Part shown: piece after piece, positions 1 through 64,000 of the stretch
Layout of the letters: each line of letters opens with the position of its first letter
Numbering within the stretch: the stretch's first letter is position 1
Source: Shinella sp. H4-D48
GTDB taxonomy: Bacteria; Pseudomonadota; Alphaproteobacteria; Rhizobiales; Rhizobiaceae
Length of the DNA stretch: 64,000 nucleotides
Direction of reading: 5' to 3'
Assembly: GCF_022637395.1 (NCBI RefSeq)
Contig: NZ_CP093337.1
Location: forward strand, 3,184,501 to 3,248,500
Position numbers and translations under genes: made by a program
The notes under the pieces: generated by a model
Seen by the model: the letters and a program-made list of their open reading frames with translations, nothing else
What the model was told of the DNA's origin: nothing
The model's database searches: none

Positions 1-895
1 TATAACGGTTCTGAATGAAGGCGATGGTCCACAACTCCACGAACACCACCAGGACGGCAATGCTCGTCGCCAGCATGAAGTTCGGGATCAGGTAGGGCAG
101 CGCGTGGCCGAGACCGCCCAGCGCCGTCATGATGCCTGAGGCCAAGCCGCGCTTGATCGGCGAACCACGTCCCGACAATTTGCCGTCGTCATGGGCGGCT
201 TCCGTGAAGCCCATCGAAATACCCGCACCGACGGATGCCGACAGGCCGACAAGGAAAGTCTGCCAGGTGTCCTGCGTGGCGAAGGCGGCGGCGAATATCG
301 GCGCAAGCGTCGAGACCGATCCGTCCATCAGCCCGGCCAGGCCGGGCTGCACATAGGTCAGGATGAATTGCCGGCGTGCCGTCTGGTCTTCCTGCGTCTT
401 CACATCGGCCGGCGTGTGCTGTTCGCCGAGCCGCCGCGCAAGCGATTCATGCGACTTCTCCGCCAGCGCCAGATCGCCCAGCAGCTTGCGCGTGGCGGCA
501 TCCTGCGTGCGGGCGGCGGCCGTCAGGTAGAATTGATGCGCGGATGCCTCCATGGCTTCCGCCTGCGCGCGGATGGCGTCCAGCGACATGTTGCCGATCA
601 ACCAGTCCGGCTTTCGCTCCGGGAAGTCGCGCACGAACTCGCGACGTACCAGGGGGATGCGGTCGCCGAAGCGGGAGATGTGACGATCGATCAGCATCTG
701 GCGGTGATGGCTTTCCTCGGCCGACATCTCCTCGAAGACGCGGGCCGAGTGGGGATAGGCTTCGCGCAGGGCATCGGCATAGGCGAGGTAGATGCGCCCG
801 TCATCCTCTTCCGAGGAGATGGCGAGTGCCAGGATTTCCTGCTCGCTGAGCGATTCGAGACTGCGTTTTCCAGGGCGGAGGAGACGGGAGAACAT
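1..895 (-). CDS. mbfA: Membrane-bound ferritin MbfA (ferritin-like + VIT1/CCC1 domain), 3' end cut by window edge
   Basis: The reverse strand from the ATG at 895 stays open to base 1 (about 298 codons; the C-terminus lies outside). The protein begins MFSRLLRPGKRSLESLSEQE. An N-terminal ferritin-like four-helix domain (residues about 15-160) carries the iron ligands as E-x-x-H pairs (EEMSAEESHH, then EKSHE). A VIT1/CCC1-like membrane domain follows, with the hallmark stretches QPGLAGLMDGSVSTLAP and GISMGFTEAAHDDG. In Agrobacterium and Bradyrhizobium this family exports iron from the cytoplasm, protecting against iron and peroxide stress, and is repressed by Irr. A perfect ICE palindrome lies 16 nt upstream of the start, which fits that control. 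All forward-strand ORFs here are antisense shadows. Confidence 0.93.
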   Translation of the reverse strand, partial: MFSRLLRPGKRSLESLSEQEILALAISSEEDDGRIYLAYADALREAYPHSARVFEEMSAEESHHRQMLIDRHISRFGDRIPLVRREFVRDFPERKPDWLIGNMSLDAIRAQAEAMEASAHQFYLTAAARTQDAATRKLLGDLALAEKSHESLARRLGEQHTPADVKTQEDQTARRQFILTYVQPGLAGLMDGSVSTLAPIFAAAFATQDTWQTFLVGLSASVGAGISMGFTEAAHDDGKLSGRGSPIKRGLASGIMTALGGLGHALPYLIPNFMLATSIAVLVVFVELWTIAFIQNRY

Positions 896-910
896 CGGCG
901 GTCATTCCAG

Positions 911-927
911 TTTAGAATTATTCTAAA
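911..927 (-). promoter_or_regulatory. Iron control element (ICE), predicted Irr operator of mbfA
   Basis: The 17-bp sequence TTTAGAATTATTCTAAA is a perfect inverted repeat, with TTTAGAA and TTCTAAA arms around a 3-nt spacer. It equals the rhizobial ICE consensus bound by Irr. It sits just upstream of the mbfA start, where a bound repressor would block transcription under low iron. Assignment to Irr rests on the consensus and on known mbfA regulation. Confidence 0.88.
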
Positions 928-1014
928 TATAGGAATTGCCATATCGGCGTCAAGCTCGACATGCGGTCAGGCCAGGGGCTAGAGTGGCGCCGGTATGACA
1001 GTAAGGGACGAGAC

Positions 1015-1839
1015 GTGACCGCCGGATTGAAGCCGCTTTCCACAAGCCGCGACACGCTGCTCGATCGTCTCGGCCGCCATGTCGCCGACCGGCTTCAAAG
1101 CCAGACATCAGGCTATGAGCCCTACACGCCTTCCGATCCCGAAACGCTGTCGCGCACGCTGCGCCCCGGCGACGTGCTTCTGGTCGAGGGCAACCAGAAG
1201 GTCTCGGCGGCGATCAAGTATCTGACACAGTCGACCTGGTCCCATGCGGCGCTCTTCGTCGGCGACGAGATCCCGCTGACGCTCGACCAGGCGGCGCGGC
1301 CGGCGATGGAACGGCCGCAGCTTATCGAGGTCAATATCGGCGAAGGCTGCGTGGCGGTGCCGCTCACCAAGTACCGAACCTACAACACGCGCATCTGTCG
1401 CCCGGTGGGGCTGACGCCCGACGACCGCGATACGCTGGTCGGCTTCATGATCTCGCGTCTCGGGCTCAAATACGACCTGAAGAACATCACCGACATGCTG
1501 CGCTATTTCTTGCCGACGCCGCCCGTGCCGGTGCGCTGGCGTCGCCGCATGATCGCCTTCGGCTCGGGAGATCCGACGCGGGCGATCTGCTCGACGCTGA
1601 TCGCACAGGCTTTCGAGTCGATCCGCTATCCGATCCTGCCGGAGGTCACGCGGGCGCCCGGCCGGGCGGCGGCGACCTCACCCTATTCCAGGGAAGAAAT
1701 CCTGCATATCCGCCACCACTCGCTCTATACGCCGCGCGACTTCGACCTCTCACCCTATTTCGAGATCGTGAAGCCGACATTGAAATATGGTTTCGATTAC
1801 AAACGGCTGGAATGGGCGCCGGGACGCGAAGGACCCTGA
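1015..1839 (+). CDS. YiiX/YebB-like NlpC/P60-superfamily cysteine hydrolase (lipo-like protein)
   Basis: About 274 aa from a GTG at 1015, preceded by AGGGACGAG; an in-frame ATG at 961 lacks a ribosome-binding site. The core 'LRPGDVLLVEGNQ..SAAIKYLTQSTWSHAALFVGD' has the W-S-H-A-A signature of the permuted papain-like YiiX/DUF830 fold, with His as a catalytic candidate. A later 'AICSTLIAQAF' supplies the C-S-x-L Cys motif. Rhizobial homologues are annotated as lipo-like or distant lipid/peptide hydrolases without a proven substrate. No signal peptide or membrane segment is obvious. Function beyond the fold is unknown. Confidence 0.8.
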   Translation: MTAGLKPLSTSRDTLLDRLGRHVADRLQSQTSGYEPYTPSDPETLSRTLRPGDVLLVEGNQKVSAAIKYLTQSTWSHAALFVGDEIPLTLDQAARPAMERPQLIEVNIGEGCVAVPLTKYRTYNTRICRPVGLTPDDRDTLVGFMISRLGLKYDLKNITDMLRYFLPTPPVPVRWRRRMIAFGSGDPTRAICSTLIAQAFESIRYPILPEVTRAPGRAAATSPYSREEILHIRHHSLYTPRDFDLSPYFEIVKPTLKYGFDYKRLEWAPGREGP

Positions 1840-1897
1840 ACCTTCTGCGGCGATCGGCCGGATTGCGAAGGTCGCGCGCGGCACCTATCTTGCCGAC

Positions 1898-2365
1898 ATG
1901 ACAGAGCAAAAATCCGACCGCCAGTCCCATTTCGCCGCCATCCGGGCCCGCGCGGAAACCGAGATGCATGCCATTGGCATCACCGCCGATTTCATTCCGC
2001 TGCTGGTAGACACGTTCTATGGCCGCGTGCGGGCTCATCCGGAGCTTGGCCCGGTCTTCGACGGGCCGCTTGCCGGTCGCTGGCCGGAGCATATGGAAAA
2101 GATGAACCGTTTCTGGTCTGCCGTCGCCTTCAAGGACGGCGGCTATGGCGGCAAGCCTGTCATGGCGCATCAGGGCGTTGCGGGCATGAACCCGCCGCTT
2201 TTCCAAACCTGGCTCGGCCTGTTCTCCGCCACGCTCGACGACATCGCGCCCTCGCCCCAGGCGAAGGCCTGGTTCATGGCGACGGCCGAGCGAATCGCAA
2301 AGAGCCTGGTGCTCTCGCTCTTCTACAACCCGGCCGACGACGATCCGGCGCTCAGGCGCGCCTGA
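1898..2365 (+). CDS. Group III truncated hemoglobin
   Basis: 155 aa starting MTEQKSDRQSHFAAIRARAE. The globin core shows 'FIPLLVDTFYGRVRAHPELGPVF' (B/E helices), 'WPEHMEKMNRFWSAV' and the proximal-His region 'MAHQGV', a pattern typical of group III trHbs. These heme proteins bind oxygen or nitric oxide in the cytoplasm. The exact role (NO detoxification, microaerobic signalling) is not established for most members. The gene lies 58 nt after the YiiX-like gene on the same strand and converges on the OmpA-type lipoprotein gene. An upstream in-frame ATG at 1787 would overlap the previous gene and lacks homology. Confidence 0.85.
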   Translation: MTEQKSDRQSHFAAIRARAETEMHAIGITADFIPLLVDTFYGRVRAHPELGPVFDGPLAGRWPEHMEKMNRFWSAVAFKDGGYGGKPVMAHQGVAGMNPPLFQTWLGLFSATLDDIAPSPQAKAWFMATAERIAKSLVLSLFYNPADDDPALRRA

Positions 2366-2371
2366 CGCCCT

Positions 2372-3037
2372 TTAACCCTGACGAAGCGGGGAGATCGAGA
2401 TTTCGACGCGACGGTTTTGCGCGCGGCCCATTTCCGATGCGTTGGAGGCGATCGGACGCGTAAGGCCGTAGCCCATGGCCGACATGCGGCGGGGATCGAC
2501 GCCGCGTGCGGCCAGGTAGTTGGCCACCGAATTGGCGCGGCGTTCGGACAGATCCTGATTGTAACCGGCATTGCCGACAGAGTCGGTATGGCCGTCGACG
2601 TCGATCAGCGTCTTGTCGAACTTGCGCAGCACGGTCGCAACCGAATCGAGCGTCGGGTAGAACGGCGGGATGACCTGATCCTGGTCCGTCGCGAAGGTCA
2701 CGTTCGAGGGCATGTTCAGGATGATGCGGTCGCCGTTACGCGTGACCGAAACGCCGGTGCCCTGGAGCTGCGCACGCAGCTCGGATTCCTGCGTGTCCAT
2801 GTAATTGCCGATGGCACCGCCGGCCAGCGCGCCGATACCGGCGCCGATCAGGGCCGCGTTGCGGCGCTGCACCGGATTGTTGCCGACGAGGAGGCCGGCG
2901 ACGGCGCCCATGCCGGCGCCGATGGCCGCACCGCCCGCCGTATTGGAAACCTTCTGCTCGCCCGTATAGGGATCGGTCGTCGTGCAGGCGGAAAGATAAG
3001 TCGCGGCAAGTGCGACAAGCAGAGCCTTTTTGTACAT
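2372..3037 (-). CDS. OmpA-family outer-membrane lipoprotein with glycine-zipper (YiaD/Omp17-like)
   Basis: 221 aa. The N-terminal signal ends in the lipobox YLSAC, so Cys18 is the predicted lipidated residue. Residues about 33-80 are a glycine-zipper region (GGAAIGAGMGAVAGLLVG, GAGIGALAGGAIGNY). The C-terminal half is an OmpA/MotB peptidoglycan-binding domain with 'VDGHTDSVGNAGYNQDLSERR' spacing and 'SAMGYG'. Such proteins link the outer membrane to peptidoglycan. It appears monocistronic and converges on the globin gene with a gap of only 6 nt. Confidence 0.92.
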   Translation of the reverse strand: MYKKALLVALAATYLSACTTTDPYTGEQKVSNTAGGAAIGAGMGAVAGLLVGNNPVQRRNAALIGAGIGALAGGAIGNYMDTQESELRAQLQGTGVSVTRNGDRIILNMPSNVTFATDQDQVIPPFYPTLDSVATVLRKFDKTLIDVDGHTDSVGNAGYNQDLSERRANSVANYLAARGVDPRRMSAMGYGLTRPIASNASEMGRAQNRRVEISISPLRQG

Positions 3038-3151
3038 GTGGGTCCCCGGAGACTTCGATGATTCTGCTTCAACCTAACGATTGCGGCGGGAACATGAAAG
3101 AGGGGCGGCCGTCGCGCCATTTCGGGCAGACATCACCCTTCGCGGTCGCCG

Positions 3152-4024
3152 TCAGGCCCGGCCCGATTCCCAGCCGAGCATCGCGCGCTTGCGTGTCAGG
3201 CCCCAGTGATAGCCGGTCAGCGCGCCGCTCTTGCCGAGCGCGCGGTGGCAGGGCACGACGAAAGAGATCGGGTTGCGGCCCACCGCGGCACCCACGGCGC
3301 GCGAGGCCGTCGGCTGGCCGAGCTTTTCGGCGATCGACGAATAGGTGACGGCGCAACCCATCGGGATACGCAGCAGCGCCTCCCAGACGCGAACCTGGAA
3401 ATCAGAACCGATCAGCACGACCCGCAGCGGCTCCTCCGGGTTCCAGCGCGCGGGATCGAAGATGCGGGCCGCATACGCCGCCGTTGCCTCGGCATCCTCG
3501 ACATAATGAGCATTCGGCCAGCGGGACGACATATCCTCGAAGGCATCTGTGCCGCCCGCCTCGTCGGTGAAGGCAAGGCCAGCAAGTCCGCGGTCGGTGA
3601 TCATTACGAGCGCTGTGCCGAAGGGCGACGGATGCAGGCCGTAGCGGATCGTTAGCCCCGCGCCCCGCGCCTTCCACTCGCCCGGCGACATGGCTTCATG
3701 CGTGACGAAGAGGTCGTGCAGCCGTCCGGGGCCGGACAGGCCGACTTCGAAGCTCGTTTCGAGCAGCGGCAGCGCCTCCTGGCGCAGCAGGCGCTTGGCA
3801 TGATCGAGTGTCACAGCCTGGAGAAAGGCCTTGGGCGAAAGGCCCGCCCAGCGCGTGAAGGTCTTCTGCAGCTGGCTCGGCGACTGGCCGAGACGGGCGG
3901 CAATGTCTTCCAGACCCGGCTGTTGACGGTAGTCCTCGGTGATCATCTCGATGACCTGTCGGACGGTCGCGTAGTCCTGGCCATCGGGCGTGATATCGGT
4001 TTGCAAGGTCGCGGCAATGTTCAT
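3152..4024 (-). CDS. AraC-type HTH fused to methylated-DNA-protein-cysteine methyltransferase (Ada-like, lacks N-terminal methylphosphotriester domain)
   Basis: 290 aa. Residues about 20-115 form an AraC-type DNA-binding region ('LEDIAARLGQSPSQLQKTFTRWAGLSPKAFLQ'). Residues about 120-285 are an MGMT domain with the active-site motif 'FVVPCHRALGKSGALTGYHWG', where the Cys of PCHR accepts the methyl group from O6-methylguanine. The Zn/Cys N-terminal Ada domain that senses methylphosphotriesters is absent, so any autoregulation must work differently from E. coli Ada. The start at 4024 is the only ATG before the HTH. Confidence 0.88.
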   Translation of the reverse strand: MNIAATLQTDITPDGQDYATVRQVIEMITEDYRQQPGLEDIAARLGQSPSQLQKTFTRWAGLSPKAFLQAVTLDHAKRLLRQEALPLLETSFEVGLSGPGRLHDLFVTHEAMSPGEWKARGAGLTIRYGLHPSPFGTALVMITDRGLAGLAFTDEAGGTDAFEDMSSRWPNAHYVEDAEATAAYAARIFDPARWNPEEPLRVVLIGSDFQVRVWEALLRIPMGCAVTYSSIAEKLGQPTASRAVGAAVGRNPISFVVPCHRALGKSGALTGYHWGLTRKRAMLGWESGRA

Positions 4025-4091
4025 GGTCTTCTCCTGTGCCGCCAGAAAAGCACGCCGTTAGCGTGGCCGCCACCCGTTTCCTGCCGACCGG

Positions 4092-4607
4092 TCAGTAACC
4101 GCGCTTCACGCGGGCGAGCGCACCCGAAAAGGCCGAGGCGAAGCGCTCGCGGTCATCGAGCGGCAGGAAGGTGCCGACATCGGTCTCGCGCCCATTGCCG
4201 CGCACATGCATGGCCGTGATGCCTATCTTCGGTTTGCGGGAAACGAGGAAGCGCGCCCAGAACGGGTTGAAGGCATATTGCGTCTCGCGGCCGGACGCGC
4301 TGATCTTGCGGATGGAGATGCTGGTGCGTGACAGCGACACCAGTTCGCGCGCCTTCGCCGCCCGGTTGTTGAGCCAGAAGGCGCCGAAGAGAACGAGGAA
4401 ATCGAGGCCGAAGAACAGGGCGACCGGCCACGCGCCCGAAATCAGGAAGACGGCCACATGCGCAAGGCTGAGAACGCCGGCGATGAGGAAGAAGATGCGA
4501 TGCCCGTGGCGGCCGAGCGAACGATAGGGATGAAGCTCGGCCGAGAAGACCGGGCGCTCGTTCATGCTCATGTCGGCCATGCTCGTGTCGGCGTTGCCTT
4601 GTGTCAT
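4092..4607 (-). CDS. DUF2244 domain integral membrane protein
   Basis: 171 aa. The DUF2244 family carries two adjacent N-terminal membrane helices, here about residues 38-80 ('HRIFFLIAGVLSLAHVAVFLI' region and 'PVALFFGLDFLVLFGAFWL'). A soluble C-terminal part follows ('ELVSLSRTSISIRKI', 'NPFWARFLV'). Function is unknown; in alphaproteobacteria the gene is often next to nth, as here. It is divergent from nth with about 22 nt between starts. A later Met (MNERPVF, near 4565) is an alternative start. Confidence 0.85.
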   Translation of the reverse strand: MTQGNADTSMADMSMNERPVFSAELHPYRSLGRHGHRIFFLIAGVLSLAHVAVFLISGAWPVALFFGLDFLVLFGAFWLNNRAAKARELVSLSRTSISIRKISASGRETQYAFNPFWARFLVSRKPKIGITAMHVRGNGRETDVGTFLPLDDRERFASAFSGALARVKRGY

Positions 4608-4629
4608 GGCGCATGACTATAGAAGCATC

Positions 4630-5394
4630 ATGGAAAACGGAAAGATCAAAAAATCGAGAGCCCCCGCCCCTGCCCGCCGCAAAGTGCCCGCACGGCCGAA
4701 GAGCCTTTATTCGCAGGACGAACTGCGCGAAATATTTCGCCGCTTTTCCATCCAGCGGCCGGAGCCGAAGGGTGAACTCGAGCATGTGAACCCGTTCACG
4801 CTGGTGGTCGCCGTCGCACTCTCCGCACAGGCCACCGATGCCGGCGTCAACAAGGCGACACGCGCGCTTTTCAAGGTGGCCGATACGCCGCAGAAGATGC
4901 TGGCGCTGGGCGAGGAGAAGCTGCGCGAATACATCAAGACGATCGGTCTCTATCGCAACAAAGCCAAGAACGTGATCGCGCTCAGCCAGATGCTGATAGA
5001 TCGCTTCGGCGGCGACGTGCCGCGCACCCGCGAGGAACTGGTGATGCTGCCGGGTGTGGGACGCAAGACGGCCAATGTCGTGCTGTCCATGGCTTTCGGG
5101 CAATCGACCATGGCGGTCGACACGCATATCTTCCGCATCGCCAACCGCCTGCGCCTTGCGCCCGGCAAGACGCCCGACGAGGTGGAGGACAAGCTCGTTC
5201 GTCTCATCCCGGACGAGTATCTCTACCACGCCCATCACTGGCTGATCCTGCACGGACGTTACTGTTGCAAGGCGCGCAAGCCCGAATGCGAGCGCTGCGT
5301 CATCGCTGATCTGTGCAAGGCTCCTGAAAAGACCTGCGACGTTCCGGCCCCGCTCGTGGAACTGCCGCCCCAGCTATACGGCCCCACGCCTTAA
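4630..5394 (+). CDS. nth: Endonuclease III (DNA glycosylase/AP lyase)
   Basis: 254 aa from the ATG at 4630 (MENGKIKKSR). The basic N-terminal extension is usual in rhizobia. The helix-hairpin-helix 'LPGVGRKTANVVLSMAF' contains the catalytic Lys, and 'MAVDTHIFR' the catalytic Asp. The 4Fe-4S cluster loop is complete: C-x6-C-x2-C-x5-C (CKARKPECERCVIADLC). It excises oxidised pyrimidines and nicks the abasic site in base-excision repair. The longer frame from 4564 would run into the divergent DUF2244 gene. Confidence 0.96.
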   Translation: MENGKIKKSRAPAPARRKVPARPKSLYSQDELREIFRRFSIQRPEPKGELEHVNPFTLVVAVALSAQATDAGVNKATRALFKVADTPQKMLALGEEKLREYIKTIGLYRNKAKNVIALSQMLIDRFGGDVPRTREELVMLPGVGRKTANVVLSMAFGQSTMAVDTHIFRIANRLRLAPGKTPDEVEDKLVRLIPDEYLYHAHHWLILHGRYCCKARKPECERCVIADLCKAPEKTCDVPAPLVELPPQLYGPTP

Positions 5395-5409
5395 TCGCGG
5401 AGAGGGACG

Positions 5410-6723
5410 CTACCAGCCCGAGAAATCCGCAAGCAAGGTGTCGTCAACCCGCCCCGCAGCGACATCGGCGAGGGCCTGGTCGAGAATGGCGAGGCCTTCG
5501 CGCGCCTCGCTCTCCGTCAGCGTGAGCGGCGGCGTGAATTCCAGCACATTCGACCGCACACCGACATAATAGAGCACGAGCCCAAGCTGGAAGGCGCGGT
5601 AGACCGTCAGGGCGGTCTCCCGCGTTGCAGGCGCGCGGCTGGCGCGATCGCCGACCAGTTCCACGCCGAGCGCAAGGCCATGCCCGCGGACATCGCCGAT
5701 CAAGGCGTGGCGCCGGGAGAGCGCATCCAGACCGTCGCGCAGCACGCGACCGGTTCTGGCGGCATTCTCAGTCAGGCGTTCGCGCTGGATGGTCTCCAGC
5801 ACGGCAAGTGCGGCCGCCGCGCAGACCGGATTGCCGTGCACGGTCTGGAGCGAGAATGCCACATCGTGATTCATGATCGCTTCCGGCCCGACGACGGCGG
5901 AGATCGGCAAACCGCCGCCAAGGCCCTTGCCGAAGACGACGATGTCGGGTTCGATGCCGGAATGTTCGAAGGCGTTGAAGCGCCCCGAGCGGCCAAGCCC
6001 CACCTTCACCTCGTCCGAGATGATGAGGATGCCGTGCCTGCGGCAACGCTCCTCGACGGCCCTGAAGAAACCGTCCGGCGGCACCAGCATGCCGCCGTCG
6101 GACTGGATGGGTTCGATGAAGAAGGCTGCGATCTCGTCCGGCGCGACCTCGGTTTCGAAAAGCCGGTCGAGATGGGCAAGGGCTGCCTCGCTCGCGGCCT
6201 GCGGCGTATCCGCGGCATAGCTGTTGGGATAGGGAACGAGCGTCAGGCCGTCAGCGCGGGTGCCCTGTTGCGCCGGGTGCCCCGAGACCGCCATGGAGCC
6301 GACCGTGCCGCCGTGATAGGCGCCGTCGAAGGCGAGAATGCGGGACCGGCCGGTTGCCGCGACCACCATGCGCGCGACGGTCTCGTTGGCATCAGAGCCG
6401 GAATGGCCGAACCAGACGCGGCCACGCGCGCGCTCCGGCACCAGCGACAGGAGCTTTTCGGCAAGCAGCACGCAGGCTTCGTTCGCCGACGAAAGGTAGC
6501 TCGCTCCCGCCTGATCGGAGAGCGCACGGTCGACCGCAGCCCGCACCGCCGGGTGGGAATGCCCGAGGCTCGCGGCACCCCAGGATGCGGCGAAATCGAG
6601 AAGCCTCCGCCCGTCGTCTGCCGTGAGATACGCACCGCTTCCCCCGACGACCGCCTGCGGGAAGAACCGCAGATGCGCCATGCAGGAAACCGACTGACGT
6701 TCACGCGCATAGAGGCCGGACAT
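5410..6723 (-). CDS. Class III PLP-dependent aminotransferase, last gene of the 5-15 kb catabolic operon
   Basis: 437 aa fold-type I class III aminotransferase. Visible motifs are 'FGHSGSDANETVARM' (phosphate cup), 'FDGAYHGGTVGSM', 'FFIEPIQSDGGM', 'IISDEVKVGLGRSG' (PLP-binding Asp) and 'VVFGKGLGGGLPISAV' (Schiff-base Lys). Most relatives read DEVQTG where this has DEVKVG, so the donor pocket may differ. It lies 11 nt after an isochorismatase-fold hydrolase gene and downstream of a HAAT transporter, so it probably removes the amino group from the released catabolite. The specific substrate cannot be read from sequence. It ends 15 nt from convergent nth. Confidence 0.88.
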   Translation of the reverse strand: MSGLYARERQSVSCMAHLRFFPQAVVGGSGAYLTADDGRRLLDFAASWGAASLGHSHPAVRAAVDRALSDQAGASYLSSANEACVLLAEKLLSLVPERARGRVWFGHSGSDANETVARMVVAATGRSRILAFDGAYHGGTVGSMAVSGHPAQQGTRADGLTLVPYPNSYAADTPQAASEAALAHLDRLFETEVAPDEIAAFFIEPIQSDGGMLVPPDGFFRAVEERCRRHGILIISDEVKVGLGRSGRFNAFEHSGIEPDIVVFGKGLGGGLPISAVVGPEAIMNHDVAFSLQTVHGNPVCAAAALAVLETIQRERLTENAARTGRVLRDGLDALSRRHALIGDVRGHGLALGVELVGDRASRAPATRETALTVYRAFQLGLVLYYVGVRSNVLEFTPPLTLTESEAREGLAILDQALADVAAGRVDDTLLADFSGW

Positions 6724-6734
6724 GGGCTTTCCCT

Positions 6735-7406
6735 TTACTTCTTGAAGAAGGTCAGGACCTCGTCGAGCTGGACGACGTGGCAGTAGATCATGTTGATGAT
6801 CTCAAGCTCGCGCTTGTGCAGTTCGTTGGTCGCGGCCGCACCGCAATCGTCCACGACGACGACGCCGAAGCTCTCGTCGGCGAGGCTGCGCACGGTCGAG
6901 GAGACGCACTGGTCGGTGAAGATGCCACAGCAGATGACATCCTTGATGCCCATATTGTGCAGGATAAGCCGCAGGTTCGTGCCGGTCAGGGCGCTGTCCG
7001 TCGTCTTGGTGATGACGATCTCGTCCGCGCGCGGCTCAAGTTCCGGCACCACCTGCCCCTGGGGCAGATCCTTGGGTAGTAGCAGGTAGTTGAAGCCGGG
7101 CTTCTTCTGGCTCAGCGAACGGTCGCGGCCATCGGGCTTCAGGCAGGCGATGCGCGCGAAGATCACCTCCACCTTGCGCTTGCGGCACTCATCGATCAGG
7201 CGGGCCGTGTTTGGGATGACCGTCTGGCGCATGCGGTCGTAGAACGGCTGCCAGCGCGCGGTTTCCTCGGGCGTGTCCTTGGGATCGAGATAGGTGTTCT
7301 GGATGTCGATGACGAGCAGCGCCGTCGTTTCCGGATCGAGCACGATATCGTCGGGCTCTTCGGCATTCGCATAGTAGAAGGAGCGATAGGCGGTTTTCCA
7401 GGTCAT
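6735..7406 (-). CDS. Isochorismatase-fold cysteine amidohydrolase A
   Basis: 223 aa. The expected catalytic triad is visible: Asp in 'LLVIDIQNTYLD', Lys in 'EIVITKTTDSAL', Cys in 'GIFTDQCVSSTVRS'. The family includes nicotinamidase, N-carbamoylsarcosine amidohydrolase, RutB and biuret hydrolase, all acting on amide or carbamoyl bonds. It shares the segment DGRDRSL and the pattern ELEP-x2-DEIV-x2-K with the second hydrolase of this locus (12118-12768), so the two are diverged paralogues. Its ATG overlaps the stop of livM by 4 nt (ATGA), which implies translational coupling with the transporter. Substrate unknown. Confidence 0.88.
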   Translation of the reverse strand: MTWKTAYRSFYYANAEEPDDIVLDPETTALLVIDIQNTYLDPKDTPEETARWQPFYDRMRQTVIPNTARLIDECRKRKVEVIFARIACLKPDGRDRSLSQKKPGFNYLLLPKDLPQGQVVPELEPRADEIVITKTTDSALTGTNLRLILHNMGIKDVICCGIFTDQCVSSTVRSLADESFGVVVVDDCGAAATNELHKRELEIINMIYCHVVQLDEVLTFFKK

Positions 7407-8431
7407 GCAGTCTTCTCCTTCTTTCGGCGGCTGCGGGTGAGGATGTGGCCGATCTCGCGGTTCGGGAAGAGACCGCCCGGCCGGACGATCATTACCGCGA
7501 TCATCGCGAGCGCGAGCACGATCTCCGTCAGGCCGATGACCTGGCCGGAACCTGAGGACCCGGCATTGAGCGCCGCTTCCGTGCCGCGCAGCCCCTCATA
7601 GGCGACTGTGATGAGGACCGTGCCGGCAACCGCGCCGGTGACGGTGTTGGCGCCGCCGATCACCAGCATGGTGATGATGAGGAAGGTCTCCTTGAGATAG
7701 AAGGCCTTGGGCGCGAAGGACGTGATGAAATGCCCCCACAGCGCACCGCCGATACCGGCGATGAAGGCCGCCAGGATGAAGGCGCGCCAGCGCAGGTGCG
7801 GAATGTTCGCGCCAAGCGCGGCCGCAGCGACCTCGTCTTCGCGCGAGGCGCGCAGCAGCTTGCCTGTGCGCGATTCCTTGAAGGCCAGTGCGACCACCAC
7901 CACGATCGCGGCCACGATCGCGGCAATCGGCATCTCCGTCGTCTTGGGCAGGCCGAACAGCGTGCGTGGGCCGTTGGTGAGCGCGCTCCAGTTGTTCATG
8001 ACCGTGTAGAGCACGACGAGGAGTGCGAAGGAGGTGATGACGGCGGCCGCATCCGAAAGCCGCATCAGAGGATAGGCGACGACGGCGGCAACGAGGGCCG
8101 CGACCACGCCGGCGGCCAGCATGGCGAGCATCGGCGAGATTTCAACGACCTTCATGAACTCATAGAGATCCGGCAGCGCCATGCCCTTCATCTGGGCCGG
8201 GATCGTCAGCACCGCCGACGTGTAGGCGCCGAGCCCCATGAAGCCGATATGGGCGAAGGATAGCAGGCCGGAATTGCCCATGAAGGTTTGCAGGCCGACG
8301 ACCAGAACAAGCGAAATCAGGAGGTTTGTGGCGATGCGGTCGTAAAGCCTGATGCCGAGCATCTGGCTGCCGACGGCAATCACGGCGATGACGGCGATCA
8401 GGATGAGGGCGGTGAGATAGGACTGTTTCAT
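7403..8431 (-). CDS. HAAT-family ABC transporter permease (LivM type)
   Basis: 342 aa with about eight to ten hydrophobic segments and the LivM hallmark 'GNSGLLSFAHIGFMGLGAYTSAVL' near residue 55. The EAA-like cytoplasmic loop is seen as 'RTGKLLRASREDEVAAAALGANIPHLRWRAF'. It forms the inner-membrane channel with the LivH-type permease encoded 12 nt upstream. It overlaps the downstream hydrolase A gene by 4 nt. Specificity is set by the binding protein at 10825-11994 and need not be branched-chain amino acids. Confidence 0.93.
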   Translation of the reverse strand: MKQSYLTALILIAVIAVIAVGSQMLGIRLYDRIATNLLISLVLVVGLQTFMGNSGLLSFAHIGFMGLGAYTSAVLTIPAQMKGMALPDLYEFMKVVEISPMLAMLAAGVVAALVAAVVAYPLMRLSDAAAVITSFALLVVLYTVMNNWSALTNGPRTLFGLPKTTEMPIAAIVAAIVVVVALAFKESRTGKLLRASREDEVAAAALGANIPHLRWRAFILAAFIAGIGGALWGHFITSFAPKAFYLKETFLIITMLVIGGANTVTGAVAGTVLITVAYEGLRGTEAALNAGSSGSGQVIGLTEIVLALAMIAVMIVRPGGLFPNREIGHILTRSRRKKEKTA

Positions 8432-8443
8432 GGGTTCCGCTCC

Positions 8444-9334
8444 TCAGGTCCGCTGGCCGCTGGCCGGACCCTTGATGAGGCCCTCGGGCCGCCAAAGCAG
8501 GATCAGGATCACAAGGCTGAAGGTGAAGGCATCGCGGAACTTCAGGAGGTCCTGCGACAGGGTGTAGTTGAGCGTGGTGTCGATCAGCGCCAGAAGGAAG
8601 CCGCCGACCACCGCACCCGGCAGGCTGCGCATTCCGCCGATGACGGTGGCGATGAAGGCGACGAGCAGCGGCTCGAGACCGACTCCTGGCACGACCGTGC
8701 CGATACGCCCGATCCACAGCAGACCGACGACGCCGGCCAGGAAACCCGACAGCGCGAAAGCCGACGAGATAATGAGGTTGGCCGGAACGCCCAGCATGCG
8801 TGCCATGGTGAAGTTCGTGGCGGCCGCGCGCATCGCGATGCCGAGCGTCGTCTTGCGCATCAGGAAGGCAACGGCGGCAAGCAGTACGATGGAGGCGGCG
8901 ATGGTGATGAGATTGCGCACCGGCGTGATTGCCCCACCGATCGAGACCGTCTGCGAGAAGATGTCGGGCAGCGGCACATTGCGCGGACGCGGTGAGATGA
9001 AGAGCAGGGCCGCGTTCTGCAACAGGTTCGAGAAAGCGAAAGAGGTGATCAGCACCGCCGTCACCGATTTCGCGCGTACCGGGCGGAAGGCGACGTAGTC
9101 GGTGAGGATGCCGAAGACGACCGCCATCGCAACGGCGAGAACCGCCATGAGCAGCCAGGGCAGACCGGAGCCGCTCGTCAGGAACATGGTATAGCCGGCG
9201 ACCATGATGAGTTCGCCATAGGCGAAGTTCACCAGCCGCAGGATGCCGTAGATGATGACAAGACCAAGCGCCATCAGCGCATAGGCGCCGCCGAGGCTGA
9301 GCACGTCGATGAGGAACTGGATCGCGAAAGCCAT
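8444..9334 (-). CDS. HAAT-family ABC transporter permease (LivH type)
   Basis: 296 aa, predominantly hydrophobic. The LivH signature is 'GGAYALMALGLVIIYGILRLVNFAYGELIMVAGY' near the N-terminus, and the cytoplasmic loop is 'TTLGIAMRAAATNFTMARMLGV'. It ends 'ILLWRPEGLIKGPASGQRT'. It pairs with the LivM-type permease. The gene starts 3 nt after the stop of the LivF-type ATPase gene, consistent with one mRNA. Confidence 0.93.
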   Translation of the reverse strand: MAFAIQFLIDVLSLGGAYALMALGLVIIYGILRLVNFAYGELIMVAGYTMFLTSGSGLPWLLMAVLAVAMAVVFGILTDYVAFRPVRAKSVTAVLITSFAFSNLLQNAALLFISPRPRNVPLPDIFSQTVSIGGAITPVRNLITIAASIVLLAAVAFLMRKTTLGIAMRAAATNFTMARMLGVPANLIISSAFALSGFLAGVVGLLWIGRIGTVVPGVGLEPLLVAFIATVIGGMRSLPGAVVGGFLLALIDTTLNYTLSQDLLKFRDAFTFSLVILILLWRPEGLIKGPASGQRT

Positions 9335-9337
9335 GGA

Positions 9338-10045
9338 TCAGCCTCCCAGGTAATGTGCGCTGAGATCGCTGGTGGAGCGGATCTCGTCTGCCGTGCCGGA
9401 CGCGACGATCGCGCCAAGTCGCATGACATAGGCACGATCGGCGACGGCGAGCGCCTGGTTCACGTTCTGCTCGACGAGCAGGATGGTCAGGCCGGATTTT
9501 TTCAGCGTCTCGATCATCTCGAAGATGCGTTCGACGATGGCGGGTGCCAGACCGAGCGAGGGTTCGTCGAGAAGCAGCACGCTCGGGCGCGCCATGAGCG
9601 CGCGGGCGATGACCAGCATCTGCTGTTCGCCGCCGGACAGCGTGCCCGCCGCCTGAGAAGCGCGCTCGGAAAGGCGCGGGAAGAGCGTGTGCAGCCTGTC
9701 GAGGTTCTGGCGGTTGCCGGCGTGGTCGCGGCGATGGATATAGGCACCGAGCATCAGGTTCTCGGCGACGGTCAGGTCCGGGAAGACGTCGCGGGTTTCC
9801 GGTACGGTGGCAAGCCCCGCACGGATGACCTGCTCGGGATTGGCCGAGGTGATGTCTTTGCCTTCGAGCGTGACTGCGCCGCCGGAGGTCTTCAGCGCGC
9901 CGGCGATCGCCTTGATGGTGGATGACTTTCCCGCGCCGTTTGCGCCGAGCAGGCTGACGAGTTCGCCCTTGCCCACGGTGAAGCTGATGCCGCGCACCGC
10001 GCGAATCGTGCCATAGCTGACGGAGAGCTCGCGCACATCAAGCAT
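9338..10045 (-). CDS. HAAT-family ABC transporter ATPase (LivF type)
   Basis: 235 aa from the ATG at 10045 (MLDVRELSVSYGTIRAVRG). It has Walker A 'LLGANGAGKSSTIKAI', ABC signature 'GTLSGGEQQMLVIARALMA', Walker B 'VLLLDEPSLGLAP' and the switch His in 'ILLVEQNVNQAL'. The short LivF length and the VEQN motif separate it from LivG. Its start overlaps the stop of the LivG gene by 8 nt. The upstream extension to 10204 would lie within livG and has no homology. Confidence 0.94.
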   Translation of the reverse strand: MLDVRELSVSYGTIRAVRGISFTVGKGELVSLLGANGAGKSSTIKAIAGALKTSGGAVTLEGKDITSANPEQVIRAGLATVPETRDVFPDLTVAENLMLGAYIHRRDHAGNRQNLDRLHTLFPRLSERASQAAGTLSGGEQQMLVIARALMARPSVLLLDEPSLGLAPAIVERIFEMIETLKKSGLTILLVEQNVNQALAVADRAYVMRLGAIVASGTADEIRSTSDLSAHYLGG

Positions 10046-10772
10046 GGGCCGCCCCCTTTCCGAGATAGGCTTCCACAACAGCCGGATGACTGCGCACGTG
10101 TGCGGCGTCTCCTTCGGCGATGGTGCGGCCGGAGGCCAGGACGTGCAGGCGGTGGCAGAGTCGCATGATGAGACCCATGTCATGGTCGATGATGATGAGG
10201 CCAAGGCCTCGGGTCTTCGGCAGCTCGGACAATGTGTGCAGCAATGTCTCGGTTTCGGTATCGTTCATGCCGGCAGCCGGTTCGTCGAGCAGCAGGAAGC
10301 GCGGCTCGGCGGCCAGCGCCCGGGCGATCTCGACGCGACGCTTGTCGCCGTAGCTCAGGCTCTCGCCGAGCTCATCCGCCTTGTCCGTCAGGCCGAGTTC
10401 ATCGAGCAACCTGACCGCGCGCTCGGTGCTGACGGCGCGGGAAACACCCTTGGCGAGGGCCGCGGCCTCCACATTCTCCAGCACCGTCATGCCGTTGAAC
10501 AGGCGCACGATCTGGAACGAGCGGCTGACGCCGGCCAGCGCAATATCGCGCGGCGACAGACCCGACAGCGTGACGTCGCCGGCGGTGATCGTGCCGCCGG
10601 CGAGCTTCACCTGTCCGGTGATCGCATTGATCATCGTCGTCTTGCCGGATCCGTTCGGCCCGATGAGGCCGAGAACCTCGCCGGTGGCGACGGACAGCGA
10701 GACATGGTCGAGAGCGCGGAGGCCGGTGAATTCCACCGACACGTCATTTACCGCGAGACGTGCTTCAGACAT
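10038..10772 (-). CDS. HAAT-family ABC transporter ATPase (LivG type)
   Basis: 244 aa from the ATG at 10772 (MSEARLAVNDVSVEFTGLRA). It has Walker A 'LIGPNGSGKTTMINAI', signature 'ESLSYGDKRRVEIARALA', Walker B 'FLLLDEPAAGMND' and the LivG-type 'LIIIDHDMGLIM' switch. It is somewhat shorter than enteric LivG. It lies 52 nt downstream of the binding-protein gene across a strong stem-loop, an arrangement that usually lowers permease/ATPase expression relative to the binding protein. Confidence 0.94.
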   Translation of the reverse strand: MSEARLAVNDVSVEFTGLRALDHVSLSVATGEVLGLIGPNGSGKTTMINAITGQVKLAGGTITAGDVTLSGLSPRDIALAGVSRSFQIVRLFNGMTVLENVEAAALAKGVSRAVSTERAVRLLDELGLTDKADELGESLSYGDKRRVEIARALAAEPRFLLLDEPAAGMNDTETETLLHTLSELPKTRGLGLIIIDHDMGLIMRLCHRLHVLASGRTIAEGDAAHVRSHPAVVEAYLGKGAAHA

Positions 10773-10790
10773 GGCTTTTCCGAAAAGTAT

Positions 10791-10812
10791 GGGCCGGCTG
10801 ATGCGCCGGCCC
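10791..10812 (-). terminator. Intercistronic stem-loop between binding-protein gene and LivG ATPase gene
   Basis: GGGCCGGC and GCCGGCCC form a perfect 8-bp stem with a 6-nt loop. On the reverse strand it follows the binding-protein stop by about 12 nt. No U-run follows, so it fits an mRNA-stabilising or partially terminating hairpin rather than a full terminator. Such hairpins let a binding protein accumulate over its membrane partners. Confidence 0.6.
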
Positions 10813-10824
10813 GAACGGCAGGGA

Positions 10825-11994
10825 TCAGGGCTTCGGCAGGGATTCCGGCTTGCGCCAGCCAACGAAGCTCGGCTTGCCGGCCTTGAGTTCGATCACCGCG
10901 GCGGCCTTGTTCGGGACGTGTCCCTCTTCGGCCGTGCCATAGTCAAGTTCGCCGGTGAGCAGCTTGAAATTGCCGTCTTCAAGCGCCTTGGCCAGTGCGG
11001 CACCTTCTGTCGTGCCGGCCGCCGTAATGGCCTGAGCGATCATCATGATCGTGTCCCAGCCCGTCGAAACGAAGGAAGTATCCGGGTCCTTGCCGAACAT
11101 CTCCTTGTAGAGGCCGATGAACTTTTCCATCTCCGGATCGGCGCCTGCGCCCATCCAGGTGTGGGTGACGAAATAGACGTCGTTGCCGAACTTCTCGCCG
11201 AGCGCTTCGTGCATGGCCGGATCGTCATAGGCGTCACCACCGAGAACCGGCGCATCGTAGCCGACTTCACGCAAAGCGCGGATGATCACGCCGATATCCG
11301 TGCCGTAGGACGAAACGAAGATGACGTCGGGCTTCTTGCCGAGCGCCTGGAGGCGCGAAAGCTGGGCGGAGAAGTTGTTGTCGCCGTTCGTATAGGTGTC
11401 TTCCAGCAGGATTTCGCCGCCGTCAGCCTTGAACTGCTCGACGAAGTACTTGGAGAGCGACTTGGTGTAGGCAATGAACTGATCGGTCACGACATAAGCC
11501 GTCTTCCAGCCCTTTTCCTTAAACGCGAAATCGGCAGCCGTCGCGCCCATCGTGGTGTTCCACATGGAGAGCGTGAACTGCTTGTCGCCGAGCGACCACG
11601 AGGAATAAAGCGGATCGGAGGCGCAGGTCGAAATGCCGACGATATCGGCGGACTGCGCTTCACGGCTGGCCGGTGATCCGAAATCGAAATCGCAGGGTGC
11701 GACGATCACCTGGGCACCCTTGTCGATCAGTTCGACGGCGACGTTGCCGACCGTGACCGGGTCGGACTTGCCGTCAATGTTAATGAACTCGATCTTCTTG
11801 CCGAGCACGCCGCCATTGTCGTTCAGGTATTTGACTGCGACCTGCGCGCCGTTGAAGCCGGGCGTGTCGAGCGGGGCCTGGATACCCGTCATCGAAAGCG
11901 CGCCGCCGATGACGATCTTGTCGTCGTCTGCAAATGCAGAGGAAGAGGCAAGCACGAGGCCCGCCGCCAGAAGCAATTTGGATGTTTTCATCAT
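10825..11994 (-). CDS. Periplasmic substrate-binding protein of HAAT ABC transporter (LivJ/LivK type)
   Basis: 389 aa from the ATG at 11994, preceded by AAGGGGA at a good spacing. A Sec signal peptide (MMKTSKLLLAAGLVLASSSAFA) is followed by 'DKIVIGGALSMTGIQAPLDTPGFNG', the usual type I periplasmic-binding start. The mature protein has the two-lobe Peripla_BP_6 pattern ('GKKIEFINIDGKSDP', 'VIFVSSYGTDIGVIIRALREVGYDAP', 'VSTGWDTIMMIAQAI'). 'IVAPCDFDFGSP' replaces the usual IxGPxSS region, so the ligand is probably not an ordinary branched-chain amino acid. It is a direct handle for identifying the locus substrate. Confidence 0.92.
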   Translation of the reverse strand: MMKTSKLLLAAGLVLASSSAFADDDKIVIGGALSMTGIQAPLDTPGFNGAQVAVKYLNDNGGVLGKKIEFINIDGKSDPVTVGNVAVELIDKGAQVIVAPCDFDFGSPASREAQSADIVGISTCASDPLYSSWSLGDKQFTLSMWNTTMGATAADFAFKEKGWKTAYVVTDQFIAYTKSLSKYFVEQFKADGGEILLEDTYTNGDNNFSAQLSRLQALGKKPDVIFVSSYGTDIGVIIRALREVGYDAPVLGGDAYDDPAMHEALGEKFGNDVYFVTHTWMGAGADPEMEKFIGLYKEMFGKDPDTSFVSTGWDTIMMIAQAITAAGTTEGAALAKALEDGNFKLLTGELDYGTAEEGHVPNKAAAVIELKAGKPSFVGWRKPESLPKP

Positions 11995-12062
11995 GATCGT
12001 TCCCCTTGATGAATGCCTTGCGGCTGTGAATGGCATGCGGTCCGGCCTTTTTCTTGTTTTGT

Positions 12063-12117
12063 GCGGCCCGCCTGAAAGCTCCTTGGTTGATCCCGTCGCG
12101 TAACTGTGCCGGGCCGC
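12063..12117 (-). promoter_or_regulatory. Inverted repeat immediately after the RutB-like gene stop, in the leader of the binding-protein gene
   Basis: GCGGCCCG (12063-12070) and CGGGCCGC (12110-12117) are perfect 8-bp arms separated by 39 nt. The right arm touches the stop codon of the hydrolase gene. It could be an mRNA processing or attenuation structure between the enzyme and transport parts of the operon. Evidence is sequence symmetry only. Confidence 0.35.
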
Positions 12118-12768
12118 TTACTGCCCGATTTCCTTGAGCAGATCGTCGGTCGAAATCTGCCGGCAATAGCCCTTGATCGCATTGATCGAGAAGTCGTGCC
12201 GCTCCTGCGAATAGGTGCCGCAGGCATCGGGCACGAGCGTCACGAGGTAGTTGAGGTCGCAGGCATCGCGCACCGCCGATTCCACGCACTGGTCGGTCAG
12301 GAGACCGCAGAGCACGATCTGCCGCACGCCGAGATTGCGCAGGATGTAATCGACATGGGTGGAGACGAACACGCTCGACGAGCTCTTCGGCAAGACAATC
12401 TCGTCCTCCAGCGGCTCCAGCTCGTCGATGACCTTGCCGTCCCACGAGCCCTTCGGCACGTTGAAGCCGGTGATCTTGTAATCGAGGCTGCGGTCGCGGC
12501 CGTCCTTCGTCAGGCTTTCGATCGTCGTGTGCAGCACTTCGATGCCGGCCTTGCGGAAGCCGGCAAGCAGGCGCTGCATGTTCGGGATGGCGACCTCATG
12601 GATGCGCTTGAAATAGTAGCCGTACTTGCCCTCGATATCGGCGTCGGAGACGTCCTTGAACTCGCCGCCGTCACGGCGCACGGAGAAGTTCTGCACGTCG
12701 ATGAAGAGGATGGCGGACGCGGCCGGATCGAGCGGCAGGTTGCGGGTGGAGGGATGGTCAGCGGCCAT
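12118..12768 (-). CDS. Isochorismatase-fold amidohydrolase B, RutB-like
   Basis: 216 aa from the ATG at 12768 (MAADHPSTRN). Catalytic Asp in 'AILFIDVQNFSV', Lys in 'DEIVLPKSSSSVF', Cys in 'GLLTDQCVESAVRDA'. The run 'KGSWDGKVIDELEPLEDEIVLPK' followed by 'VDYILRNLGVRQIVLCG' strongly resembles E. coli RutB, which cleaves the carbamate/ureido end of ureidoacrylate. A ureido or carbamoyl-amide substrate is therefore a reasonable inference. The start overlaps the end of the FGase-like gene by 11 nt, so the two are translationally coupled. No other rut genes are in the window, so this is not a pyrimidine Rut operon. Confidence 0.87.
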   Translation of the reverse strand: MAADHPSTRNLPLDPAASAILFIDVQNFSVRRDGGEFKDVSDADIEGKYGYYFKRIHEVAIPNMQRLLAGFRKAGIEVLHTTIESLTKDGRDRSLDYKITGFNVPKGSWDGKVIDELEPLEDEIVLPKSSSSVFVSTHVDYILRNLGVRQIVLCGLLTDQCVESAVRDACDLNYLVTLVPDACGTYSQERHDFSINAIKGYCRQISTDDLLKEIGQ

Positions 12769-13573
12769 CGGAAGATCCTTCAAGGCTTTGGGCTGCGAGG
12801 AGAAGCGGACCGGCAAGGCGCTCGGCCCATGCCTCCTGACCGCTCGCGTCTTGGATGAGGTCGTTGCGCACTTCGATGAGCACATGCGGAATGCCGCGTC
12901 GTTCACCGTGCACCGGGATGGTGTAGTCGGAGACATCGTCAACGTGATACGGCGCGTTGAGCTTGACCGTCACGTCGGCATTCGCTGCGCTGAAGGTTTC
13001 CGCAAGCCGTTCGGCAAAGCGCGCATCCCTGTTGTAGAGCAGGCCAAGTTCGAAATCGCGGACCGCGCCGGTGGCGCGCATGACGGGCGTGAAGCTGTGC
13101 ACCGAAACGAGGACAAGCGGCCCGCCAGCCGCCTGCCGCCGTTCCAGCGCAACGGAGATTGCCTCATGCAGAGGCTGGTGGATTTCCACGAAACGGCCGC
13201 GCCGCTGGGCGTCGGAAACATTGGCATTGGCCGGAATGAGCGTGCCGTCGCTCTGCTTGAGAACGCAGTCTTCCGCTTCGAACGGGCGGTTGCAGTCGAT
13301 CACCAGACGGCTGTAGCGCTGGAGGATGAGAGCGGCATCGAGCCGTTCCGCAAGCCGACGGGCAAGGCCCTCGGCCCCGACATCGTAGGCGATGTGCCGG
13401 TCCATTTCCGCGGACGCGACACCGAGATCGCCAAGTGCGGCCGGCACGGCGCGGCCGGCATGCTCGCAGGTCAGGAAGATGGGCGAACGCCCGGTCGCGT
13501 TGATCCATTCCACGGGGTCCGGGTCGCCAGCATTCAGCAATCTGGACATGTCGCTATCTGCAAGACTGAGCAT
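12758..13573 (-). CDS. N-formylglutamate amidohydrolase (FGase)-family metallohydrolase, first gene of the leftward operon
   Basis: 271 aa. FGase-family motifs are 'FLTCEHAGRAVP', 'DRHIAYDVGAEGLARRLAERL', 'YSRLVIDCNRP', 'LVSVHSFTPVM' and 'LIEVRNDLI'; the His/Glu residues in these are the expected metal ligands. The family includes HutG-type N-formylglutamate deformylase of histidine degradation. No other hut genes are present, so a different N-acyl substrate is likely. The operon's promoter should lie in the 156-nt gap shared with the divergent RpiR gene. An ATG eight codons downstream (13549) is an alternative start. Confidence 0.85.
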   Translation of the reverse strand: MLSLADSDMSRLLNAGDPDPVEWINATGRSPIFLTCEHAGRAVPAALGDLGVASAEMDRHIAYDVGAEGLARRLAERLDAALILQRYSRLVIDCNRPFEAEDCVLKQSDGTLIPANANVSDAQRRGRFVEIHQPLHEAISVALERRQAAGGPLVLVSVHSFTPVMRATGAVRDFELGLLYNRDARFAERLAETFSAANADVTVKLNAPYHVDDVSDYTIPVHGERRGIPHVLIEVRNDLIQDASGQEAWAERLAGPLLLAAQSLEGSSDGR

Positions 13574-13631
13574 GAAATGGTATCCGTCGAACGTATCGGC
13601 TTGGGCCGAAACGTGAGCTTCGATGACAGCC

Positions 13632-13703
13632 AGTCAAAGAAATTTTCCAATCATAGTCAATCCGATTTTTCCATTTGACTAATTTTTTTCACGGCGCAAA
13701 TAT
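13632..13703. promoter_or_regulatory. Divergent promoter/operator region with AGTCAA/TTGACT half-sites, candidate RpiR-family operator
   Basis: Three copies of one hexamer occur in an unusually AT-rich gap: AGTCAA at 13632 and 13655, and TTGACT at 13675. The last two form an inverted repeat with a 14-nt spacer. TTGACT at 13675-13680 with AAATAT 17 nt later could be the -35/-10 of the RpiR gene. A regulator bound here could control both transcription units. This is inferred from symmetry and position. Confidence 0.5.
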
Positions 13704-13729
13704 CCGGCCCCAATAACGGGAACACACTT

Positions 13730-14632
13730 ATGAGCGATGGGAAATCGTCGACGACGGTCCGCACGCGGATCCGGGAGGCGGCCGGGCAGCTGACCGCCAG
13801 CGAGCGCAAGATCGCCAATGCCATCCTTGCCGACTACCCCTTCACGGGGCTCGAGAACATTCAGGAACTGGCGGCGAAAACCGGCGTCAGCGCGCCCTCG
13901 ATCACCCGCTTCGTGAGCAAGATCGGCTGCAGCGGCTTCCAGGATCTGCAACGTCAGCTCATCGCCGAGCTGAAGGAAGGGCAGCGTTCACCGCTCGACC
14001 TGAAGACGCGGCAAACGCCGGTCGGCCATTCGGAATTCCTGTCGGAATATGTACGGCGCATCGCCTCCGTCGCGCAGGAGATGGCGGCAACCGTCTCGCA
14101 GGCGCAGTTCGATATCCTCGCCGACCTGATCGCCGATCCCTCGCGCAACATCTTCCTGCTCGGCGGCCGTGTCAGCGACAATGTCGCGTCCTTCCTGTCG
14201 ATCCATCTGCGGCAGATCCGCAGCGGCATCTACCACATGTCCGACAATCCGGAGTTCTGGCCGGAACATGTGTTGCGCATGCGCAAGAAGGATGTCGTGC
14301 TGCTGTTCGATTTCCGGCGCTACCAGCTCAGCCTCGCACGCCTTGCCGAAACGATCGCGCAGGCGCGTGGCGCCACCATCGTCGTGATCACCGACAAGTG
14401 GATGTCGCCGGCCGCCCGCAGCGCCGACCACATCGTCGCCCTGCCGATCGAGGCCGGCACGGCCTGGGATACGGTGGCGGCCGCAATCGTTCTCGTCGAG
14501 GCGCTGATCGTGCGCGTCTCCGAGGCGGATTGGGAGGCGACACAGAAACGCATCAGGGATTGGGACGGCGTACGCTTCTCCATGCCGGGCTACGACCAGG
14601 ATACGATCAACGGGGACGACGATGAAACGTGA
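13730..14632 (+). CDS. RpiR-family transcriptional regulator (HTH + SIS domain)
   Basis: 300 aa. The N-terminal HTH_6 region ('LTASERKIANAILADYP', 'ELAAKTGVSAPSITRFVSKIGCSGFQDLQRQL') fits RpiR. The C-terminal SIS domain (about residues 125-260; 'NIFLLGGRVSDNVASFLSIHLRQI', 'VVITDKWMSPAARSADHIVALP') normally binds phosphosugars or related ligands. It overlaps the next gene by 11 nt and is divergent from the catabolic/transport operon, so it is the likely local regulator with a pathway intermediate as effector. Confidence 0.9.
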   Translation: MSDGKSSTTVRTRIREAAGQLTASERKIANAILADYPFTGLENIQELAAKTGVSAPSITRFVSKIGCSGFQDLQRQLIAELKEGQRSPLDLKTRQTPVGHSEFLSEYVRRIASVAQEMAATVSQAQFDILADLIADPSRNIFLLGGRVSDNVASFLSIHLRQIRSGIYHMSDNPEFWPEHVLRMRKKDVVLLFDFRRYQLSLARLAETIAQARGATIVVITDKWMSPAARSADHIVALPIEAGTAWDTVAAAIVLVEALIVRVSEADWEATQKRIRDWDGVRFSMPGYDQDTINGDDDET

Positions 14633-15935
14633 AGAAATGATGGTTGCCTGCTGCGGCGACCTTTCCGGCAAGGTGCGGGGCAAGGCCTTTCCGCTGGCGC
14701 AGATGGAAAAGCGCCTGAAGCGCGGCGTGGGCTGGACGCCGACCAATGTCCAGATCACCTGCTTCGACGCCATCGCCGAAAGCCCCTTCGGCTCGCTGGG
14801 CGACCTCGTGCTCATTCCCGATCCGGCAACCAGCGTCAGCATCGAAAGCGAGGAAGGCGCGCCGAACGAGAACTTCGTGCTCGGCAACATCCGCTATACC
14901 GACGGCAGGCCGTGGGAATTCTGCACGCGCTCCATCCTCGAAGGCGCGCTCGAGCGCCTGCAAAAGGTGGCGGGCGTGACGCTCTACGGCGCCTTCGAAC
15001 ATGAATTCCAGATCAAGCATCTGGTGTCAGAGGTCGGCGGCGCCTTCACGCTGGGCGGCTTCCAGCGGGAGCGTCATTTCTGCGAGGCGATCATCGCCGG
15101 CATGCGCACGGCCGGCGTGACGCCCGACACGATCCTCAAGGAGTTCGGCGCCGGGCAGTTCGAGGTGACGATGGGCCCGCAGAAGGGCGTGACCATCGCC
15201 GACCATTCCATCATCACGCGGGAGATCGTCGGCCTCGTCGCGCGCGAGCTCGGCTACGATCCGACCTTCACGCCGATCCGCGATCCGGCCGGCGTCGGCA
15301 ATGGCGTGCATGTCCACATGAGCATGCTGGACGCGTCCGGCAATCCCGTGACCTACGATCCCGCTGGCAAGCACGAGCTCTCGGATGTCGCGGGCAAGTT
15401 CGTCGCCGGCATCCTGAAATATCTCGATTCGATCATCGCGATCACCGCACCGAGCGTCGTTTCCTACCTGCGGCTGACGCCGCATCGCTGGAGTGCTGCC
15501 TTCAACAATCTCGGCTTCCGCGATCGCGAGGCCTCGGTGCGCATCTGCCCGGTCTCCGATATCAGCGATATCGCCCGCGCCGCGCAGTTCAACTTCGAAT
15601 TCCGTGCGGCGGACGGTGCGGCAAACCCGCATCTGGCGCTTGCCGCCATCGTCCATGCCGGCGTGCAGGGCATCGAGGAAGGCCTTGCCGTGCCGGAGGC
15701 AACGCAGGAAGATCTTTCACTTCTCGGCACGGATGCACTTGCCGCCCGTGGCTATGTCCGCCTGCCGCAGACGCTGGAAGCGGCTTTGCAGAGGTTCCGC
15801 GGCAACGAGACCGTTTGCGGCTGGTTCCCGGAGGGCTTCGCGGACGTCTATGTCAAGCACAAGGAGGGCGAGATCGCCTATCTCGCGGGCAAGACCCAGG
15901 CGGAGATCTGCGCGGCGTACGAAGACGCCTACTGA
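14622..15935 (+). CDS. Glutamine-synthetase-like ligase (GS catalytic domain, non-GlnA)
   Basis: 437 aa. The beta-grasp N-terminus has 'CCGDLSGKVRGKAFPL'. The catalytic domain has 'YGAFEHEFQIKH' (metal Glu residues), 'LKEFGAGQFEVTMGP', 'VGNGVHVHMSM' (ATP/ammonia loop, altered from canonical NGSGMHxHxS) and 'REASVRICP' (glutamate-binding Arg). The adenylylation Tyr segment (NLYDLP) of GlnA is missing. These changes suggest ligation of glutamate, or another acid, to an amine other than ammonia, as in PuuA or GMAS, but the acceptor is unknown. It overlaps the RpiR gene by 11 nt and is followed by a strong terminator. Confidence 0.85.
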   Translation: MKREEMMVACCGDLSGKVRGKAFPLAQMEKRLKRGVGWTPTNVQITCFDAIAESPFGSLGDLVLIPDPATSVSIESEEGAPNENFVLGNIRYTDGRPWEFCTRSILEGALERLQKVAGVTLYGAFEHEFQIKHLVSEVGGAFTLGGFQRERHFCEAIIAGMRTAGVTPDTILKEFGAGQFEVTMGPQKGVTIADHSIITREIVGLVARELGYDPTFTPIRDPAGVGNGVHVHMSMLDASGNPVTYDPAGKHELSDVAGKFVAGILKYLDSIIAITAPSVVSYLRLTPHRWSAAFNNLGFRDREASVRICPVSDISDIARAAQFNFEFRAADGAANPHLALAAIVHAGVQGIEEGLAVPEATQEDLSLLGTDALAARGYVRLPQTLEAALQRFRGNETVCGWFPEGFADVYVKHKEGEIAYLAGKTQAEICAAYEDAY

Positions 15936-15958
15936 GCCGAACCGCCATCTGACGATCG

Positions 15959-15993
15959 AAAAGCCGGCACGATCCTGTGCCGGCTTTTCCTTT
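15959..15993. terminator. Bidirectional Rho-independent terminator
   Basis: AAAAGCCGGCAC and GTGCCGGCTTTT form a perfect 12-bp stem around GATCCT. A-rich and T-rich flanks lie on both sides, so it can end both the GS-like gene and the convergent EI24 gene. Confidence 0.9.
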
Positions 15994-15994
15994 A

Positions 15995-16720
15995 TCATGC
16001 CTGCGGAAGCGCGAAGCCGGGGTCCTTGCGGCTCAAAGCCTTGTGCAGGTGCACCATGAGGCCGGCGGCGAAAAGCGGGGTCAAAAGGTTGACGATCGGG
16101 ATCGCCAGGAAAGCCGCGACCAGCAGGCCGGCGATCAGCACCGTGGAAAAGTGCTTTTCCCGGAACAGCCGCGCCTCCTGGGGCGAGCGATAGCGCATGG
16201 CGGCAAACTCGAAGAATTCCCGGCCGAGCAGGTAGCCGTTGACAGCGAAGAAGGCAATGAGATTGACGCCCGGGATGAACAGCAGAAACAGCGCGATGAG
16301 ATTGCCGACGAGAACGATGCCGAGGAATTTGACCGAGCCGGCAATCGCCTGCCCCATCGGTAAGGGAACGCCCGGCGTTTCGTTTGGATAGTCCCGCTTC
16401 TCGATGACCTCGGCGACGTCGTCGAGGAAGAAGCCGGCGATGATGGCGGTCACTGGGGCCAGCAGCAGCGCCAGGCCGAGCGCAAGCCCGATGCTGGCGA
16501 CGATGCCGAACACGAAAGTGAGCCAGCCGGCCCATTGCGGCAGGTCAGGCATGAACGCGCCTTGCAGCCATGGCCAGGCGAAGGCGATGAAGCTTTCGCG
16601 CAGCCCGAACCACACGACGATGAGGGCGAGGAGTGTCAGGCCCAGAACCTTCCAGAAGACGCTACGCGTTTCGGGGGCGAAGAGGTTGGCAAGCGCAAGC
16701 CGCGCGGCGTCGAGGATCAT
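15995..16720 (-). CDS. EI24/CysZ-like integral membrane protein
   Basis: 241 aa from the ATG at 16720 (MILDAARLALANLFAPETRS). Several hydrophobic helices are visible (about residues 22-45, 65-100, 140-175, 195-225), with the family segments 'PQWAGWLTFVFGIVASIG', 'GFFLDDVAEVIEKRDYP' and 'FIPGVNLIAFFAVNGYLLGREFFEFAA'. E. coli CysZ of this family is a sulfate channel. Rhizobial members are usually annotated only as EI24 proteins, and no cys genes are adjacent, so a sulfate role is uncertain. Confidence 0.85.
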   Translation of the reverse strand: MILDAARLALANLFAPETRSVFWKVLGLTLLALIVVWFGLRESFIAFAWPWLQGAFMPDLPQWAGWLTFVFGIVASIGLALGLALLLAPVTAIIAGFFLDDVAEVIEKRDYPNETPGVPLPMGQAIAGSVKFLGIVLVGNLIALFLLFIPGVNLIAFFAVNGYLLGREFFEFAAMRYRSPQEARLFREKHFSTVLIAGLLVAAFLAIPIVNLLTPLFAAGLMVHLHKALSRKDPGFALPQA

Positions 16721-16793
16721 CGAAAACTCCTGTTCGACCTCGCATGTAGGGTGGGGAAAACCGGCCGGCAAGGCAGGAGATGAGAACGCTCCA

Positions 16794-16808
16794 TTAAGGC
16801 CGCGTTAA
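16794..16808 (+). promoter_or_regulatory. CtrA-type box TTAA-N7-TTAA upstream of chemoreceptor gene
   Basis: TTAA at 16794 and TTAA at 16805 are separated by exactly 7 nt, the full CtrA consensus known from Caulobacter and S. meliloti. It lies 66 nt before the chemoreceptor ATG. CtrA often controls motility and chemotaxis genes in alphaproteobacteria. A single consensus match can arise by chance. Confidence 0.5.
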
Positions 16809-16873
16809 AGGACGGGCCCTAGACTTTCGCGCAACCGCACAAAGCGCGTCTTCGAGAAAACCAGGGAACTGTC

Positions 16874-18901
16874 ATGCACAATGTCCGGATCAGCAGGCTC
16901 CTGCCGGCGCTCTTCCTTCTGATGGTCGTTCTGGGGGCGCTGCAAGGCGCGGTTGCCTTCCGCTCGCTATCGGCGATGACCGGCCATATCGAGCGCATCG
17001 GCACCGACCGCATGCCGCAGTTGAGCGCGATCCTGCAGCTGAGCCACGCCTTCTCCGATCTCAACGCGATCTACGCAGAACATCTGCTTTCGATGGACCC
17101 GGACGAGATCGGCCGCATCGAGGCGCGTATCAAGGAACGCACCGCAGCCTTCGATGCCATGGTGAAGACCCATGCGGCCGACAACAGCGGCGACGCCGCG
17201 GCAATCGCCGGGATCGACACCATCAAGGCGACGCTGACGACCTATCTCGAAGAAGCCGGCAAGCTCGTGCAGTTCTCCGCAATCGGCGCGAAGGGACCGG
17301 CGCTCGACATCTACAAGGGGTCGATGAAGGCAAGTGCCGATGCGATCACCGCAGCGCTCAACGCGCTCGTGGCGCACACCCAGAGCGTGACGGACGAGAC
17401 GATCGAGACCGCACGCGGCGAGGAAGGTTCCGCCTTCGCGCTGACCTGGGCCTCGCTCGCCGCCGCGATGGGCCTCGCCATCGCTGCCATTTTCCTCGTC
17501 AACCGACGCGTTGTGCGACCGCTCAACGGCCTTGCCGGCGCAATGAAGCGGCTGGCGGAAGGCGATACGGTCGTCACCATCCCCAGCGCCGGCCGCAAGG
17601 ACGAGATCGGCGACATGGCCGGCACCGTCGCCGTCTTCCGCGACAATGCCGCCGAGCGCCAGCGTCTCGAGCGCCAGGCCGAAGACGACCGCCACCGCGC
17701 CGACAGCGAGCGACAGGCACGCGAGGCGGAACGCACCCGTGACAGCGGTCAGGTCCAGCAGGCGGTCGCAAGCCTTGCAGACGCTTTAGGCAAGCTCGCC
17801 GCCGGAGACATGACCTGCCGCATCGACGTGCCCTTCGAGGGCGACCTCGACCGGCTGCGGGCGGACTTCAACGCCTCCGTCTCGCGCCTCAGCGATGCAC
17901 TGCGCGAAGTGGGCGAGAACGCCGCAGCCATCGATGCGGGCGCAAGCCAGATCCGCTCGGCGGCCGACGACCTGTCGCGCCGCACGGAACAGCAGGCCGC
18001 TTCCGTCGAGGAGACCGCCGCCGCGCTGGAAGAGATCACGACCACTGTCAAGGATTCGACCCGGCGTGCGGAAGAAGCCGGAGACCTCGTTTCGCGAACG
18101 CGCACGGGCGCGGAAAAATCTGGCGAAATCGTGCGCCGCGCTGTCGCGGCCATGCATGAAATCGAGAAATCCTCCAGCGAGATCACCAGCATCATCGGCG
18201 TGATCGACGATATCGCCTTCCAGACCAACCTTCTGGCGCTGAACGCCGGCGTGGAAGCCGCCCGCGCAGGCGAGGCCGGCAAGGGCTTTGCAGTCGTGGC
18301 GCAGGAAGTACGCGAACTGGCCCAGCGGTCGGCCAAGGCCGCCAAGGAAATCAAGTCGCTGATAACCACTTCGGGCGAGCAGGTCCGCACCGGCGTCTCC
18401 CTGGTCGGCGACACCGGTCGCGCATTGCAGACCATCGTCACCGAAGTGCAGGAGATCAACAGCCACGTTGCGGCCATCGTCGAGGCGGCGCGCGAACAGT
18501 CGGTGGGCCTTCAGGAAATCAACACAGCCGTCAACAGCATGGACCAGGGCACACAAAAGAATGCTGCCATGGTCGAGGAGACCACGGCCGCAAGCCACGG
18601 CCTAGCCGCCGAAGTGCAGGCACTCAACGCTCTGATCGGCCGCTTCAATGTCGGCGGCGCGGCGGCGTCAAGCCGAACCGTGCAGGCACCGCATCTTCAC
18701 GTCGTCCCCACGACGCCGTCGATGCCTGTCACACCCCAGCCTGCGGCGGTTCGCAAATCCCCGGGCCAATGGAACGTCAAGGCGGCTTCCAGCCAGTCCC
18801 GTCCCGTCACCTCTCCCGCGCTCGCACTCAGCGAGAAGCTCGCCGGCGCATTCGGCGCACATCAGGAGAAGAGATCGGATGCGGATTGGGAAGAGTTCTG
18901 A
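16874..18901 (+). CDS. Methyl-accepting chemotaxis protein, four-helix-bundle sensor, WEEF C-terminus
   Basis: 675 aa. TM1 at about residues 8-30, a periplasmic helical sensor of about 155 residues (4HB_MCP type: long amphipathic helices, no Cache motifs), TM2 at about 186-210, then HAMP, a second HAMP-like segment ('[21 protein letters not shown]') and the signalling domain. The hairpin tip reads '[41 protein letters not shown]'. The C-terminus is DADWEEF, a rhizobial variant of the CheR/CheB tether pentapeptide, so the receptor can recruit adaptation enzymes. Ligand unknown. It has its own upstream region with a CtrA-type site. Confidence 0.95.
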
Positions 18902-18928
18902 GAAGTCCGGCGATCCACCGTCCCCATC

Positions 18929-19561
18929 TCACTTTTCAGGCGGCTCGCCGGATCGTGACAGGATGAGCGCGCTTCCGGCCTTATGAGGCAGAACGCCCAG
19001 CGACACTGGCGCCTCGCCTTCCTTCTTCAGCCAGACTTCGAGCGCACGCTTTTTCTCATTCGCATCGGAAACCGGCGTGAGGCGGAGCGCGCCGTTGGTT
19101 TCTTCATAATGCACGAAATGGTCGATTGCGGCTCCCTCGCCGGCCGCGTCGGAAACGAGCCGGCCGGCACCGACGGGCCGTTGCGTGAGCAAGCCCCCGA
19201 GGGACAGGACGAGGCCGGCCGCAACAGCAAGGCCCGCGAAGGCAAGTCCGCGCCAGAAGCCGAGGGAATTCCAGCACCCACCCGAAACCTTGCCGGTGAA
19301 CACCGCATCGCACGGGCCCATATGCAGCACCTGCCGGTGACCGCCGAGGCCGCCATCGGGCGCGGTATGCGGCGGCGTGTCGTCGCTGAAGGTCAAGAGC
19401 GTTTCTTGCCAGCGGCCGACCATTGCGGCAAAGCGGCGGTCGGATGCCAGCCGCGCCTCGACCTTGCGGCAATCCTCCTGGGAAAGCGCGCCGAGCACAT
19501 ATTCACCGGCGATCACTTCGTCGCAGCGGGTCTCTCCCATATCTCGGCCGAATGCCGTCAT
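18929..19561 (-). CDS. Putative anti-sigma factor (RskA-like), orphan and short at the C-terminus
   Basis: 210 aa from the ATG at 19561, preceded by AGGA. The N-terminus 'CDEVIAGEYVLGALSQEDCRKVEARLASDRRF' is the zinc-type anti-sigma fold of RskA/ChrR-like proteins. 'WNSLGFWRGLAFAGLAVAAGLVLSLG' is a single membrane segment, and the periplasmic part has 'ALEVWLKKEGEAPVSLGVLP'. RskA proteins normally end with a Pro/Gly-rich GGSPTG-type stretch; here translation stops at SRSGEPPEK. No sigma factor gene is adjacent, which is unusual because the pair is normally an operon. Longer upstream starts lack a ribosome-binding site. Confidence 0.7.
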   Translation of the reverse strand: MTAFGRDMGETRCDEVIAGEYVLGALSQEDCRKVEARLASDRRFAAMVGRWQETLLTFSDDTPPHTAPDGGLGGHRQVLHMGPCDAVFTGKVSGGCWNSLGFWRGLAFAGLAVAAGLVLSLGGLLTQRPVGAGRLVSDAAGEGAAIDHFVHYEETNGALRLTPVSDANEKKRALEVWLKKEGEAPVSLGVLPHKAGSALILSRSGEPPEK

Positions 19562-19812
19562 CGCTTCCTGCACTCTCTCGGTTCGCGCGGATGGCGCGCA
19601 ACGGTGGTTTTCTCTCATATAGGAACGCGCGGATGCATTTTCCCATAGCAGACACGCATGGACATCATAATCTTCCCATCGCCATTGCGCCATCGACGCC
19701 GCAGCTGTGAAAGGCGCTTTCTCGCGCCCGCCGCCGCATTGTGAAAAGAGGATCATTCCATCGTCACAAAACATGCGTTAAACAGGCGCCCACCCATTCC
19801 CGAGAGGCCGCC

Positions 19813-20700
19813 ATGTCCCAATCCGAAAGCGAAAACCAAGCCCGCCTGCTCGTTCAGGCCCTGCCCTACATGCAGCGCTACGAGAACAAGACCATCGTGG
19901 TGAAATATGGCGGCCACGCCATGGGCAACCCGGAGCTCGGCAAGGCTTTCGCCAGCGACATCGCGCTTCTCAAGCAGTCCGGCGTCAACCCGATCGTCGT
20001 GCACGGCGGCGGCCCGCAGATTGGCGCCATGCTGACCAAGATGGGCATCGAATCGAAGTTCGAAGGCGGCCTGCGCGTCACCGACCAGAGGACGGTCGAG
20101 ATTGTCGAGATGGTGCTGGCCGGCTCGATCAACAAGGAGATCGTCGCGCTCATCAACCAGACCGGCGAATGGGCGATCGGCCTGTGCGGCAAGGACGGCA
20201 ACATGGTTTTCGCCGAAAAGGCCAAGAAGACCGTCACCGATCCCGACAGCAATATCGAACGCGTTCTGGACCTCGGCTTCGTCGGCGAGGTGGTGGAAGT
20301 CGACCGCACGCTGATCGACCTGCTTGCCAAGTCAGAGATGATCCCGGTCATCGCGCCTGTTGCCCCCGGCCGCGACGGCCATACCTACAACATCAACGCC
20401 GATACCTTCGCGGGCGCCATCGCCGGCTCGCTGAACGCCACGCGCCTGCTCTTCCTGACGGACGTTCCCGGCGTGCTCGACAAGGATGGCCAGCTCATCA
20501 AGGAACTGTCGGTGGCGCAGGCCCGCGCGCTCATCAAGGACGGCACCATTTCCGGCGGCATGATCCCGAAGGTCGAGACCTGCATCGATGCCATCAAGGC
20601 CGGTGTCCAGGGCGTGGTCATCCTCAACGGCAAAACGGCCCATTCGGTGCTTCTCGAACTCTTCACCGAGCATGGCGCCGGCACGCTGATCGTGCCCTGA
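19813..20700 (+). CDS. argB: Acetylglutamate kinase (arginine biosynthesis, step 2)
   Basis: 295 aa from the ATG at 19813 ([17 protein letters not shown]). Amino-acid kinase fold with '[15 protein letters not shown]' (phosphate-binding Gly and Lys), '[14 protein letters not shown]', '[26 protein letters not shown]' and '[19 protein letters not shown]' (nucleotide loop, catalytic Lys). The N-terminal extension is of the kind that forms hexamers in arginine-inhibited enzymes. It phosphorylates N-acetylglutamate with ATP in the cytoplasm. The gene stands alone, converging on the EamA transporter gene. Confidence 0.97.
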
Positions 20701-20709
20701 CGGCTCTCA

Positions 20710-20730
20710 CCGGCGGCAACGCGCCGCCGG
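20710..20730. terminator. GC-rich hairpin between convergent argB and DMT transporter genes
   Basis: CCGGCGGC and GCCGCCGG make a perfect 8-bp stem with a 5-nt loop 9 nt after argB. There is no T-run, so termination strength is uncertain. Confidence 0.4.
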
Positions 20731-20732
20731 GT

Positions 20733-21635
20733 CTACCAGAAGAGCAGGCCGAGGATGCCGCAGACGATGAGAAGGCATCCCGCCACTTCCGTGCGGTTCA
20801 CCCGCTCATGGAAAAGGAAGTAGGAGGCCATGAAGGTGAAGACCAGCTCGATCTGGCCGAGTGCGCGCACATAGGCCACCTGTTGCAGGCTCATGGCCGT
20901 GAACCAGCAGGCCGAGCCCATGACGCCGGTAATGCCGACCAGCGACGAGGAGCGCCAGCTCTTCAGCACCTGAACGATCTCGTTCTTGTCCTTCCACAGC
21001 ATCCAGATCAGCATGAAGGCCGTCTGGAAGGTCGTCACGCAGGCGAGCGTCACGGCCGCGTTCATGATAGGCCCCGGCCCGTCCAGCGAGAGGGCGGCGC
21101 TGCGATAGGCGACTGCCGACACGCCGAAGACACCGCCCGAGGCGATGCCGATCAGGGCGGTGCGGCCGGTCAGCGCCGCGAAAGTGTTGCGCCAGGACAG
21201 CGGCGACCGGGCGACCGAGATCAGCATGACCCCGATAACCCCGACGATGATGGCGACGACTGCGCCGGGCGTGATGCGCTCGCCGAGCAGGATGAAACCG
21301 AAGATCGCCGCCTGGACCGGCTCCGTCTTGGAATAGGCCGTGCCGACGGCGAAATTCCTCAGCGAGAACAGATAGACGAGCAGCATCGTCGCGAAGATCT
21401 GCGCGAGGCCGCCGATCACCGCCCAGACCGCAAAGGTCCAGTTGAGCGCCGGAAACGCCAGGCCGGCGATCCAGTGCAACGAAAGCGCATAGAGGATTGC
21501 CAGCGGGAAACCATAGCCGAACCGCACGAAGCTCGCGCCGCGCGTACCAAGCGAGCCCTGAAGATGCTTCTGCAGGGCCGAGCGCAGGTTTTGCAGGAAG
21601 GCGGCGGCGATGGTGATGGGGATCCAGAGTTCCAT
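20733..21635 (-). CDS. DMT-superfamily EamA transporter
   Basis: 300 aa with ten predicted membrane helices in two EamA repeats. Repeat 1 includes 'FAVGTAYSKTEPVQAAIFGFILLGERI'; repeat 2 ends 'VAYVRALGQIELVFTFMASYFLFHERV' and 'LIVCGILGLLFW', both with the conserved E-R before the last helix of each half. The family exports metabolites such as amino acids or drugs; the substrate cannot be assigned. The start MELWIPITIAAAF is well defined, and the gene is divergent from the HAD nucleotidase gene by 101 nt. Confidence 0.9.
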   Translation of the reverse strand: MELWIPITIAAAFLQNLRSALQKHLQGSLGTRGASFVRFGYGFPLAILYALSLHWIAGLAFPALNWTFAVWAVIGGLAQIFATMLLVYLFSLRNFAVGTAYSKTEPVQAAIFGFILLGERITPGAVVAIIVGVIGVMLISVARSPLSWRNTFAALTGRTALIGIASGGVFGVSAVAYRSAALSLDGPGPIMNAAVTLACVTTFQTAFMLIWMLWKDKNEIVQVLKSWRSSSLVGITGVMGSACWFTAMSLQQVAYVRALGQIELVFTFMASYFLFHERVNRTEVAGCLLIVCGILGLLFW

Positions 21636-21736
21636 GCACTGCCGCTAGCACGGCGGTTTCGGCAAATCCATCTCCGGCGAAAGCGGTGCCTGAAATTTCC
21701 GTTTGCCGCCGCGCGGGCCCATGGCATAAGGCAGCC

Positions 21737-22432
21737 ATGACCGATCTTCCGAACAAAGCCGACTTCGCCCATGTGCGTGACTGGGTCTTCGACCTCGACA
21801 ACACGCTCTATCCGCATCACGTCGATCTCTTCGCCCAGATCGACAAGAACATGACGGCCTATGTCTCGGCGCTGCTCGGTCTGTCGCGCGAAGATGCGCG
21901 CGCCCTGCAAAAGCAGTATTATTACGACCACGGCACGACGCTGAAGGGGCTGATGCTCCATCACAATATCGACCCCCTGGATTTCCTGGAAAAGGCGCAT
22001 GCCATCGACTACGGCGTGCTGTCGCCCGACCTGTCGCTCGGCGAGGCGATCCGGGCACTGCCGGGCCGCAAGTTCATCTTCACCAATGGCAGCGTAAAGC
22101 ATGCCGAGATGGCCGCGAAGGCACTCGGCATCCTCGACCATTTCGACGATGTCTTCGACATCGTGGCGGCCGAATACATGCCCAAGCCCGCGGGCGCGAC
22201 CTATGACAAGTTCATGGCGCTGCACCGGATCGAGACGCAGCAGGCCGTGATGTTCGAAGACCTGCCGCGCAATCTTCTCGTGCCGAAGACGCTCGGCATG
22301 AAGACGGTGTTGCTCATTCCGCAAAACGACAACCACGAATTCGTGGATGCCTGGGAGAAGCGCTCGGAAGAGGACAAGCATATCGATTATGCGACGTCCG
22401 ACCTTACGGCCTTCCTCAACGCGCTTCTCTGA
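21737..22432 (+). CDS. HAD-family pyrimidine 5'-nucleotidase-like phosphatase
   Basis: 231 aa from the ATG at 21737. HAD motif I 'WVFDLDNTLYPHH' (nucleophile Asp and D+2 Asp), motif II 'KFIFTNGSVKHAEM', motif III Lys in 'EYMPKPAGATYDKF', motif IV 'AVMFEDLPRNL'. The N/T-L-Y-P after DLDN is typical of the SDT1/pyrimidine-nucleotidase subgroup, which dephosphorylates UMP/CMP and may clear non-canonical nucleotides. It stands alone and has no signal peptide. Confidence 0.92.
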   Translation: MTDLPNKADFAHVRDWVFDLDNTLYPHHVDLFAQIDKNMTAYVSALLGLSREDARALQKQYYYDHGTTLKGLMLHHNIDPLDFLEKAHAIDYGVLSPDLSLGEAIRALPGRKFIFTNGSVKHAEMAAKALGILDHFDDVFDIVAAEYMPKPAGATYDKFMALHRIETQQAVMFEDLPRNLLVPKTLGMKTVLLIPQNDNHEFVDAWEKRSEEDKHIDYATSDLTAFLNALL

Positions 22433-22568
22433 CGAGAGCGGCCACATTCCCGACACGGAAAAAACCCTTTCCCGCCAAAGGGTTCAATTACCAATTTGTA
22501 ACTGGCCACGTTCGGCTTTCCCTCTATCCTGCGCTCCCAAGGGACGACAATGGATGAAAGGAACGACC

Positions 22569-23534
22569 ATGGCTAAAAAGGAACTCCTTCTCGGCGCCGT
22601 TGCCGCCAGCCTTATCTTCTCGGGCATCGCCGCCCCTGCCTTCGCCGCAAAGCACGAAGGCAAGCACGACAAGCATCATGCCCGTCATATCGCGATGATC
22701 GAGCGGCTCGACACCGACAAGGACGGCAAGGTGACGCTTGCCGAATTCAAGGCCAATGCCGCCAACGCCTTCAAGGCCTTCGACGCCAATGGCGACGGGC
22801 AGGTGACGAAGGATGAGATCAAGGCTCGCCACGCCGCGTTCAAGGATGCCCGCAAGGCGATCCGCGCCGCCGCCGATACCGACAAGGACAAGGCCCGCGA
22901 GACACTGCGCGCCGGTGGCCCCTACATGCTGCCCGGTGCCGGCAAAATGTTCGACCGCGCCGATACCGATAAAAATGGCACGCTTTCGGAAGCCGAAGTT
23001 ATGGCTGCCGCCGAGACGATCTTCCAACGCCGCGACACCAACAAGGATGGCGCCATCGACGTGGCGGATGTCCGCGCCGGCGGCAAGGGCAAGTGGCACG
23101 GCAAGAAGAGCGAAGAGCGTGCGCAGCGCATGCTGGAGCGCGTCGATACCGACAAGGACGGCAAGATCTCGCAGGCCGAGATGCTCGCCTATGCCACGGC
23201 AAACTTCGAGCGGTTCGATACGGACAAGAACGGCGAAGTGACCAAGGCGGAAGTCGACGCCAAGCGTGAAGCGTTCCGGGATGCCCGCAAGGCGTTTCGT
23301 GCGGTCAAGGCGACCGATGGCGAAGCCAAGGACGCCGCGCGTCAGGCGATGCGTGACGCGCGTATCGACCGGATGGGTGCACGTATGTTCGAGCGCGCCG
23401 ACACCGACAAGAACGGTGTCCTGACGAAGGCCGAGATGGAAACGGCCGCCGCCGCTCTCTTCAAGCAGCGCGACCGCAACGGCGACGGCTTCATCACTGC
23501 CGACGAAATGGTCATGAAGCACCACAAAAAATAG
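22569..23534 (+). CDS. Secreted calcium-binding protein with eight EF-hand loops
   Basis: 321 aa from the ATG at 22569 (MAKKELLLG), preceded by AAAGGA. Signal peptide to about residue 27 (PAFAA). Eight canonical EF-hand loops begin at Asp48, 72, 132, 156, 193, 217, 278 and 302, with loop sequences such as DTDKDGKVTLAEF, DTDKNGTLSEAEV, DTDKDGKISQAEM and DRNGDGFITADEM. Spacing is 24-60-24, then 37, then 24-61-24, showing duplication of a four-EF unit. The linkers also match (FKDARKAIRAA, FRDARKAFRAV). Probably a periplasmic or secreted Ca2+ buffer or sensor related in concept to rhizobial calsymin; no enzymatic domain. A strong terminator follows. Confidence 0.93.
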   Translation: MAKKELLLGAVAASLIFSGIAAPAFAAKHEGKHDKHHARHIAMIERLDTDKDGKVTLAEFKANAANAFKAFDANGDGQVTKDEIKARHAAFKDARKAIRAAADTDKDKARETLRAGGPYMLPGAGKMFDRADTDKNGTLSEAEVMAAAETIFQRRDTNKDGAIDVADVRAGGKGKWHGKKSEERAQRMLERVDTDKDGKISQAEMLAYATANFERFDTDKNGEVTKAEVDAKREAFRDARKAFRAVKATDGEAKDAARQAMRDARIDRMGARMFERADTDKNGVLTKAEMETAAAALFKQRDRNGDGFITADEMVMKHHKK

Positions 23535-23563
23535 AGCATTCCCTGCCAGCACGTCCAACTGAA

Positions 23564-23591
23564 ACGCCCCGGCCATGCCGGGGCGTCTTTT
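23564..23591 (+). terminator. Rho-independent terminator of the EF-hand gene
   Basis: ACGCCCCGGC and GCCGGGGCGT form a 10-bp perfect stem with a CAT loop, followed by CTTTTATT, 29 nt after the stop codon. Confidence 0.9.
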
Positions 23592-23620
23592 ATTGGCGGC
23601 AGTGTACAGCTTGCCTCGTG

Positions 23621-24514
23621 TCAGGCTTCGGCCACAGCCTGCTCGGCTTCGAGCTTCTCGTAGAACTTCACGATGATGTCCCAGGCCTCTTCGGCCGTCT
23701 CGACGAATTCCAGGAGCTCGACATCGCCGGGCGCAATGGTGCCGAAGGCGGCCAGCGCATCGAAATCGATGATCTTGTGCCAGAATTCCTTGCCGAACAG
23801 GATGAGCGGAACCAGCGCCATGCGCCCGGTCTGCATCAGCGTGACCGTCTCGAACAGCTCGTCAAGCGTGCCGAAGCCGCCCGGGAACACCGTGACGGCC
23901 TTGGCGCGCAGCAGGAAATGCATCTTGCGGATCGCGAAATAGTGGAAGTTGAAGCTGAGTTCCGGCGTGACATAGGGGTTCGGCGCCTGCTCGTGCGGCA
24001 GCACGATGTTGAGGCCGATGGACGGCGCACCGACATCGGCGGCGCCGCGGTTGCCTGCTTCCATCACGCCCGGCCCGCCGCCGGTGACGACGACATATTC
24101 CTTGAAGCCGAGTTCCGCCGATTTCTCAGAGCACATGCGCGCGAACTTGCGCGCTTCCTCGTAGTAGACCGAGGCCGCCTCCAGATTGGCGCGCTGCGTC
24201 TCGTTGCGGGCCGCCCAGGCATCCTGGCCGGGGGCAGGAATGCGCGCACCGCCGAACATGACGATGGTCGACTTGATGCCGTGCTCGGCCAGCATCATCT
24301 CCACCTTCAGGAGTTCCAGCTGGAGGCGCACGGGCCGCAGTTCCTCGCGGCAAAGGAAATCGTCGTCGACATAGGCAAGCCGATAGGCCGGATGAGCCGA
24401 TTGCGGCGTCTGGGGCACGACGGCGGCGCGATGCTTGTCCTGCGCGCTGTCGGCCAACGGATCCCACACGCCATCCTTGCGGCGCAGATTCTTTTTCTTC
24501 AGTCTTGCCATCAC
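23621..24514 (-). CDS. LOG-family / TIGR00730 Rossmann-fold protein
   Basis: 297 aa. Family motifs are 'VTGGGPGVMEAGNRGAADVG' and 'FPGGFGTLDELFETVTLMQTG' (the PGGxGTxxE motif of LOG nucleotide 5'-monophosphate phosphoribohydrolases). It exceeds small LOG proteins (about 180-200 aa) through an N-terminal extension (basic KKKNLRRK start), as in type II members. Small LOGs release free cytokinins or AMP-derived adenine; the function of the long bacterial type is less clear. It is divergent from dapD. Confidence 0.85.
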   Translation of the reverse strand: MMARLKKKNLRRKDGVWDPLADSAQDKHRAAVVPQTPQSAHPAYRLAYVDDDFLCREELRPVRLQLELLKVEMMLAEHGIKSTIVMFGGARIPAPGQDAWAARNETQRANLEAASVYYEEARKFARMCSEKSAELGFKEYVVVTGGGPGVMEAGNRGAADVGAPSIGLNIVLPHEQAPNPYVTPELSFNFHYFAIRKMHFLLRAKAVTVFPGGFGTLDELFETVTLMQTGRMALVPLILFGKEFWHKIIDFDALAAFGTIAPGDVELLEFVETAEEAWDIIVKFYEKLEAEQAVAEA

Positions 24515-24600
24515 TCTTTCCTGTCTTGCCGCCGCGCGGAATCACCATTGCGTCCGTGCGACAGTATCTGCCGGAAAAGGGCTTCATCTTTTCCGGCACT

Positions 24601-24640
24601 TGCTCTAGAGCATTTCGCTGATTGATGAAATCGACCTTCC
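24601..24640. repeat. Palindromic intergenic element with TGCTCTAGAGCA core
   Basis: TGCTCTAGAGCA (24601-24612) is a perfect 12-bp palindrome. It is followed by TTTCGCTGATTGATGAAATCG, which contains a TTTC/GAAA inverted pair. It lies in the 172-nt gap between the LOG and dapD genes. Similar CTAGAGCA-centred elements recur between genes in rhizobial chromosomes as I recall; only one copy is in this window. Confidence 0.45.
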
Positions 24641-24686
24641 GGCCTCCCGACAAGCGAAAATAAGCGTCGAAGTTTAAGGAATTCCG

Positions 24687-25544
24687 ATGAGCACGTCCGA
24701 TCTCGCCACCCTTTCCGCAACCATCGAACGCGCCTTCGAGGAACGCGACGGTGTCAGCACCAGCACGCGCGGCGAAATCCGCGACGCTGTGGAAACAGCG
24801 CTCAACCTGCTCGATGCGGGCAAGGTGCGTGTCGCCGAACGCGGCGCCGACGGCAACTGGACGGTGAACCAGTGGCTCAAGAAAGCCGTGCTGCTCTCCT
24901 TCCGCCTCAACCCGATGGAAATCGTCAAGGGCGGCCCGGGCGATTCGTCCTGGTGGGACAAGGTGCCCTCCAAATTCGACGGCTGGAGCGTCAACGAATT
25001 CGAGAAGGCCGGCTTCCGCGCCGTGCCGAACTGCGTCGTGCGCCGTTCGGCCTATATTGCGCCCAACGCGATCCTGATGCCCTCCTTCGTCAATCTCGGC
25101 GCCTATGTCGGCGAAGGCACGATGGTCGACACTTGGGCGACGGTCGGCTCCTGCGCGCAGATCGGCAAGCATGTGCACCTGTCCGGCGGCGTCGGCATCG
25201 GCGGCGTACTGGAACCGATGCAGGCCGGCCCGACCATCATCGAGGACAATTGCTTCATCGGCGCCCGCTCGGAAGTCGTTGAAGGCTGTATCGTGCGTGA
25301 AGGCTCGGTACTCGGCATGGGCGTCTTCATCGGCAAGTCGACCAAGATCGTTGATCGCGCCACCGGTGAAGTGACCTATGGCGAAGTGCCGCCCTATTCG
25401 GTCGTCGTCGCCGGCTCCATGCCATCCGACAAGACCATGCCGAACGGCCTGCCTGCGCCGAGCCTCTATTGCGCCGTCATCGTCAAGCGCGTGGATGCCC
25501 AGACCCGTTCGAAGACCGGCATCAACGAACTGCTCCGGGATTGA
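24687..25544 (+). CDS. dapD: Tetrahydrodipicolinate N-succinyltransferase (lysine/DAP pathway)
   Basis: 285 aa starting [20 protein letters not shown], preceded by AAGGA. The left-handed beta-helix (hexapeptide repeats) starts around '[37 protein letters not shown]' and continues through '[33 protein letters not shown]'. It transfers succinyl from succinyl-CoA to tetrahydrodipicolinate. It is followed 3 nt later by a DUF805 gene and then dapE, so the succinylase branch is clustered. Confidence 0.97.
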
Positions 25545-25547
25545 GCC

Positions 25548-25934
25548 GTGACAGCCGTTGAAGAGCAGAGACCGCGTCTCGCCTGGCTCTTCTTCGGCTG
25601 GTCGGGTCGCCTCAGCCGCGCGCCCCATGCGCTCGGCTGGGCCTTCTGGCTTATGGTGATGTCGGCTGCCTTCACGCGCGTCCTCACCGTGTCCAAGGAT
25701 CATCCGTCCTTCATCCTGTGGGCTCTCGTGTTTATCCTGGCCGCGGTCCTCTCGACCATCTCCTCGCTGATGCTTTCGATCAAGCGATTGCACGACATGA
25801 ACCTGCCGGCCCCGCTCATCCTCTGCCTCTTCGTTCCCGCGCTTTCCTTCTTCGCGCTCTTCGTGTTTCTTACCTGGCCCGGCACCCGCGGGCCGAACGA
25901 ATATGGGAACATCCCTGACCATCCGAAGGACTGA
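25548..25934 (+). CDS. DUF805 small membrane protein between dapD and dapE
   Basis: 128 aa from a GTG at 25548, only 3 nt after the dapD stop. DUF805 pattern: 'FGWSGRLSRAPHALGWAFWL', then helices at about 25-45, 50-75 and 90-115, with the family motif 'SIKRLHDMNLPAPLIL' and the C-terminal 'PGTRGPNEYG'. Function is unknown. Tight linkage suggests co-transcription with dapD but does not prove a role in lysine synthesis. Confidence 0.85.
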   Translation: MTAVEEQRPRLAWLFFGWSGRLSRAPHALGWAFWLMVMSAAFTRVLTVSKDHPSFILWALVFILAAVLSTISSLMLSIKRLHDMNLPAPLILCLFVPALSFFALFVFLTWPGTRGPNEYGNIPDHPKD

Positions 25935-26015
25935 GCAGCACGCGCTCCAGCCACGCGTGACAGCTTGCGAACGATGGGCTACATCTCGATTCCCTCTGTT
26001 TCGTGCCGTGATCGC

Positions 26016-27215
26016 ATGCCCATGACCTCTGTCGACCCGATTGCCAATCTCGCCACCCTGATCCGCTGCCCGTCCGTGACGCCCGCCGAGGGCGGCGCGC
26101 TGACGGCCCTTGCCGCCATGCTGGAGCCGCTCGGTTTCACGGTGGAGCGCATGGTGGCCAGCGAGCCAGGAATGCCCGATATCGAGAACCTCTATGCCCG
26201 CATCGGCACCGGCGGTCCGCACCTGATGTTTGCGGGCCATACCGATGTCGTCCCTGTCGGCGACGAGGCTGCCTGGACGCATGATCCGTTCGGCGCGGAG
26301 ATCGCAGGCGGCGAGATGTTCGGCCGCGGCGCCGTGGACATGAAGGGCGGCATTGCCTGCTTCGTCGCCGCCGTCGCGCGCCATATCGAGAAGCACGGTC
26401 CGCCGAAGGGTTCCGTCTCCTTCCTCATCACCGGCGACGAGGAAGGTCCGGCCGTCAACGGCACGATCAAGCTGCTCGAATGGGCAGCCGCCCGCGGCGA
26501 GCGCTGGGATGCCTGCCTCGTGGGCGAGCCGACCAATCCCGACCAGCTCGGCGACATGATCAAGATCGGCCGGCGCGGCTCCGTCTCCGGCACCGTGACG
26601 GTGCACGGCGTGCAGGGGCATGCCGCCTATCCGCACCTCGCCGACAATGCCGTGCGCGGCATCGTCGCGCTGACGGACGCCCTGATGCATCCGCCCTTCG
26701 ACGCCGGCACGGAGAACTTCCAGCCGTCGAACCTCGAAGTCACGACCATCGACATCGGCAACCGCGCCACCAATGTCGTGCCGGGCAAGGCAACCGCCAG
26801 CTTCAACATCCGCTTCAACGACGTCTGGACGGCCGAGACCGTGATGAATGAGATCGTGCGCCGGCTCGATGCCGCGGCCGCCGATGAGCGGCTGCGTCCC
26901 GGGCGCGACCCCGTGCGCTACGATATCGCCTGGGCCGAACGCCCCAGCCATGTCTTCCTTACGCGCAACAACCAGCTGATCGCCTCGCTATCGGGCGCGG
27001 TAGAAGCGGTAACCGGCCGGGCGCCGAAGCTTTCGACGACCGGCGGCACCTCCGATGCCCGCTTCATCAAGGACTATTGCCCGGTCGTGGAGTTCGGCCT
27101 TGTCGGCCAGACCATGCATATGGTGGACGAACGCGTGGCCGTCGCCGATCTCGAGACGCTGACGGTGATCTACGAGACCTTCATCGAACGTTGGTTCGAC
27201 AATGCCCGGGCTTGA
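26016..27215 (+). CDS. dapE: Succinyl-diaminopimelate desuccinylase
   Basis: 399 aa from the ATG at 26016 (MPMTSVDPIANLATLIRCPSVTPAEGGA); the ATG at 26022 is equally possible. M20 metallopeptidase family: 'HLMFAGHTDVVPVGD' (Zn His and Asp), 'GRGAVDMKGGIACFVAA', 'LITGDEEGPAVNG' (general base Glu and Zn Glu), and the dimerisation domain 'GVQGHAAYPHLADN'. It produces L,L-diaminopimelate and succinate. The stop overlaps the next gene by 14 nt. Confidence 0.96.
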   Translation: MPMTSVDPIANLATLIRCPSVTPAEGGALTALAAMLEPLGFTVERMVASEPGMPDIENLYARIGTGGPHLMFAGHTDVVPVGDEAAWTHDPFGAEIAGGEMFGRGAVDMKGGIACFVAAVARHIEKHGPPKGSVSFLITGDEEGPAVNGTIKLLEWAAARGERWDACLVGEPTNPDQLGDMIKIGRRGSVSGTVTVHGVQGHAAYPHLADNAVRGIVALTDALMHPPFDAGTENFQPSNLEVTTIDIGNRATNVVPGKATASFNIRFNDVWTAETVMNEIVRRLDAAAADERLRPGRDPVRYDIAWAERPSHVFLTRNNQLIASLSGAVEAVTGRAPKLSTTGGTSDARFIKDYCPVVEFGLVGQTMHMVDERVAVADLETLTVIYETFIERWFDNARA

Positions 27216-27798
27216 CGAGGTTCTCCACTATCTTACCGGCGTCGTTCTGCTGCTTCGCCAGAAGCAGGAAGGCTTCGGCTGGCTGGACCTGACGATGCGC
27301 GGCTTCACGCGGTCGTTCTGGGCGATCGTGTGGTGCCTGCCGGCCTTTGCGGTGATCTGGGCGTCGTGGCGGCTCTACTATCTCGCCGCCATGCCCGCCG
27401 ATACGCCCGCCGGTCTCAATTTCCTGGTGAAACTCGCCGTTATCGATGTCGTCGGCTGGATGCTGCCGCTCGTATTGCTGGCAGTGCTTGCCCGCCCGCT
27501 GGGCTATGGCAACTATCTCGCAACGCTGGTGACCGCGAGCAACTGGGTTGCGATCCCCTTTGCCTATGCTGCCGCCGTGCCCTTTGCGCTGACACTCGTG
27601 CTGCCCACCAGCGCGCCGTTTGCCGGCCTGCTTCTCTACGTGGTCTTCGGAGCCAGTGTCGTGCTGCAGTATCGGCTCGTCTGGATGTGCGTCGGCAAGC
27701 AGACGCTTCTGGCAGCGGCCATCACGGCGATCTTCGTGCTGCCGCCGATGATCGTCGGCCAGGAGCTTCAGCGCCTTCTCGGCACGATGCCGGTCTAG
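27202..27798 (+). CDS. Conserved multi-pass membrane protein downstream of dapE
   Basis: 198 aa, overlapping the dapE end by 14 nt. About five hydrophobic helices (residues about 37-60, 72-100, 105-130, 132-155, 170-190). A soluble start 'LHYLTGVVLLLRQKQEGFGWLDLTMRGF' has the look of Yip1-like proteins, but I do not recognise a definite family. The overlap implies translational coupling to dapE. It ends 1 nt before convergent truA. Confidence 0.75.
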   Translation: MPGLDEVLHYLTGVVLLLRQKQEGFGWLDLTMRGFTRSFWAIVWCLPAFAVIWASWRLYYLAAMPADTPAGLNFLVKLAVIDVVGWMLPLVLLAVLARPLGYGNYLATLVTASNWVAIPFAYAAAVPFALTLVLPTSAPFAGLLLYVVFGASVVLQYRLVWMCVGKQTLLAAAITAIFVLPPMIVGQELQRLLGTMPV

Positions 27799-27799
27799 C

Positions 27800-28543
27800 T
27801 CAGTAATCGACGGCCATGAAGTAAAGGCCGTCCGGCGGCGCCACGGGGCCGCAGGCCTTGCGGTCGCGGGACTCCAGCGCCGCACGCACATCATCCGCCG
27901 TCCACTTGCCCTCGCCCGCCAGCTTCAGCGTCCCGGCAAAGGAACGGATCTGGTTGTGCAGGAAGCTTTGCGCGGAGACGCGCATCTCGATGAGATTGCC
28001 GCTGCGCGTTACCTCCAGCCGGTCGATGGTGCGCACCGGGCTGTTTGCCTGGCACTGGGCCGCGCGGAACGTCGTGAAGTCGTGCCTGCCTACGAGCATC
28101 TGGCCAGCCGCATGCATGGCCTCGTGATCGAGGTCTTTGGCGACAAACCAGGCGCGGTTCGCCTCCAGCGCCAGCGGCGCCTTGCGCGAGATGATGCGGT
28201 AGAGATAGTGCCGCTTCTTCGCGGAGAAGCGCGCATCGAAATCGTCGGGCACCTGTGCTGCATCGAGAATCGCGACGCGCTCGCCGGCCATGCCAAGATG
28301 GGCGTTGAGGGCGTTGCGGAGCGTGTGTTCCTTCCAGTCGCGCGTCAGGTCCGCATGGGCGACCTGCCCTGTCGCATGCACGCCCGAATCCGTGCGCCCC
28401 GCACCGCGGATCGAGACGGTCTCGCCGGTCAGCGACAGGATCGCCGCCTCGATGGCGCCTTGCACGGAGGGACCATTGTCCTGCCGCTGCCAGCCCACAT
28501 AGGGCGTGCCATCATATTCGATCACGAGCTTGTAGCGCGGCAT
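27800..28543 (-). CDS. truA: tRNA pseudouridine(38-40) synthase
   Basis: 247 aa. '[17 protein letters not shown]' N-terminus, catalytic Asp in '[17 protein letters not shown]', 'YLYRIISR' and the C-terminal '[20 protein letters not shown]'. It isomerises U38-U40 in the anticodon arm. Its ATG overlaps the fmt stop by 1 nt, giving a def-fmt-truA order common in Rhizobiales. Confidence 0.97.
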
Positions 28544-29484
28544 CAGGCCAGGACCTGACCGGGTGCGACCGGTGTGCCGCGCAGGAAATCGGCCGCATCG
28601 AGCGGCTTGCCGCCGGCCTTCTGCAAGCGCATCAGCCGGACGGCGCCGTTGCCGCAGGCGATGGTCAGCGCATCGTCGAGAACCGTGCCGGCGGGGTGCA
28701 CACTGGTTTCATCCGCAAGCACACTCGCCAGAACCTTCACCCGCTCCGGCTTGCCGGCGATCGGAAGTTCGAACCATGCGCCGGGAAACGGTGACAGGCC
28801 GCGGATATGGTTGTGCACGTCCCAGGCGGGTCGGGAAAAATCGATACGGGTCTCGGCCTTGTCGATCTTGGCGGCGTAGAGCACGCCCTCCTCCGCCTGC
28901 GGCGTCAGCGGCAGATCGCCAGCCTCCAGCTTTCCCATGGCCTCGACCATCAGTGCGCCGCCGGCCTGCATCAACGCATCGTGCAGCTCGCCGGCGGTCA
29001 TGGCCTCGCCGATCGTCACGCGGCCGGTGAGTGCGACAGGGCCGGTATCGAGGCCCTTGTCCATCTTCATGATCATCATGCCGGTCTCGGCGTCGCCCGC
29101 CATGATCGCCCGCTGGATGGGGGCTGCCCCCCGCCAGCGCGGCAGAAGAGAGGCATGGCCGTTGTAGCAGCCAAGGCGTGTGCCGGTGAGAATCGCTTCC
29201 GGCAGAAGCAGGCCGTAGGCTACGACGACGGCGACATCCGCCTTCAGGGCGCGGAACGCCTCGCGCTCAGATTCCTCACGGAAGTTGACGGGTGTGTGGA
29301 CGGGAATGCCGAGCCGCTCGGCCGCCTGGTGCACGGGGGATTTGACCAGCTCCAGGCCGCGGCGGCCGGCCGGGCGGGGTGGCTGCGAATAGACGGCGAC
29401 GATTTCGTGGCCCGCCTCGGCCAGTGCCGTCAAGGTCGGGACGGAGAAGTCCGGCGTGCCCATGAAGATAATGCGAAGGGCCAT
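28543..29484 (-). CDS. fmt: Methionyl-tRNA formyltransferase
   Basis: 313 aa. '[19 protein letters not shown]' nucleotide-like fold start, and the formyl-THF transferase motif '[19 protein letters not shown]' with catalytic Asn and His. '[12 protein letters not shown]' supplies the catalytic Asp. The C-terminal OB-like domain starts near residue 205. It formylates initiator Met-tRNA; the partner deformylase gene lies 89 nt upstream on the same strand. Confidence 0.97.
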
Positions 29485-29573
29485 CGGTCAGCCTCCGTGA
29501 AAGCGGTTGCGGTGAAACCGCAAGGCGGTCTCGCGTCCGCAACCGCGTGAAAACGAAGCCGCAGCAATCGCGC

Positions 29574-30098
29574 TCAGAGCGCCTTGCTGCCGCGCAGCTT
29601 GGCGGCCTTGGTGAATTTGCGGATCACCATTTCACGCTTCAGCTTGGAAATATGGTCGATGAACAGCACTCCGTTCAGATGATCGATCTCGTGCTGGAGG
29701 CAGGTGGCCAGCAGGCCGTCGGCCTCCGTCAGCTTCTCCTTGCCATCGCGGTCGAGATGCTTGACCTTGATCGCCGCCGGACGCTCGACTTCCGCGTAGT
29801 AGTCCGGGATAGAAAGGCAGCCTTCCTCGTAAACCGAGCGCGCATCCGTGGCGGAGACGATTTCCGGGTTGATGAAGACAAGCGGCTGCTTCTCATCGCC
29901 ATCCTTCGACACGTCGAGCACGAGCATACGGCGCGCAACGCCGATCTGGATGGCGGCAAGGCCGATGCCCGGCGCGTCGTACATGGTTTCCAGCATGTCG
30001 TCGGCGAGCTTCTTGACCTCGCCATCCACGGTCTCGATGGGCTGCGAGACCTGGCGAAGGATCGGATCGGGAAGGATAATCAGCGGCTTGATGGTCAT
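29574..30098 (-). CDS. def: Peptide deformylase
   Basis: 174 aa. All three motifs are intact: '[10 protein letters not shown]' (GxGxAAxQ), 'EEGCLSIP' (metal Cys) and 'QHEIDHLNG' (HExxH metal site). It removes the N-formyl group from nascent proteins. First gene of the def-fmt-truA unit; divergent from rmuC with 111 nt between starts. Confidence 0.97.
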
Positions 30099-30209
30099 GC
30101 GCCTCCTTAACCTGCTTTTTTCGGGCTTTCAATCGGCTTGCGCGGCCGGAAAATGGCTTTGTTCACGGTATGATCTGGTTTTTGCCATCATCCATGGTAT
30201 GGTCGCGCC

Positions 30210-31403
30210 ATGATCGATCCTGCCCTTGATACGCTTCTCACCTCCACACTCGACCGGCTCGGCGGAACCGGGCCCGCGCTGGCCCTGCTGCTCGCCGCGC
30301 TGATCCTGATTTTCGGCCTGCTTTCGGCCCGCCGGAGCCAGGCGCGCCAGCGCGAGGCGGCAAGCATTGCGGAGCTGCGCTTCGCCGAACTCCTGAAGGC
30401 GCAGACGGAGATGCAGGGGCGTGTGGCGGCGATGGCCGAAGTCTTCGGCGCGAAGCAATCCGAGACGAACCAGGCCATCAACACGCGGCTCGACGGGCTG
30501 ACGCAACGGCTCGGTCAGTCGATCTCCGAACAGACGCGGGCGACACACGAGAACCTGCGCCGCCTCCAGGAGCGGCTTGCGGTTATCGACAACGCCCAGA
30601 CCAACATCCAGTCGCTTGCCAAGGATGTGGTGGGGCTTCAGGCCATTCTGTCCAACAAGCAGACGCGCGGCGCCTTCGGCCAGTCGCGCATGGAGACCAT
30701 CATTGCCGATGCGCTGCCGTCCGGCGCCTATCAATTCCAGGCACAGCTTGGCAGCGGGGTGCGTCCGGACTGCACGATCCGCATGCCGAACGGTCAGCCG
30801 CCGCTTGTCGTGGATGCGAAGTTCCCGCTGGAGGCCTGGAACGCCATGTCGGACGCGCGCTCGCCGGAAGCCGCGAAGGTCGCTGCCCAGCAATTCCGCC
30901 GCGACATGGAAATCCATATCCGCGATATCTCCGAAAAGTACCTGATTGCCGGCGAGACGCAGGACACGGCCTTCCTGTTCGTGCCGTCCGAATCGATCTT
31001 CGCCAGCATCCACGAGAATTTCGAGGCCGTCGTGCAGCGGGCGCACCGCGCACGCATTGTGATCGTCTCGCCATCACTACTGATGCTGTCGGTGCAGGTG
31101 CTGCAGGCCCTTCTGAAAGACCAGCGCATGCGCGAGCAGGCCCATGTCATCCAGGGCGAGGTTGGGCGTCTCATGGACGATTTGACGCGGCTCGACGACC
31201 GGGTGCGCAAGCTGCACGGTCATTTCACCTCCGCCCAGAAGGATGTGGACCTGATTTTGACGTCGACTGAGAAGCTTACACGGCGCGGCGCGCGGATCGG
31301 CGAGCTGGAATTCGAAACTGTCACCGCACTTTCGGAGAGCGCTGATACGGTTGCAGAAGGCCGAACGGCGCCGCCGCGGCTGAGGGTGGTTGACGAGGAC
31401 TGA
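30210..31403 (+). CDS. rmuC: DNA recombination protein RmuC
   Basis: 397 aa. One N-terminal membrane helix (about residues 18-38), a coiled-coil region (about 40-130; 'RLQERLAVIDNAQTNIQSLAKDVVGLQ'), then the RmuC nuclease-like domain with 'RGAFGQSRMETIIADALP', 'DCTIRMPNG', 'LVVDAKFPLEAW' and 'ETQDTAFLFVPSE'. The D-x-K in VDAKFP is the PD-(D/E)xK-like core. RmuC limits inversions at short repeats; its mechanism is still not well defined. Confidence 0.95.
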   Translation: MIDPALDTLLTSTLDRLGGTGPALALLLAALILIFGLLSARRSQARQREAASIAELRFAELLKAQTEMQGRVAAMAEVFGAKQSETNQAINTRLDGLTQRLGQSISEQTRATHENLRRLQERLAVIDNAQTNIQSLAKDVVGLQAILSNKQTRGAFGQSRMETIIADALPSGAYQFQAQLGSGVRPDCTIRMPNGQPPLVVDAKFPLEAWNAMSDARSPEAAKVAAQQFRRDMEIHIRDISEKYLIAGETQDTAFLFVPSESIFASIHENFEAVVQRAHRARIVIVSPSLLMLSVQVLQALLKDQRMREQAHVIQGEVGRLMDDLTRLDDRVRKLHGHFTSAQKDVDLILTSTEKLTRRGARIGELEFETVTALSESADTVAEGRTAPPRLRVVDED

Positions 31404-31447
31404 CTGCCTCAGGCAGTGTCCGGCGGAAACGACAAAGGGCTATTTTC

Positions 31448-32347
31448 ATGATCACCGTCTTCGGCTCCATCAACATGGACCTCATCGCCACGCCGGAACG
31501 CCTGCCGAGACCTGGCGAAACGGTGATGGGCACCAGCTTCACCACCGCTGCCGGCGGCAAGGGGGCCAACCAGGCGCTCGCCGCACGCCGTGCCGGGGCC
31601 ATGGTGCGCATGGCCGGCGCCGTGGGCGACGACCGCCTGGGCAGCCAGGCGCTGGCGCTTCTGGCGGATGCTGCCGTGGACCTCAACGCGGTACGCTATC
31701 CCGCCGAGGCGACGGGCACCGCCCACATCCTCGTCGCGCCCGACGGCGAGAACATGATCGTCGTCGTTCCCGGCGCCAACGGCACTGTCAGTGACGAGGA
31801 CGCCAGGCGCGCCGTCACCGCCATGTCGCGTGGCGATTACCTGATGCTGCAATTCGAAATCCCGACCACAGCGATCGAGGCCGCGCTGGCCGCCGCCAGG
31901 CAGAAGGGTGTCGTCTCGATCATCAACATCGCGCCGTTCAATGCCGAAGCCAAGAGGCTCGGCGGTACGGCCGACATCCTTGTCGCCAACGAAACCGAAT
32001 TCGATCTCTTTGCCGGCAAGGGCGAACTCTCCGGTGAGGAGCGCGAAGCGGTCATGCGTCGCATCCACGGCGAGAACGGCCAGACCATCATCGTCACACT
32101 CGGCGCCGATGGTGTCGTCGCCATCCGCAAGAACGAGATCTACCGGGCCGCCGGCCTCAAGATCGAGCCGGTCGATACGGTGGGCGCGGGCGACACGTTC
32201 TGCGGCTACCTTGCCGCCTCGCTCGATGCCGGACTCGCTTTCAAGGACGCGTTGCGTCGCGCAGCCGTCGCAGGGTCACTCGCCTGCCTGAAGCCCGGCG
32301 CCCAACCTTCCATTCCCTTCGCAAACGCCGTCGACGCGGAGGTCTGA
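31448..32347 (+). CDS. rbsK: Ribokinase-family (PfkB) sugar kinase
   Basis: 299 aa. PfkB signatures are 'FGSINMDLIATPERLPRPGET', 'TAAGGKGANQALAARRAG' (motif 1) and 'PVDTVGAGDTFCGYLAASL' (motif 2 with catalytic Asp and anion hole). The overall pattern is closest to ribokinase, which phosphorylates D-ribose at O5. There is no ribose transporter beside it. The nucleoside hydrolase 3 kb downstream releases ribose and would be a logical partner. Confidence 0.88.
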   Translation: MITVFGSINMDLIATPERLPRPGETVMGTSFTTAAGGKGANQALAARRAGAMVRMAGAVGDDRLGSQALALLADAAVDLNAVRYPAEATGTAHILVAPDGENMIVVVPGANGTVSDEDARRAVTAMSRGDYLMLQFEIPTTAIEAALAAARQKGVVSIINIAPFNAEAKRLGGTADILVANETEFDLFAGKGELSGEEREAVMRRIHGENGQTIIVTLGADGVVAIRKNEIYRAAGLKIEPVDTVGAGDTFCGYLAASLDAGLAFKDALRRAAVAGSLACLKPGAQPSIPFANAVDAEV

Positions 32348-32361
32348 CGCCATCGCCCAAC

Positions 32362-32391
32362 CCCCGTTGCGGGCAGGATTTCGCAACGGGG
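32362..32391. terminator. Stem-loop after the ribokinase gene
   Basis: CCCCGTTGCG and CGCAACGGGG form a perfect 10-bp stem with a 10-nt loop, 14 nt after the stop codon. There is no clear T-run. The rest of the 294-nt gap up to the chemoreceptor gene is AT-rich near 32460-32490 and contains an imperfect inverted repeat AATATTCT/AGAGTATT (32472-32489), probably in the receptor promoter. Confidence 0.55.
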
Positions 32392-32641
32392 ACACCGGAT
32401 GTCGTTTTGCCCGCAACGCCCGGTAATTCAGCGATCCTGCTGACAATGAGGATCGAAATTTGGCTCTTTATTAATATTCTACAGAGTATTGAAATCCTCA
32501 CGCCCCCGGCCTCGCGAAACGCGATCCGGGTGGTCCAGGACGCAGGTCGCGCGCCTCGCACTCCATGATGGAGCTCATCCCGACAATCGAACGTGCTTTT
32601 CCGCGACACCCGTCGCGGACGCTTCCTATCGTGAGGATTTC

Positions 32642-34978
32642 ATGTTCAAGCTTCAGGCCAAGTCGCTTGCGACGAAGCTCATCGCAGTGACCGGCGGCAT
32701 CATCGCCCTGGTGCTGCTCGCCTCCAACACCGTGCTCATCCAGCAGAGCCAAGATCGCGTCGCCGGCCTCGTCTACTCCGAGGCGAATACGGAAGCGAAA
32801 GCCATCGCGTCGGACATCGCGACCGATATCGGGCAGCTTGCAAGCGCCGCGCGCTCGATGGCCGGCGTGATCGAGCAGGGCCACACCAACGGTCACTTCG
32901 ACCGCAAGGAAGTGGTTGATATCATCAAGGCCAATGCGGAGAAGAACGACTTCGCGCTCGGCAGCTGGTTTGCGGAAGAGCCCAATGCCTTCGACGGCAA
33001 GTCGCGCGAGATGAGCGAATCTCTGGAAACCGGCACGTTCAAAGATGGTTCGTTCAACCCTTACTGGACGAAACGCAAGGACGGCTCCATCGGGCTTTCC
33101 ACCTTCGAATCCGACTACAAGGCCGAATGGTATTCGTTGGCGGCGAATTCGGGCAAGGGCGCGATGACCCAGCCCTACAAGGAAAGCTCGACCGGCGAAG
33201 GCTTCACCATGGCCTCCATCGCCTTTCCCGTCGTCTCCGGTGGCAAGCGTATCGGCGTCACCGGCGTCGACGTCTCCCTGAAGACCCTGTCCGACAAGCT
33301 GAGCAAGCTGACGCCGTTCGGCCAAGGGCGTGTGCTGCTGCTGTCGCAGACCGGCAACTGGCTCGTCGCGCCGAACGCCGACCTCGTCATGAAACCCTAT
33401 GAAGGCATCGGCGAAGATATCGTCAAGTCCGCGCTCTCCACGGGCAAGCCGGGCCTTGTCGAGAACATGACCTTCGACGAACTCGCGGCCTTCGACCGCG
33501 TCGTCTACCCCTTCGCGCTGCCGGACATCAACACCTCCTGGATCGTGCTCGTCGATGTTCCGCGCGCAGCGATCAATGCGCCGGTGCAGGATCAGACCTT
33601 CATGATGATCATCGGTGGTCTCATCGTTCTGGCTGCCGTGCTGACCGGGCTCTATCTTGCGGTGCGCGCGTTCGTGCAGAAGCCGCTCGCCGGCCTCGTC
33701 CGCGACGTCGATGCCCTGAGCGGCGGCACCTATACGCAGCCGGTCGCCGGGCAGGACCGGTCCGATGAAACCGGCGCCGTCGCCAAGGCGCTGGAAGGGT
33801 TCCGCCACCAACTCGCCAACACACGCACGCTCGAAGCCGAAGCCAGCCGCCAGCGCGAGCTGACGGAAACCGAACGCAACCGTTCGGAAACCGAGCGCGC
33901 GGAATCGAGCGCCTTGCAGCGCGACATCGTCGCGCGTCTCGGCGACGGCCTCGCCCAGCTCTCGGAAGGCAACCTGGCGTTCCGTCTCTCCGGCGATTTC
34001 CCGGGCGAGTACGGCAAGCTGAAGACCGACTTCAACTCCGCCATTGCCAGCCTTGAAGAGACAATCCAGACGGTCAACGCCTCCGTCGGCAATATCGGTG
34101 GCGGTACGAGCGAGATCTCCAAGGGTGCGGCCGACCTGTCGCACCGTACCGAGCAACAGGCCGCAAGCCTCGAGGAGACCGCGGCCGCTCTCGACGAGCT
34201 GACGTCACAGGTCAACTCCAGCGCGGAGAATGCCCGCATCGCGGCCAAGTCCGTCGAAACCGCGAACCAGGACGCCAGCCGGTCAGGCGAAGTCGTGCAG
34301 AAGGCGATCGACGCGATGCATGGCATCGAGAGTTCGTCTCGAGAAATCTCCAACATCATCGGCGTCATCGACGACATCGCCTTCCAGACAAATTTGCTGG
34401 CGCTCAATGCCGGCGTGGAAGCGGCGCGCGCCGGTGAAGCCGGCAAGGGCTTTGCGGTCGTGGCGCAGGAAGTGCGCGAACTCGCCCAACGCTCGGCCAA
34501 TGCCGCCAAGGAGATCAAGACGCTGATCAACACGTCGGAGTCCCAGGTGCGCGACGGCGTCAGCCTCGTCGGCCGTGCGGGCGACGCGCTGGAAAACATC
34601 GCCCACCAGGTGAACCAGATCAACGACCTCATCCGCCAGATTTCCTCTTCCGCGTCCGAACAGGCCGTGGGGCTCAAGGAAATCAACTCCGCCGTCAACC
34701 AGATGGACCAGGTTACGCAGCAGAACGCCGCGATGGTGGAGGAAACCACGGCTGCCAGCATGGCGCTGAACGACGAAGCCCAGACGCTGAAGTCGCTTGT
34801 CGCCCGCTTCCGCTCCGGCTCGATGGCAGCGGCAGGCATGCAGCCGGTACAGCAGGCCTCCCGCCCGCAGGTCCAGCCGCAGCGCGCGTCCTACCAGCCG
34901 GCCCGCGCGGCGAACCGTACGGTCCCGCAGGTTGCGGGCAACACGGCGCTGGCCCACGATGATTGGGAAGAGTTCTGA
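32642..34978 (+). CDS. Methyl-accepting chemotaxis protein with double-Cache sensor, WEEF C-terminus
   Basis: 778 aa from the ATG at 32642, preceded by GAGGATTTC. TM1 at about residues 12-34. A large periplasmic region (35-318) of dCache_1 type includes 'FESDYKAEWYSLAANSGKGAMTQPY', 'ASIAFPVV' and 'IGVTGVDVSLKTLSDKL'. TM2 is at about 319-342, then HAMP and the signalling domain, whose tip '[31 protein letters not shown]' is nearly identical to the other receptor. C-terminus HDDWEEF (CheR/CheB tether). In the dCache amino-acid motif the usual R-x-W-Y reads A-E-W-Y, so a standard amino-acid ligand is doubtful. The architecture resembles S. meliloti McpU. Confidence 0.95.
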   Translation: MFKLQAKSLATKLIAVTGGIIALVLLASNTVLIQQSQDRVAGLVYSEANTEAKAIASDIATDIGQLASAARSMAGVIEQGHTNGHFDRKEVVDIIKANAEKNDFALGSWFAEEPNAFDGKSREMSESLETGTFKDGSFNPYWTKRKDGSIGLSTFESDYKAEWYSLAANSGKGAMTQPYKESSTGEGFTMASIAFPVVSGGKRIGVTGVDVSLKTLSDKLSKLTPFGQGRVLLLSQTGNWLVAPNADLVMKPYEGIGEDIVKSALSTGKPGLVENMTFDELAAFDRVVYPFALPDINTSWIVLVDVPRAAINAPVQDQTFMMIIGGLIVLAAVLTGLYLAVRAFVQKPLAGLVRDVDALSGGTYTQPVAGQDRSDETGAVAKALEGFRHQLANTRTLEAEASRQRELTETERNRSETERAESSALQRDIVARLGDGLAQLSEGNLAFRLSGDFPGEYGKLKTDFNSAIASLEETIQTVNASVGNIGGGTSEISKGAADLSHRTEQQAASLEETAAALDELTSQVNSSAENARIAAKSVETANQDASRSGEVVQKAIDAMHGIESSSREISNIIGVIDDIAFQTNLLALNAGVEAARAGEAGKGFAVVAQEVRELAQRSANAAKEIKTLINTSESQVRDGVSLVGRAGDALENIAHQVNQINDLIRQISSSASEQAVGLKEINSAVNQMDQVTQQNAAMVEETTAASMALNDEAQTLKSLVARFRSGSMAAAGMQPVQQASRPQVQPQRASYQPARAANRTVPQVAGNTALAHDDWEEF

Positions 34979-34998
34979 GCCGACCCTTCGATCCAGGC

Positions 34999-35027
34999 AA
35001 AAGGCCGGCGGAAACGCCGGCCTTTTT
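34999..35027 (+). terminator. Rho-independent terminator of chemoreceptor gene
   Basis: AAAAGGCCGGCG and CGCCGGCCTTTTT form a 12-bp stem with a GAAA tetraloop and a T-run, 20 nt after the stop. Confidence 0.93.
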
Positions 35028-35067
35028 CGTTGTAGTCGAAGGCATGCCCGTAACGAGGCTGCCCGGG

Positions 35068-35427
35068 CTACTTCGGCTGGGTTGGTTGCGCCTGCAGCCG
35101 CCCGCGTGAACGCGACCGCGTGGCGTTGGCAAGCCGTTGCGTGGCTTCCTTGCGTTCAAGCTCGGAGAAGAGCGGCTGATATTCCGGCCGCAGCATCAGC
35201 GCCTCCATGGAAAGCTCTGCCTTGCCCGCGTCGAGCAGCCGTTCCAGGCCGGTCGTGCCGGGCTTGAAGACGAGTTCTTTTGCCGCCGCCACGCCGCCGT
35301 TAAGCAGCACGAACCGGCGCAGCAGGACGGGGCGAAAGCCGAGATCGGCGAAGCGGTCATAGAGGCCCACCATCTCCTTGTGAAAACGGGCCTCCACCGC
35401 GGGGCTGGCAACGCGCGGACCCCGCAT
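35068..35427 (-). CDS. Small conserved hypothetical protein overlapping the nucleoside hydrolase gene
   Basis: 119 aa from the ATG at 35427 (MRGPRVASPAVEARFHKEMVG). Mostly helical: 'YDRFADLGFRPVLLRRFVLLNGGVAAAKELVFKPGTTGLERLLDAGKAELSMEALMLRPEYQPLFSELE'. This G-G-V/A-A-A-K plus 'MEALMLRPEY..LF' pattern is one I have seen in unnamed bacterial proteins without known function. The C-terminus is basic and low in complexity (RSRSRGRLQAQPTQPK). The start overlaps the stop of the upstream gene by 1 nt, so it is translationally coupled to the nucleoside hydrolase. Confidence 0.65.
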   Translation of the reverse strand: MRGPRVASPAVEARFHKEMVGLYDRFADLGFRPVLLRRFVLLNGGVAAAKELVFKPGTTGLERLLDAGKAELSMEALMLRPEYQPLFSELERKEATQRLANATRSRSRGRLQAQPTQPK

Positions 35428-36368
35428 CAGAGGCGACCGATGCGCTCGGCAAGCAGCGCGAAGAACCCGTCGGCATCGATATCCTTCATGACCCGGGCAT
35501 TGTGCCTGCGTCCGGTGACCTGCCACCAGTCGACCACCGTCATTCCGGCGGTGAGCGGCGAGGCGGTTTCAACCTCGACATTGCAATCGCGACCGGAGAA
35601 CAGGTCCGGTTTAAGGAGATAGGCGATGACGGTCGGATCGTGCAGCGGCCCGCCGTCGGAGCCGTATTTCTCCACATCGAACCGTTCGAAGAATTCGAGC
35701 ATCTCTACCAGAGCCTTCGCCGGGCGGTTGCCGATGGCGCGGAGCTTTTCGACACGGCTCTTCAGCGTCAGCACCTTGTGTGTGACGTCGAGCGGCATCA
35801 TGACGATCGGAATACCGGACTTGAAGACGGCGGCCGCCGCCTCCGGATCGACATAGACGTTGAATTCGGCCGCCGGCGTGATGTTGCCCCCCTCGAAGAA
35901 GCCACCCCCCATCATGACCAGTTCGCGCACGCGGCCGGCGATCTCGGGCGCCTTTTCCAGCGCCAGGGCGATGTTCGTGAGCGGGCCGAGGGTGCAGAGC
36001 GTGACGGTGCCCGCCGCCTCGCGCTTCAGCGTCTCGATGATGAAGTCGACGGCATGCTGGGGCTGGAGCGGCATCTGCGGCTCGTGCAGTTCCGGGCCGT
36101 CGAGGCCGGTCTTGCCGTGAACATGCTCGGCGGTCACCAGCGGACGGGCAATCGGCCTGTCGGCGCCGGCGAAGACCTTGATGTCGGTACGTCCGCAGAA
36201 CTCCAGAATGATTCGGGCATTTGTAGACGTCCGCGACAGCGGCACATTTCCGGCCACGGTCGTGATGCCGAGGATTTCGAGCTCCGGGCTGCCCAGCCCC
36301 AGCATGATCGCGGCGGCATCGTCCTGGCCAGGATCCGTATCGATGATGATTTTCCTTGGCTCAGACAT
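35427..36368 (-). CDS. Inosine-uridine-preferring nucleoside hydrolase
   Basis: 313 aa from the ATG at 36368 (MSEPRKIIIDTDPGQDDAAAI). The D-T-D-P-G-x-D-D Ca2+ site is intact, with 'GITTVAGNVPLSRTSTNA', 'VTLCTLGPLTNIALAL', 'ELVMMGGGFFEGGNITPAAEFNVYVDPEAA' (ribose-binding N and E) and 'GGPLHDPTVIAYLL' (catalytic His and Ca2+ Asp). It splits ribonucleosides into base and ribose for salvage. No signal peptide is present. Divergent from the small heat-shock gene. Confidence 0.95.
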   Translation of the reverse strand: MSEPRKIIIDTDPGQDDAAAIMLGLGSPELEILGITTVAGNVPLSRTSTNARIILEFCGRTDIKVFAGADRPIARPLVTAEHVHGKTGLDGPELHEPQMPLQPQHAVDFIIETLKREAAGTVTLCTLGPLTNIALALEKAPEIAGRVRELVMMGGGFFEGGNITPAAEFNVYVDPEAAAAVFKSGIPIVMMPLDVTHKVLTLKSRVEKLRAIGNRPAKALVEMLEFFERFDVEKYGSDGGPLHDPTVIAYLLKPDLFSGRDCNVEVETASPLTAGMTVVDWWQVTGRRHNARVMKDIDADGFFALLAERIGRL

Positions 36369-36457
36369 GCCGTTTCGTCCTTGTCTCTTCATGATTTTCG
36401 CCAGCACCGCGCGGACGAAGCGGCGACTATATTTGCGAAATCGCGCTTCGCAAGCGT

Positions 36458-36486
36458 CTTGCGCGGCAGGCGCGCAGTCACCATAT
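36458..36486 (+). promoter_or_regulatory. RpoH (sigma-32)-like promoter of the small heat-shock gene
   Basis: CTTGCG at 36458-36463 and CCATAT at 36481-36486 are separated by 17 nt. They resemble alphaproteobacterial RpoH elements (CTTG...; C-x-x-ATnT). The predicted transcript start near 36493 leaves a leader of about 57 nt, just enough for the two hairpins described next. Confidence 0.5.
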
Positions 36487-36493
36487 TGGTTCC

Positions 36494-36549
36494 GTCGGGG
36501 TGCCGGTATCGGGTCCCGTCTTGGTCGCTTGAAAGCAAGGACTGGATGT
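36494..36549 (+). promoter_or_regulatory. Compact ROSE-like RNA thermometer in the sHSP leader
   Basis: Two hairpins precede the ATG. In the first, CGGG/CCCG and CCG/CGG pairs lie at 36496-36518. In the second, GGTCGCTT (36523-36530) faces AAGGACT (36537-36543), masking the ribosome-binding site AGGA (36538-36541). The strand opposite AGGA reads UCGCU, matching the conserved U[U/C]GCU of ROSE elements, in which a G is excluded or forms a G-G pair so the helix melts on heating. ROSE elements are characteristic of rhizobial small heat-shock genes. Confidence 0.78.
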
Positions 36550-36981
36550 ATGTCTCGCATGACCCCTTTCGCAAGCCCGCTGCTGCTGGGCTTCGACGCC
36601 ATGGAAAAGACCCTCGAGCGTATCGCCAAGGGCAACGATGGCTATCCCCCCTACAATATCGAACGGCTGCGTCCGAACGACACGACGGGTGCGCCGGAGC
36701 GCCTGCGCATCACGCTGGCCGTGGCGGGCTTCTCCGAGGAGGAGCTTGATGTCACGACAGAGGAAAACCAGCTTGTCATCCGCGGCCGCCAGACCGACAG
36801 CAACGAACGGGATTATCTTTACCGCGGTATTGCCGCTCGCCAGTTCCAACGCACATTCGTCCTTGCCGACGGCATGCGCGTGGAGGGTGCCGAGTTGAAG
36901 AACGGCCTTCTCTCGGTCGATCTCATCCGGCCGGAACCGCAGCGAATGGTAAAGAAAATTAACATTTCCGTATCAGACTAG
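36550..36981 (+). CDS. Small heat-shock protein, Hsp20/IbpA family
   Basis: 143 aa from the ATG at 36550 (MSRMTPFASPLLLGFDAMEK), 8 nt after AGGA. The alpha-crystallin domain (about residues 38-130) contains 'RLRITLAVAGFSEEELDVTTEENQLVIRGRQ', 'YLYRGIAARQFQRTFVLADGM' and the conserved 'AELKNGLLSVDL'. This is the class A type with a short C-terminal tail 'KKINISV' (I-x-V interaction motif). It holds unfolding proteins in the cytoplasm. Regulation by heat is suggested by the ROSE-like leader and RpoH-like promoter. Confidence 0.95.
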   Translation: MSRMTPFASPLLLGFDAMEKTLERIAKGNDGYPPYNIERLRPNDTTGAPERLRITLAVAGFSEEELDVTTEENQLVIRGRQTDSNERDYLYRGIAARQFQRTFVLADGMRVEGAELKNGLLSVDLIRPEPQRMVKKINISVSD

Positions 36982-37113
36982 ATCATGAGCCGTTCCTGCG
37001 GGAACACCCCGCCGGACCGTCTCGAGCGTAACCTGATCGCTGACGCACCGAGCTCCCTTATGGACGCGGGCGCCCAGCGGCCGGCACTTGCCGGCATTGC
37101 CATGGAGGCAAAG

Positions 37114-37371
37114 ATGGGACTGAAGACCGTTACCCCCACCGTTTCGAAGGCAGATCTCGCACATCTGGGCGAGGGCGAAGTCGGCTACATCAGGAAGATG
37201 AAGGCGGATGAAGTTTCGCGCGTCTTTCCCGAAGCGCCCGAAATCGACCCCAGCCTCGACCTGTGGGCCCTGTTCGGCGCCGACGGCACGCCGATCCTGC
37301 TGACCGACAATCGTTCCAGCACCTTCTACAAGGCTGCCGAGGACGACCTGCGCACCGTGAGCCTCCACTGA
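37114..37371 (+). CDS. DUF1150 family protein
   Basis: 85 aa from the ATG at 37114, preceded by GGAGG at good spacing (the ATG at 37102 overlaps that site). DUF1150 signature: 'LAHLGEGEVGYIRKMKADEVSRVFPEAP' and 'LDLWALFGADGTPILLTDNR'. In rhizobia this family regularly follows an Hsp20 gene. A role in heat stress is likely by context, but none is proven. Confidence 0.88.
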   Translation: MGLKTVTPTVSKADLAHLGEGEVGYIRKMKADEVSRVFPEAPEIDPSLDLWALFGADGTPILLTDNRSSTFYKAAEDDLRTVSLH

Positions 37372-37392
37372 TCCTGAAGCCGGAGCCTTCCG

Positions 37393-38094
37393 TCAGAGAC
37401 GGCGGAAGGTGAGGTAGGCGGACTTGCGTCCTTCGCGCTTGGCCTTGGCCTCGTAGCGCGTTCCCGGCCAGCCTGCATAGGGCGTCAGCCAGTCGGCCGC
37501 GTTCTCCGCGGTCCATACGAAAGCGGGATGCGCCCCGCAGTGCATCAGCGTCCAGTTGACATAGGTGTCGATGTCGGACGCGAAGCAGAAGTGCCCGCCC
37601 GGTTTCAGCACGCGGGCAAAGCGATCCAGATTGACCCTGGACACGAAGCGCCGCTTCCAGTGCTTTTTCTTCGGCCATGGGTCGGGATAGAGAAGATCGA
37701 TCTGATCGATCGAGGCCGCCGGCAACCAATCCAGAAGTTCCGTCGCATCGTCATCGTAGAGCCGGATGTTCTTCGCGCCCGTATCCTCGATGCTGCCGAT
37801 GAGCTTCGCCATGGAATTGACGAAGGGCTCGACGCCGATGAACGCCGTCTCCGGGGTTTCCTGCGCCCGATGAATGAGATGCTCGCCGCCGCCGAAACCG
37901 ATTTCGAGCCGCACGCGCGCCGGCTTGAAATCGTAGAGCGACGCGATATCGACCGGCGCGGGTTCCGAAAGGTCGACCTTCAGTGCCGGAAGCAGAGTGT
38001 CAAGATGATGCGCCTGCCGCTCCCTCAGCGGTTTTCCCTTTCGACGACCGAAGAAGGCCTCGGTCGCGCGGCTGCGGCGCTCTGCATCGGTCAT
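37393..38094 (-). CDS. trmB: tRNA (guanine-N7-)-methyltransferase
   Basis: 233 aa. SAM-binding '[17 protein letters not shown]', '[15 protein letters not shown]', '[21 protein letters not shown]' (the PDPWPKxxHxxRR substrate/catalytic motif) and 'HFCFASDID'. It methylates G46 of tRNA. It begins 7 nt after metK on the same strand, so the methyltransferase and the SAM supply are co-transcribed. Confidence 0.96.
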
Positions 38095-38101
38095 GGCGAT
38101 C

Positions 38102-39340
38102 TCAGTTCTTCAGGGCTTCCTTGAGGGCCTTGGCGAGGTCGAGGCGCTCCCAGGAGAAAGAGCCGTCCCGGCCGGCCTTGCGGCCGAAATGACCATAGGC
38201 GGACGTCTTGGCATAGATCGGCTTGTTGAGGTCGAGGTGGCGGCGGATACCCGACGGCGACAGGTCCATGACCTTGCGGATCGCGGCTTCCACCTCGTCT
38301 TCGCTCACCTTGCCCGTGCCATGCAGGTCGACATAGATCGACAGCGGCTGTGCGACGCCGATGGCATAGGAAATCTGGATCGTGCAGCGGTCGGCCAAGC
38401 CGGCGGCCACCACGTTCTTGGCGAGGTAGCGCGCGGCATAGGCAGCCGAACGGTCGACCTTGGTTGTGTCCTTGCCGGAGAAGGCGCCGCCGCCATGCGG
38501 GGCTGCCCCGCCATAGGTGTCCACAATGATCTTGCGGCCGGTCAGGCCGGCGTCACCATCCGGGCCACCGATGACGAACTTGCCCGTCGGGTTGATGTAC
38601 CAGACGCAGTCGTCGGCGATCTTGATGTCGTGGAGGGCCTCGCGAATATAAGGCTCGACGACCTGGCGCACCTTCTTGGAGTCCCAGCTTTCATCGAGAT
38701 GCTGGGTGGACAGGACGATCGAGGCGACGTCGGCGGGCTTGCCGTCGACGTAACGCACGGTCACCTGGCTCTTGGCATCCGGTCCAAGCTTGCCGGCATC
38801 GCCCACGCCCTTCTTGCGGGCCTCGGCGAGCAGCTGAAGGATGCGGTGCGAATAGTAGAGCGGCGCAGGCATCAGCTCCGCCGTTTCACGGCAGGCGTAA
38901 CCGAACATGATGCCCTGGTCGCCGGCACCCTCGTCGCCCTGCCTGTCGGCGGCGTTATCGACGCCCTGGGCGATATCCGCGGACTGGGAATGCAGCAGAA
39001 CGTCGATCTTCGCCGTCTTCCAGTGGAAGCCATCCTGCTCGTAGCCGATGTCACGGATCGCCTTGCGCGCAGCGGACTTGAACTTCGACGGGTTGATGAC
39101 GTCGTGGCCGTTCTTGTCCTTCTTCAGAAGGCTTGGCGGCAGGCGCACTTCACCGGCGATGATAACGCGGTTGGTGGTTGCGAGCGTCTCGCATGCGATG
39201 CGAACCGACCAAGGATCGATTTTCGACTTCACCGCCTCGCGATAGACCAGATCGACGATCTCGTCGGAGATGCGGTCGCAAACCTTGTCCGGATGCCCCT
39301 CGGCGACGGACTCGCTGGTGAAGAGATAATTGCTGCGCAT
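38102..39340 (-). CDS. metK: S-adenosylmethionine synthetase
   Basis: 412 aa. All MetK signatures are present: '[17 protein letters not shown]', '[13 protein letters not shown]' (ATP motif), '[19 protein letters not shown]' (P-loop-like). It is about 28 residues longer than E. coli MetK, mainly around '[30 protein letters not shown]', as is usual in alphaproteobacteria. It makes SAM from methionine and ATP. The 194-nt upstream gap holds the praR terminator and an AT-rich leader; I find no SAM riboswitch motif there. Confidence 0.97.
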
Positions 39341-39482
39341 GCGGGAAGTCCCCTCAAAGAAAACAGACTTCGACGTTGTTATTCATTTCATCGCCCAAAA
39401 ACAAGAACAGAAGGACATAAGAATATCTTTATATCGAAATTTCCTTCTCCGACGCGCCCAGATAGGCCAACGGCGCACGCAC

Positions 39483-39508
39483 AAAAAAAACGGCCCCGAA
39501 GGACCGCC
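39483..39508 (-). terminator. Rho-independent terminator of praR
   Basis: On the reverse strand CGGTCC-TTCG-GGGCCG followed by eight T. It separates praR from metK, so metK must have its own promoter in the next 140 nt. Confidence 0.92.
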
Positions 39509-39534
39509 TTTTCAGACCGTGAAGCTGAGAGCGA

Positions 39535-39957
39535 TCACTCGATTTCGGCTTCGGCTGCCAGTGCCTTCACGAGGTCTACGAGCTTGCGACGCACCTTGGG
39601 ATCGGTGATCTTCACGAAGGCGCGGTTCAGCTGCAGGCCCTCGGAGGACGACAGGAAATCCACCACATAGTTGGAGCTGGAAGCGTCGGCGAAACCGCTC
39701 TGGGAGTCAGCGGTGTCACCGGGTGCGTCCTCGAAAAAGAATGCGACGGGCACATTGAGAATGCTCGAAATATTCTGCAACCGGCTCGCGCCGACTCGGT
39801 TCGTGCCCTTCTCGTATTTCTGAATCTGCTGGAAGGTGATGCCGAGGCTTTCGCCCAGCTTCTCCTGGCTCATACCGAGCATGGTCCTGCGAAGCCGAAT
39901 TCTGCTGCCGACATGGATGTCGATCGGATTCGGCTTCTTCTTGTTTTCCATCATCAC
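39535..39957 (-). CDS. praR: XRE-family HTH regulator, PraR/PhrR type
   Basis: 140 aa. The N-terminal Cro/CI HTH reads 'IRLRRTMLGMSQEKLGESLGITFQQIQKYEKGTNRVGASRLQNISSIL'. The C-terminal half is a conserved helical extension ('RAFVKITDPKVRRKLVDLVKAL'). Location between lnt and metK matches R. leguminosarum praR, which represses quorum-sensing regulators, attachment and biofilm genes, and S. meliloti phrR. It has its own promoter and terminator, so it is likely a single-gene unit. Orthology is inferred from synteny and length. Confidence 0.85.
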   Translation of the reverse strand: MMMENKKKPNPIDIHVGSRIRLRRTMLGMSQEKLGESLGITFQQIQKYEKGTNRVGASRLQNISSILNVPVAFFFEDAPGDTADSQSGFADASSSNYVVDFLSSSEGLQLNRAFVKITDPKVRRKLVDLVKALAAEAEIE

Positions 39958-40077
39958 TTTGGTCCTAACGCGGAAATGGCCCCACCCCGACCGGCACCCT
40001 TACTGAATACTTAACGTCACGTTGTATGCGCGACCTCCGGAGAGTCCGACATTACAGGAGAACGACCGGTGGCGGGC

Positions 40078-40106
40078 ACTATGCTATTTTAGGGGTTTTT
40101 GGTCAA
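40078..40106 (-). promoter_or_regulatory. Predicted sigma-70 promoter of praR
   Basis: On the reverse strand TTGACC, a 17-nt spacer, then CATAGT. It overlaps the lnt stop codon and would give a leader of about 115 nt. PraR-type proteins are known to autorepress, and this leader is the place to look for its operator. Confidence 0.5.
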
Positions 40107-41686
40107 TTCAATCTGTTTCTAAAACCAACGCGCGAAATGCTGGCCACAAGAAAGAAAAGGCCGAGAAGAACGGGAAAGAGCCAATCCCGCCACTTCGACC
40201 ATTCGCCCTGCGCAATTCTACCCGTAAGGGTTGCATCCACAAAACCGGCAATGTCATAAGACAGGCCCGAGATCACCTCGCCCCTGGCGTCGACGATTGC
40301 GGAAATACCGTTGTTGGCGGCGCGAATCAACGGCATGCCGCGCTCCACGGCGCGAAGACGCGCCTGCTGAAAATGCTGGTAGGGTCCGGGCGTGTTGCCG
40401 AACCAGGCATCGTTCGTGACGTTCAGCAGAGCGGCCGCCGCGTCGGATGCGGGACCGATCTCGGAAGGGAAGATCGCCTCGTAGCAGATCAGCGGATAGA
40501 GACCCTTGCCGAGCGCGTTCAACAGCGGATGCTCGCGTGCCGCCGAAAACCCGCCTGGCATGGCCACAGGGGAGACGCCGAGGCTTTCGAAGACATCGGC
40601 AAAGGGCATGTATTCGCCGAAGGGCACAAGATGAACCTTGTCGGCCGCGCCGATGATCTGCCCCTTGCCGTCGATCGCGTAGATCGAGTTGTAGTAGCGC
40701 GGCGCCTTGCCGGACCCCGCGCTTTCGGTGCGCACCGCCCCGGCGATCAAGACCTGGTCGTCATCCAGAACCTGCGCGATCCGCACCAGCGCATCGGGAT
40801 TGTCCGTCAGAATGAAGGGTATGGACGTTTCCGGCCAGACGACGATATCCGGCCGCTTGTCCCCTTCGGCAGGCTTGGCAGCGCTCAGCGCCAGATGTTT
40901 TTCGAAGATGTCCGCGCGGGCGGAATCGTCGAGCTTCATGGCCTGGTCGATGACCGGCTGGACAAGACGGATGACCGTCGCCTGGTTTTCCGGCAACGGC
41001 ACGACATGCAGCGCATAGACGCCACAGCCGACATGGGCTGCAAAGAGGATCACGGCGAGGCCGAGGCCGGCCACCCTTCCCTGCCGCGTGCCGAGCAGCG
41101 CGGGAGCTGCGAAGACGAAGACGGCGAGCACGTTCATGCCGGCGATACCGACGAAGCCTGCGGATTGCATCAGCAGCGGGACCGGCATCATGCCATAGCC
41201 GACGGCATTCCACGGAAAGCCGGTGAACAGCGTGCCACGCAGCCATTCTCCCACGCCGAACGCAAAGGCGAGCGCGGCGATCCGGCCCATGCCATCGGAC
41301 CAGAACAGCCGGGCAAGCGCTGCAGCGAAGCCGTAATAGAAGGCAAGGAAGGCCGGAAGCCCGAGCACTGCGAGCGGCACGGCCCAGGCGAAGGCATCCG
41401 CTTCCACCAGCAAGGCATTGCCGAGCCACCAGAGCCCGCCGACGAAATAGCCGAAGCCGAACAGCCAGCCGATGCGGAAGGCGGGTGCCAGTCGCCGAAT
41501 AAAGCCGGCCTCGGGCGCGGCGGTCGCACCGTCGAGAAGCCAGACCAGCAGGGTGAATGAAACGAACAGCGCCGCCAGGAAGCCGAAGGGCGGCAGTGCC
41601 AGGACGCCGAGCAGGCCGGCAAGAAATGCAACAAGCGCCCGTCTTTTTCCAGACAGGAGCATGACCGTGCCCGCAAGCCGCTCCAT
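40103..41686 (-). CDS. lnt: Apolipoprotein N-acyltransferase
   Basis: 527 aa. About six N-terminal membrane helices (residues 15-215), a periplasmic nitrilase-like domain (about 235-490), and a final helix with a C-terminal FRNRLN. The catalytic triad is visible: Glu in 'IVVWPETSIPF', Lys in 'DKVHLVPFGEYMPF', Cys in 'YPLICYEAIFP'. It adds the third acyl chain to outer-membrane lipoproteins, such as the OmpA-type lipoprotein encoded at 2.4 kb. Lies downstream of the corC gene and its terminator. Confidence 0.96.
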   Translation of the reverse strand: MERLAGTVMLLSGKRRALVAFLAGLLGVLALPPFGFLAALFVSFTLLVWLLDGATAAPEAGFIRRLAPAFRIGWLFGFGYFVGGLWWLGNALLVEADAFAWAVPLAVLGLPAFLAFYYGFAAALARLFWSDGMGRIAALAFAFGVGEWLRGTLFTGFPWNAVGYGMMPVPLLMQSAGFVGIAGMNVLAVFVFAAPALLGTRQGRVAGLGLAVILFAAHVGCGVYALHVVPLPENQATVIRLVQPVIDQAMKLDDSARADIFEKHLALSAAKPAEGDKRPDIVVWPETSIPFILTDNPDALVRIAQVLDDDQVLIAGAVRTESAGSGKAPRYYNSIYAIDGKGQIIGAADKVHLVPFGEYMPFADVFESLGVSPVAMPGGFSAAREHPLLNALGKGLYPLICYEAIFPSEIGPASDAAAALLNVTNDAWFGNTPGPYQHFQQARLRAVERGMPLIRAANNGISAIVDARGEVISGLSYDIAGFVDATLTGRIAQGEWSKWRDWLFPVLLGLFFLVASISRVGFRNRLN

Positions 41687-41732
41687 GCCGTCCCCTTCTT
41701 GTCGCTTTCCCCGAATCAGCCGCGCCAGTCTT

Positions 41733-41777
41733 CCAAAAAACCGGCGCCTTGTCCCGCGTCACGGCAGGACAAGGCGC
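41733..41777 (-). terminator. Rho-independent terminator after the CorC-like gene
   Basis: GCGCCTTGTCC (41744-41754) and GGACAAGGCGC (41767-41777) are perfect 11-bp arms. On the reverse strand they are followed by GGTTTTTT. It ends the miaB-to-corC transcript before lnt. Confidence 0.9.
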
Positions 41778-41807
41778 AGATCATTTTGAAGATTGTTTGA
41801 GGACGGC

Positions 41808-42959
41808 TCAGTCTGTGCCGGTGCTGTCGGCATGCGGCTCCGAAACCGTCGCACGCTCCGGCGTCACCGCCCCCGCCTCGCCCTCGGGTCGACGTTCCCG
41901 ACGGCGCACCGCGCTGGCACGCTTGCGGGTGACACGCACGCGCTTTACGCGACGCGGGTCGGCATCCAGAACGTGGAATTCGAAGCCTGGCACCGCCTGC
42001 ACCACCTCGCCGCGCACCGGAATGCGTCCAAGCGATGCAAAGATAAGGCCGCCAAGCGTATCGGCATCCTCCAGCTGGGCGCGAATATCGAAATCCGGAC
42101 CGATCGCTTCGGCCAGCTCCTCGAGTTCGACGCGGGCATCCGCGATGAACACGTCGTCGCCGGCGCGCTGGATCATGGCCTCTTCGTCGTCGTGCTCGTC
42201 TTCGATATCGCCGACAACCATTTCGACGATGTCCTCCAGCGAGGCGAGACCGTCCGTGCCGCCATATTCATCGATGACGAGCGCCATCTGCGTACGGTCG
42301 GCCTGCATGCGCGCCATCAGGTCGGCGGCCAGCATCGACGGCGGCACGAAGAGGACCTGCCTGATGATGCCAGCTTCCGCGACGGTCTTGGAAAGATCGA
42401 CACGGCCGAGGTCGAATTCGGCTTTCGGCGTGCGAACAGGCTTTTCGCCGTTTGCGGCCACGGCCTTGGCGCCGCTTCGGCGCTTGTTGCGGGCCTGCTT
42501 GGTAACATAGGCGAGCAGGTCGCGGATATGGACCATGCCACGCGGATCATCGAGGCTTTCATGGTAGACCGGCATGCGCGAGCGGCCGGAATCCTCGAAG
42601 ATTACCATCAGCTCGGCGATCGTGATGTCCTGGTCGACGGCCTCGATATCGGCGCGCGGGACCATGACGTCCTCGACCCGCACCTCGCGGAACCGGAGAA
42701 TGTTGTGCAGCATCGCCCGTTCTTCGGGCAGGAAGGCCGGCGAGCCGCCGCTCTCTTCCGTCATCAAGGCCTCTGCGAGGTCCTTGCGGAGGCTGGAGGC
42801 CCCTGTCATGCGCCAAAGCCGCGTTGCACGGGACCAGAGAGATGTCCGGCTCCCGTTTTCCTGCTTCGGCGCGCTGGTACTACTGCCCGCCTCGTCCTGA
42901 CTTGAGGCATCCGCCTCGTGCTTTTCCGTCGCTACGGACTGGTTTCTGAAGTCGCTCAT
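41808..42959 (-). CDS. CorC/HlyC-type CBS domain protein (hemolysin-like)
   Basis: 383 aa from the ATG at 42959 (MSDFRNQSVATEKHEAD). A polar, low-complexity N-terminus (1-60) is followed by 'EERAMLHNILRFREVRVEDVMVPRADIEAV' and two CBS domains (about 105-235). The C-terminal CorC_HlyC domain has 'VIDEYGGTDGLASLEDIVEMVVGDIEDEHDDEE' and 'GEVVQAVPGFEFHVLDADPRRVKRVRV'. It lacks the DUF21 membrane domain of TlyC/YfjD types, so it is the soluble CorC form linked to Mg/Co efflux. The position after ybeY is typical. Confidence 0.93.
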   Translation of the reverse strand: MSDFRNQSVATEKHEADASSQDEAGSSTSAPKQENGSRTSLWSRATRLWRMTGASSLRKDLAEALMTEESGGSPAFLPEERAMLHNILRFREVRVEDVMVPRADIEAVDQDITIAELMVIFEDSGRSRMPVYHESLDDPRGMVHIRDLLAYVTKQARNKRRSGAKAVAANGEKPVRTPKAEFDLGRVDLSKTVAEAGIIRQVLFVPPSMLAADLMARMQADRTQMALVIDEYGGTDGLASLEDIVEMVVGDIEDEHDDEEAMIQRAGDDVFIADARVELEELAEAIGPDFDIRAQLEDADTLGGLIFASLGRIPVRGEVVQAVPGFEFHVLDADPRRVKRVRVTRKRASAVRRRERRPEGEAGAVTPERATVSEPHADSTGTD

Positions 42960-42972
42960 TGGTCCAAACTGG

Positions 42973-43479
42973 TTAATCGGGATCGTCCCCGTATGGGTCA
43001 GATAGGCCAAGCCCGGCAAGAATGCGAGTCTCAAGCCCTTCCATTTTTTCCGCCTCTTCGTCGTCCATATGATCATAGCCGAAGAGATGCAGAAATCCAT
43101 GCACCATCAGATGCGTGAGATGGTCGTCGAAAGACTTGCCGAGTTCGGCAGCCTCGCGGGTCAATGTTTCCTCTGCAAAAATGATATCGCCGAGCATCGG
43201 CCCCGGCATTTTGCCGGGCGTCAGCGGGAAGGCTGGGAAGGACAGGACGTTGGTCGGCTTGTCCTGGCTGCGCCATTGCGCATTGATGCCGCGGATCTCC
43301 GCGTCATTGGTGAAAACGAGGGAGACTTCCGGTGCACCTGTTTTCGGAAAGGGCTGCTTTTCATTGTCGCGCAGAAAATCGGCGGCAGCACCGAGCACCC
43401 GCTTGCTCATGTCGAGCAGATGCGCCTCGGAGGGCCATAGGCCCTCCTCTATGGAAATTTGGATATCAAGTTCGCTCAT
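42973..43479 (-). CDS. ybeY: Endoribonuclease YbeY (16S rRNA maturation)
   Basis: 168 aa from the ATG at 43479 (MSELDIQISIEEGLWPSEA). The metal site 'HLMVHGFLHLFGYDH' (H-x3-H-x5-H) and 'GINAQWRSQDKPTNVLSFP' identify the family. It processes the 16S rRNA 3' end and supports ribosome quality control. It lies between phoH (16 nt) and the CorC-like gene (13 nt). In S. meliloti loss of YbeY causes pleiotropic symbiosis defects. Confidence 0.96.
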   Translation of the reverse strand: MSELDIQISIEEGLWPSEAHLLDMSKRVLGAAADFLRDNEKQPFPKTGAPEVSLVFTNDAEIRGINAQWRSQDKPTNVLSFPAFPLTPGKMPGPMLGDIIFAEETLTREAAELGKSFDDHLTHLMVHGFLHLFGYDHMDDEEAEKMEGLETRILAGLGLSDPYGDDPD

Positions 43480-43495
43480 TGGACTTGTCGACCGC

Positions 43496-44548
43496 TTAGC
43501 GGTCGGTCTGCTCGCTTTCGTCCTGCACGGCGGTCGTCGCCTCATAGGCCCGCACGATGCGCGCGACCATAGGATGGCGCACCACGTCGACATCCTTGAA
43601 GCGCACGACGGAAACGCCTTCGACGCCTTTGAGGATCTGCAGGGCCTCCACGAGGCCCGACTTGACACCGCGCGGCAGGTCGACCTGGCTCGGGTCGCCG
43701 GTGACGATCATGCGGCCGTTTTCGCCCAGACGCGTCAGGAACATCTTCATCTGCATCGATGTCGTGTTCTGTGCCTCGTCGAGGATGACGGCGGCATTGG
43801 CCAGCGTGCGGCCGCGCATGAAGGCGAGCGGCGCAATTTCGATGACATTGGCGGCAATGGCGCGTTCGACCTTGTCGCCCGGCATCATGTCGTAGAGCGC
43901 GTCATAGAGCGGGCGGAGATAGGGATCGACCTTTTCCTTCATGTCGCCAGGCAGGAAGCCGAGGCGTTCGCCGGCTTCCACGGCCGGACGCGACAGGATG
44001 ATGCGGTCGACGGCGCCACGCTCGAGAAGCTGCGCGGCATAGGCGACGGCGAGATAGGTCTTGCCTGTACCGGCCGGGCCGACGCCGAAGACCAGCTCGG
44101 AGCGCTCCAGCGCGCGGATATAGGTGTCCTGCGTCGGCGTGCGGGCGGCGATGGTCTTCTTGCGGGTGGAGATCTGCGACATGCTCAGCTTGGCCTTGCG
44201 CTCCATGGTCGGCAGCGACAGCTGGTCGTCGGCTGCAATCGCCATGCGGATGGCGCCCTCGACATCGGAAAGCTCGATGGAGCCGCCCTTCTGGAGCCGG
44301 TCATAGAGATAATCCAGTGCCCGGCGGGCCTGGCTGGTGGCCACGACATCGCCGGAGATGACGACGGAATTGCCCCGCGCCCGCGCATCGATATGCAGGC
44401 GCTGCTCGATGAGCTTCAGATGCTGATCGAACTGGCCGAAAAGCTCGCTTGCGTATCGATTGTTCTCGAAAGTGAGCACGAATTGATTTGCGTCGGTCTC
44501 GGTCTTCGACTGGCGCGGCGAGGACGTCATCAGTTCGTGTCCGTTCAA
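43496..44548 (-). CDS. phoH: PhoH-like ATPase (YbeZ)
   Basis: 350 aa. An N-terminal KH-like region with 'FGQFDQHLKLIEQRLHIDARARGNSVVISGD', then a P-loop domain with 'FGVGPAGTGKTYLAVAYAAQLLERGAVDRIILSRPAVEAGE' (Walker A), 'AAVILDEAQNTTSMQMKMFLTRLGENGRMIVTGDPSQVDLP' (Walker B and sensor). YbeZ partners YbeY in RNA metabolism. It lies between miaB (27-nt gap) and ybeY. Confidence 0.95.
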   Translation of the reverse strand: MNGHELMTSSPRQSKTETDANQFVLTFENNRYASELFGQFDQHLKLIEQRLHIDARARGNSVVISGDVVATSQARRALDYLYDRLQKGGSIELSDVEGAIRMAIAADDQLSLPTMERKAKLSMSQISTRKKTIAARTPTQDTYIRALERSELVFGVGPAGTGKTYLAVAYAAQLLERGAVDRIILSRPAVEAGERLGFLPGDMKEKVDPYLRPLYDALYDMMPGDKVERAIAANVIEIAPLAFMRGRTLANAAVILDEAQNTTSMQMKMFLTRLGENGRMIVTGDPSQVDLPRGVKSGLVEALQILKGVEGVSVVRFKDVDVVRHPMVARIVRAYEATTAVQDESEQTDR

Positions 44549-44575
44549 GCGGTCAAGCTCCTTGTATGAAACCCG

Positions 44576-45967
44576 TCAACCGATCGCTTCGGCGAAGAGG
44601 CTGTTGGGCCCGGCATCGATGATTCGTACCCGGATAATGTCACCGATTTCAGAACCTTTTGCATCAATATTCACAGGCTGGAGCCAGGGCGACCGGCCAA
44701 CGAGCTGGCCGGGCATGCGGCCGGGCTTCTCCAGAAGCAGGTCGATCTCCTTGCCGATGCAGGTCCTGGCGAATTCGCGCTGCTGGCGAAACAGCAAAGC
44801 CTGCAATCTTTCAAGGCGTTCGGCCTTCACGTCCTCTGCCACATGGCCGTCCATCTCCGCGCCCGGCGTGCCGGGGCGGATGGAATATTTGAACGAAAAT
44901 GCCTGTGCATAACCGACGGTTTCGATGAGGCGCATCGTGTCTTCGAAGTCCTCATCCGTCTCGCCCGGGAAGCCGACGATGAAATCGCCTGATATCGCAA
45001 GGTCCGGCTGGACGGCACGGATGCGCTCGATCAGGGCGACATATTCTGCGGCCGTGTGGCGCCGGTTCATGGCTTTCAGGATGCGGTCGGAGCCGGACTG
45101 CACTGGCAGATGCAGATAGGGCATCAGCTTGGGCAGATCGCGATGCGCCTCGATCAGGCGGTCGTCCATGTCGCGCGGATGGCTGGTGGTATAACGCAGG
45201 CGCGCCAGTCCTTCGATGGCGGAGAGGCGATAAAGCAGGTCGCCCAACCCCCACTCGTTGCCATCGGGGCCGAGACCGTGCCAGGCATTGACGTTCTGGC
45301 CGAGCAGCGTGATCTCACGCACGCCGCCATCAACGAGACGCTCGGCCTCCGTGACGATCTGCGCTACGGGCCGCGAGACCTCCGAGCCGCGCGTGTAGGG
45401 CACCACACAGAAGGTGCAGAACTTGTCGCAGCCTTCCTGCACGGTGAGGAAGGCGGTAACGCCGCGCGCACGGGTCCTGGCCTTTTCCGGCGCGGGCAGG
45501 TGCTCGAACTTGTCCTCGATGGCGTAGTCCGTCTCGACGACGCGCTCACCGCCCTTGGCGCGGCGCAGCGCGTCGGGCAGGCGGTGATAGGTCTGCGGGC
45601 CGACGACAAGGTCGACGGCAGGCGCGCGTCGCAGGATCTCCTTGCCCTCGGCCTGGGCGACACAGCCGGTAACGCCGATGACCATTTCGCGGCCGTCTTT
45701 GGCGCGGGCCTTCTTCATCTCGCGCAGGCGGCCGAGCTCAGAATAGACCTTCTCGGCTGCCTTCTCGCGGATGTGACAGGTGTTGAGCAGGACCAGATCG
45801 GCCTCTTCCAGCACGTCCGTCGCCTGATAGCCGTCCTTCGACAGGGCATCCGTCATGCGGTCGCTGTCATAGACGTTCATCTGGCAGCCATAGGTCTTGA
45901 CGAACACCTTGCGGGTGTTCGGCGTGGCCACGGGGACATCGGGGGCGGAAAGGGACTGTTCGCTCAT
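44576..45967 (-). CDS. miaB: tRNA-2-methylthio-N6-dimethylallyladenosine synthase
   Basis: 463 aa from the ATG at 45967 ([16 protein letters not shown]), which has GGAAA upstream; the ATG at 45979 is possible. The N-terminal UPF0004 domain starts '[18 protein letters not shown]' with its cluster Cys residues. The radical-SAM motif C-x3-C-x2-C is '[16 protein letters not shown]'. A TRAM domain lies at the C-terminus ('[29 protein letters not shown]'). It methylthiolates i6A37 of tRNA using two 4Fe-4S clusters. Confidence 0.96.
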
Positions 45968-46036
45968 GGCCGTTTCCATAGTGGAAAAAGCCCGGAGAAT
46001 GAAGCATTTCTTTGTTTTCGCCGTTGCAACCGCAGG

Positions 46037-46825
46037 CTACCGCCCGCGCAGGCGTGCGCCGAGCATGGCGCGGATGCGTGCCTCGACCGTGCGGCTTACC
46101 TCCTTGCGATTGCTCGTGCGCTCGTAATCCACGCGCTCGCCGAAATCGACATCGACGTCCACGGCCCCGGCGCGCAGGATGCCCATGAGGTGCGGCAGGA
46201 GTTCGATATCGCCCGGCCAGGCGGCGATCGGGCGGTGGTAGCGGCCCATCGCCATGCCGTGCAGACCGGTATAGGCGATGGAAACGGGCTGGATGTGAAC
46301 GATACCGTCGGGCGCGTGCGGCACGGCGGAGGCGGCGGCACCGAAGAGCGAGGATTTTACCTCCAGCAGGCGATTGCCGTCGGAGGTCGTTCCCTCGGGA
46401 AAAAGCACGACGATCTCGCCGGCTGTCAGGCGCTCGGCGATTTCGTTGACCTGTTCGCCGGTCTTCTGGCGCTGCTCGCGCTCCACGAAGATCGTCGCCT
46501 GGAGGCGGGCGAGAATGCCGAAGACCGGCCAGTCGCGCACGTCGGACTTGGCGATATAGACGACATCGGCTACCGAACCGAGCACCAGAATGTCCTTCCA
46601 CGAAGCGTGATTGGCGGCCAGGAGCAGCGGACGCTTCGTCTCCAGCGTACCATGCACACGCACCCTGATACCGAGCACCCGGCAGGCGACGCGGTGCCAG
46701 AAACGCGGCAGAACGCGGCGGATCTTCCAGTTGAAGCGCAGGCCAAGGAGTTGGAGCGGCAGCAGCAGGAGCGTGACCGCAAGAAGGACAAAGACGCCCA
46801 GGGCGATGCGCAGCCGGGTAATCAA
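46037..46825 (-). CDS. olsA: 1-acyl-sn-glycerol-3-phosphate acyltransferase-family protein, OlsA (lyso-ornithine lipid acyltransferase)
   Basis: 262 aa. N-terminal membrane helix (about 7-27), then PlsC motif I 'LLAANHASWKDILVLG' (H-x4-D), motif II 'IFVEREQRQKTGEQV', motif III 'IVVLFPEGTTSDGNRLLEVKSSL' and motif IV 'IVHIQPVSIAY'. Position between miaB and the mur/fur gene matches S. meliloti olsA, and olsB is encoded at 61.3 kb, so the OlsA assignment is supported by synteny. It would add the second acyl chain to ornithine lipid. Sequence alone does not exclude glycerol-3-phosphate lipid activity. Confidence 0.85.
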   Translation of the reverse strand: MITRLRIALGVFVLLAVTLLLLPLQLLGLRFNWKIRRVLPRFWHRVACRVLGIRVRVHGTLETKRPLLLAANHASWKDILVLGSVADVVYIAKSDVRDWPVFGILARLQATIFVEREQRQKTGEQVNEIAERLTAGEIVVLFPEGTTSDGNRLLEVKSSLFGAAASAVPHAPDGIVHIQPVSIAYTGLHGMAMGRYHRPIAAWPGDIELLPHLMGILRAGAVDVDVDFGERVDYERTSNRKEVSRTVEARIRAMLGARLRGR

Positions 46826-46867
46826 GCGCTCACCGGACCGATGTCAGGGCGGGAGCGGCGACGGGCC

Positions 46868-47293
46868 TCACTCACCCTCCTTGAGCGGGATGCCGTAAAG
46901 CTCCAGCCGGTGATCGACCAGCTTGAAGCCGTGCTCGCGGGCGATGCGCTCCTGCAGGGCCTCGATTTCCGGGGAGTGAAACTCGATGACGTGGCCGTGC
47001 TTCAGGTCGATCAGGTGATCGTGATGCTCGTCCGGCACGGTTTCGTAACGCGACCGTCCGTCGCGGAAATCATGGCGTTCGATGATGCCGGCATCCTCGA
47101 ACAATTTGACGGTGCGATAGACGGTGGAGATGGAAATGCGCGAATCGATGGCCGAGGAGCGGCGATAGAGCTCCTCCACGTCGGGATGGTCGGCCGAGCC
47201 CTCCAATACGCGCGCGATAACGCGGCGCTGCTCTGTCATGCGCATGCCGCGCTCGACACACAGCTCTTCCAGCGATTTCTCGACATACGTCAT
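46868..47293 (-). CDS. mur: Fur-family metalloregulator, Mur type (manganese uptake regulator)
   Basis: 141 aa. Winged helix 'RGMRMTEQRRVIARVLEGSADHPDVEELYRRSSAIDSRISISTVYRTVKLFEDAGIIERHDF', and metal ligands in 'ETVPDEHHDHLIDLKHGHVIEFHSPEIE'. The C-x2-C structural zinc pairs of E. coli Fur are absent, as in rhizobial Mur. Synteny with olsA and miaB matches Agrobacterium Atu0354, which acts as Mur. It would repress Mn2+ uptake when manganese is sufficient. A plain Fur function cannot be excluded. Confidence 0.87.
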   Translation of the reverse strand: MTYVEKSLEELCVERGMRMTEQRRVIARVLEGSADHPDVEELYRRSSAIDSRISISTVYRTVKLFEDAGIIERHDFRDGRSRYETVPDEHHDHLIDLKHGHVIEFHSPEIEALQERIAREHGFKLVDHRLELYGIPLKEGE

Positions 47294-47331
47294 ACGACCT
47301 GCCCTCGTTCTTCCGGCCTCCCGAAAGGGGA

Positions 47332-47826
47332 CTAGCGAAGATCGCGCCGCATGACAAGCGCCGTGGAGCGGGCGCCATCGGCCGAGGCATAATAGGCCTT
47401 GCGCTCGCCGACCTTGGCGAAGCCGAGCTTTGTATAAAGGCCGCAGGCCGCATGATTGGCGGCATCCACCTCAAGGAAAATATCCTCTGCACCGCGCATC
47501 TTCGCCTCGCGCAGCGCTGCCAGCATCAGGCGCCATCCGAGACCGCCGCGCCCGAAGCGCTGGTCGACGCCGATGGTCAGGATTTCCGCCTCGCCGGCCG
47601 TGGCGCGCGCAAGCACGAAACCGCCGGCGGCGCGCTCCGCCACGCCGGCCTTCAGGGCGAGAAAGCCGAAGACGGTATCCTGCGACAACAGCGAGTGAAG
47701 CTCGCCATCGTTCCACGGCTGGGCAAAGCGCAGCCTGTGCAGGGCCGCGGCCAGGCCTACATCATCCTTTTCGAGCGGAAAGACCTCGAACACCGGCTTG
47801 CGGGTGAAATAGTCGCTGAGAGACAT
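47332..47826 (-). CDS. rimI: Ribosomal protein S18-alanine N-acetyltransferase-like GNAT enzyme
   Basis: 164 aa from the ATG at 47826 (MSLSDYFTRKPVFEVFPLEK). GNAT acetyl-CoA motif 'ILTIGVDQRFGRGGLGWRLMLAAL' (R/Q-x2-G-x-G/A) and 'DIFLEVDAANHAACGLYTKLGFAKVGERKAYY'. Pairing with tsaB through a 1-nt overlap is typical of rimI. It is predicted to acetylate the N-terminus of S18 or other proteins. Confidence 0.9.
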   Translation of the reverse strand: MSLSDYFTRKPVFEVFPLEKDDVGLAAALHRLRFAQPWNDGELHSLLSQDTVFGFLALKAGVAERAAGGFVLARATAGEAEILTIGVDQRFGRGGLGWRLMLAALREAKMRGAEDIFLEVDAANHAACGLYTKLGFAKVGERKAYYASADGARSTALVMRRDLR

Positions 47827-48467
47827 CACGCCCTCCGGATCGCAAAGCCCGCCTGTGGCTTGGCGTCGGGCCCGCGCAGGTAAAGTGGCTTCGGCTGGTT
47901 GACCGCGGGATCGAGGCCGGCGCCGAGCCGTGCAACGGTCGCGATGGAAACGCTGTCCGTCTCTGCTCCGGCATCCGCGCGCAGCAACGCTGCGGCCGAA
48001 CCGCCAAGCGCTTCGCCATCCGCCAGTACGACGGCACGCGCCGCCTCGACCGAGGCAATAGCCGGGGGCGTTGCCGCGCTGCCATCGGCTGCGAAACGCT
48101 GCCAATAAACCTCGTCGCGCTTGGCATCGATGGCAATGAGCGACGGCCCGGGCCGGTCGGCAGCAAGGGCGGCAAGCGTCGAGACCCCGACGGCCGGCAC
48201 GCCAAGCGCCAACGCCAGGCCGCGCGCGGCGGCAACACCGACGCGGATGCCCGTGAAGGAGCCGGGGCCGATGGTGACGGCAACCCGGTCGATATCCGGG
48301 AGGTCCATGCCGGCCTCCTCAAACGCGGCATCGACGAATTCCATCAGCCGCTCGGCATGGCCGCGGCCGATATCTGCCCCGGCGGCGCCGAGGACGATAT
48401 CCTTATCGGAGTCATAGAGTGCGGCAAAGCAGCCCGTTCCCGCCGTGTCGATCGCGAGAACGATCAT
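47826..48467 (-). CDS. tsaB: tRNA threonylcarbamoyladenosine biosynthesis protein TsaB
   Basis: 213 aa from the ATG at 48467 (MIVLAIDTAGTGCFAALYD); a GTG three codons upstream is less likely. ASKHA-like 'HAERLMEFVDAAFEEAGMDLPDIDRVAVTIGPGSFTGIRVGVAAARGLALAL' is the TsaB hallmark. It scaffolds TsaD for t6A37 synthesis. The stop overlaps the rimI start by 1 nt. Confidence 0.95.
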   Translation of the reverse strand: MIVLAIDTAGTGCFAALYDSDKDIVLGAAGADIGRGHAERLMEFVDAAFEEAGMDLPDIDRVAVTIGPGSFTGIRVGVAAARGLALALGVPAVGVSTLAALAADRPGPSLIAIDAKRDEVYWQRFAADGSAATPPAIASVEAARAVVLADGEALGGSAAALLRADAGAETDSVSIATVARLGAGLDPAVNQPKPLYLRGPDAKPQAGFAIRRA

Positions 48468-48497
48468 GCCGGGCACCGGCGATATGCGCGGCGGGCC

Positions 48498-49067
48498 TTA
48501 TGCGACGGCTTCAACTTCCTGCACTTCCGGTACGAAATGGCGAAGAAGGTTCTGCACGCCGTGCTTGAGCGTCGCCGTCGAGGACGGGCAACCCGAGCAG
48601 GCGCCCTTCATGTTGAGATAGACGACACCGTCGCGGAAACCCTTGAAGGTGATGTCACCGCCGTCCTGGGCGACGGCCGGGCGCACGCGCGTGTCAAGCA
48701 GTTCCTTGATGGTGGCGACGATGGTCTCGTCGCCCGCCTCGAAGAACTCGCCCTCATCATCGCCGTTGCCGCCGAAAGCGCCACTGGCCAGCACCGGCTG
48801 ACCGGACATGAAGTGTTCCATGATGTTGCCGAGGATGGCTGGCTTCATATGCTGCCAGTCGGCGCCGTCCTTGGTGACGGTAATGAAATCATAGCCGAGG
48901 AAAACGCCCGTGACGCCGGGAATGCCGAAGAGGCGGGCGGCAAGCGGAGACGCAGCGCGCGCTTCGGTCTCGTCGCGAAACTCGGCCGTGCCGCTCTCCA
49001 GCACCACCTTGCCCGGCAGGAACTTCAGGGTCGACGGGTTCGGCGTCGTTTCGGTCTGGATGAACAT
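48498..49067 (-). CDS. Fe-S cluster scaffold/carrier, Nfu type (FssA-like)
   Basis: 189 aa from the ATG at 49067 (MFIQTETTPNPSTLKFLPGK). The N-terminal Nfu_N domain (to about residue 90) is as in mitochondrial NFU1, and the C-terminal NifU domain has the cluster motif 'GACSGCPSSTATLKHGVQNLL' (C-x2-C). It delivers 4Fe-4S clusters to client enzymes, which could include MiaB and Nth in this window. A near-perfect ICE lies 41 nt upstream of the start, matching rhizobial Irr-regulated fssA described in iron-regulon studies. Confidence in the fssA name is moderate. Confidence 0.92.
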   Translation of the reverse strand: MFIQTETTPNPSTLKFLPGKVVLESGTAEFRDETEARAASPLAARLFGIPGVTGVFLGYDFITVTKDGADWQHMKPAILGNIMEHFMSGQPVLASGAFGGNGDDEGEFFEAGDETIVATIKELLDTRVRPAVAQDGGDITFKGFRDGVVYLNMKGACSGCPSSTATLKHGVQNLLRHFVPEVQEVEAVA

Positions 49068-49107
49068 CTTACTCTCCGTGCGGCCTGACAGGCTCGCGGC
49101 CATATTC

Positions 49108-49124
49108 TTTAGAAACGTTCAAAA
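49108..49124 (-). promoter_or_regulatory. ICE-like Irr operator upstream of the nfu gene
   Basis: TTTAGAAACGTTCAAAA matches the ICE consensus TTTAGAA-N3-TTCTAAA with one mismatch in the right arm. It is 41-57 nt before the nfu ATG. The same motif, perfect, controls mbfA at the other end of the window. Confidence 0.68.
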
Positions 49125-49152
49125 GAAGATAAACCTTTCGGCCGTTATCTTC
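49121..49152 (-). terminator. Stem-loop terminator candidate after the UspA gene
   Basis: GAAGATAA (49125-49132) and TTATCTTC (49145-49152) form an 8-bp stem with a 12-nt loop. On the reverse strand a short TTTT follows. It sits between the uspA stop and the ICE of the nfu gene. Confidence 0.5.
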
Positions 49153-49164
49153 AAGGTCGAGACC

Positions 49165-49656
49165 TCAACTCAGCGCATCCAGTTCCTCGTCGCTCAGCTG
49201 ATCGGGGATCACGGTGACGGGGATCGGAAACGCCTGCGCGCGGCTGGCGAGCGATGTCACGAGCGGCCCCGGCCCTTCCTTGGACGAGCCGGCGGCAAGA
49301 ACGAGGATGGCGATATCGCGGTCTTCCTCGATCAGGCCGTTGATCGCCTCGCTCGCCACGCCCTCGCGAATCACGGTTTCCGGCTCGATGCCGATGGCCT
49401 CGCGCAGCGCCTGGCCGGCCTTGGCCAGCACAGCCTCGGCCTCTTCGCGCGCCTCCGCCCGCATGATCTCCTCGACACCCAGCCATTGCTGGAAATCGCC
49501 ATTGGCGATCACATAGAGCAGCACAACGGCGCCGTTGGAATTCTTCGCACGCATTCCCGCATAATGCACGGCGCGCTGGCATTCCGGCGTGTCATCGATG
49601 ACGGCCAGAAATTTGCGGCGGTGGCCTTCCAGGCGGGAAAGTCGTCGAGAAACCAT
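49165..49656 (-). CDS. Universal stress protein UspA family
   Basis: 163 aa. Usp fold 'KFLAVIDDTPECQRAVHYAGMRAKNSNGAVVLLYVI', ending with the ATP-binding-type 'AILVLAAGSSKEGPGPLVTSLASRAQAFPIPVTVIPDQLSDEELDAL'. The usual G-x2-G-x9-G-S/T loop is altered here (AAGSSKEGPGPLVTSLA), so nucleotide binding is uncertain. A stress role is presumed. It is followed by a hairpin before the nfu promoter. Confidence 0.88.
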   Translation of the reverse strand: MVSRRLSRLEGHRRKFLAVIDDTPECQRAVHYAGMRAKNSNGAVVLLYVIANGDFQQWLGVEEIMRAEAREEAEAVLAKAGQALREAIGIEPETVIREGVASEAINGLIEEDRDIAILVLAAGSSKEGPGPLVTSLASRAQAFPIPVTVIPDQLSDEELDALS

Positions 49657-49693
49657 GCGGCCCCCTTCTCTCTAAGACGTTTCGGGGTCGACC

Positions 49694-50761
49694 TTACTGC
49701 ACAAAACCGATGATGTCGCGAACTTCCTTCATGGTTTTTTCGGCCCGTGCCCGCGCCCTTTCGCCGCCATCGCGCAGGATGGCGTCGATATGGCTCGTAT
49801 CGTCCATCAGGCGGCGCATCTCGTCCGTGATCGGCGAAAGAACGGTCACGGCGAGATCGACCAGCGCCGGCTTGAAGGCCGAGAACTGCTGGCCGCCGAA
49901 TTCGGCCAGCACCTCGGCCTTGGTCTTGTCGGCAAGCGCGGCGTAGATGCCGACGAGGTTGTCCGCTTCGGGGCGACCCTTCAGGCCTTCGACCTCACTC
50001 GGCAAGGCGTCGGGATCGGTCTTGGCCTTACGAATCTTCTTGGAGATCGTGTCGGCATCGTCCGTCAGGTTGATGCGCGACAGGTCGGAGGCATCCGACT
50101 TCGACATCTTCTTCGTGCCGTCGCGCAGGCTCATGACACGCGGTGCCGGACCGCCGATCAGCGGCTCGACCATCGGGAAATAGGCATGCACCGGCTCCTC
50201 GCCGACCACGATATCGACGCCGGTGCCGGCCTTGCGGATGTGGTTGCCGAAGTCGATGTTGAACTTCTGCGCGATGTCGCGCGTCAGCTCCAGGTGCTGC
50301 TTCTGGTCGTCGCCGACGGGAACATGCGTCGCGCGGTAGACGAGAATGTCGGCGGCCATCAGGCTCGGATAGGCGAGCAGGCCGAGCGAGACCTGTTCAG
50401 CATTCTTGCCACCGGTCTTGTCCTTGAACTGGGTCATGCGCTCCATCCAGCCGATGCGCGCCACACAGTTGAAGATCCAGGCGAGCTCGGCATGCTGCGG
50501 CACGGCGGACTGGTTGAAGACGATGTGCTTCTTCGGATCAATGCCGGCGGCAATGAAGGCAGCGGCAATCGAGCGGATCTGGCCGCGCATGTCCTCGTGC
50601 ACCAGCTGCGCGGTGATGGCGTGCAGGTCTACGACGCAATAGATGCAATCGTTATCGTCCTGAAGCGCCACGAACTTGCGGATCGCGCCGAGATAATTGC
50701 CGAGATGGAGGTTGCCGGTCGGCTGCACGCCGGAGAAGACGAGGGGCTTGAATGCGCTCAT
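49694..50761 (-). CDS. trpS: Tryptophanyl-tRNA synthetase
   Basis: 355 aa from the ATG at 50761 ([27 protein letters not shown]). Class I signatures: HIGH-equivalent in '[11 protein letters not shown]' and KMSKS in '[16 protein letters not shown]'. It charges tRNA-Trp. No leader peptide with Trp codons or T-box-like structure is apparent in the 268-nt upstream region shared with the divergent M15 peptidase gene. Confidence 0.97.
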
Positions 50762-50975
50762 GACGGTTTCCTTCAGGCGGGTGGAGGGCCTGGTCCTGTT
50801 GCACGCGCAGTTTCCGGCCCGGTTTTGCGGGCGGACCTGCAAAGAAATACGCCGCGCTTATGCACGGCGCAGGGACGCCGATCAAGTGGGACGTTTCTTG
50901 CGGCAGCACCTCTCATCAGGGAGTCCTTATAAAAGACACTTTGCGGTTGTTCCTAGCTGCGGGGATTTGAGGGAA

Positions 50976-50999
50976 GGCCGATCCCGATCGGCCGTTTTG
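50976..50999 (+). terminator. Terminator-like hairpin in the leader of the M15 peptidase gene
   Basis: GGCCGATC and GATCGGCC are perfect arms separated by CC, followed by GTTTTGTG, 30 nt before the peptidase ATG. A TATAAA box lies at 50928-50933. No gene upstream on this strand needs terminating, so this may be a leader attenuator or the end of a short RNA. Confidence 0.35.
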
Positions 51000-51029
51000 T
51001 GACGAAGGGGCGCAAAACGGGAGGGCACC

Positions 51030-51509
51030 GTGCAAAGGAACGGTTCCATTTTGCTTGCCTGCGTCGTCGCGATGACATCGCTTTTCGCGACGGAGACAAC
51101 GGCAGGCCGTAGCCAAAAACATGCCGCCAGAACTGACAATGGTGCGGTGGCGAAAACATACAGTATCCAGACGCCGCGCGTGCGGCACCGATGCTTCCCC
51201 GGAAAGCTCAGGGGCGTGCTGTCGCATATCGCCCGCGCAGTGGGCCGCAGGCCGCTCGTCACCTCCGGCCACCGCTCGAACGGCCGGCGAGGCTCCTATC
51301 ATCGCAAATGCCTGGCGGCGGACATTCGCATTCCCGGCGTTTCGATAAATCGCATCCTCGCGGCCGCACGCTCAGCACCCGCCATCGGCGGGATCGGCAC
51401 CTACTGCAACGGCATCGTGCATGTCGATGTGGGGCCAAAGCGGCGCTGGCATCATTGCGGCGGAGGGCTCGCACGGCTCACAAAGCGCGCGCGGCTGGCC
51501 GCGCGCTAG
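51030..51509 (+). CDS. Small exported peptidase M15A / YcbK-like protein
   Basis: 159 aa, with a signal peptide MQRNGSILLACVVAMTSLFA to about residue 25. The M15A (DUF882-like) zinc-site pattern is 'PLVTSGHRSNGRRGSYHRKCLAADIRIPG' (His and Asp ligands) and 'IGGIGTYCNGIVHVDVGPKRRWH' (third His). The family has predicted D,D-carboxypeptidase activity on peptidoglycan. The C-terminus is basic. It stands alone, convergent with murJ by 5 nt, so two cell-wall genes face each other. Confidence 0.85.
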   Translation: MQRNGSILLACVVAMTSLFATETTAGRSQKHAARTDNGAVAKTYSIQTPRVRHRCFPGKLRGVLSHIARAVGRRPLVTSGHRSNGRRGSYHRKCLAADIRIPGVSINRILAAARSAPAIGGIGTYCNGIVHVDVGPKRRWHHCGGGLARLTKRARLAAR

Positions 51510-51514
51510 GCAAG

Positions 51515-53107
51515 CTATTCGGCCGACCCGTCGCCCGGCACGGTTTTCGCCTTGCGCTTCATGTTGCGCCGGATCATGCCGAGATCGGCGCCGCCGATGA
51601 GGAAGGCGACCGAGAAGTACACGACCATGGCAAAGCCGATCAGAAGGCCGAGTGCTGCCAGCTGCTCAAGGAGCGGCGAGGAGGGCGCGAGCCGATCTGC
51701 GAGGAAACCGGAGGCATATTCCAGCGACACGGCCATGACGACGGTCGCGATGATGAGGCGCGCGACACGCCAGGCAAGAGCCCGCTCCAGCGGCCAGTGC
51801 CCGCGCCGCACCAACGTCACGAAGAGAAGCATCGCGGTCAGCCAGCCGGAGACGGCCTCGGCGGTGGCAATGCCCCGCTCGTGAAAGAGCGGAAAGAGCG
51901 AGACAGCCAGGATGCAGTTCACCACCACCGACAGCATGGTGATGCGCATGGGTGTCTTGGTATCCTCGCGGGCGAAGAAACCGGGATTGAGCGCCTTGAT
52001 CATCACGAAGCCCGGCAGGCCGAGGCCATAGATCGCGAGTGTCCCGGCAACGATCGAGGTCGTGTCCGGACTGAAGGCGCCGCGCTCGTAGAGAACCCGA
52101 ACGATCTCGTCGGAAATGACCCAGAGCGCGCCCGCCGCCGGCAGGGTGAGGAAGAGCACGAACTCCATGGAGCGGTTCTGGATATTCGCCGCCTCGATCT
52201 GGTGCCCGCCCTTGAGCGCGCGCGCAAGCTCGGGCAGCAGGACCACACCCACGGCAATGCCGACGACGCCGAGCGGAAGCTGGTAGACGCGATCGGCATA
52301 TTGCAAAGCGGCGATCGCGCCGTCCTTGGTGGAGGCGATCATCTGGCCGATGAGCTGGTTGATCTGGGTGATGCCGCCCGTCACGGCCGCCGGAAAGGCC
52401 AGCCACAGCAGGCGCTTGACGTTCGGCGTCATGCGCGGCCGGCGAAAGCCGATCCGGATGCCGGCATGGCGCACACCGGCGTAAAGCACCGCCATCTGCA
52501 ACAGGCCCGCGACCAGCACGCCCCAGGAGAGATACCACGCCGTATCGAGCGGCGAGGCACCCTGCCAGAGCGCATAGCCCAGCGCGCCGATCAGCACGAC
52601 ATTGAGGAAAACAGGCGCAACGGCGGCCGCGAAATAGTGATGTAGCGAATTCAGCATGCCCGACAGCATGGCTGTCAGCGACATGCACATGAGATAGGGG
52701 AACATGACGACGGCAAGCTTTACCGTCACGTCGAACTTCTCCGCGTCGCCCACAAACCCCGGCGCGATGATCCAGGCGACGATGAGCGGCATCAGCAGCT
52801 CCATCGCGATGGTCAGGAGCAGAAGAACCGTAAAAAGGACGCCGAAGACCTCTTCGGAGAAGCGCTTCGCACCATCGACACCCCCCTCCTCGATCTCCTT
52901 GGCGAAAAGCGGCACGAAGGCGGCGTTGAAGGCGCCCTCGGCAAAGAGGCGACGGAAGAGATTGGGGAAGCGGAAGGCGGCATAGAAGGCATCCGCCATG
53001 GGGCCCGTGCCGAGAGCGGCCGCCATCAGCGTCTCACGCGCGAAGCCGAGCACGCGGCTGCCGAGCGTCGCGCCGCCCACCGTCGCGAATTTCTTGACGA
53101 GACTCAT
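51515..53107 (-). CDS. murJ: Lipid II flippase MurJ (MviN)
   Basis: 530 aa with 14 predicted membrane helices. N-terminal signature '[60 protein letters not shown]' is diagnostic. It flips lipid II across the inner membrane for peptidoglycan synthesis. Its ATG overlaps the glnD stop by 4 nt (ATGA), the standard glnD-murJ coupling in Rhizobiales. Confidence 0.96.
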
Positions 53108-55998
53108 TGTTCTGCCCTGACCTTTTTCGGCGTCACGGGAACCGGCGCGATCATGCCTGACGGCATGCGGTCGCGCAGCTCATCCGCCTCATCCGCCATG
53201 ACGGCCTTCAGCCGCGCGATGATATTGGCCTGCCGGTTGTCCGTTGTGATCTTCTGGCCGACCAGATCGGTGACGTAGAAGGTATCGATGACCTTCTCGC
53301 CGAAGGTCGTGATATGCGCCGAGGCGATGTCGAGCGAGAGGTCTGACAGCACAGCCGTGACTTCCGACAGCAGGCCGGGACGGTCGAGGCACTCGATCTC
53401 GATGACGGTGAACTTGTTTGAGAGCGTGTTCGAGATGGTGACGGCGGGCGAGACGGTGAAGGTGCGGCTGCGCTTTCGGCTCTTGGCGCGCGTGGCAATG
53501 ACTTCCGGCAGGCGCTTGCGGCCGGACAGCACGTCCTCGATCATCTTTCCGATCGTGCCGGCGCGGCGCATCTCGTCGGAATCGTTGGGGAACTCGCGGT
53601 TGACGAGGATCGTGTCGAGGGCGCGCCCATCGGACGTGGTGAAGATCTGCGCATCGACGATGTTGGCGCCGGCCGCCGCACAGGCACCGGCAATCACGGT
53701 CAGAAGCCGCGGATGGTCGGGCGATAACACCGTGATTTCAGTGATGGCATGAAACGAGTGGGTTCGCACCGTGGTCGCCAGCGTCTGGCGGGCCTTGTCG
53801 GTCTCGCGGATGAAAGCCGCATGCCGAACCTGATCCTCCAGCGAGACCGTCAGCAGATAGGGATCATAGTTGAGGTTCGCATAGGTCTTGCGATCCTTCT
53901 GGCTCCAGTCGGCCGGCAATGCCTTGAGCAGGACCTCGCGCGCCGCCTGCGCCCGCTCCTTGCGCGACAGTTCGGAAAAGCCGCCGGAAATCAGAAGCTC
54001 GGTCTCGTAGTAGAGGGTGCGCAGCAGCTGGCCCTTCCAGCCGTTCCACACGCCGGGGCCGACCGCGCGGATATCGCAGACCGTCAGCACGAGCAGCATC
54101 TTCAGGCGCTCCAGCGACTGCACCTTGTCGGCGAAGTCGACGATGGTCTTGCGATCGTTGAGGTCGCGGGTCTGCGCGACCATCGACATGGTCAGATGTT
54201 CCTCGATGAGCCAGACGACCAGTTCCGTCTGCTTCGGGGAGAGGCCGAAACGCGGGCAGAGTTTGCGGGCGACCTTCGCCCCGGCCACCGAATGATCCTC
54301 GGGGCGGCCCTTGGCGATGTCGTGCAGCAGAACCGCGACATAGAGCGCGATGCGGTCCTCGATGGCCGGCATCACCTGGTAGCTGAGCGGATGGGCCTCC
54401 TTCTCGCGGCCCTGGTCGATGCTTGCCAGCACGCCGACGGCGCGGATCAGGTGTTCGTCGACCGTATAGTGATGGTACATGTTGAACTGCATCATCGCGA
54501 CGATCTTGCCGAATTCCGGGATGAACCGGCCAAGCACGCCCGCCTCGTTCATGCGGCGCAGGCTGAGCGCGGGATCGCGCGGCGAGGTCAGGATGGATAG
54601 GAAGAGGCGGTTCGCCTCCTCGTCCTCGCGCAGTGCGGCATTGACGAGTTTCAGCGAGCGCGTGACCTGCTTCAGCGCATCCGGGTGGAATTCCAGCCCG
54701 TTGATATCGGCGATGTGAAAGAGCCTGATGATGTTGACCGGATCGCGCTTGAAGACATCGGTACTGGCAATGGTGATGCGGCCGCGGTCCTCGACGAAAT
54801 CCAGCGTGCCGGCGATCTTGCGCGTGCGGTGGGTGAAGCGGGTGATCACCGCGGTCAGGCCCGGCGCTTCCTTGGCCTGCTGATCCTCCAGCGTCGCGCA
54901 GAAGATGCGCGTGAGGTCGCCCACGTCCTTTGCGACGAGGAAGTAGTGCTTCATGAAGCGCTCGACGGCCGAAAGGCCCGGATGCGGCTGGTAGCCGAGG
55001 CACTCGGCGATCTCGCGCTGGATGTCGAAGGACAGCCGCTCTTCCGCCTTGCCGGTCAGGAAGTGCATGTGGCACCGCACGGCCCAGAGGAAGTCGTCCG
55101 CCTTCTGGAAGAGCTTGTATTCCTGCCGCGAGAGCACGCCGAGCTTCACCAGTTCGGCCGGGTCGCGGATGTGGTAGAAATATTTGGCGATCCAGAACAG
55201 CGTGTGCAGGTCGCGCAGCCCGCCCTTGCCTTCCTTGACGTTCGGCTCGACGAGGTAGCGCGTGTCACCGGCCTTGCGGTGACGCTCGTCGCGCTCGGCA
55301 AGCTTGGCGGCGATGAATTCCGGGCCGGTTCCGCGCACGATCTCGCGGTCGAAACGCACGCCCAGCTCCTCGAAAAGAGCGACCGAGCCGCAGATGAAGC
55401 GAGCCTCGAGGATCGCCGTGCGGATCGTCATGTCACCCTTGGAAAGCTGGATGCATTCCTCGAGATTGCGGGTTGCATGGCCAACCTTGAAGCCCAGATC
55501 CCACAGGATATAGAGCATGAACTCGATGGCCGGCTCGCTCCAGGCGGCAGGCTTTGCCGGCAGCAGGAAAAGCAGGTCGATATCGGAGCCCGGCGCCAGC
55601 GTACCGCGCCCGTAACCGCCGACAGCCGTGACCGTGATGCGCGCGGCAGGCGGCGCCTGGCCGGCGCTGAAGACATGGTTGAGCGTGAAATCGTGAAGGA
55701 CCGCGATCAGCTGATCCTGAAGCCAGGAGATGCGTGCGGCGCATTGCAGGCCGCTACCGTCCGCAAACAGCAGCTCGCGCGCCCGTGCCCTGCCCTCGCT
55801 ATTGGCCTTCTTGAACTCGGCCAGAAGCGCGCTGCGCATGCGGTCGCGATAGTCGGCATTGGTGCTGGCAATGAATTCGCATCTTGCGCGCAGTGCAGGC
55901 ACGTCGAGAAGGCCGGATTCGGCCGGTGCCAGAAGCTTCTTTTCCATCGGATTCCGGCTTGCGTCCCGCTTGTCGTCCATCGCCCGTTCGGTGCGCAT
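53104..55998 (-). CDS. glnD: Bifunctional [PII] uridylyltransferase/uridylyl-removing enzyme
   Basis: About 964 aa from the ATG at 55998 ([14 protein letters not shown]), which has AAAGGG upstream; the ATG at 55980 is an alternative. Nucleotidyltransferase motif '[22 protein letters not shown]' (near residue 125), GlnD-PII central domain, HD hydrolase '[27 protein letters not shown]', and two C-terminal ACT domains ('[24 protein letters not shown]' and '[26 protein letters not shown]'). It senses glutamine and controls PII. Its length is usual for the family. Confidence 0.96.
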
Positions 55999-56041
55999 GC
56001 CTATAGACCCTTTCGGCACGCGAGGACAATCACCCTAGCCG

Positions 56042-58780
56042 TTACCGGTTGCCAAGTTCTTTCTTCAACGCATAAAGCGCTTCCAGCGCCGCGCGTGGCG
56101 TCATGTCATCCGGGTTGAGCTCCTTCACCAGTTCCTCGACCTTCGACGGAGCGGAACTGCGTTGCACCTCCTCGCGGCGCACCGCGACCTGGAACAGCGG
56201 CAGATCGTCGATCAGCTGGCTTGCCGGATTCTTGCGGTCCGCATCCTCGAGCTTTGCGAGCACGTCCTTCGCACGCGCCACCACGGAGGCTGGAAGGCCG
56301 GCAAGGCGCGCCACCTGAATACCGTAGGAGCGATCCGCTGCACCCGGGCCGACCTCATGAAGGAAGATCACGTCGCCGTCCCACTCCTTGACGCGCATTG
56401 TGGCGTTGGAAAGGCGTGCGAGCTTCTCCGACAGCACCGTCAGCTCGTGGAAATGCGTGGCGAACAGGCCGCGGCAGCGGTTGGCTTCATGCAGGTGCTC
56501 GACGGCAGCCCAGGCGATGGACAGGCCGTCGAAGGTCGCAGTGCCGCGGCCGATTTCATCGAGGATGACAAGCGAGCGATCCGTCGCCTGGTTGAGGATC
56601 GCCGCCGTTTCCACCATCTCGACCATGAAGGTGGAGCGACCGCGCGCGAGGTCATCGGACGCGCCGACACGCGAGAACAGCCGGTCGACGACACCGATAT
56701 GGGCGCTTTCGGCCGGCACGTAGGAGCCCATCTGGGCGAGGATGGCAATCAGGGCATTCTGGCGCAGGAAGGTCGACTTACCGCCCATGTTGGGGCCGGT
56801 CAGCAACCAGATCGCGCCATGGCCCTTGCCGTCCTGAGGCGAGAGGTCGCAGGAATTGGCGACGAAGGCGGTGCCGTGCTGGCGGCGCAGCGCCTGTTCC
56901 ACGACCGGATGCCGCCCGCCGACGATGGCGAACATGGTCGAGCCATCCACCACCGGCCGGCAATAGGCCTGCTCCTCCGCCAGGGCCGCCAGTCCGACGG
57001 ACACGTCCACGACGGCAAGCGCGCGCGCTGCCGCCTTGATCGCTTCCGCTTCGGCCACCACCGCCTCGACGAGGCCGTCGAAGGCGGCAAGCTCGATGGC
57101 GAGCGCGCGGTCGGCAGCATTGGCGATCTTGGTTTCGAGTTCCGACAGCGCCGTCGTAGTGAAGCGCATCGCACCGGCCATGGTCTGGCGGTGAATGAAG
57201 CGAGCCTTCGCCGCGTCGCTATCCGTCAGCGCCGAGGCGTTTCCGGCCGACACCTCGATGAAATAACCCAGCACGTTGTTGTGCTTGATCTTCAGCGACT
57301 TGACGCCGGTCTCCTCGGCATATTCTAGCTGGAGGCCGGCAATGACACGGCGGGACTGGTCGCGCAGCGCCCGCATCTCGTCGAGTTCGGCATCCGCCGC
57401 CTCGCGGATGAAACCGCCGTCGCGCTTCAAAAGCGGCAGCTCGTCGGCCAGCATGAATGCGAGGCGGTGCGACAGATCGAGCGGCAGCGTGGCGATCGCG
57501 TCGCGCGCGGCGGCAAGCTCGCCCTCCAGCGCTTCCGACGCCATGAGACGGGCGATCTCGGCGGAGGTGGAAAGCCCCTGCAGGATCGCGCCCAGATCGC
57601 GCGGACCGCCACGGCCGAGCGCAATGCGCGAAAGCGCGCGCGGCATGTCCGGCAGCTGCTTGAGGGCACGGCGCAGGTCCTCACAGAAAGAGGGCCGGTC
57701 GGCGAGCGTCGCAATCGAATCGAGCCGGGCGTTGATCGTCTCGGGGTCGGTCAGCGGCGACATCAGGCGTTCGGCCAGAAGTCGCGCGCCGCCGCTGGTG
57801 GCGGTGCGGTCGATCGCCTTCAGAAGCGTGCCGCTGCGCTCGCCCGACAGCGTGCGGACCAGTTCAAGATTGGCGCGGGTCGCCGGATCGATGAAGAGCG
57901 TCGAGGCCGAGCTTTCGCGCTCAGGCCGGCCGAGCGGCGGGCGCTCCGCGATCTGGGTCTTTTCCACATAGGCGACGGCGGCAGAGGCTGCGGCCATTTC
58001 GGCGCGCGAAAACGTCCCGAAACCGTCGAGCGTGGAGACGCCGAAATAGCGCGCCATGCGGCCTTCCGCCGTGGCACTGTCGAACAGCACGGCCGGCTGC
58101 GGCACGGCCAGGCGACCGAGAACGTCGAGCACCGGGCGGAACTCGGGATCGTGGAACAGCGTGTCCGGCACGATCAGTTCGCGCGGATCGATGCGCAGGA
58201 TATCGGCTAGAAGCTGGCCCTGCGCGGTCTCCGACAGGCGGAAGATGCCGGTCGAGATATCGATCCAGGCCAGCGCCATGGAGGGTTCCGCTCCGCCACG
58301 GATGCGCGCGACGGCCATCAGGTAATTGGCATCCGAGGGTGAGAGCAGCTTTTCCTCGGTCAGCGTGCCCGGCGTGACGAGGCGCACGACATCGCGGCGC
58401 ACCACGGATTTCGAGCCGCGCTTCTTGGCTTCCGCCGGGTCCTCGACCTGTTCGCAGACGGCAACGCGGAAACCGAGCGCGATAAGCCGTTGCAGATAAT
58501 CGTCCGCCGCATGAACCGGCACGCCGCACATGGGGATGTCGAGGCCCATATGCTGGCCGCGCTTCGTCAGCGTGATGCCGAGCGCGCGGGAGGCGTCCAC
58601 GGCATCCTGAAAGAACAGCTCGTAGAAATCCCCCATGCGGTAGAACAGCATGCTGTCGGGGTTGGCAGCCTTGATCTCGATAAACTGCTCCATCATCGGC
58701 GTGGCCGATGCGCGGCTTTCGTCGGAGGCGAGTTCGGCCGTCGACAGGATATCGTTCGGTCGTGCGATCTGGTCGTTCAC
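56042..58780 (-). CDS. mutS: DNA mismatch repair protein MutS
   Basis: 912 aa. Mismatch-reading '[17 protein letters not shown]' (Phe-x-Glu motif), connector/lever regions, then the ATPase with Walker A '[32 protein letters not shown]', Walker B '[22 protein letters not shown]' and signature '[11 protein letters not shown]'. It binds mispairs and recruits MutL. It is separated from glnD by 43 nt and from the divergent malic enzyme gene by 115 nt. Confidence 0.97.
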
Positions 58781-58895
58781 GGAGAGTCAGTTCTTCCCAA
58801 AAAAGAGGTGTCACCCTAGCCATGTGCCGCTATAGAAAACAACACCTGCGTGGAGTTGTGGGCCTATCGCCCACAGGAGTATGAAGGGGGAGAGC

Positions 58896-61181
<2,286 letters not shown>

Positions 61182-61249
61182 GGCAGTAGGCAGCAGGCAG
61201 CAGGCAGCAGGGGAAGAAAACACCCCTGCGGCCTGTGTTGCCTACTGTC
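61182..61249. repeat. Heptamer tandem repeat folding into a long bidirectional hairpin between tme and olsB
   Basis: Four heptamers in tandem, GGCAGTA then three GGCAGCA (61182-61209), lead into GCAGGGG (61207-61213), which pairs with CCCCTGC (61223-61229). The outer arm TGTTGCCTACTGTC (61236-61249) pairs with the first two heptamers, allowing two G-U pairs. The whole 68-nt gap between the convergent genes is thus one imperfect palindrome that could terminate both transcripts. Confidence 0.75.
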
Positions 61250-61255
61250 TCATTC

Positions 61256-62134
61256 TCAGCTCGCGAAACGCCCGGCGTCTGCGCCATAATAGTTGAGATA
61301 GCGGCCCGAAATCTGGCCGATCGGTAGAACGATCAGCACGTCCGTCGTGTTGAAGGCGTGGTCCACCACCGCGCCGCTGCCGATCGTGGCGCCGAGCCTC
61401 AGATAGCCCTTCACAAGCGGCGGCATGGCCACCAGCGCCTTGCGCGCATCGATGCCTTCCGCCGGCATCAGATCCATGACGCGGAAAAGCTCCGGCCGGG
61501 CCGAAACGCTCCAGTCGTCCTTGGCCTGCACATTGTGGTGCAGGAAGGAGAGCGCCAGCGCGTGCTCTTCCGGCACCGTGCCGTGGAAGGAGGCGCAGCC
61601 GAACATCACGTCCACGCCATGCTTCAGCGAATAGGCCCAGGCACCCTGCCAGAGCAGCTCGACCGTGCGCTTGGTGCGATAGGCCGGCAGCACGCAGGAG
61701 CGGCCGAGCTCCATGAAGCGCTTGTCGGGATGGCGGGCAATCAGCGCATCGACATCGAATTCTGACTGCGAGTAGAAGCCGCCGGAAACCGCCGCCACAT
61801 CCTGCCGGAGCAGGCGATAGGTGCCGACGATCTGTTCCTCGGCGTCACCCTCGATCGAAGTATCGAGCACGAGCAGGTGATCGCACACCATATCCCAGGC
61901 GTCGATATCGCGCTTGCGGCGCACGGCATCGGGCGAAAGCTGGGCGCTCATCTCTTCGACGAAGACCCGGTAGCGCACGGCCTGCGCGGCATCGATCTCG
62001 GAGACGGAGCGCGCCAGACGGGTTTCGAGATTGCCGATGCGGCCCAGCACGTCAGACGCCGGCCGTTCCGTTGCCGGGGCGGGCTTCTGAGCGATCTCCG
62101 CGGGAGCGATGGTCTGGGCGAGGTCGAGCGTCAT
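61256..62134 (-). CDS. olsB: L-ornithine N-alpha-acyltransferase OlsB
   Basis: 292 aa. After a variable N-terminus, the OlsB/hemolysin-like GNAT core shows 'ARSVSEIDAAQAVRYRVFVEEM', 'DAWDMVCDHLLVLD', 'RFMELGRSCVLPAYRTKRTVELLWQGAWAYSLKHGVDVMFGCASFHGT' and 'ALVAMPPLVKGYLRLGATIG'. It transfers a 3-hydroxyacyl group from acyl-ACP to ornithine, giving lyso-ornithine lipid, which OlsA (46.0-46.8 kb) completes. The pathway is induced by phosphate starvation in S. meliloti; I did not find a clear PHO box in the 103-nt upstream gap. Confidence 0.92.
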   Translation of the reverse strand: MTLDLAQTIAPAEIAQKPAPATERPASDVLGRIGNLETRLARSVSEIDAAQAVRYRVFVEEMSAQLSPDAVRRKRDIDAWDMVCDHLLVLDTSIEGDAEEQIVGTYRLLRQDVAAVSGGFYSQSEFDVDALIARHPDKRFMELGRSCVLPAYRTKRTVELLWQGAWAYSLKHGVDVMFGCASFHGTVPEEHALALSFLHHNVQAKDDWSVSARPELFRVMDLMPAEGIDARKALVAMPPLVKGYLRLGATIGSGAVVDHAFNTTDVLIVLPIGQISGRYLNYYGADAGRFAS

Positions 62135-62237
62135 GGAAGTCTACCCGTTAACAAGCTTCGCGACTTTAATCACGATTCTGCAACAGGATAATGACGTAAA
62201 GCTGGCTTGGATAGGGCAAAGCCGCCGGCGTCGCCCG

Positions 62238-64000
62238 TCAGGCCCGTGCCCGCCGCGCGATCCGGGCGATTTCTCCCAGAAGACGCGCGGGATCGGCGGG
62301 CTTGGCCAGTACCGCATCGGCGCCGATGGCAAGGAGTTCCTCAGCGAGGCCCGTGCGGTTGTCCGCCGTCAGCACCATCACGGGAAGGCGGGCATTGCCG
62401 TAATCGCAGCGCACGATCCGCGCGATCATCTCCTGCGCCTCTCCACCCGGCATGCCGAGATCGGTGACGATCAGGTCAGGCGCAAACGGCCCCGCATCCG
62501 TCGCCCCGCCGAGCGCGGAGACAAGAGCCGGATAATCCGGCACGTGGCGCACCGTATGGCCGGCGCGCTCCAGGACAGAACGCACCAGCATGGCGTTGAC
62601 CGGATCGTCCTCTGCCAGAAGGATGCGGATGCCGGAAAATGCCGCCGGACGCGGATCTGGCGCCACCGGCGGCGGGTCCTTCAGGATCGGGCGGTTGTCG
62701 TTGATGGCATCGCGCACCTCGATGCCCTTCATCCGCCCGCGCAGCACCTCGACGAGCGAGCGCTCACGCAACGGCCGGATCAGCCAGGAATCATAGCCTT
62801 CGGCCTTGCCGATGGCGCGGCTGCCGCGATCTTCGGGATTGACGAGATAGATCCGGCGCGCGGCGCTCTCGCGGAAATAGGCCAAGTCGGCCAGCTCGCG
62901 GCGAAAGGCCCCGGCCAGGCGGTTGTCCACGATGATATCGGTGAGGCTTTCGCCACGCTCGGCCAGGCGGCCCGCGGCGTCCTGGGCCTCCTCGACGGAC
63001 GTGGCGAGGTAGCAGGCGCCGCCGAGCGCGCCGATGGTGTGCACCAGCGCCGCCGATGCCGGGCCTGCCGGCGCCAACAGAAAGACGAGGCTGCCACGCA
63101 GCACGCTCTTGCGCGCGCCGCGGGAGGGGCGCGACCGCGCCTCGACCGGCATGCGAATGGTGAAGATGCTTCCGCGGCCGGGCGTGCTTTCGAGTGTCAG
63201 AGCGCCGCCGGCCTCGGAAAGGATGCGTGCGGAAATCGCAAGCCCCAGCCCGGTGCCGCCGCTGCGTTGGGCAGCGCTGCCCGTCTGTTCGAACTCCTCG
63301 AAGATGCGGGCCTGCTCGTCCGGCCGCATGCCGGGCCCCGTATCCGTCACCCGGATAACGATGGCATCGCCGTCGAGCGCCGTTTCCAGCAGGACACCGC
63401 CCCTATGGGTGAATTTCACCGCATTGCCGACGACATTGTAGAGCACCTGCCGCAGGCGCGAAGCGTCATAGAGAAGCAGGCCCGGCACATCTGCGGAGAC
63501 GAACGAACCGATCTCGATGCCCTTTTCATGGGCGCGCGGCGACAGCATCTCCACGACGCTTTCCAGCATCGGACGCACCGGCTCTTCGGAGGGCCGCAGC
63601 TGGAAGCGCCCGGCCTCGATGCTGGAGAAGTCGAGCAGATCGTCGACGAGCTGCACCAGGGCGTGCCCGGACTGGCGCATACCGGCGAGGTAATTCTTCT
63701 GCTCGGCCGTGAGCCGGGTCTGTCCCAGCAGATGCGACATGCCGAGGATGCCTGAAAGCGGCGTGCGGATTTCGTGGCTGACGGTGGCGAGCAGGCGTGA
63801 CTTGGCGTCACTTGCCGCCTCCGCGCGCTGACGGGCCTTCTCGCGCTCGACTTCGGCGCGGCGCTCCTCCGTCACATCGCGAGCGATGGACTGCACCACC
63901 AGCTCGCCGGACGCGGGATCGCGCACCGTGACATCATGCCAGGAATAGATGCGCATGCCCGCCGGGCCCTGCATGTCGACATCGTAGCGATGCGCGCTTG
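62238..64000 (-). CDS. Hybrid sensor histidine kinase with one degenerate and one intact receiver, 5' end cut by window edge
   Basis: The frame stays open to base 64000, so the N-terminus is missing. Visible order: end of a PAS domain ('[21 protein letters not shown]'), coiled coil, HisKA with '[23 protein letters not shown]' (phospho-His), HATPase with '[15 protein letters not shown]', 'DTGPGMR' and '[12 protein letters not shown]', then two receivers. Receiver 1 keeps an Asp ([10 protein letters not shown]) but has 'LIRP' where the conserved Lys should be and no acidic pair. Receiver 2 is canonical ('[12 protein letters not shown]', '[10 protein letters not shown]', 'LAKPADP'). It stands at the end of the conserved mutS-tme-olsB order; its signal is unknown. 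Confidence 0.93.

Follow-up and report, generated by a model that had tools for sequence, protein, structure and literature searches.

A recurrent operon joining an ACLR-family PLP enzyme to a glutamine synthetase-like ligase and amidohydrolases, and its possible role in the catabolism of amino amides or lactams

Eleven genes in the window (the whole stretch of 64,000 nucleotides that was analysed, from a Shinella-related soil bacterium) form two divergent, tightly packed units that recur together in other genera and orders, with conserved active-site and binding-pocket signatures in their products and a conserved candidate operator between the units. This gene set is not a chance assortment. 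We tentatively read the operon, at slightly less than even odds, as one that breaks down a chiral, cationic alpha-amino amide or lactam lacking a free alpha-carboxylate, and we infer below the substrate class, the order of the steps and the regulation. The general description given in the first-pass annotation, a divergent catabolic locus for nitrogen compounds with an RpiR gene, is supported.

Gene content and recurrence of the locus

The locus consists of a PLP enzyme, two isochorismatase-fold hydrolases (CH1 and CH2), an FGase, five transporter genes, an RpiR gene and a gene for a glutamine synthetase-like (GS-like) protein, with all frames intact at the coordinates of Table 1. The domain families named earlier were all found by a domain profile search, and the division into two divergent units stands, with the count corrected from ten genes to eleven. 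The overlapping starts and stops by which the genes had been said to be tied together were measured as four overlaps of 4–11 bp, i.e., CH1/LivM (4 bp, 7403–7406), LivF/LivG (8 bp, 10038–10045), CH2/FGase (11 bp, 12758–12768) and RpiR/GS-like (11 bp, 14622–14632).

Table 1. Features of the divergent locus (positions within the window)
Feature	Coordinates	Strand	Details
PLP-dependent fold-type I enzyme, alpha-amino-epsilon-caprolactam racemase (ACLR)/amino-acid-amide racemase family	5410..6723	-	437 aa
CH1, isochorismatase-fold cysteine hydrolase	6735..7406	-	223 aa, D34-K134-C167 intact
LivM-type HAAT permease	7403..8431	-	342 aa
LivH-type HAAT permease	8444..9334	-	296 aa
LivF-type ATPase	9338..10045	-	235 aa
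LivG-type ATPase	10038..10772	-	244 aa
HAAT solute-binding protein (SBP)	10825..11994	-	389 aa; Asp43, Asp102, Asp104, Asp254
CH2, isochorismatase-fold cysteine hydrolase	12118..12768	-	216 aa, D24-K128-C161 intact
FGase-family (PF05013) hydrolase	12758..13573	-	271 aa, carboxypeptidase/aspartoacylase-like fold
Candidate operator, perfect inverted repeat TAGTCAA-N14-TTGACTA	13654..13681	.	between divergent units
MurR/RpiR-family regulator	13730..14632	+	HTH_6 + SIS, 300 aa
GS-like gamma-glutamyl ligase, related to P. aeruginosa PA5508	14622..15935	+	437 aa; Trp290 at flap-Glu position

The inverted repeat is the sole match to its pattern in the window even with two mismatches allowed (0 in 100 shuffles), and it is conserved without change in 20 of 24 aligned intergenic regions; of the four that miss it, one is masked by N. 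The RpiR protein probably controls both units via this repeat. A scan of 13400–13900 for sigma-70 promoters and terminators found none.

The combination of genes had been called uncommon; it is instead a recurrent operon, widely conserved though uncharacterised. The PLP gene served as anchor for 80 named loci, the best 80 of 334 relatives; the GS-like, FGase, cysteine hydrolase and HAAT SBP genes are all nearby in 63 of these, and gene by gene the GS is found near the racemase in 67/80, the FGase in 68/80, CH2 in 67/80 and the SBP in 70/80. In Rhizobiaceae, the GS-like gene occurs in 41/42 genomes with the racemase vs. 54/352 without it, and it lies within 10 kb of the racemase in 39/42; 16 of the 42 racemase places were taken for the locus comparison. 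The co-occurrence in other Rhizobiales that had been proposed as a check is thus borne out. In several genera, the gene set is located on a plasmid. Loci with 81–87% identical ACLRs have the same operon, this context being read from ACLR relatives rather than from the R. freirei, A. obae and O. anthropi ACLR genes themselves; the best match to the R. freirei ACLR among the 394 genomes is 87%, so R. freirei itself is apparently not among them. Anchoring on the GS-like gene (a match in 59/297 genomes, with 40 places taken) finds the racemase in only 10/40 loci and the SBP in 26/40, showing that neither is essential to the core.

No extra enzyme is general near the locus: with genes resembling the window's eleven excluded from the count, every non-core family is limited to at most 13 of the 143 loci. 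Six neighbour proteins were annotated by Pfam; a DAO-family oxidoreductase is found in 10/143 loci, an amidase-signature enzyme in 7/143 and an Amidohydro_2 protein in 4/143. An FAD oxidoreductase is added in some loci, 7/10 of these named Mesorhizobium, and thus an oxidative variant exists. Several other recurrent neighbour clusters look like spurious antisense frames.

Residue signatures of the encoded proteins

The residue counts that follow come from 112 racemases, 119 SBPs (the window's own included, relatives 28–99% identical), 124 GS, 125 CH2 and 122 FGase sequences, and they are not independent because loci were pooled from several collections and some genomes entered twice. The controls from the same genome comprise all 7 class III and all 8 GS paralogues as well as 17 of 19 HAAT binding proteins, with reading frames picked by similarity (for the binding proteins, in 14 of the 17, the other three being L198, L201 and L206).

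The PLP enzyme has the PF00202 fold of class III aminotransferases (1.5e-92), and Pfam, the NCBI models and the record annotation all call it an aminotransferase ("aspartate aminotransferase family protein" elsewhere), a label that the earlier annotation shared. However, its best score among the matches listed (25 of 69 families) is 360 bits vs. an NCBI aminotransferase equivalog cut-off of 608, and its closest solved structures, similar over the full length, are ACLRs (5m46/5m49, E 1.6e-153; 2zuk, E 2.7e-149), followed by the amino acid amide racemase 6gio (E 2e-140). It is 57% identical to the R. freirei ACLR and 55% to that of A. obae. The trio Asp209, Lys240 and Glu395, which includes the Asp/Lys pair of ACLRs, is kept together in 112/112 family members and in 0/7 class III paralogues encoded by the genome; within the aligned stretch, 5m4b and 5m4d as deposited depart from 5m46 at both members of the Asp/Lys pair. 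At the Glu395/Lys240 positions, the paralogues carry Arg (3/7, at the position of Glu395) or Gln (4/7). This Arg of class III aminotransferases, which we take to bind the substrate carboxylate, is replaced by Glu in the PLP enzyme. The protein thus looks like a member of the ACLR/amino-acid-amide racemase family, for which racemase activity is predicted, and the ACLR-type residues and the Glu in place of Arg led us to reject a functional aminotransferase role. According to excerpts of two papers, characterised ACLRs act on amino-lactams, amino acid amides and homocysteine thiolactone (PMC7431475, PMC11391342), a range compatible with one substrate class for all the enzymes of the locus.

The HAAT ABC transporter is complete, with the SBP, two permeases and two ATPases. 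Asp43, Asp102, Asp104 and Asp254 of the SBP correspond to LBP positions 19, 78, 80 and 226, at which Asp is found in 119/119, 119/119, 118/119 and 118/119 members of its family, respectively. In the genome's remaining HAAT binding proteins (17 of 19 paralogues usable, with the unalignable L202 and L204 left out), Asp occurs at both 78 and 80 in 0/17, at 80 alone in 3/17 and at 19 in 0/17. The Ser79 loop of LBP, presumably the carboxylate-binding loop of branched-chain HAAT proteins, is absent from the SBP, which has Asp78-x-Asp80 there. The pocket would suit a cationic ligand without a free alpha-carboxylate. However, branched-chain amino acid binding proteins rank first in a Foldseek search with the SBP, which counts against the amino-amide reading.

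The GS-like protein, confirmed as such, has P. aeruginosa PA5508 as its best solved relative (E 1.1e-96) and does not have the Glu of the glutamine synthetase flap: Trp occupies this position in 124/124 family members, whereas Glu is found in the one true GS compared and in the genome's paralogue L215. The Trp is not unique, being also present in L220, one of the eight GS paralogues of the genome. Family membership suggests that the protein glutamylates amines rather than ammonia. PuuA was rejected as its identity (241.8 bits vs. the 650 cut-off of NF045547). PA5508 is reported, in an excerpt of one paper, to favour bulky amines in vitro, not amino amides, which counts against an amino-amide substrate, and an excerpt of a second paper gives its substrates inconsistently.

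The two isochorismatase-fold amidohydrolases described earlier are indeed present with intact catalytic triads (CH1 in 37/37; CH2 in 124/125, the remaining one gapped); CH1 accompanies this type of transporter, and CH2 belongs to the conserved core. Both are distantly related to RutB and biuret hydrolase, and both of these identities were rejected, the scores being far under the curated NCBI cut-offs (CH1, 76.2 bits vs. 370 for biuret hydrolase; CH2, 78.6 vs. 377.95 for RutB). The FGase belongs to PF05013 (166.3 bits vs. a gathering score of 28.9), and HutG was rejected as its identity (37.3 bits vs. the 278.75 cut-off of TIGR02017). Its predicted structure (pLDDT 92.2) matches Atu2144, an N-formylglutamate amidohydrolase, and the aspartoacylase/succinylglutamate desuccinylase fold, with a weak match to the phage poly-gamma-glutamate hydrolase 3a9l (E 2.3e-4). 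Some relatives with this fold act on N-acyl amino acids bearing a free carboxylate. The earlier suggestion, in which a glutamylation step precedes the loss of an N-acyl group to the FGase, stays plausible; the enzyme that takes off the glutamyl group would likely be the FGase.

A possible pathway and its alternatives

In the amino amide or lactam reading, the HAAT transporter would import the substrate, as the SBP pocket suggests, and the ACLR-type enzyme would racemise it so that both enantiomers become usable. The GS-like ligase would then, with ATP, couple glutamate through its gamma-carboxyl to the alpha-amino group; both of these enzymatic roles are assigned at the level of the family. 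A cysteine hydrolase, namely CH2, would open the amide or lactam to give an N-gamma-glutamyl amino acid, with CH1 serving the substrate range of this transporter, and the FGase-family hydrolase would release glutamate and the amino acid. RpiR would govern both units. However, hydrolysis of simple amino acid amides can proceed without ATP, so the scheme leaves the need for glutamylation unexplained, which is a point against it. The loci that have no racemase or SBP, the Trp of L220 and the loci with an FAD oxidoreductase count against it as well. A narrower form of this reading, possible but on balance doubtful, is that the ACLR/amino-acid-amide racemase family has its natural pathway in this locus, a widespread catabolic route with dedicated HAAT import, racemisation, a glutamyl handle, a cysteine amidase and the FGase as gamma-glutamyl hydrolase.

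A route through the gamma-glutamyl derivative of an aromatic or biogenic amine, resembling that of PA5508, in which the hydrolases trim and the racemase handles a side substrate, is unlikely but has the relationship to PA5508 and its reported preference for bulky amines on its side; the pocket aspartates would suit any cation, and the core is found without the racemase. Against it, no oxidative enzyme is general by the same count over 143 loci, unlike in the Puu and isopropylamine routes, which have one, and two amidase-type hydrolases and an amino-amide racemase are left without a role. It is improbable that, instead of serving nitrogen nutrition, the locus detoxifies or salvages cyclised forms of amino acids (homoserine lactone, homocysteine thiolactone, ornithine lactam) or an antibiotic of the amino-lactam type: such compounds are cationic and lack a carboxylate, the A. 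obae ACLR acts on homocysteine thiolactone according to an excerpt of the literature, and the plasmid locations would fit, but a dedicated binding-protein-dependent importer points to nutrition, and lactones would offer the two extra SBP aspartates no NH donors.

The alternative raised in the first-pass annotation, a ureido or carbamoyl compound hydrolysed step by step, is very improbable and has no positive evidence beyond the distant kinship of CH1 and CH2 to RutB and biuret hydrolase: the scores are far under the cut-offs, and neither the racemase nor the ligase is explained. Scarcely credible, despite the database names, is the original proposal of an amine that, once imported, would be glutamylated and cut before a class III aminotransferase takes the amino group, given Glu395 and Lys240 in all 112 relatives and racemases as the nearest solved proteins.

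Known systems and biological meaning

The PLP enzyme belongs to the same protein family as the R. freirei and A. obae ACLRs, which share its Asp/Lys/Glu signature, and as 6gio. These racemases are known as isolated biocatalysts, ACLR being of a type employed in industry, whereas the racemase gene here lies within a transporter–ligase–hydrolase operon. In P. aeruginosa, the PA5508 ligase belongs with the PA5506–PA5510 genes, and we take PA5506, PA5507 and PA5509 to be an RpiR protein, a cysteine hydrolase and an FGase. A Klebsiella plasmid cluster (NZ_LR890649, locus L080) encodes a cysteine hydrolase, an FGase, an RpiR protein and a PLP enzyme that are 60%, 41%, 33% and 43% identical to those of the window, but its transporter is an APC permease rather than an ABC system, and its GS is only 29% identical. 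An excerpt of PMC6246594 groups PA5506–PA5509 as genes over-expressed in PAO1 carrying any of the tested plasmids except one, and in an excerpt of PMC9397018 PA5510 appears as an amino acid/polyamine permease. In the GoaS-type glutamylation pathways (puu, isopropylamine, aniline, 1-naphthylamine), a GS-like enzyme likewise glutamylates an organic amine, as an excerpt of PMC11335346 describes; unlike them, the locus has no general oxidative step and has amidases, an FGase and often a racemase. The FGase shares PF05013 with the N-formylglutamate deformylase of hut, and the other ten genes of the locus gave no match to hut families.

Term searches of the open-access literature, outside which most subscription journals fall, yielded no description of a pathway that combines these genes; they did not return the term "amino acid amide racemase", nor, in the excerpts retrieved, a physiological role of ACLR. 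With close ACLR relatives in one conserved operon, this role becomes directly testable. If the amino amide or lactam reading is true, the operon would represent a type of glutamylation pathway that has no general oxidation step, and a function would be given to families that are named only by their fold ("aminotransferase", "N-formylglutamate amidohydrolase", "glutamine synthetase", "isochorismatase") and that co-occur in many soil and plant-associated bacteria as well as on Klebsiella plasmids. The native job of the ACLR-type racemase may lie in this operon.

Layout and conservation of the locus

Eleven genes, all intact, make up the locus at 5410-15935; they form two divergent units, with overlaps of 4 to 11 bp in four adjoining gene pairs. 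The first-pass annotation had described ten genes in two divergent units, tied together by overlapping starts and stops; the layout and the overlaps stand, but the count does not. A perfect inverted repeat between the two units is the sole match in 64 kb with two mismatches allowed (0 in 100 shuffles) and recurs without change in 20 of the 24 intergenic regions aligned, the window's included, with one of the four misses being N-masked. This repeat is a candidate RpiR operator. A scan of 13400-13900 for a sigma-70-type promoter found none.

Genes and candidate operator of the divergent locus (window positions)
Feature	Position	Strand	Remark
PLP enzyme, class III fold	5410-6723	-	outermost gene of minus-strand unit
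CH1 cysteine hydrolase	6735-7406	-	
LivM	7403-8431	-	
LivH	8444-9334	-	
LivF	9338-10045	-	
LivG	10038-10772	-	
HAAT binding protein	10825-11994	-	
CH2 cysteine hydrolase	12118-12768	-	
FGase	12758-13573	-	innermost gene of minus-strand unit
Inverted repeat	13654-13681		TAGTCAA-N14-TTGACTA
RpiR	13730-14632	+	
GS-like ligase	14622-15935	+	

Neighbours were collected around the best 80 of 334 relatives of the PLP enzyme in a named genome collection, out to 10 kb or as far as the contig reaches. The binding protein (70/80), FGase (68/80), GS-like ligase (67/80), CH2 (67/80) and RpiR (62/80) are frequent, and CH1 occurs in 32/80; at eight loci, some on short contigs, no match to GS, FGase, CH2 or RpiR exceeds the threshold. 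In the neighbourhoods of 40 GS-like genes taken from places matched in the genome search, CH2 (36), FGase (33), RpiR (29) and the binding protein (26) recur, with the racemase in 10 and CH1 in 2. Among Rhizobiaceae genomes, a GS-like gene (E <= 1e-80) is present in 41 of 42 with the racemase vs. 54 of 352 without it, and the two genes lie within 10 kb in 39 of the 42; the Fisher value of 5e-28 is indicative only, because related genomes are not independent. Co-occurrence of the families elsewhere, which had been proposed as a check, is borne out by these genome counts and by the 63/80 PLP-anchored loci that hold GS, FGase, CH2 and binding protein together. The locus is a real, conserved catabolic operon.

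Of the 34 PLP-anchored loci with a binding protein 60% or more identical to the window's, 32 have CH1; none of the remaining 46 does, and CH1 therefore belongs to this transporter type. RpiR, GS, CH2 and FGase are a core found with other transporters too, namely a type with fused ATPase and permease in Maritalea and Sulfitobacter, and an APC permease on Klebsiella plasmids. The Klebsiella plasmid GS is just 29% identical to the window's, and its top-scoring model is gamma-glutamylputrescine synthetase, at a score below cut-off.

The one Klebsiella plasmid locus covered, L080 (NZ_LR890649.1, Klebsiella pneumoniae), carries a compact core of cysteine hydrolase, FGase, RpiR, GS-like gene, APC permease and PLP enzyme flanked by IS elements; of the 85 plasmid records in which the PLP gene is matched at E <= 1e-80, 45 come from Klebsiella. 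The closest named relative among the best 80 of 334 is Shinella sumterensis (eleven proteins 95-100% identical). The window lies on the 3.48-Mb contig of a 4.77-Mb genome, whereas Shinella sp. WSC3-e (L079) has the same eleven genes on a 787-kb plasmid, suggesting transfer of the unit from one replicon to another. Other genomes of the genus (loci L174, L175, L177, L178) hold a different operon version, with an R. freirei-type ACLR (85-87% identical) and a GS only ~40% identical.

Assignment of the enzymes and the transporter

The top solved relatives of the PLP enzyme are alpha-amino-epsilon-caprolactam racemases (ACLRs) and one amino acid amide racemase, with 57% identity to R. freirei ACLR and 55% to A. 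obae ACLR. Asp209, Lys240 and Glu395 are kept in 112/112 relatives, whereas the genome's seven class III paralogues all lack the triple; every one of them has the PLP lysine, with Arg at 395 in three and Gln at 240 in four. In aminotransferases, the Arg at this place binds the substrate carboxylate. Over the aligned stretch, the Asp and Lys are altered in the deposited chains 5m4b and 5m4d vs. 5m46. By its sequence, the enzyme is not an ordinary aminotransferase, and the earlier class III aminotransferase label is set aside.

PA5508 is closest to the GS-like protein (E 1.1e-96). The flap-Glu position of true GS, by alignment with one such enzyme, is Trp in 124/124 GS-like relatives; among eight GS-family paralogues of the genome, L215 has Glu and L220 also has Trp. 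PA5506-PA5509, which include PA5508, are presumed to encode an RpiR regulator, a cysteine hydrolase, the GS-like ligase and an FGase. PA5508 is reported to prefer bulky amines over polyamines (PMC6478659); a second paper states its substrates inconsistently and holds that enzymes of this kind no longer make glutamine (PMC11335346). Over-expression of PA5506-PA5509, there labelled glutamine synthesis, is reported for PAO1 with every plasmid tested except one (PMC6246594). This label may be wrong if the presumed gene content holds. In L077 (8850-10067) and L078, two other loci, an Amidohydro_2-type protein adjoins the GS-like gene, resembling the two-domain FluG arrangement described in PMC6478659.

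No isochorismatase-fold genes besides CH1 and CH2, which are 37% identical to each other, were found in the genome. The Asp-Lys-Cys triad is complete in 37/37 CH1 and 124/125 CH2, the remaining one being gapped. The FGase, one of only five family members found in the whole genome, scores far below the HutG cut-off. Its model (pLDDT 92.2) matches the folds of Atu2144, an N-formylglutamate amidohydrolase, and of aspartoacylase/succinylglutamate desuccinylase, and more weakly (E 2.3e-4) phage poly-gamma-glutamate hydrolase 3a9l, an enzyme whose name implies cleavage of gamma-glutamyl bonds.

The model of the binding protein (pLDDT 84.7) has the overall fold of leucine-, urea- and amide-binding proteins, and therefore fold alone cannot decide the ligand. 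In E. coli leucine-binding protein (LBP), Ser79, Thr102, Tyr202 and Glu226 have ligand roles. When the window's binding protein and its counterparts at the other loci (119 in all, the others 28-99% identical to it) are aligned with LBP, Asp falls at positions 19 (119/119), 78 (119/119), 80 (118/119) and 226 (118/119), with Asp standing in place of the Ser79 loop. Among the 17 of the genome's 19 other HAAT binding proteins alignable there, none has Asp at both 78 and 80 or at 19, and three have it at 80 alone. The pocket residues point to a ligand without a carboxylate.

Proposed route and suggested native context of ACLRs

An alpha-amino amide or lactam is most likely the one substrate class fitting every enzyme. 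It would be imported by the HAAT transporter, racemised by the ACLR-type enzyme, glutamylated by the GS-like ligase, hydrolysed at the amide by a cysteine hydrolase and deglutamylated by the FGase. This order is proposed from what each enzyme requires: an alpha-amino carbonyl for the racemase, an amine for the ligase, an amide for the cysteine hydrolase and, for the FGase, an N-acyl amino acid whose carboxylate is free. This last substrate arises only once the amide is cut, hence the last place of the FGase. The racemase is optional: it is missing from 30 of the 40 loci anchored on the GS-like gene, as expected if its sole role is letting both enantiomers be used. One weak point of the route is that it gives no reason for glutamylation; another is the extra FAD oxidoreductase of some, mostly Mesorhizobium, loci: a DAO-family member lies near the operon in ten (L072, L074, L083, L153, L155, L158, L160-L163), seven of them named Mesorhizobium.

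Term searches of the open-access literature returned no account of this operon and no physiological role for ACLR. The operon, unnamed in the literature searched, would be a variant of known glutamylation pathways with a putative substrate class. The same operon is present at loci 73-75% identical to ACLR and at loci 81-87% identical, including members of the window's genus, and 15 of 16 fetched ACLR-anchored loci have the GS-like gene, the exception (L189) having racemase and transporter genes only. Since such close relatives carry it, the operon is suggested as the natural genomic context of ACLR-family genes, on the basis of the relatives' loci rather than those of the characterised ACLR genes.
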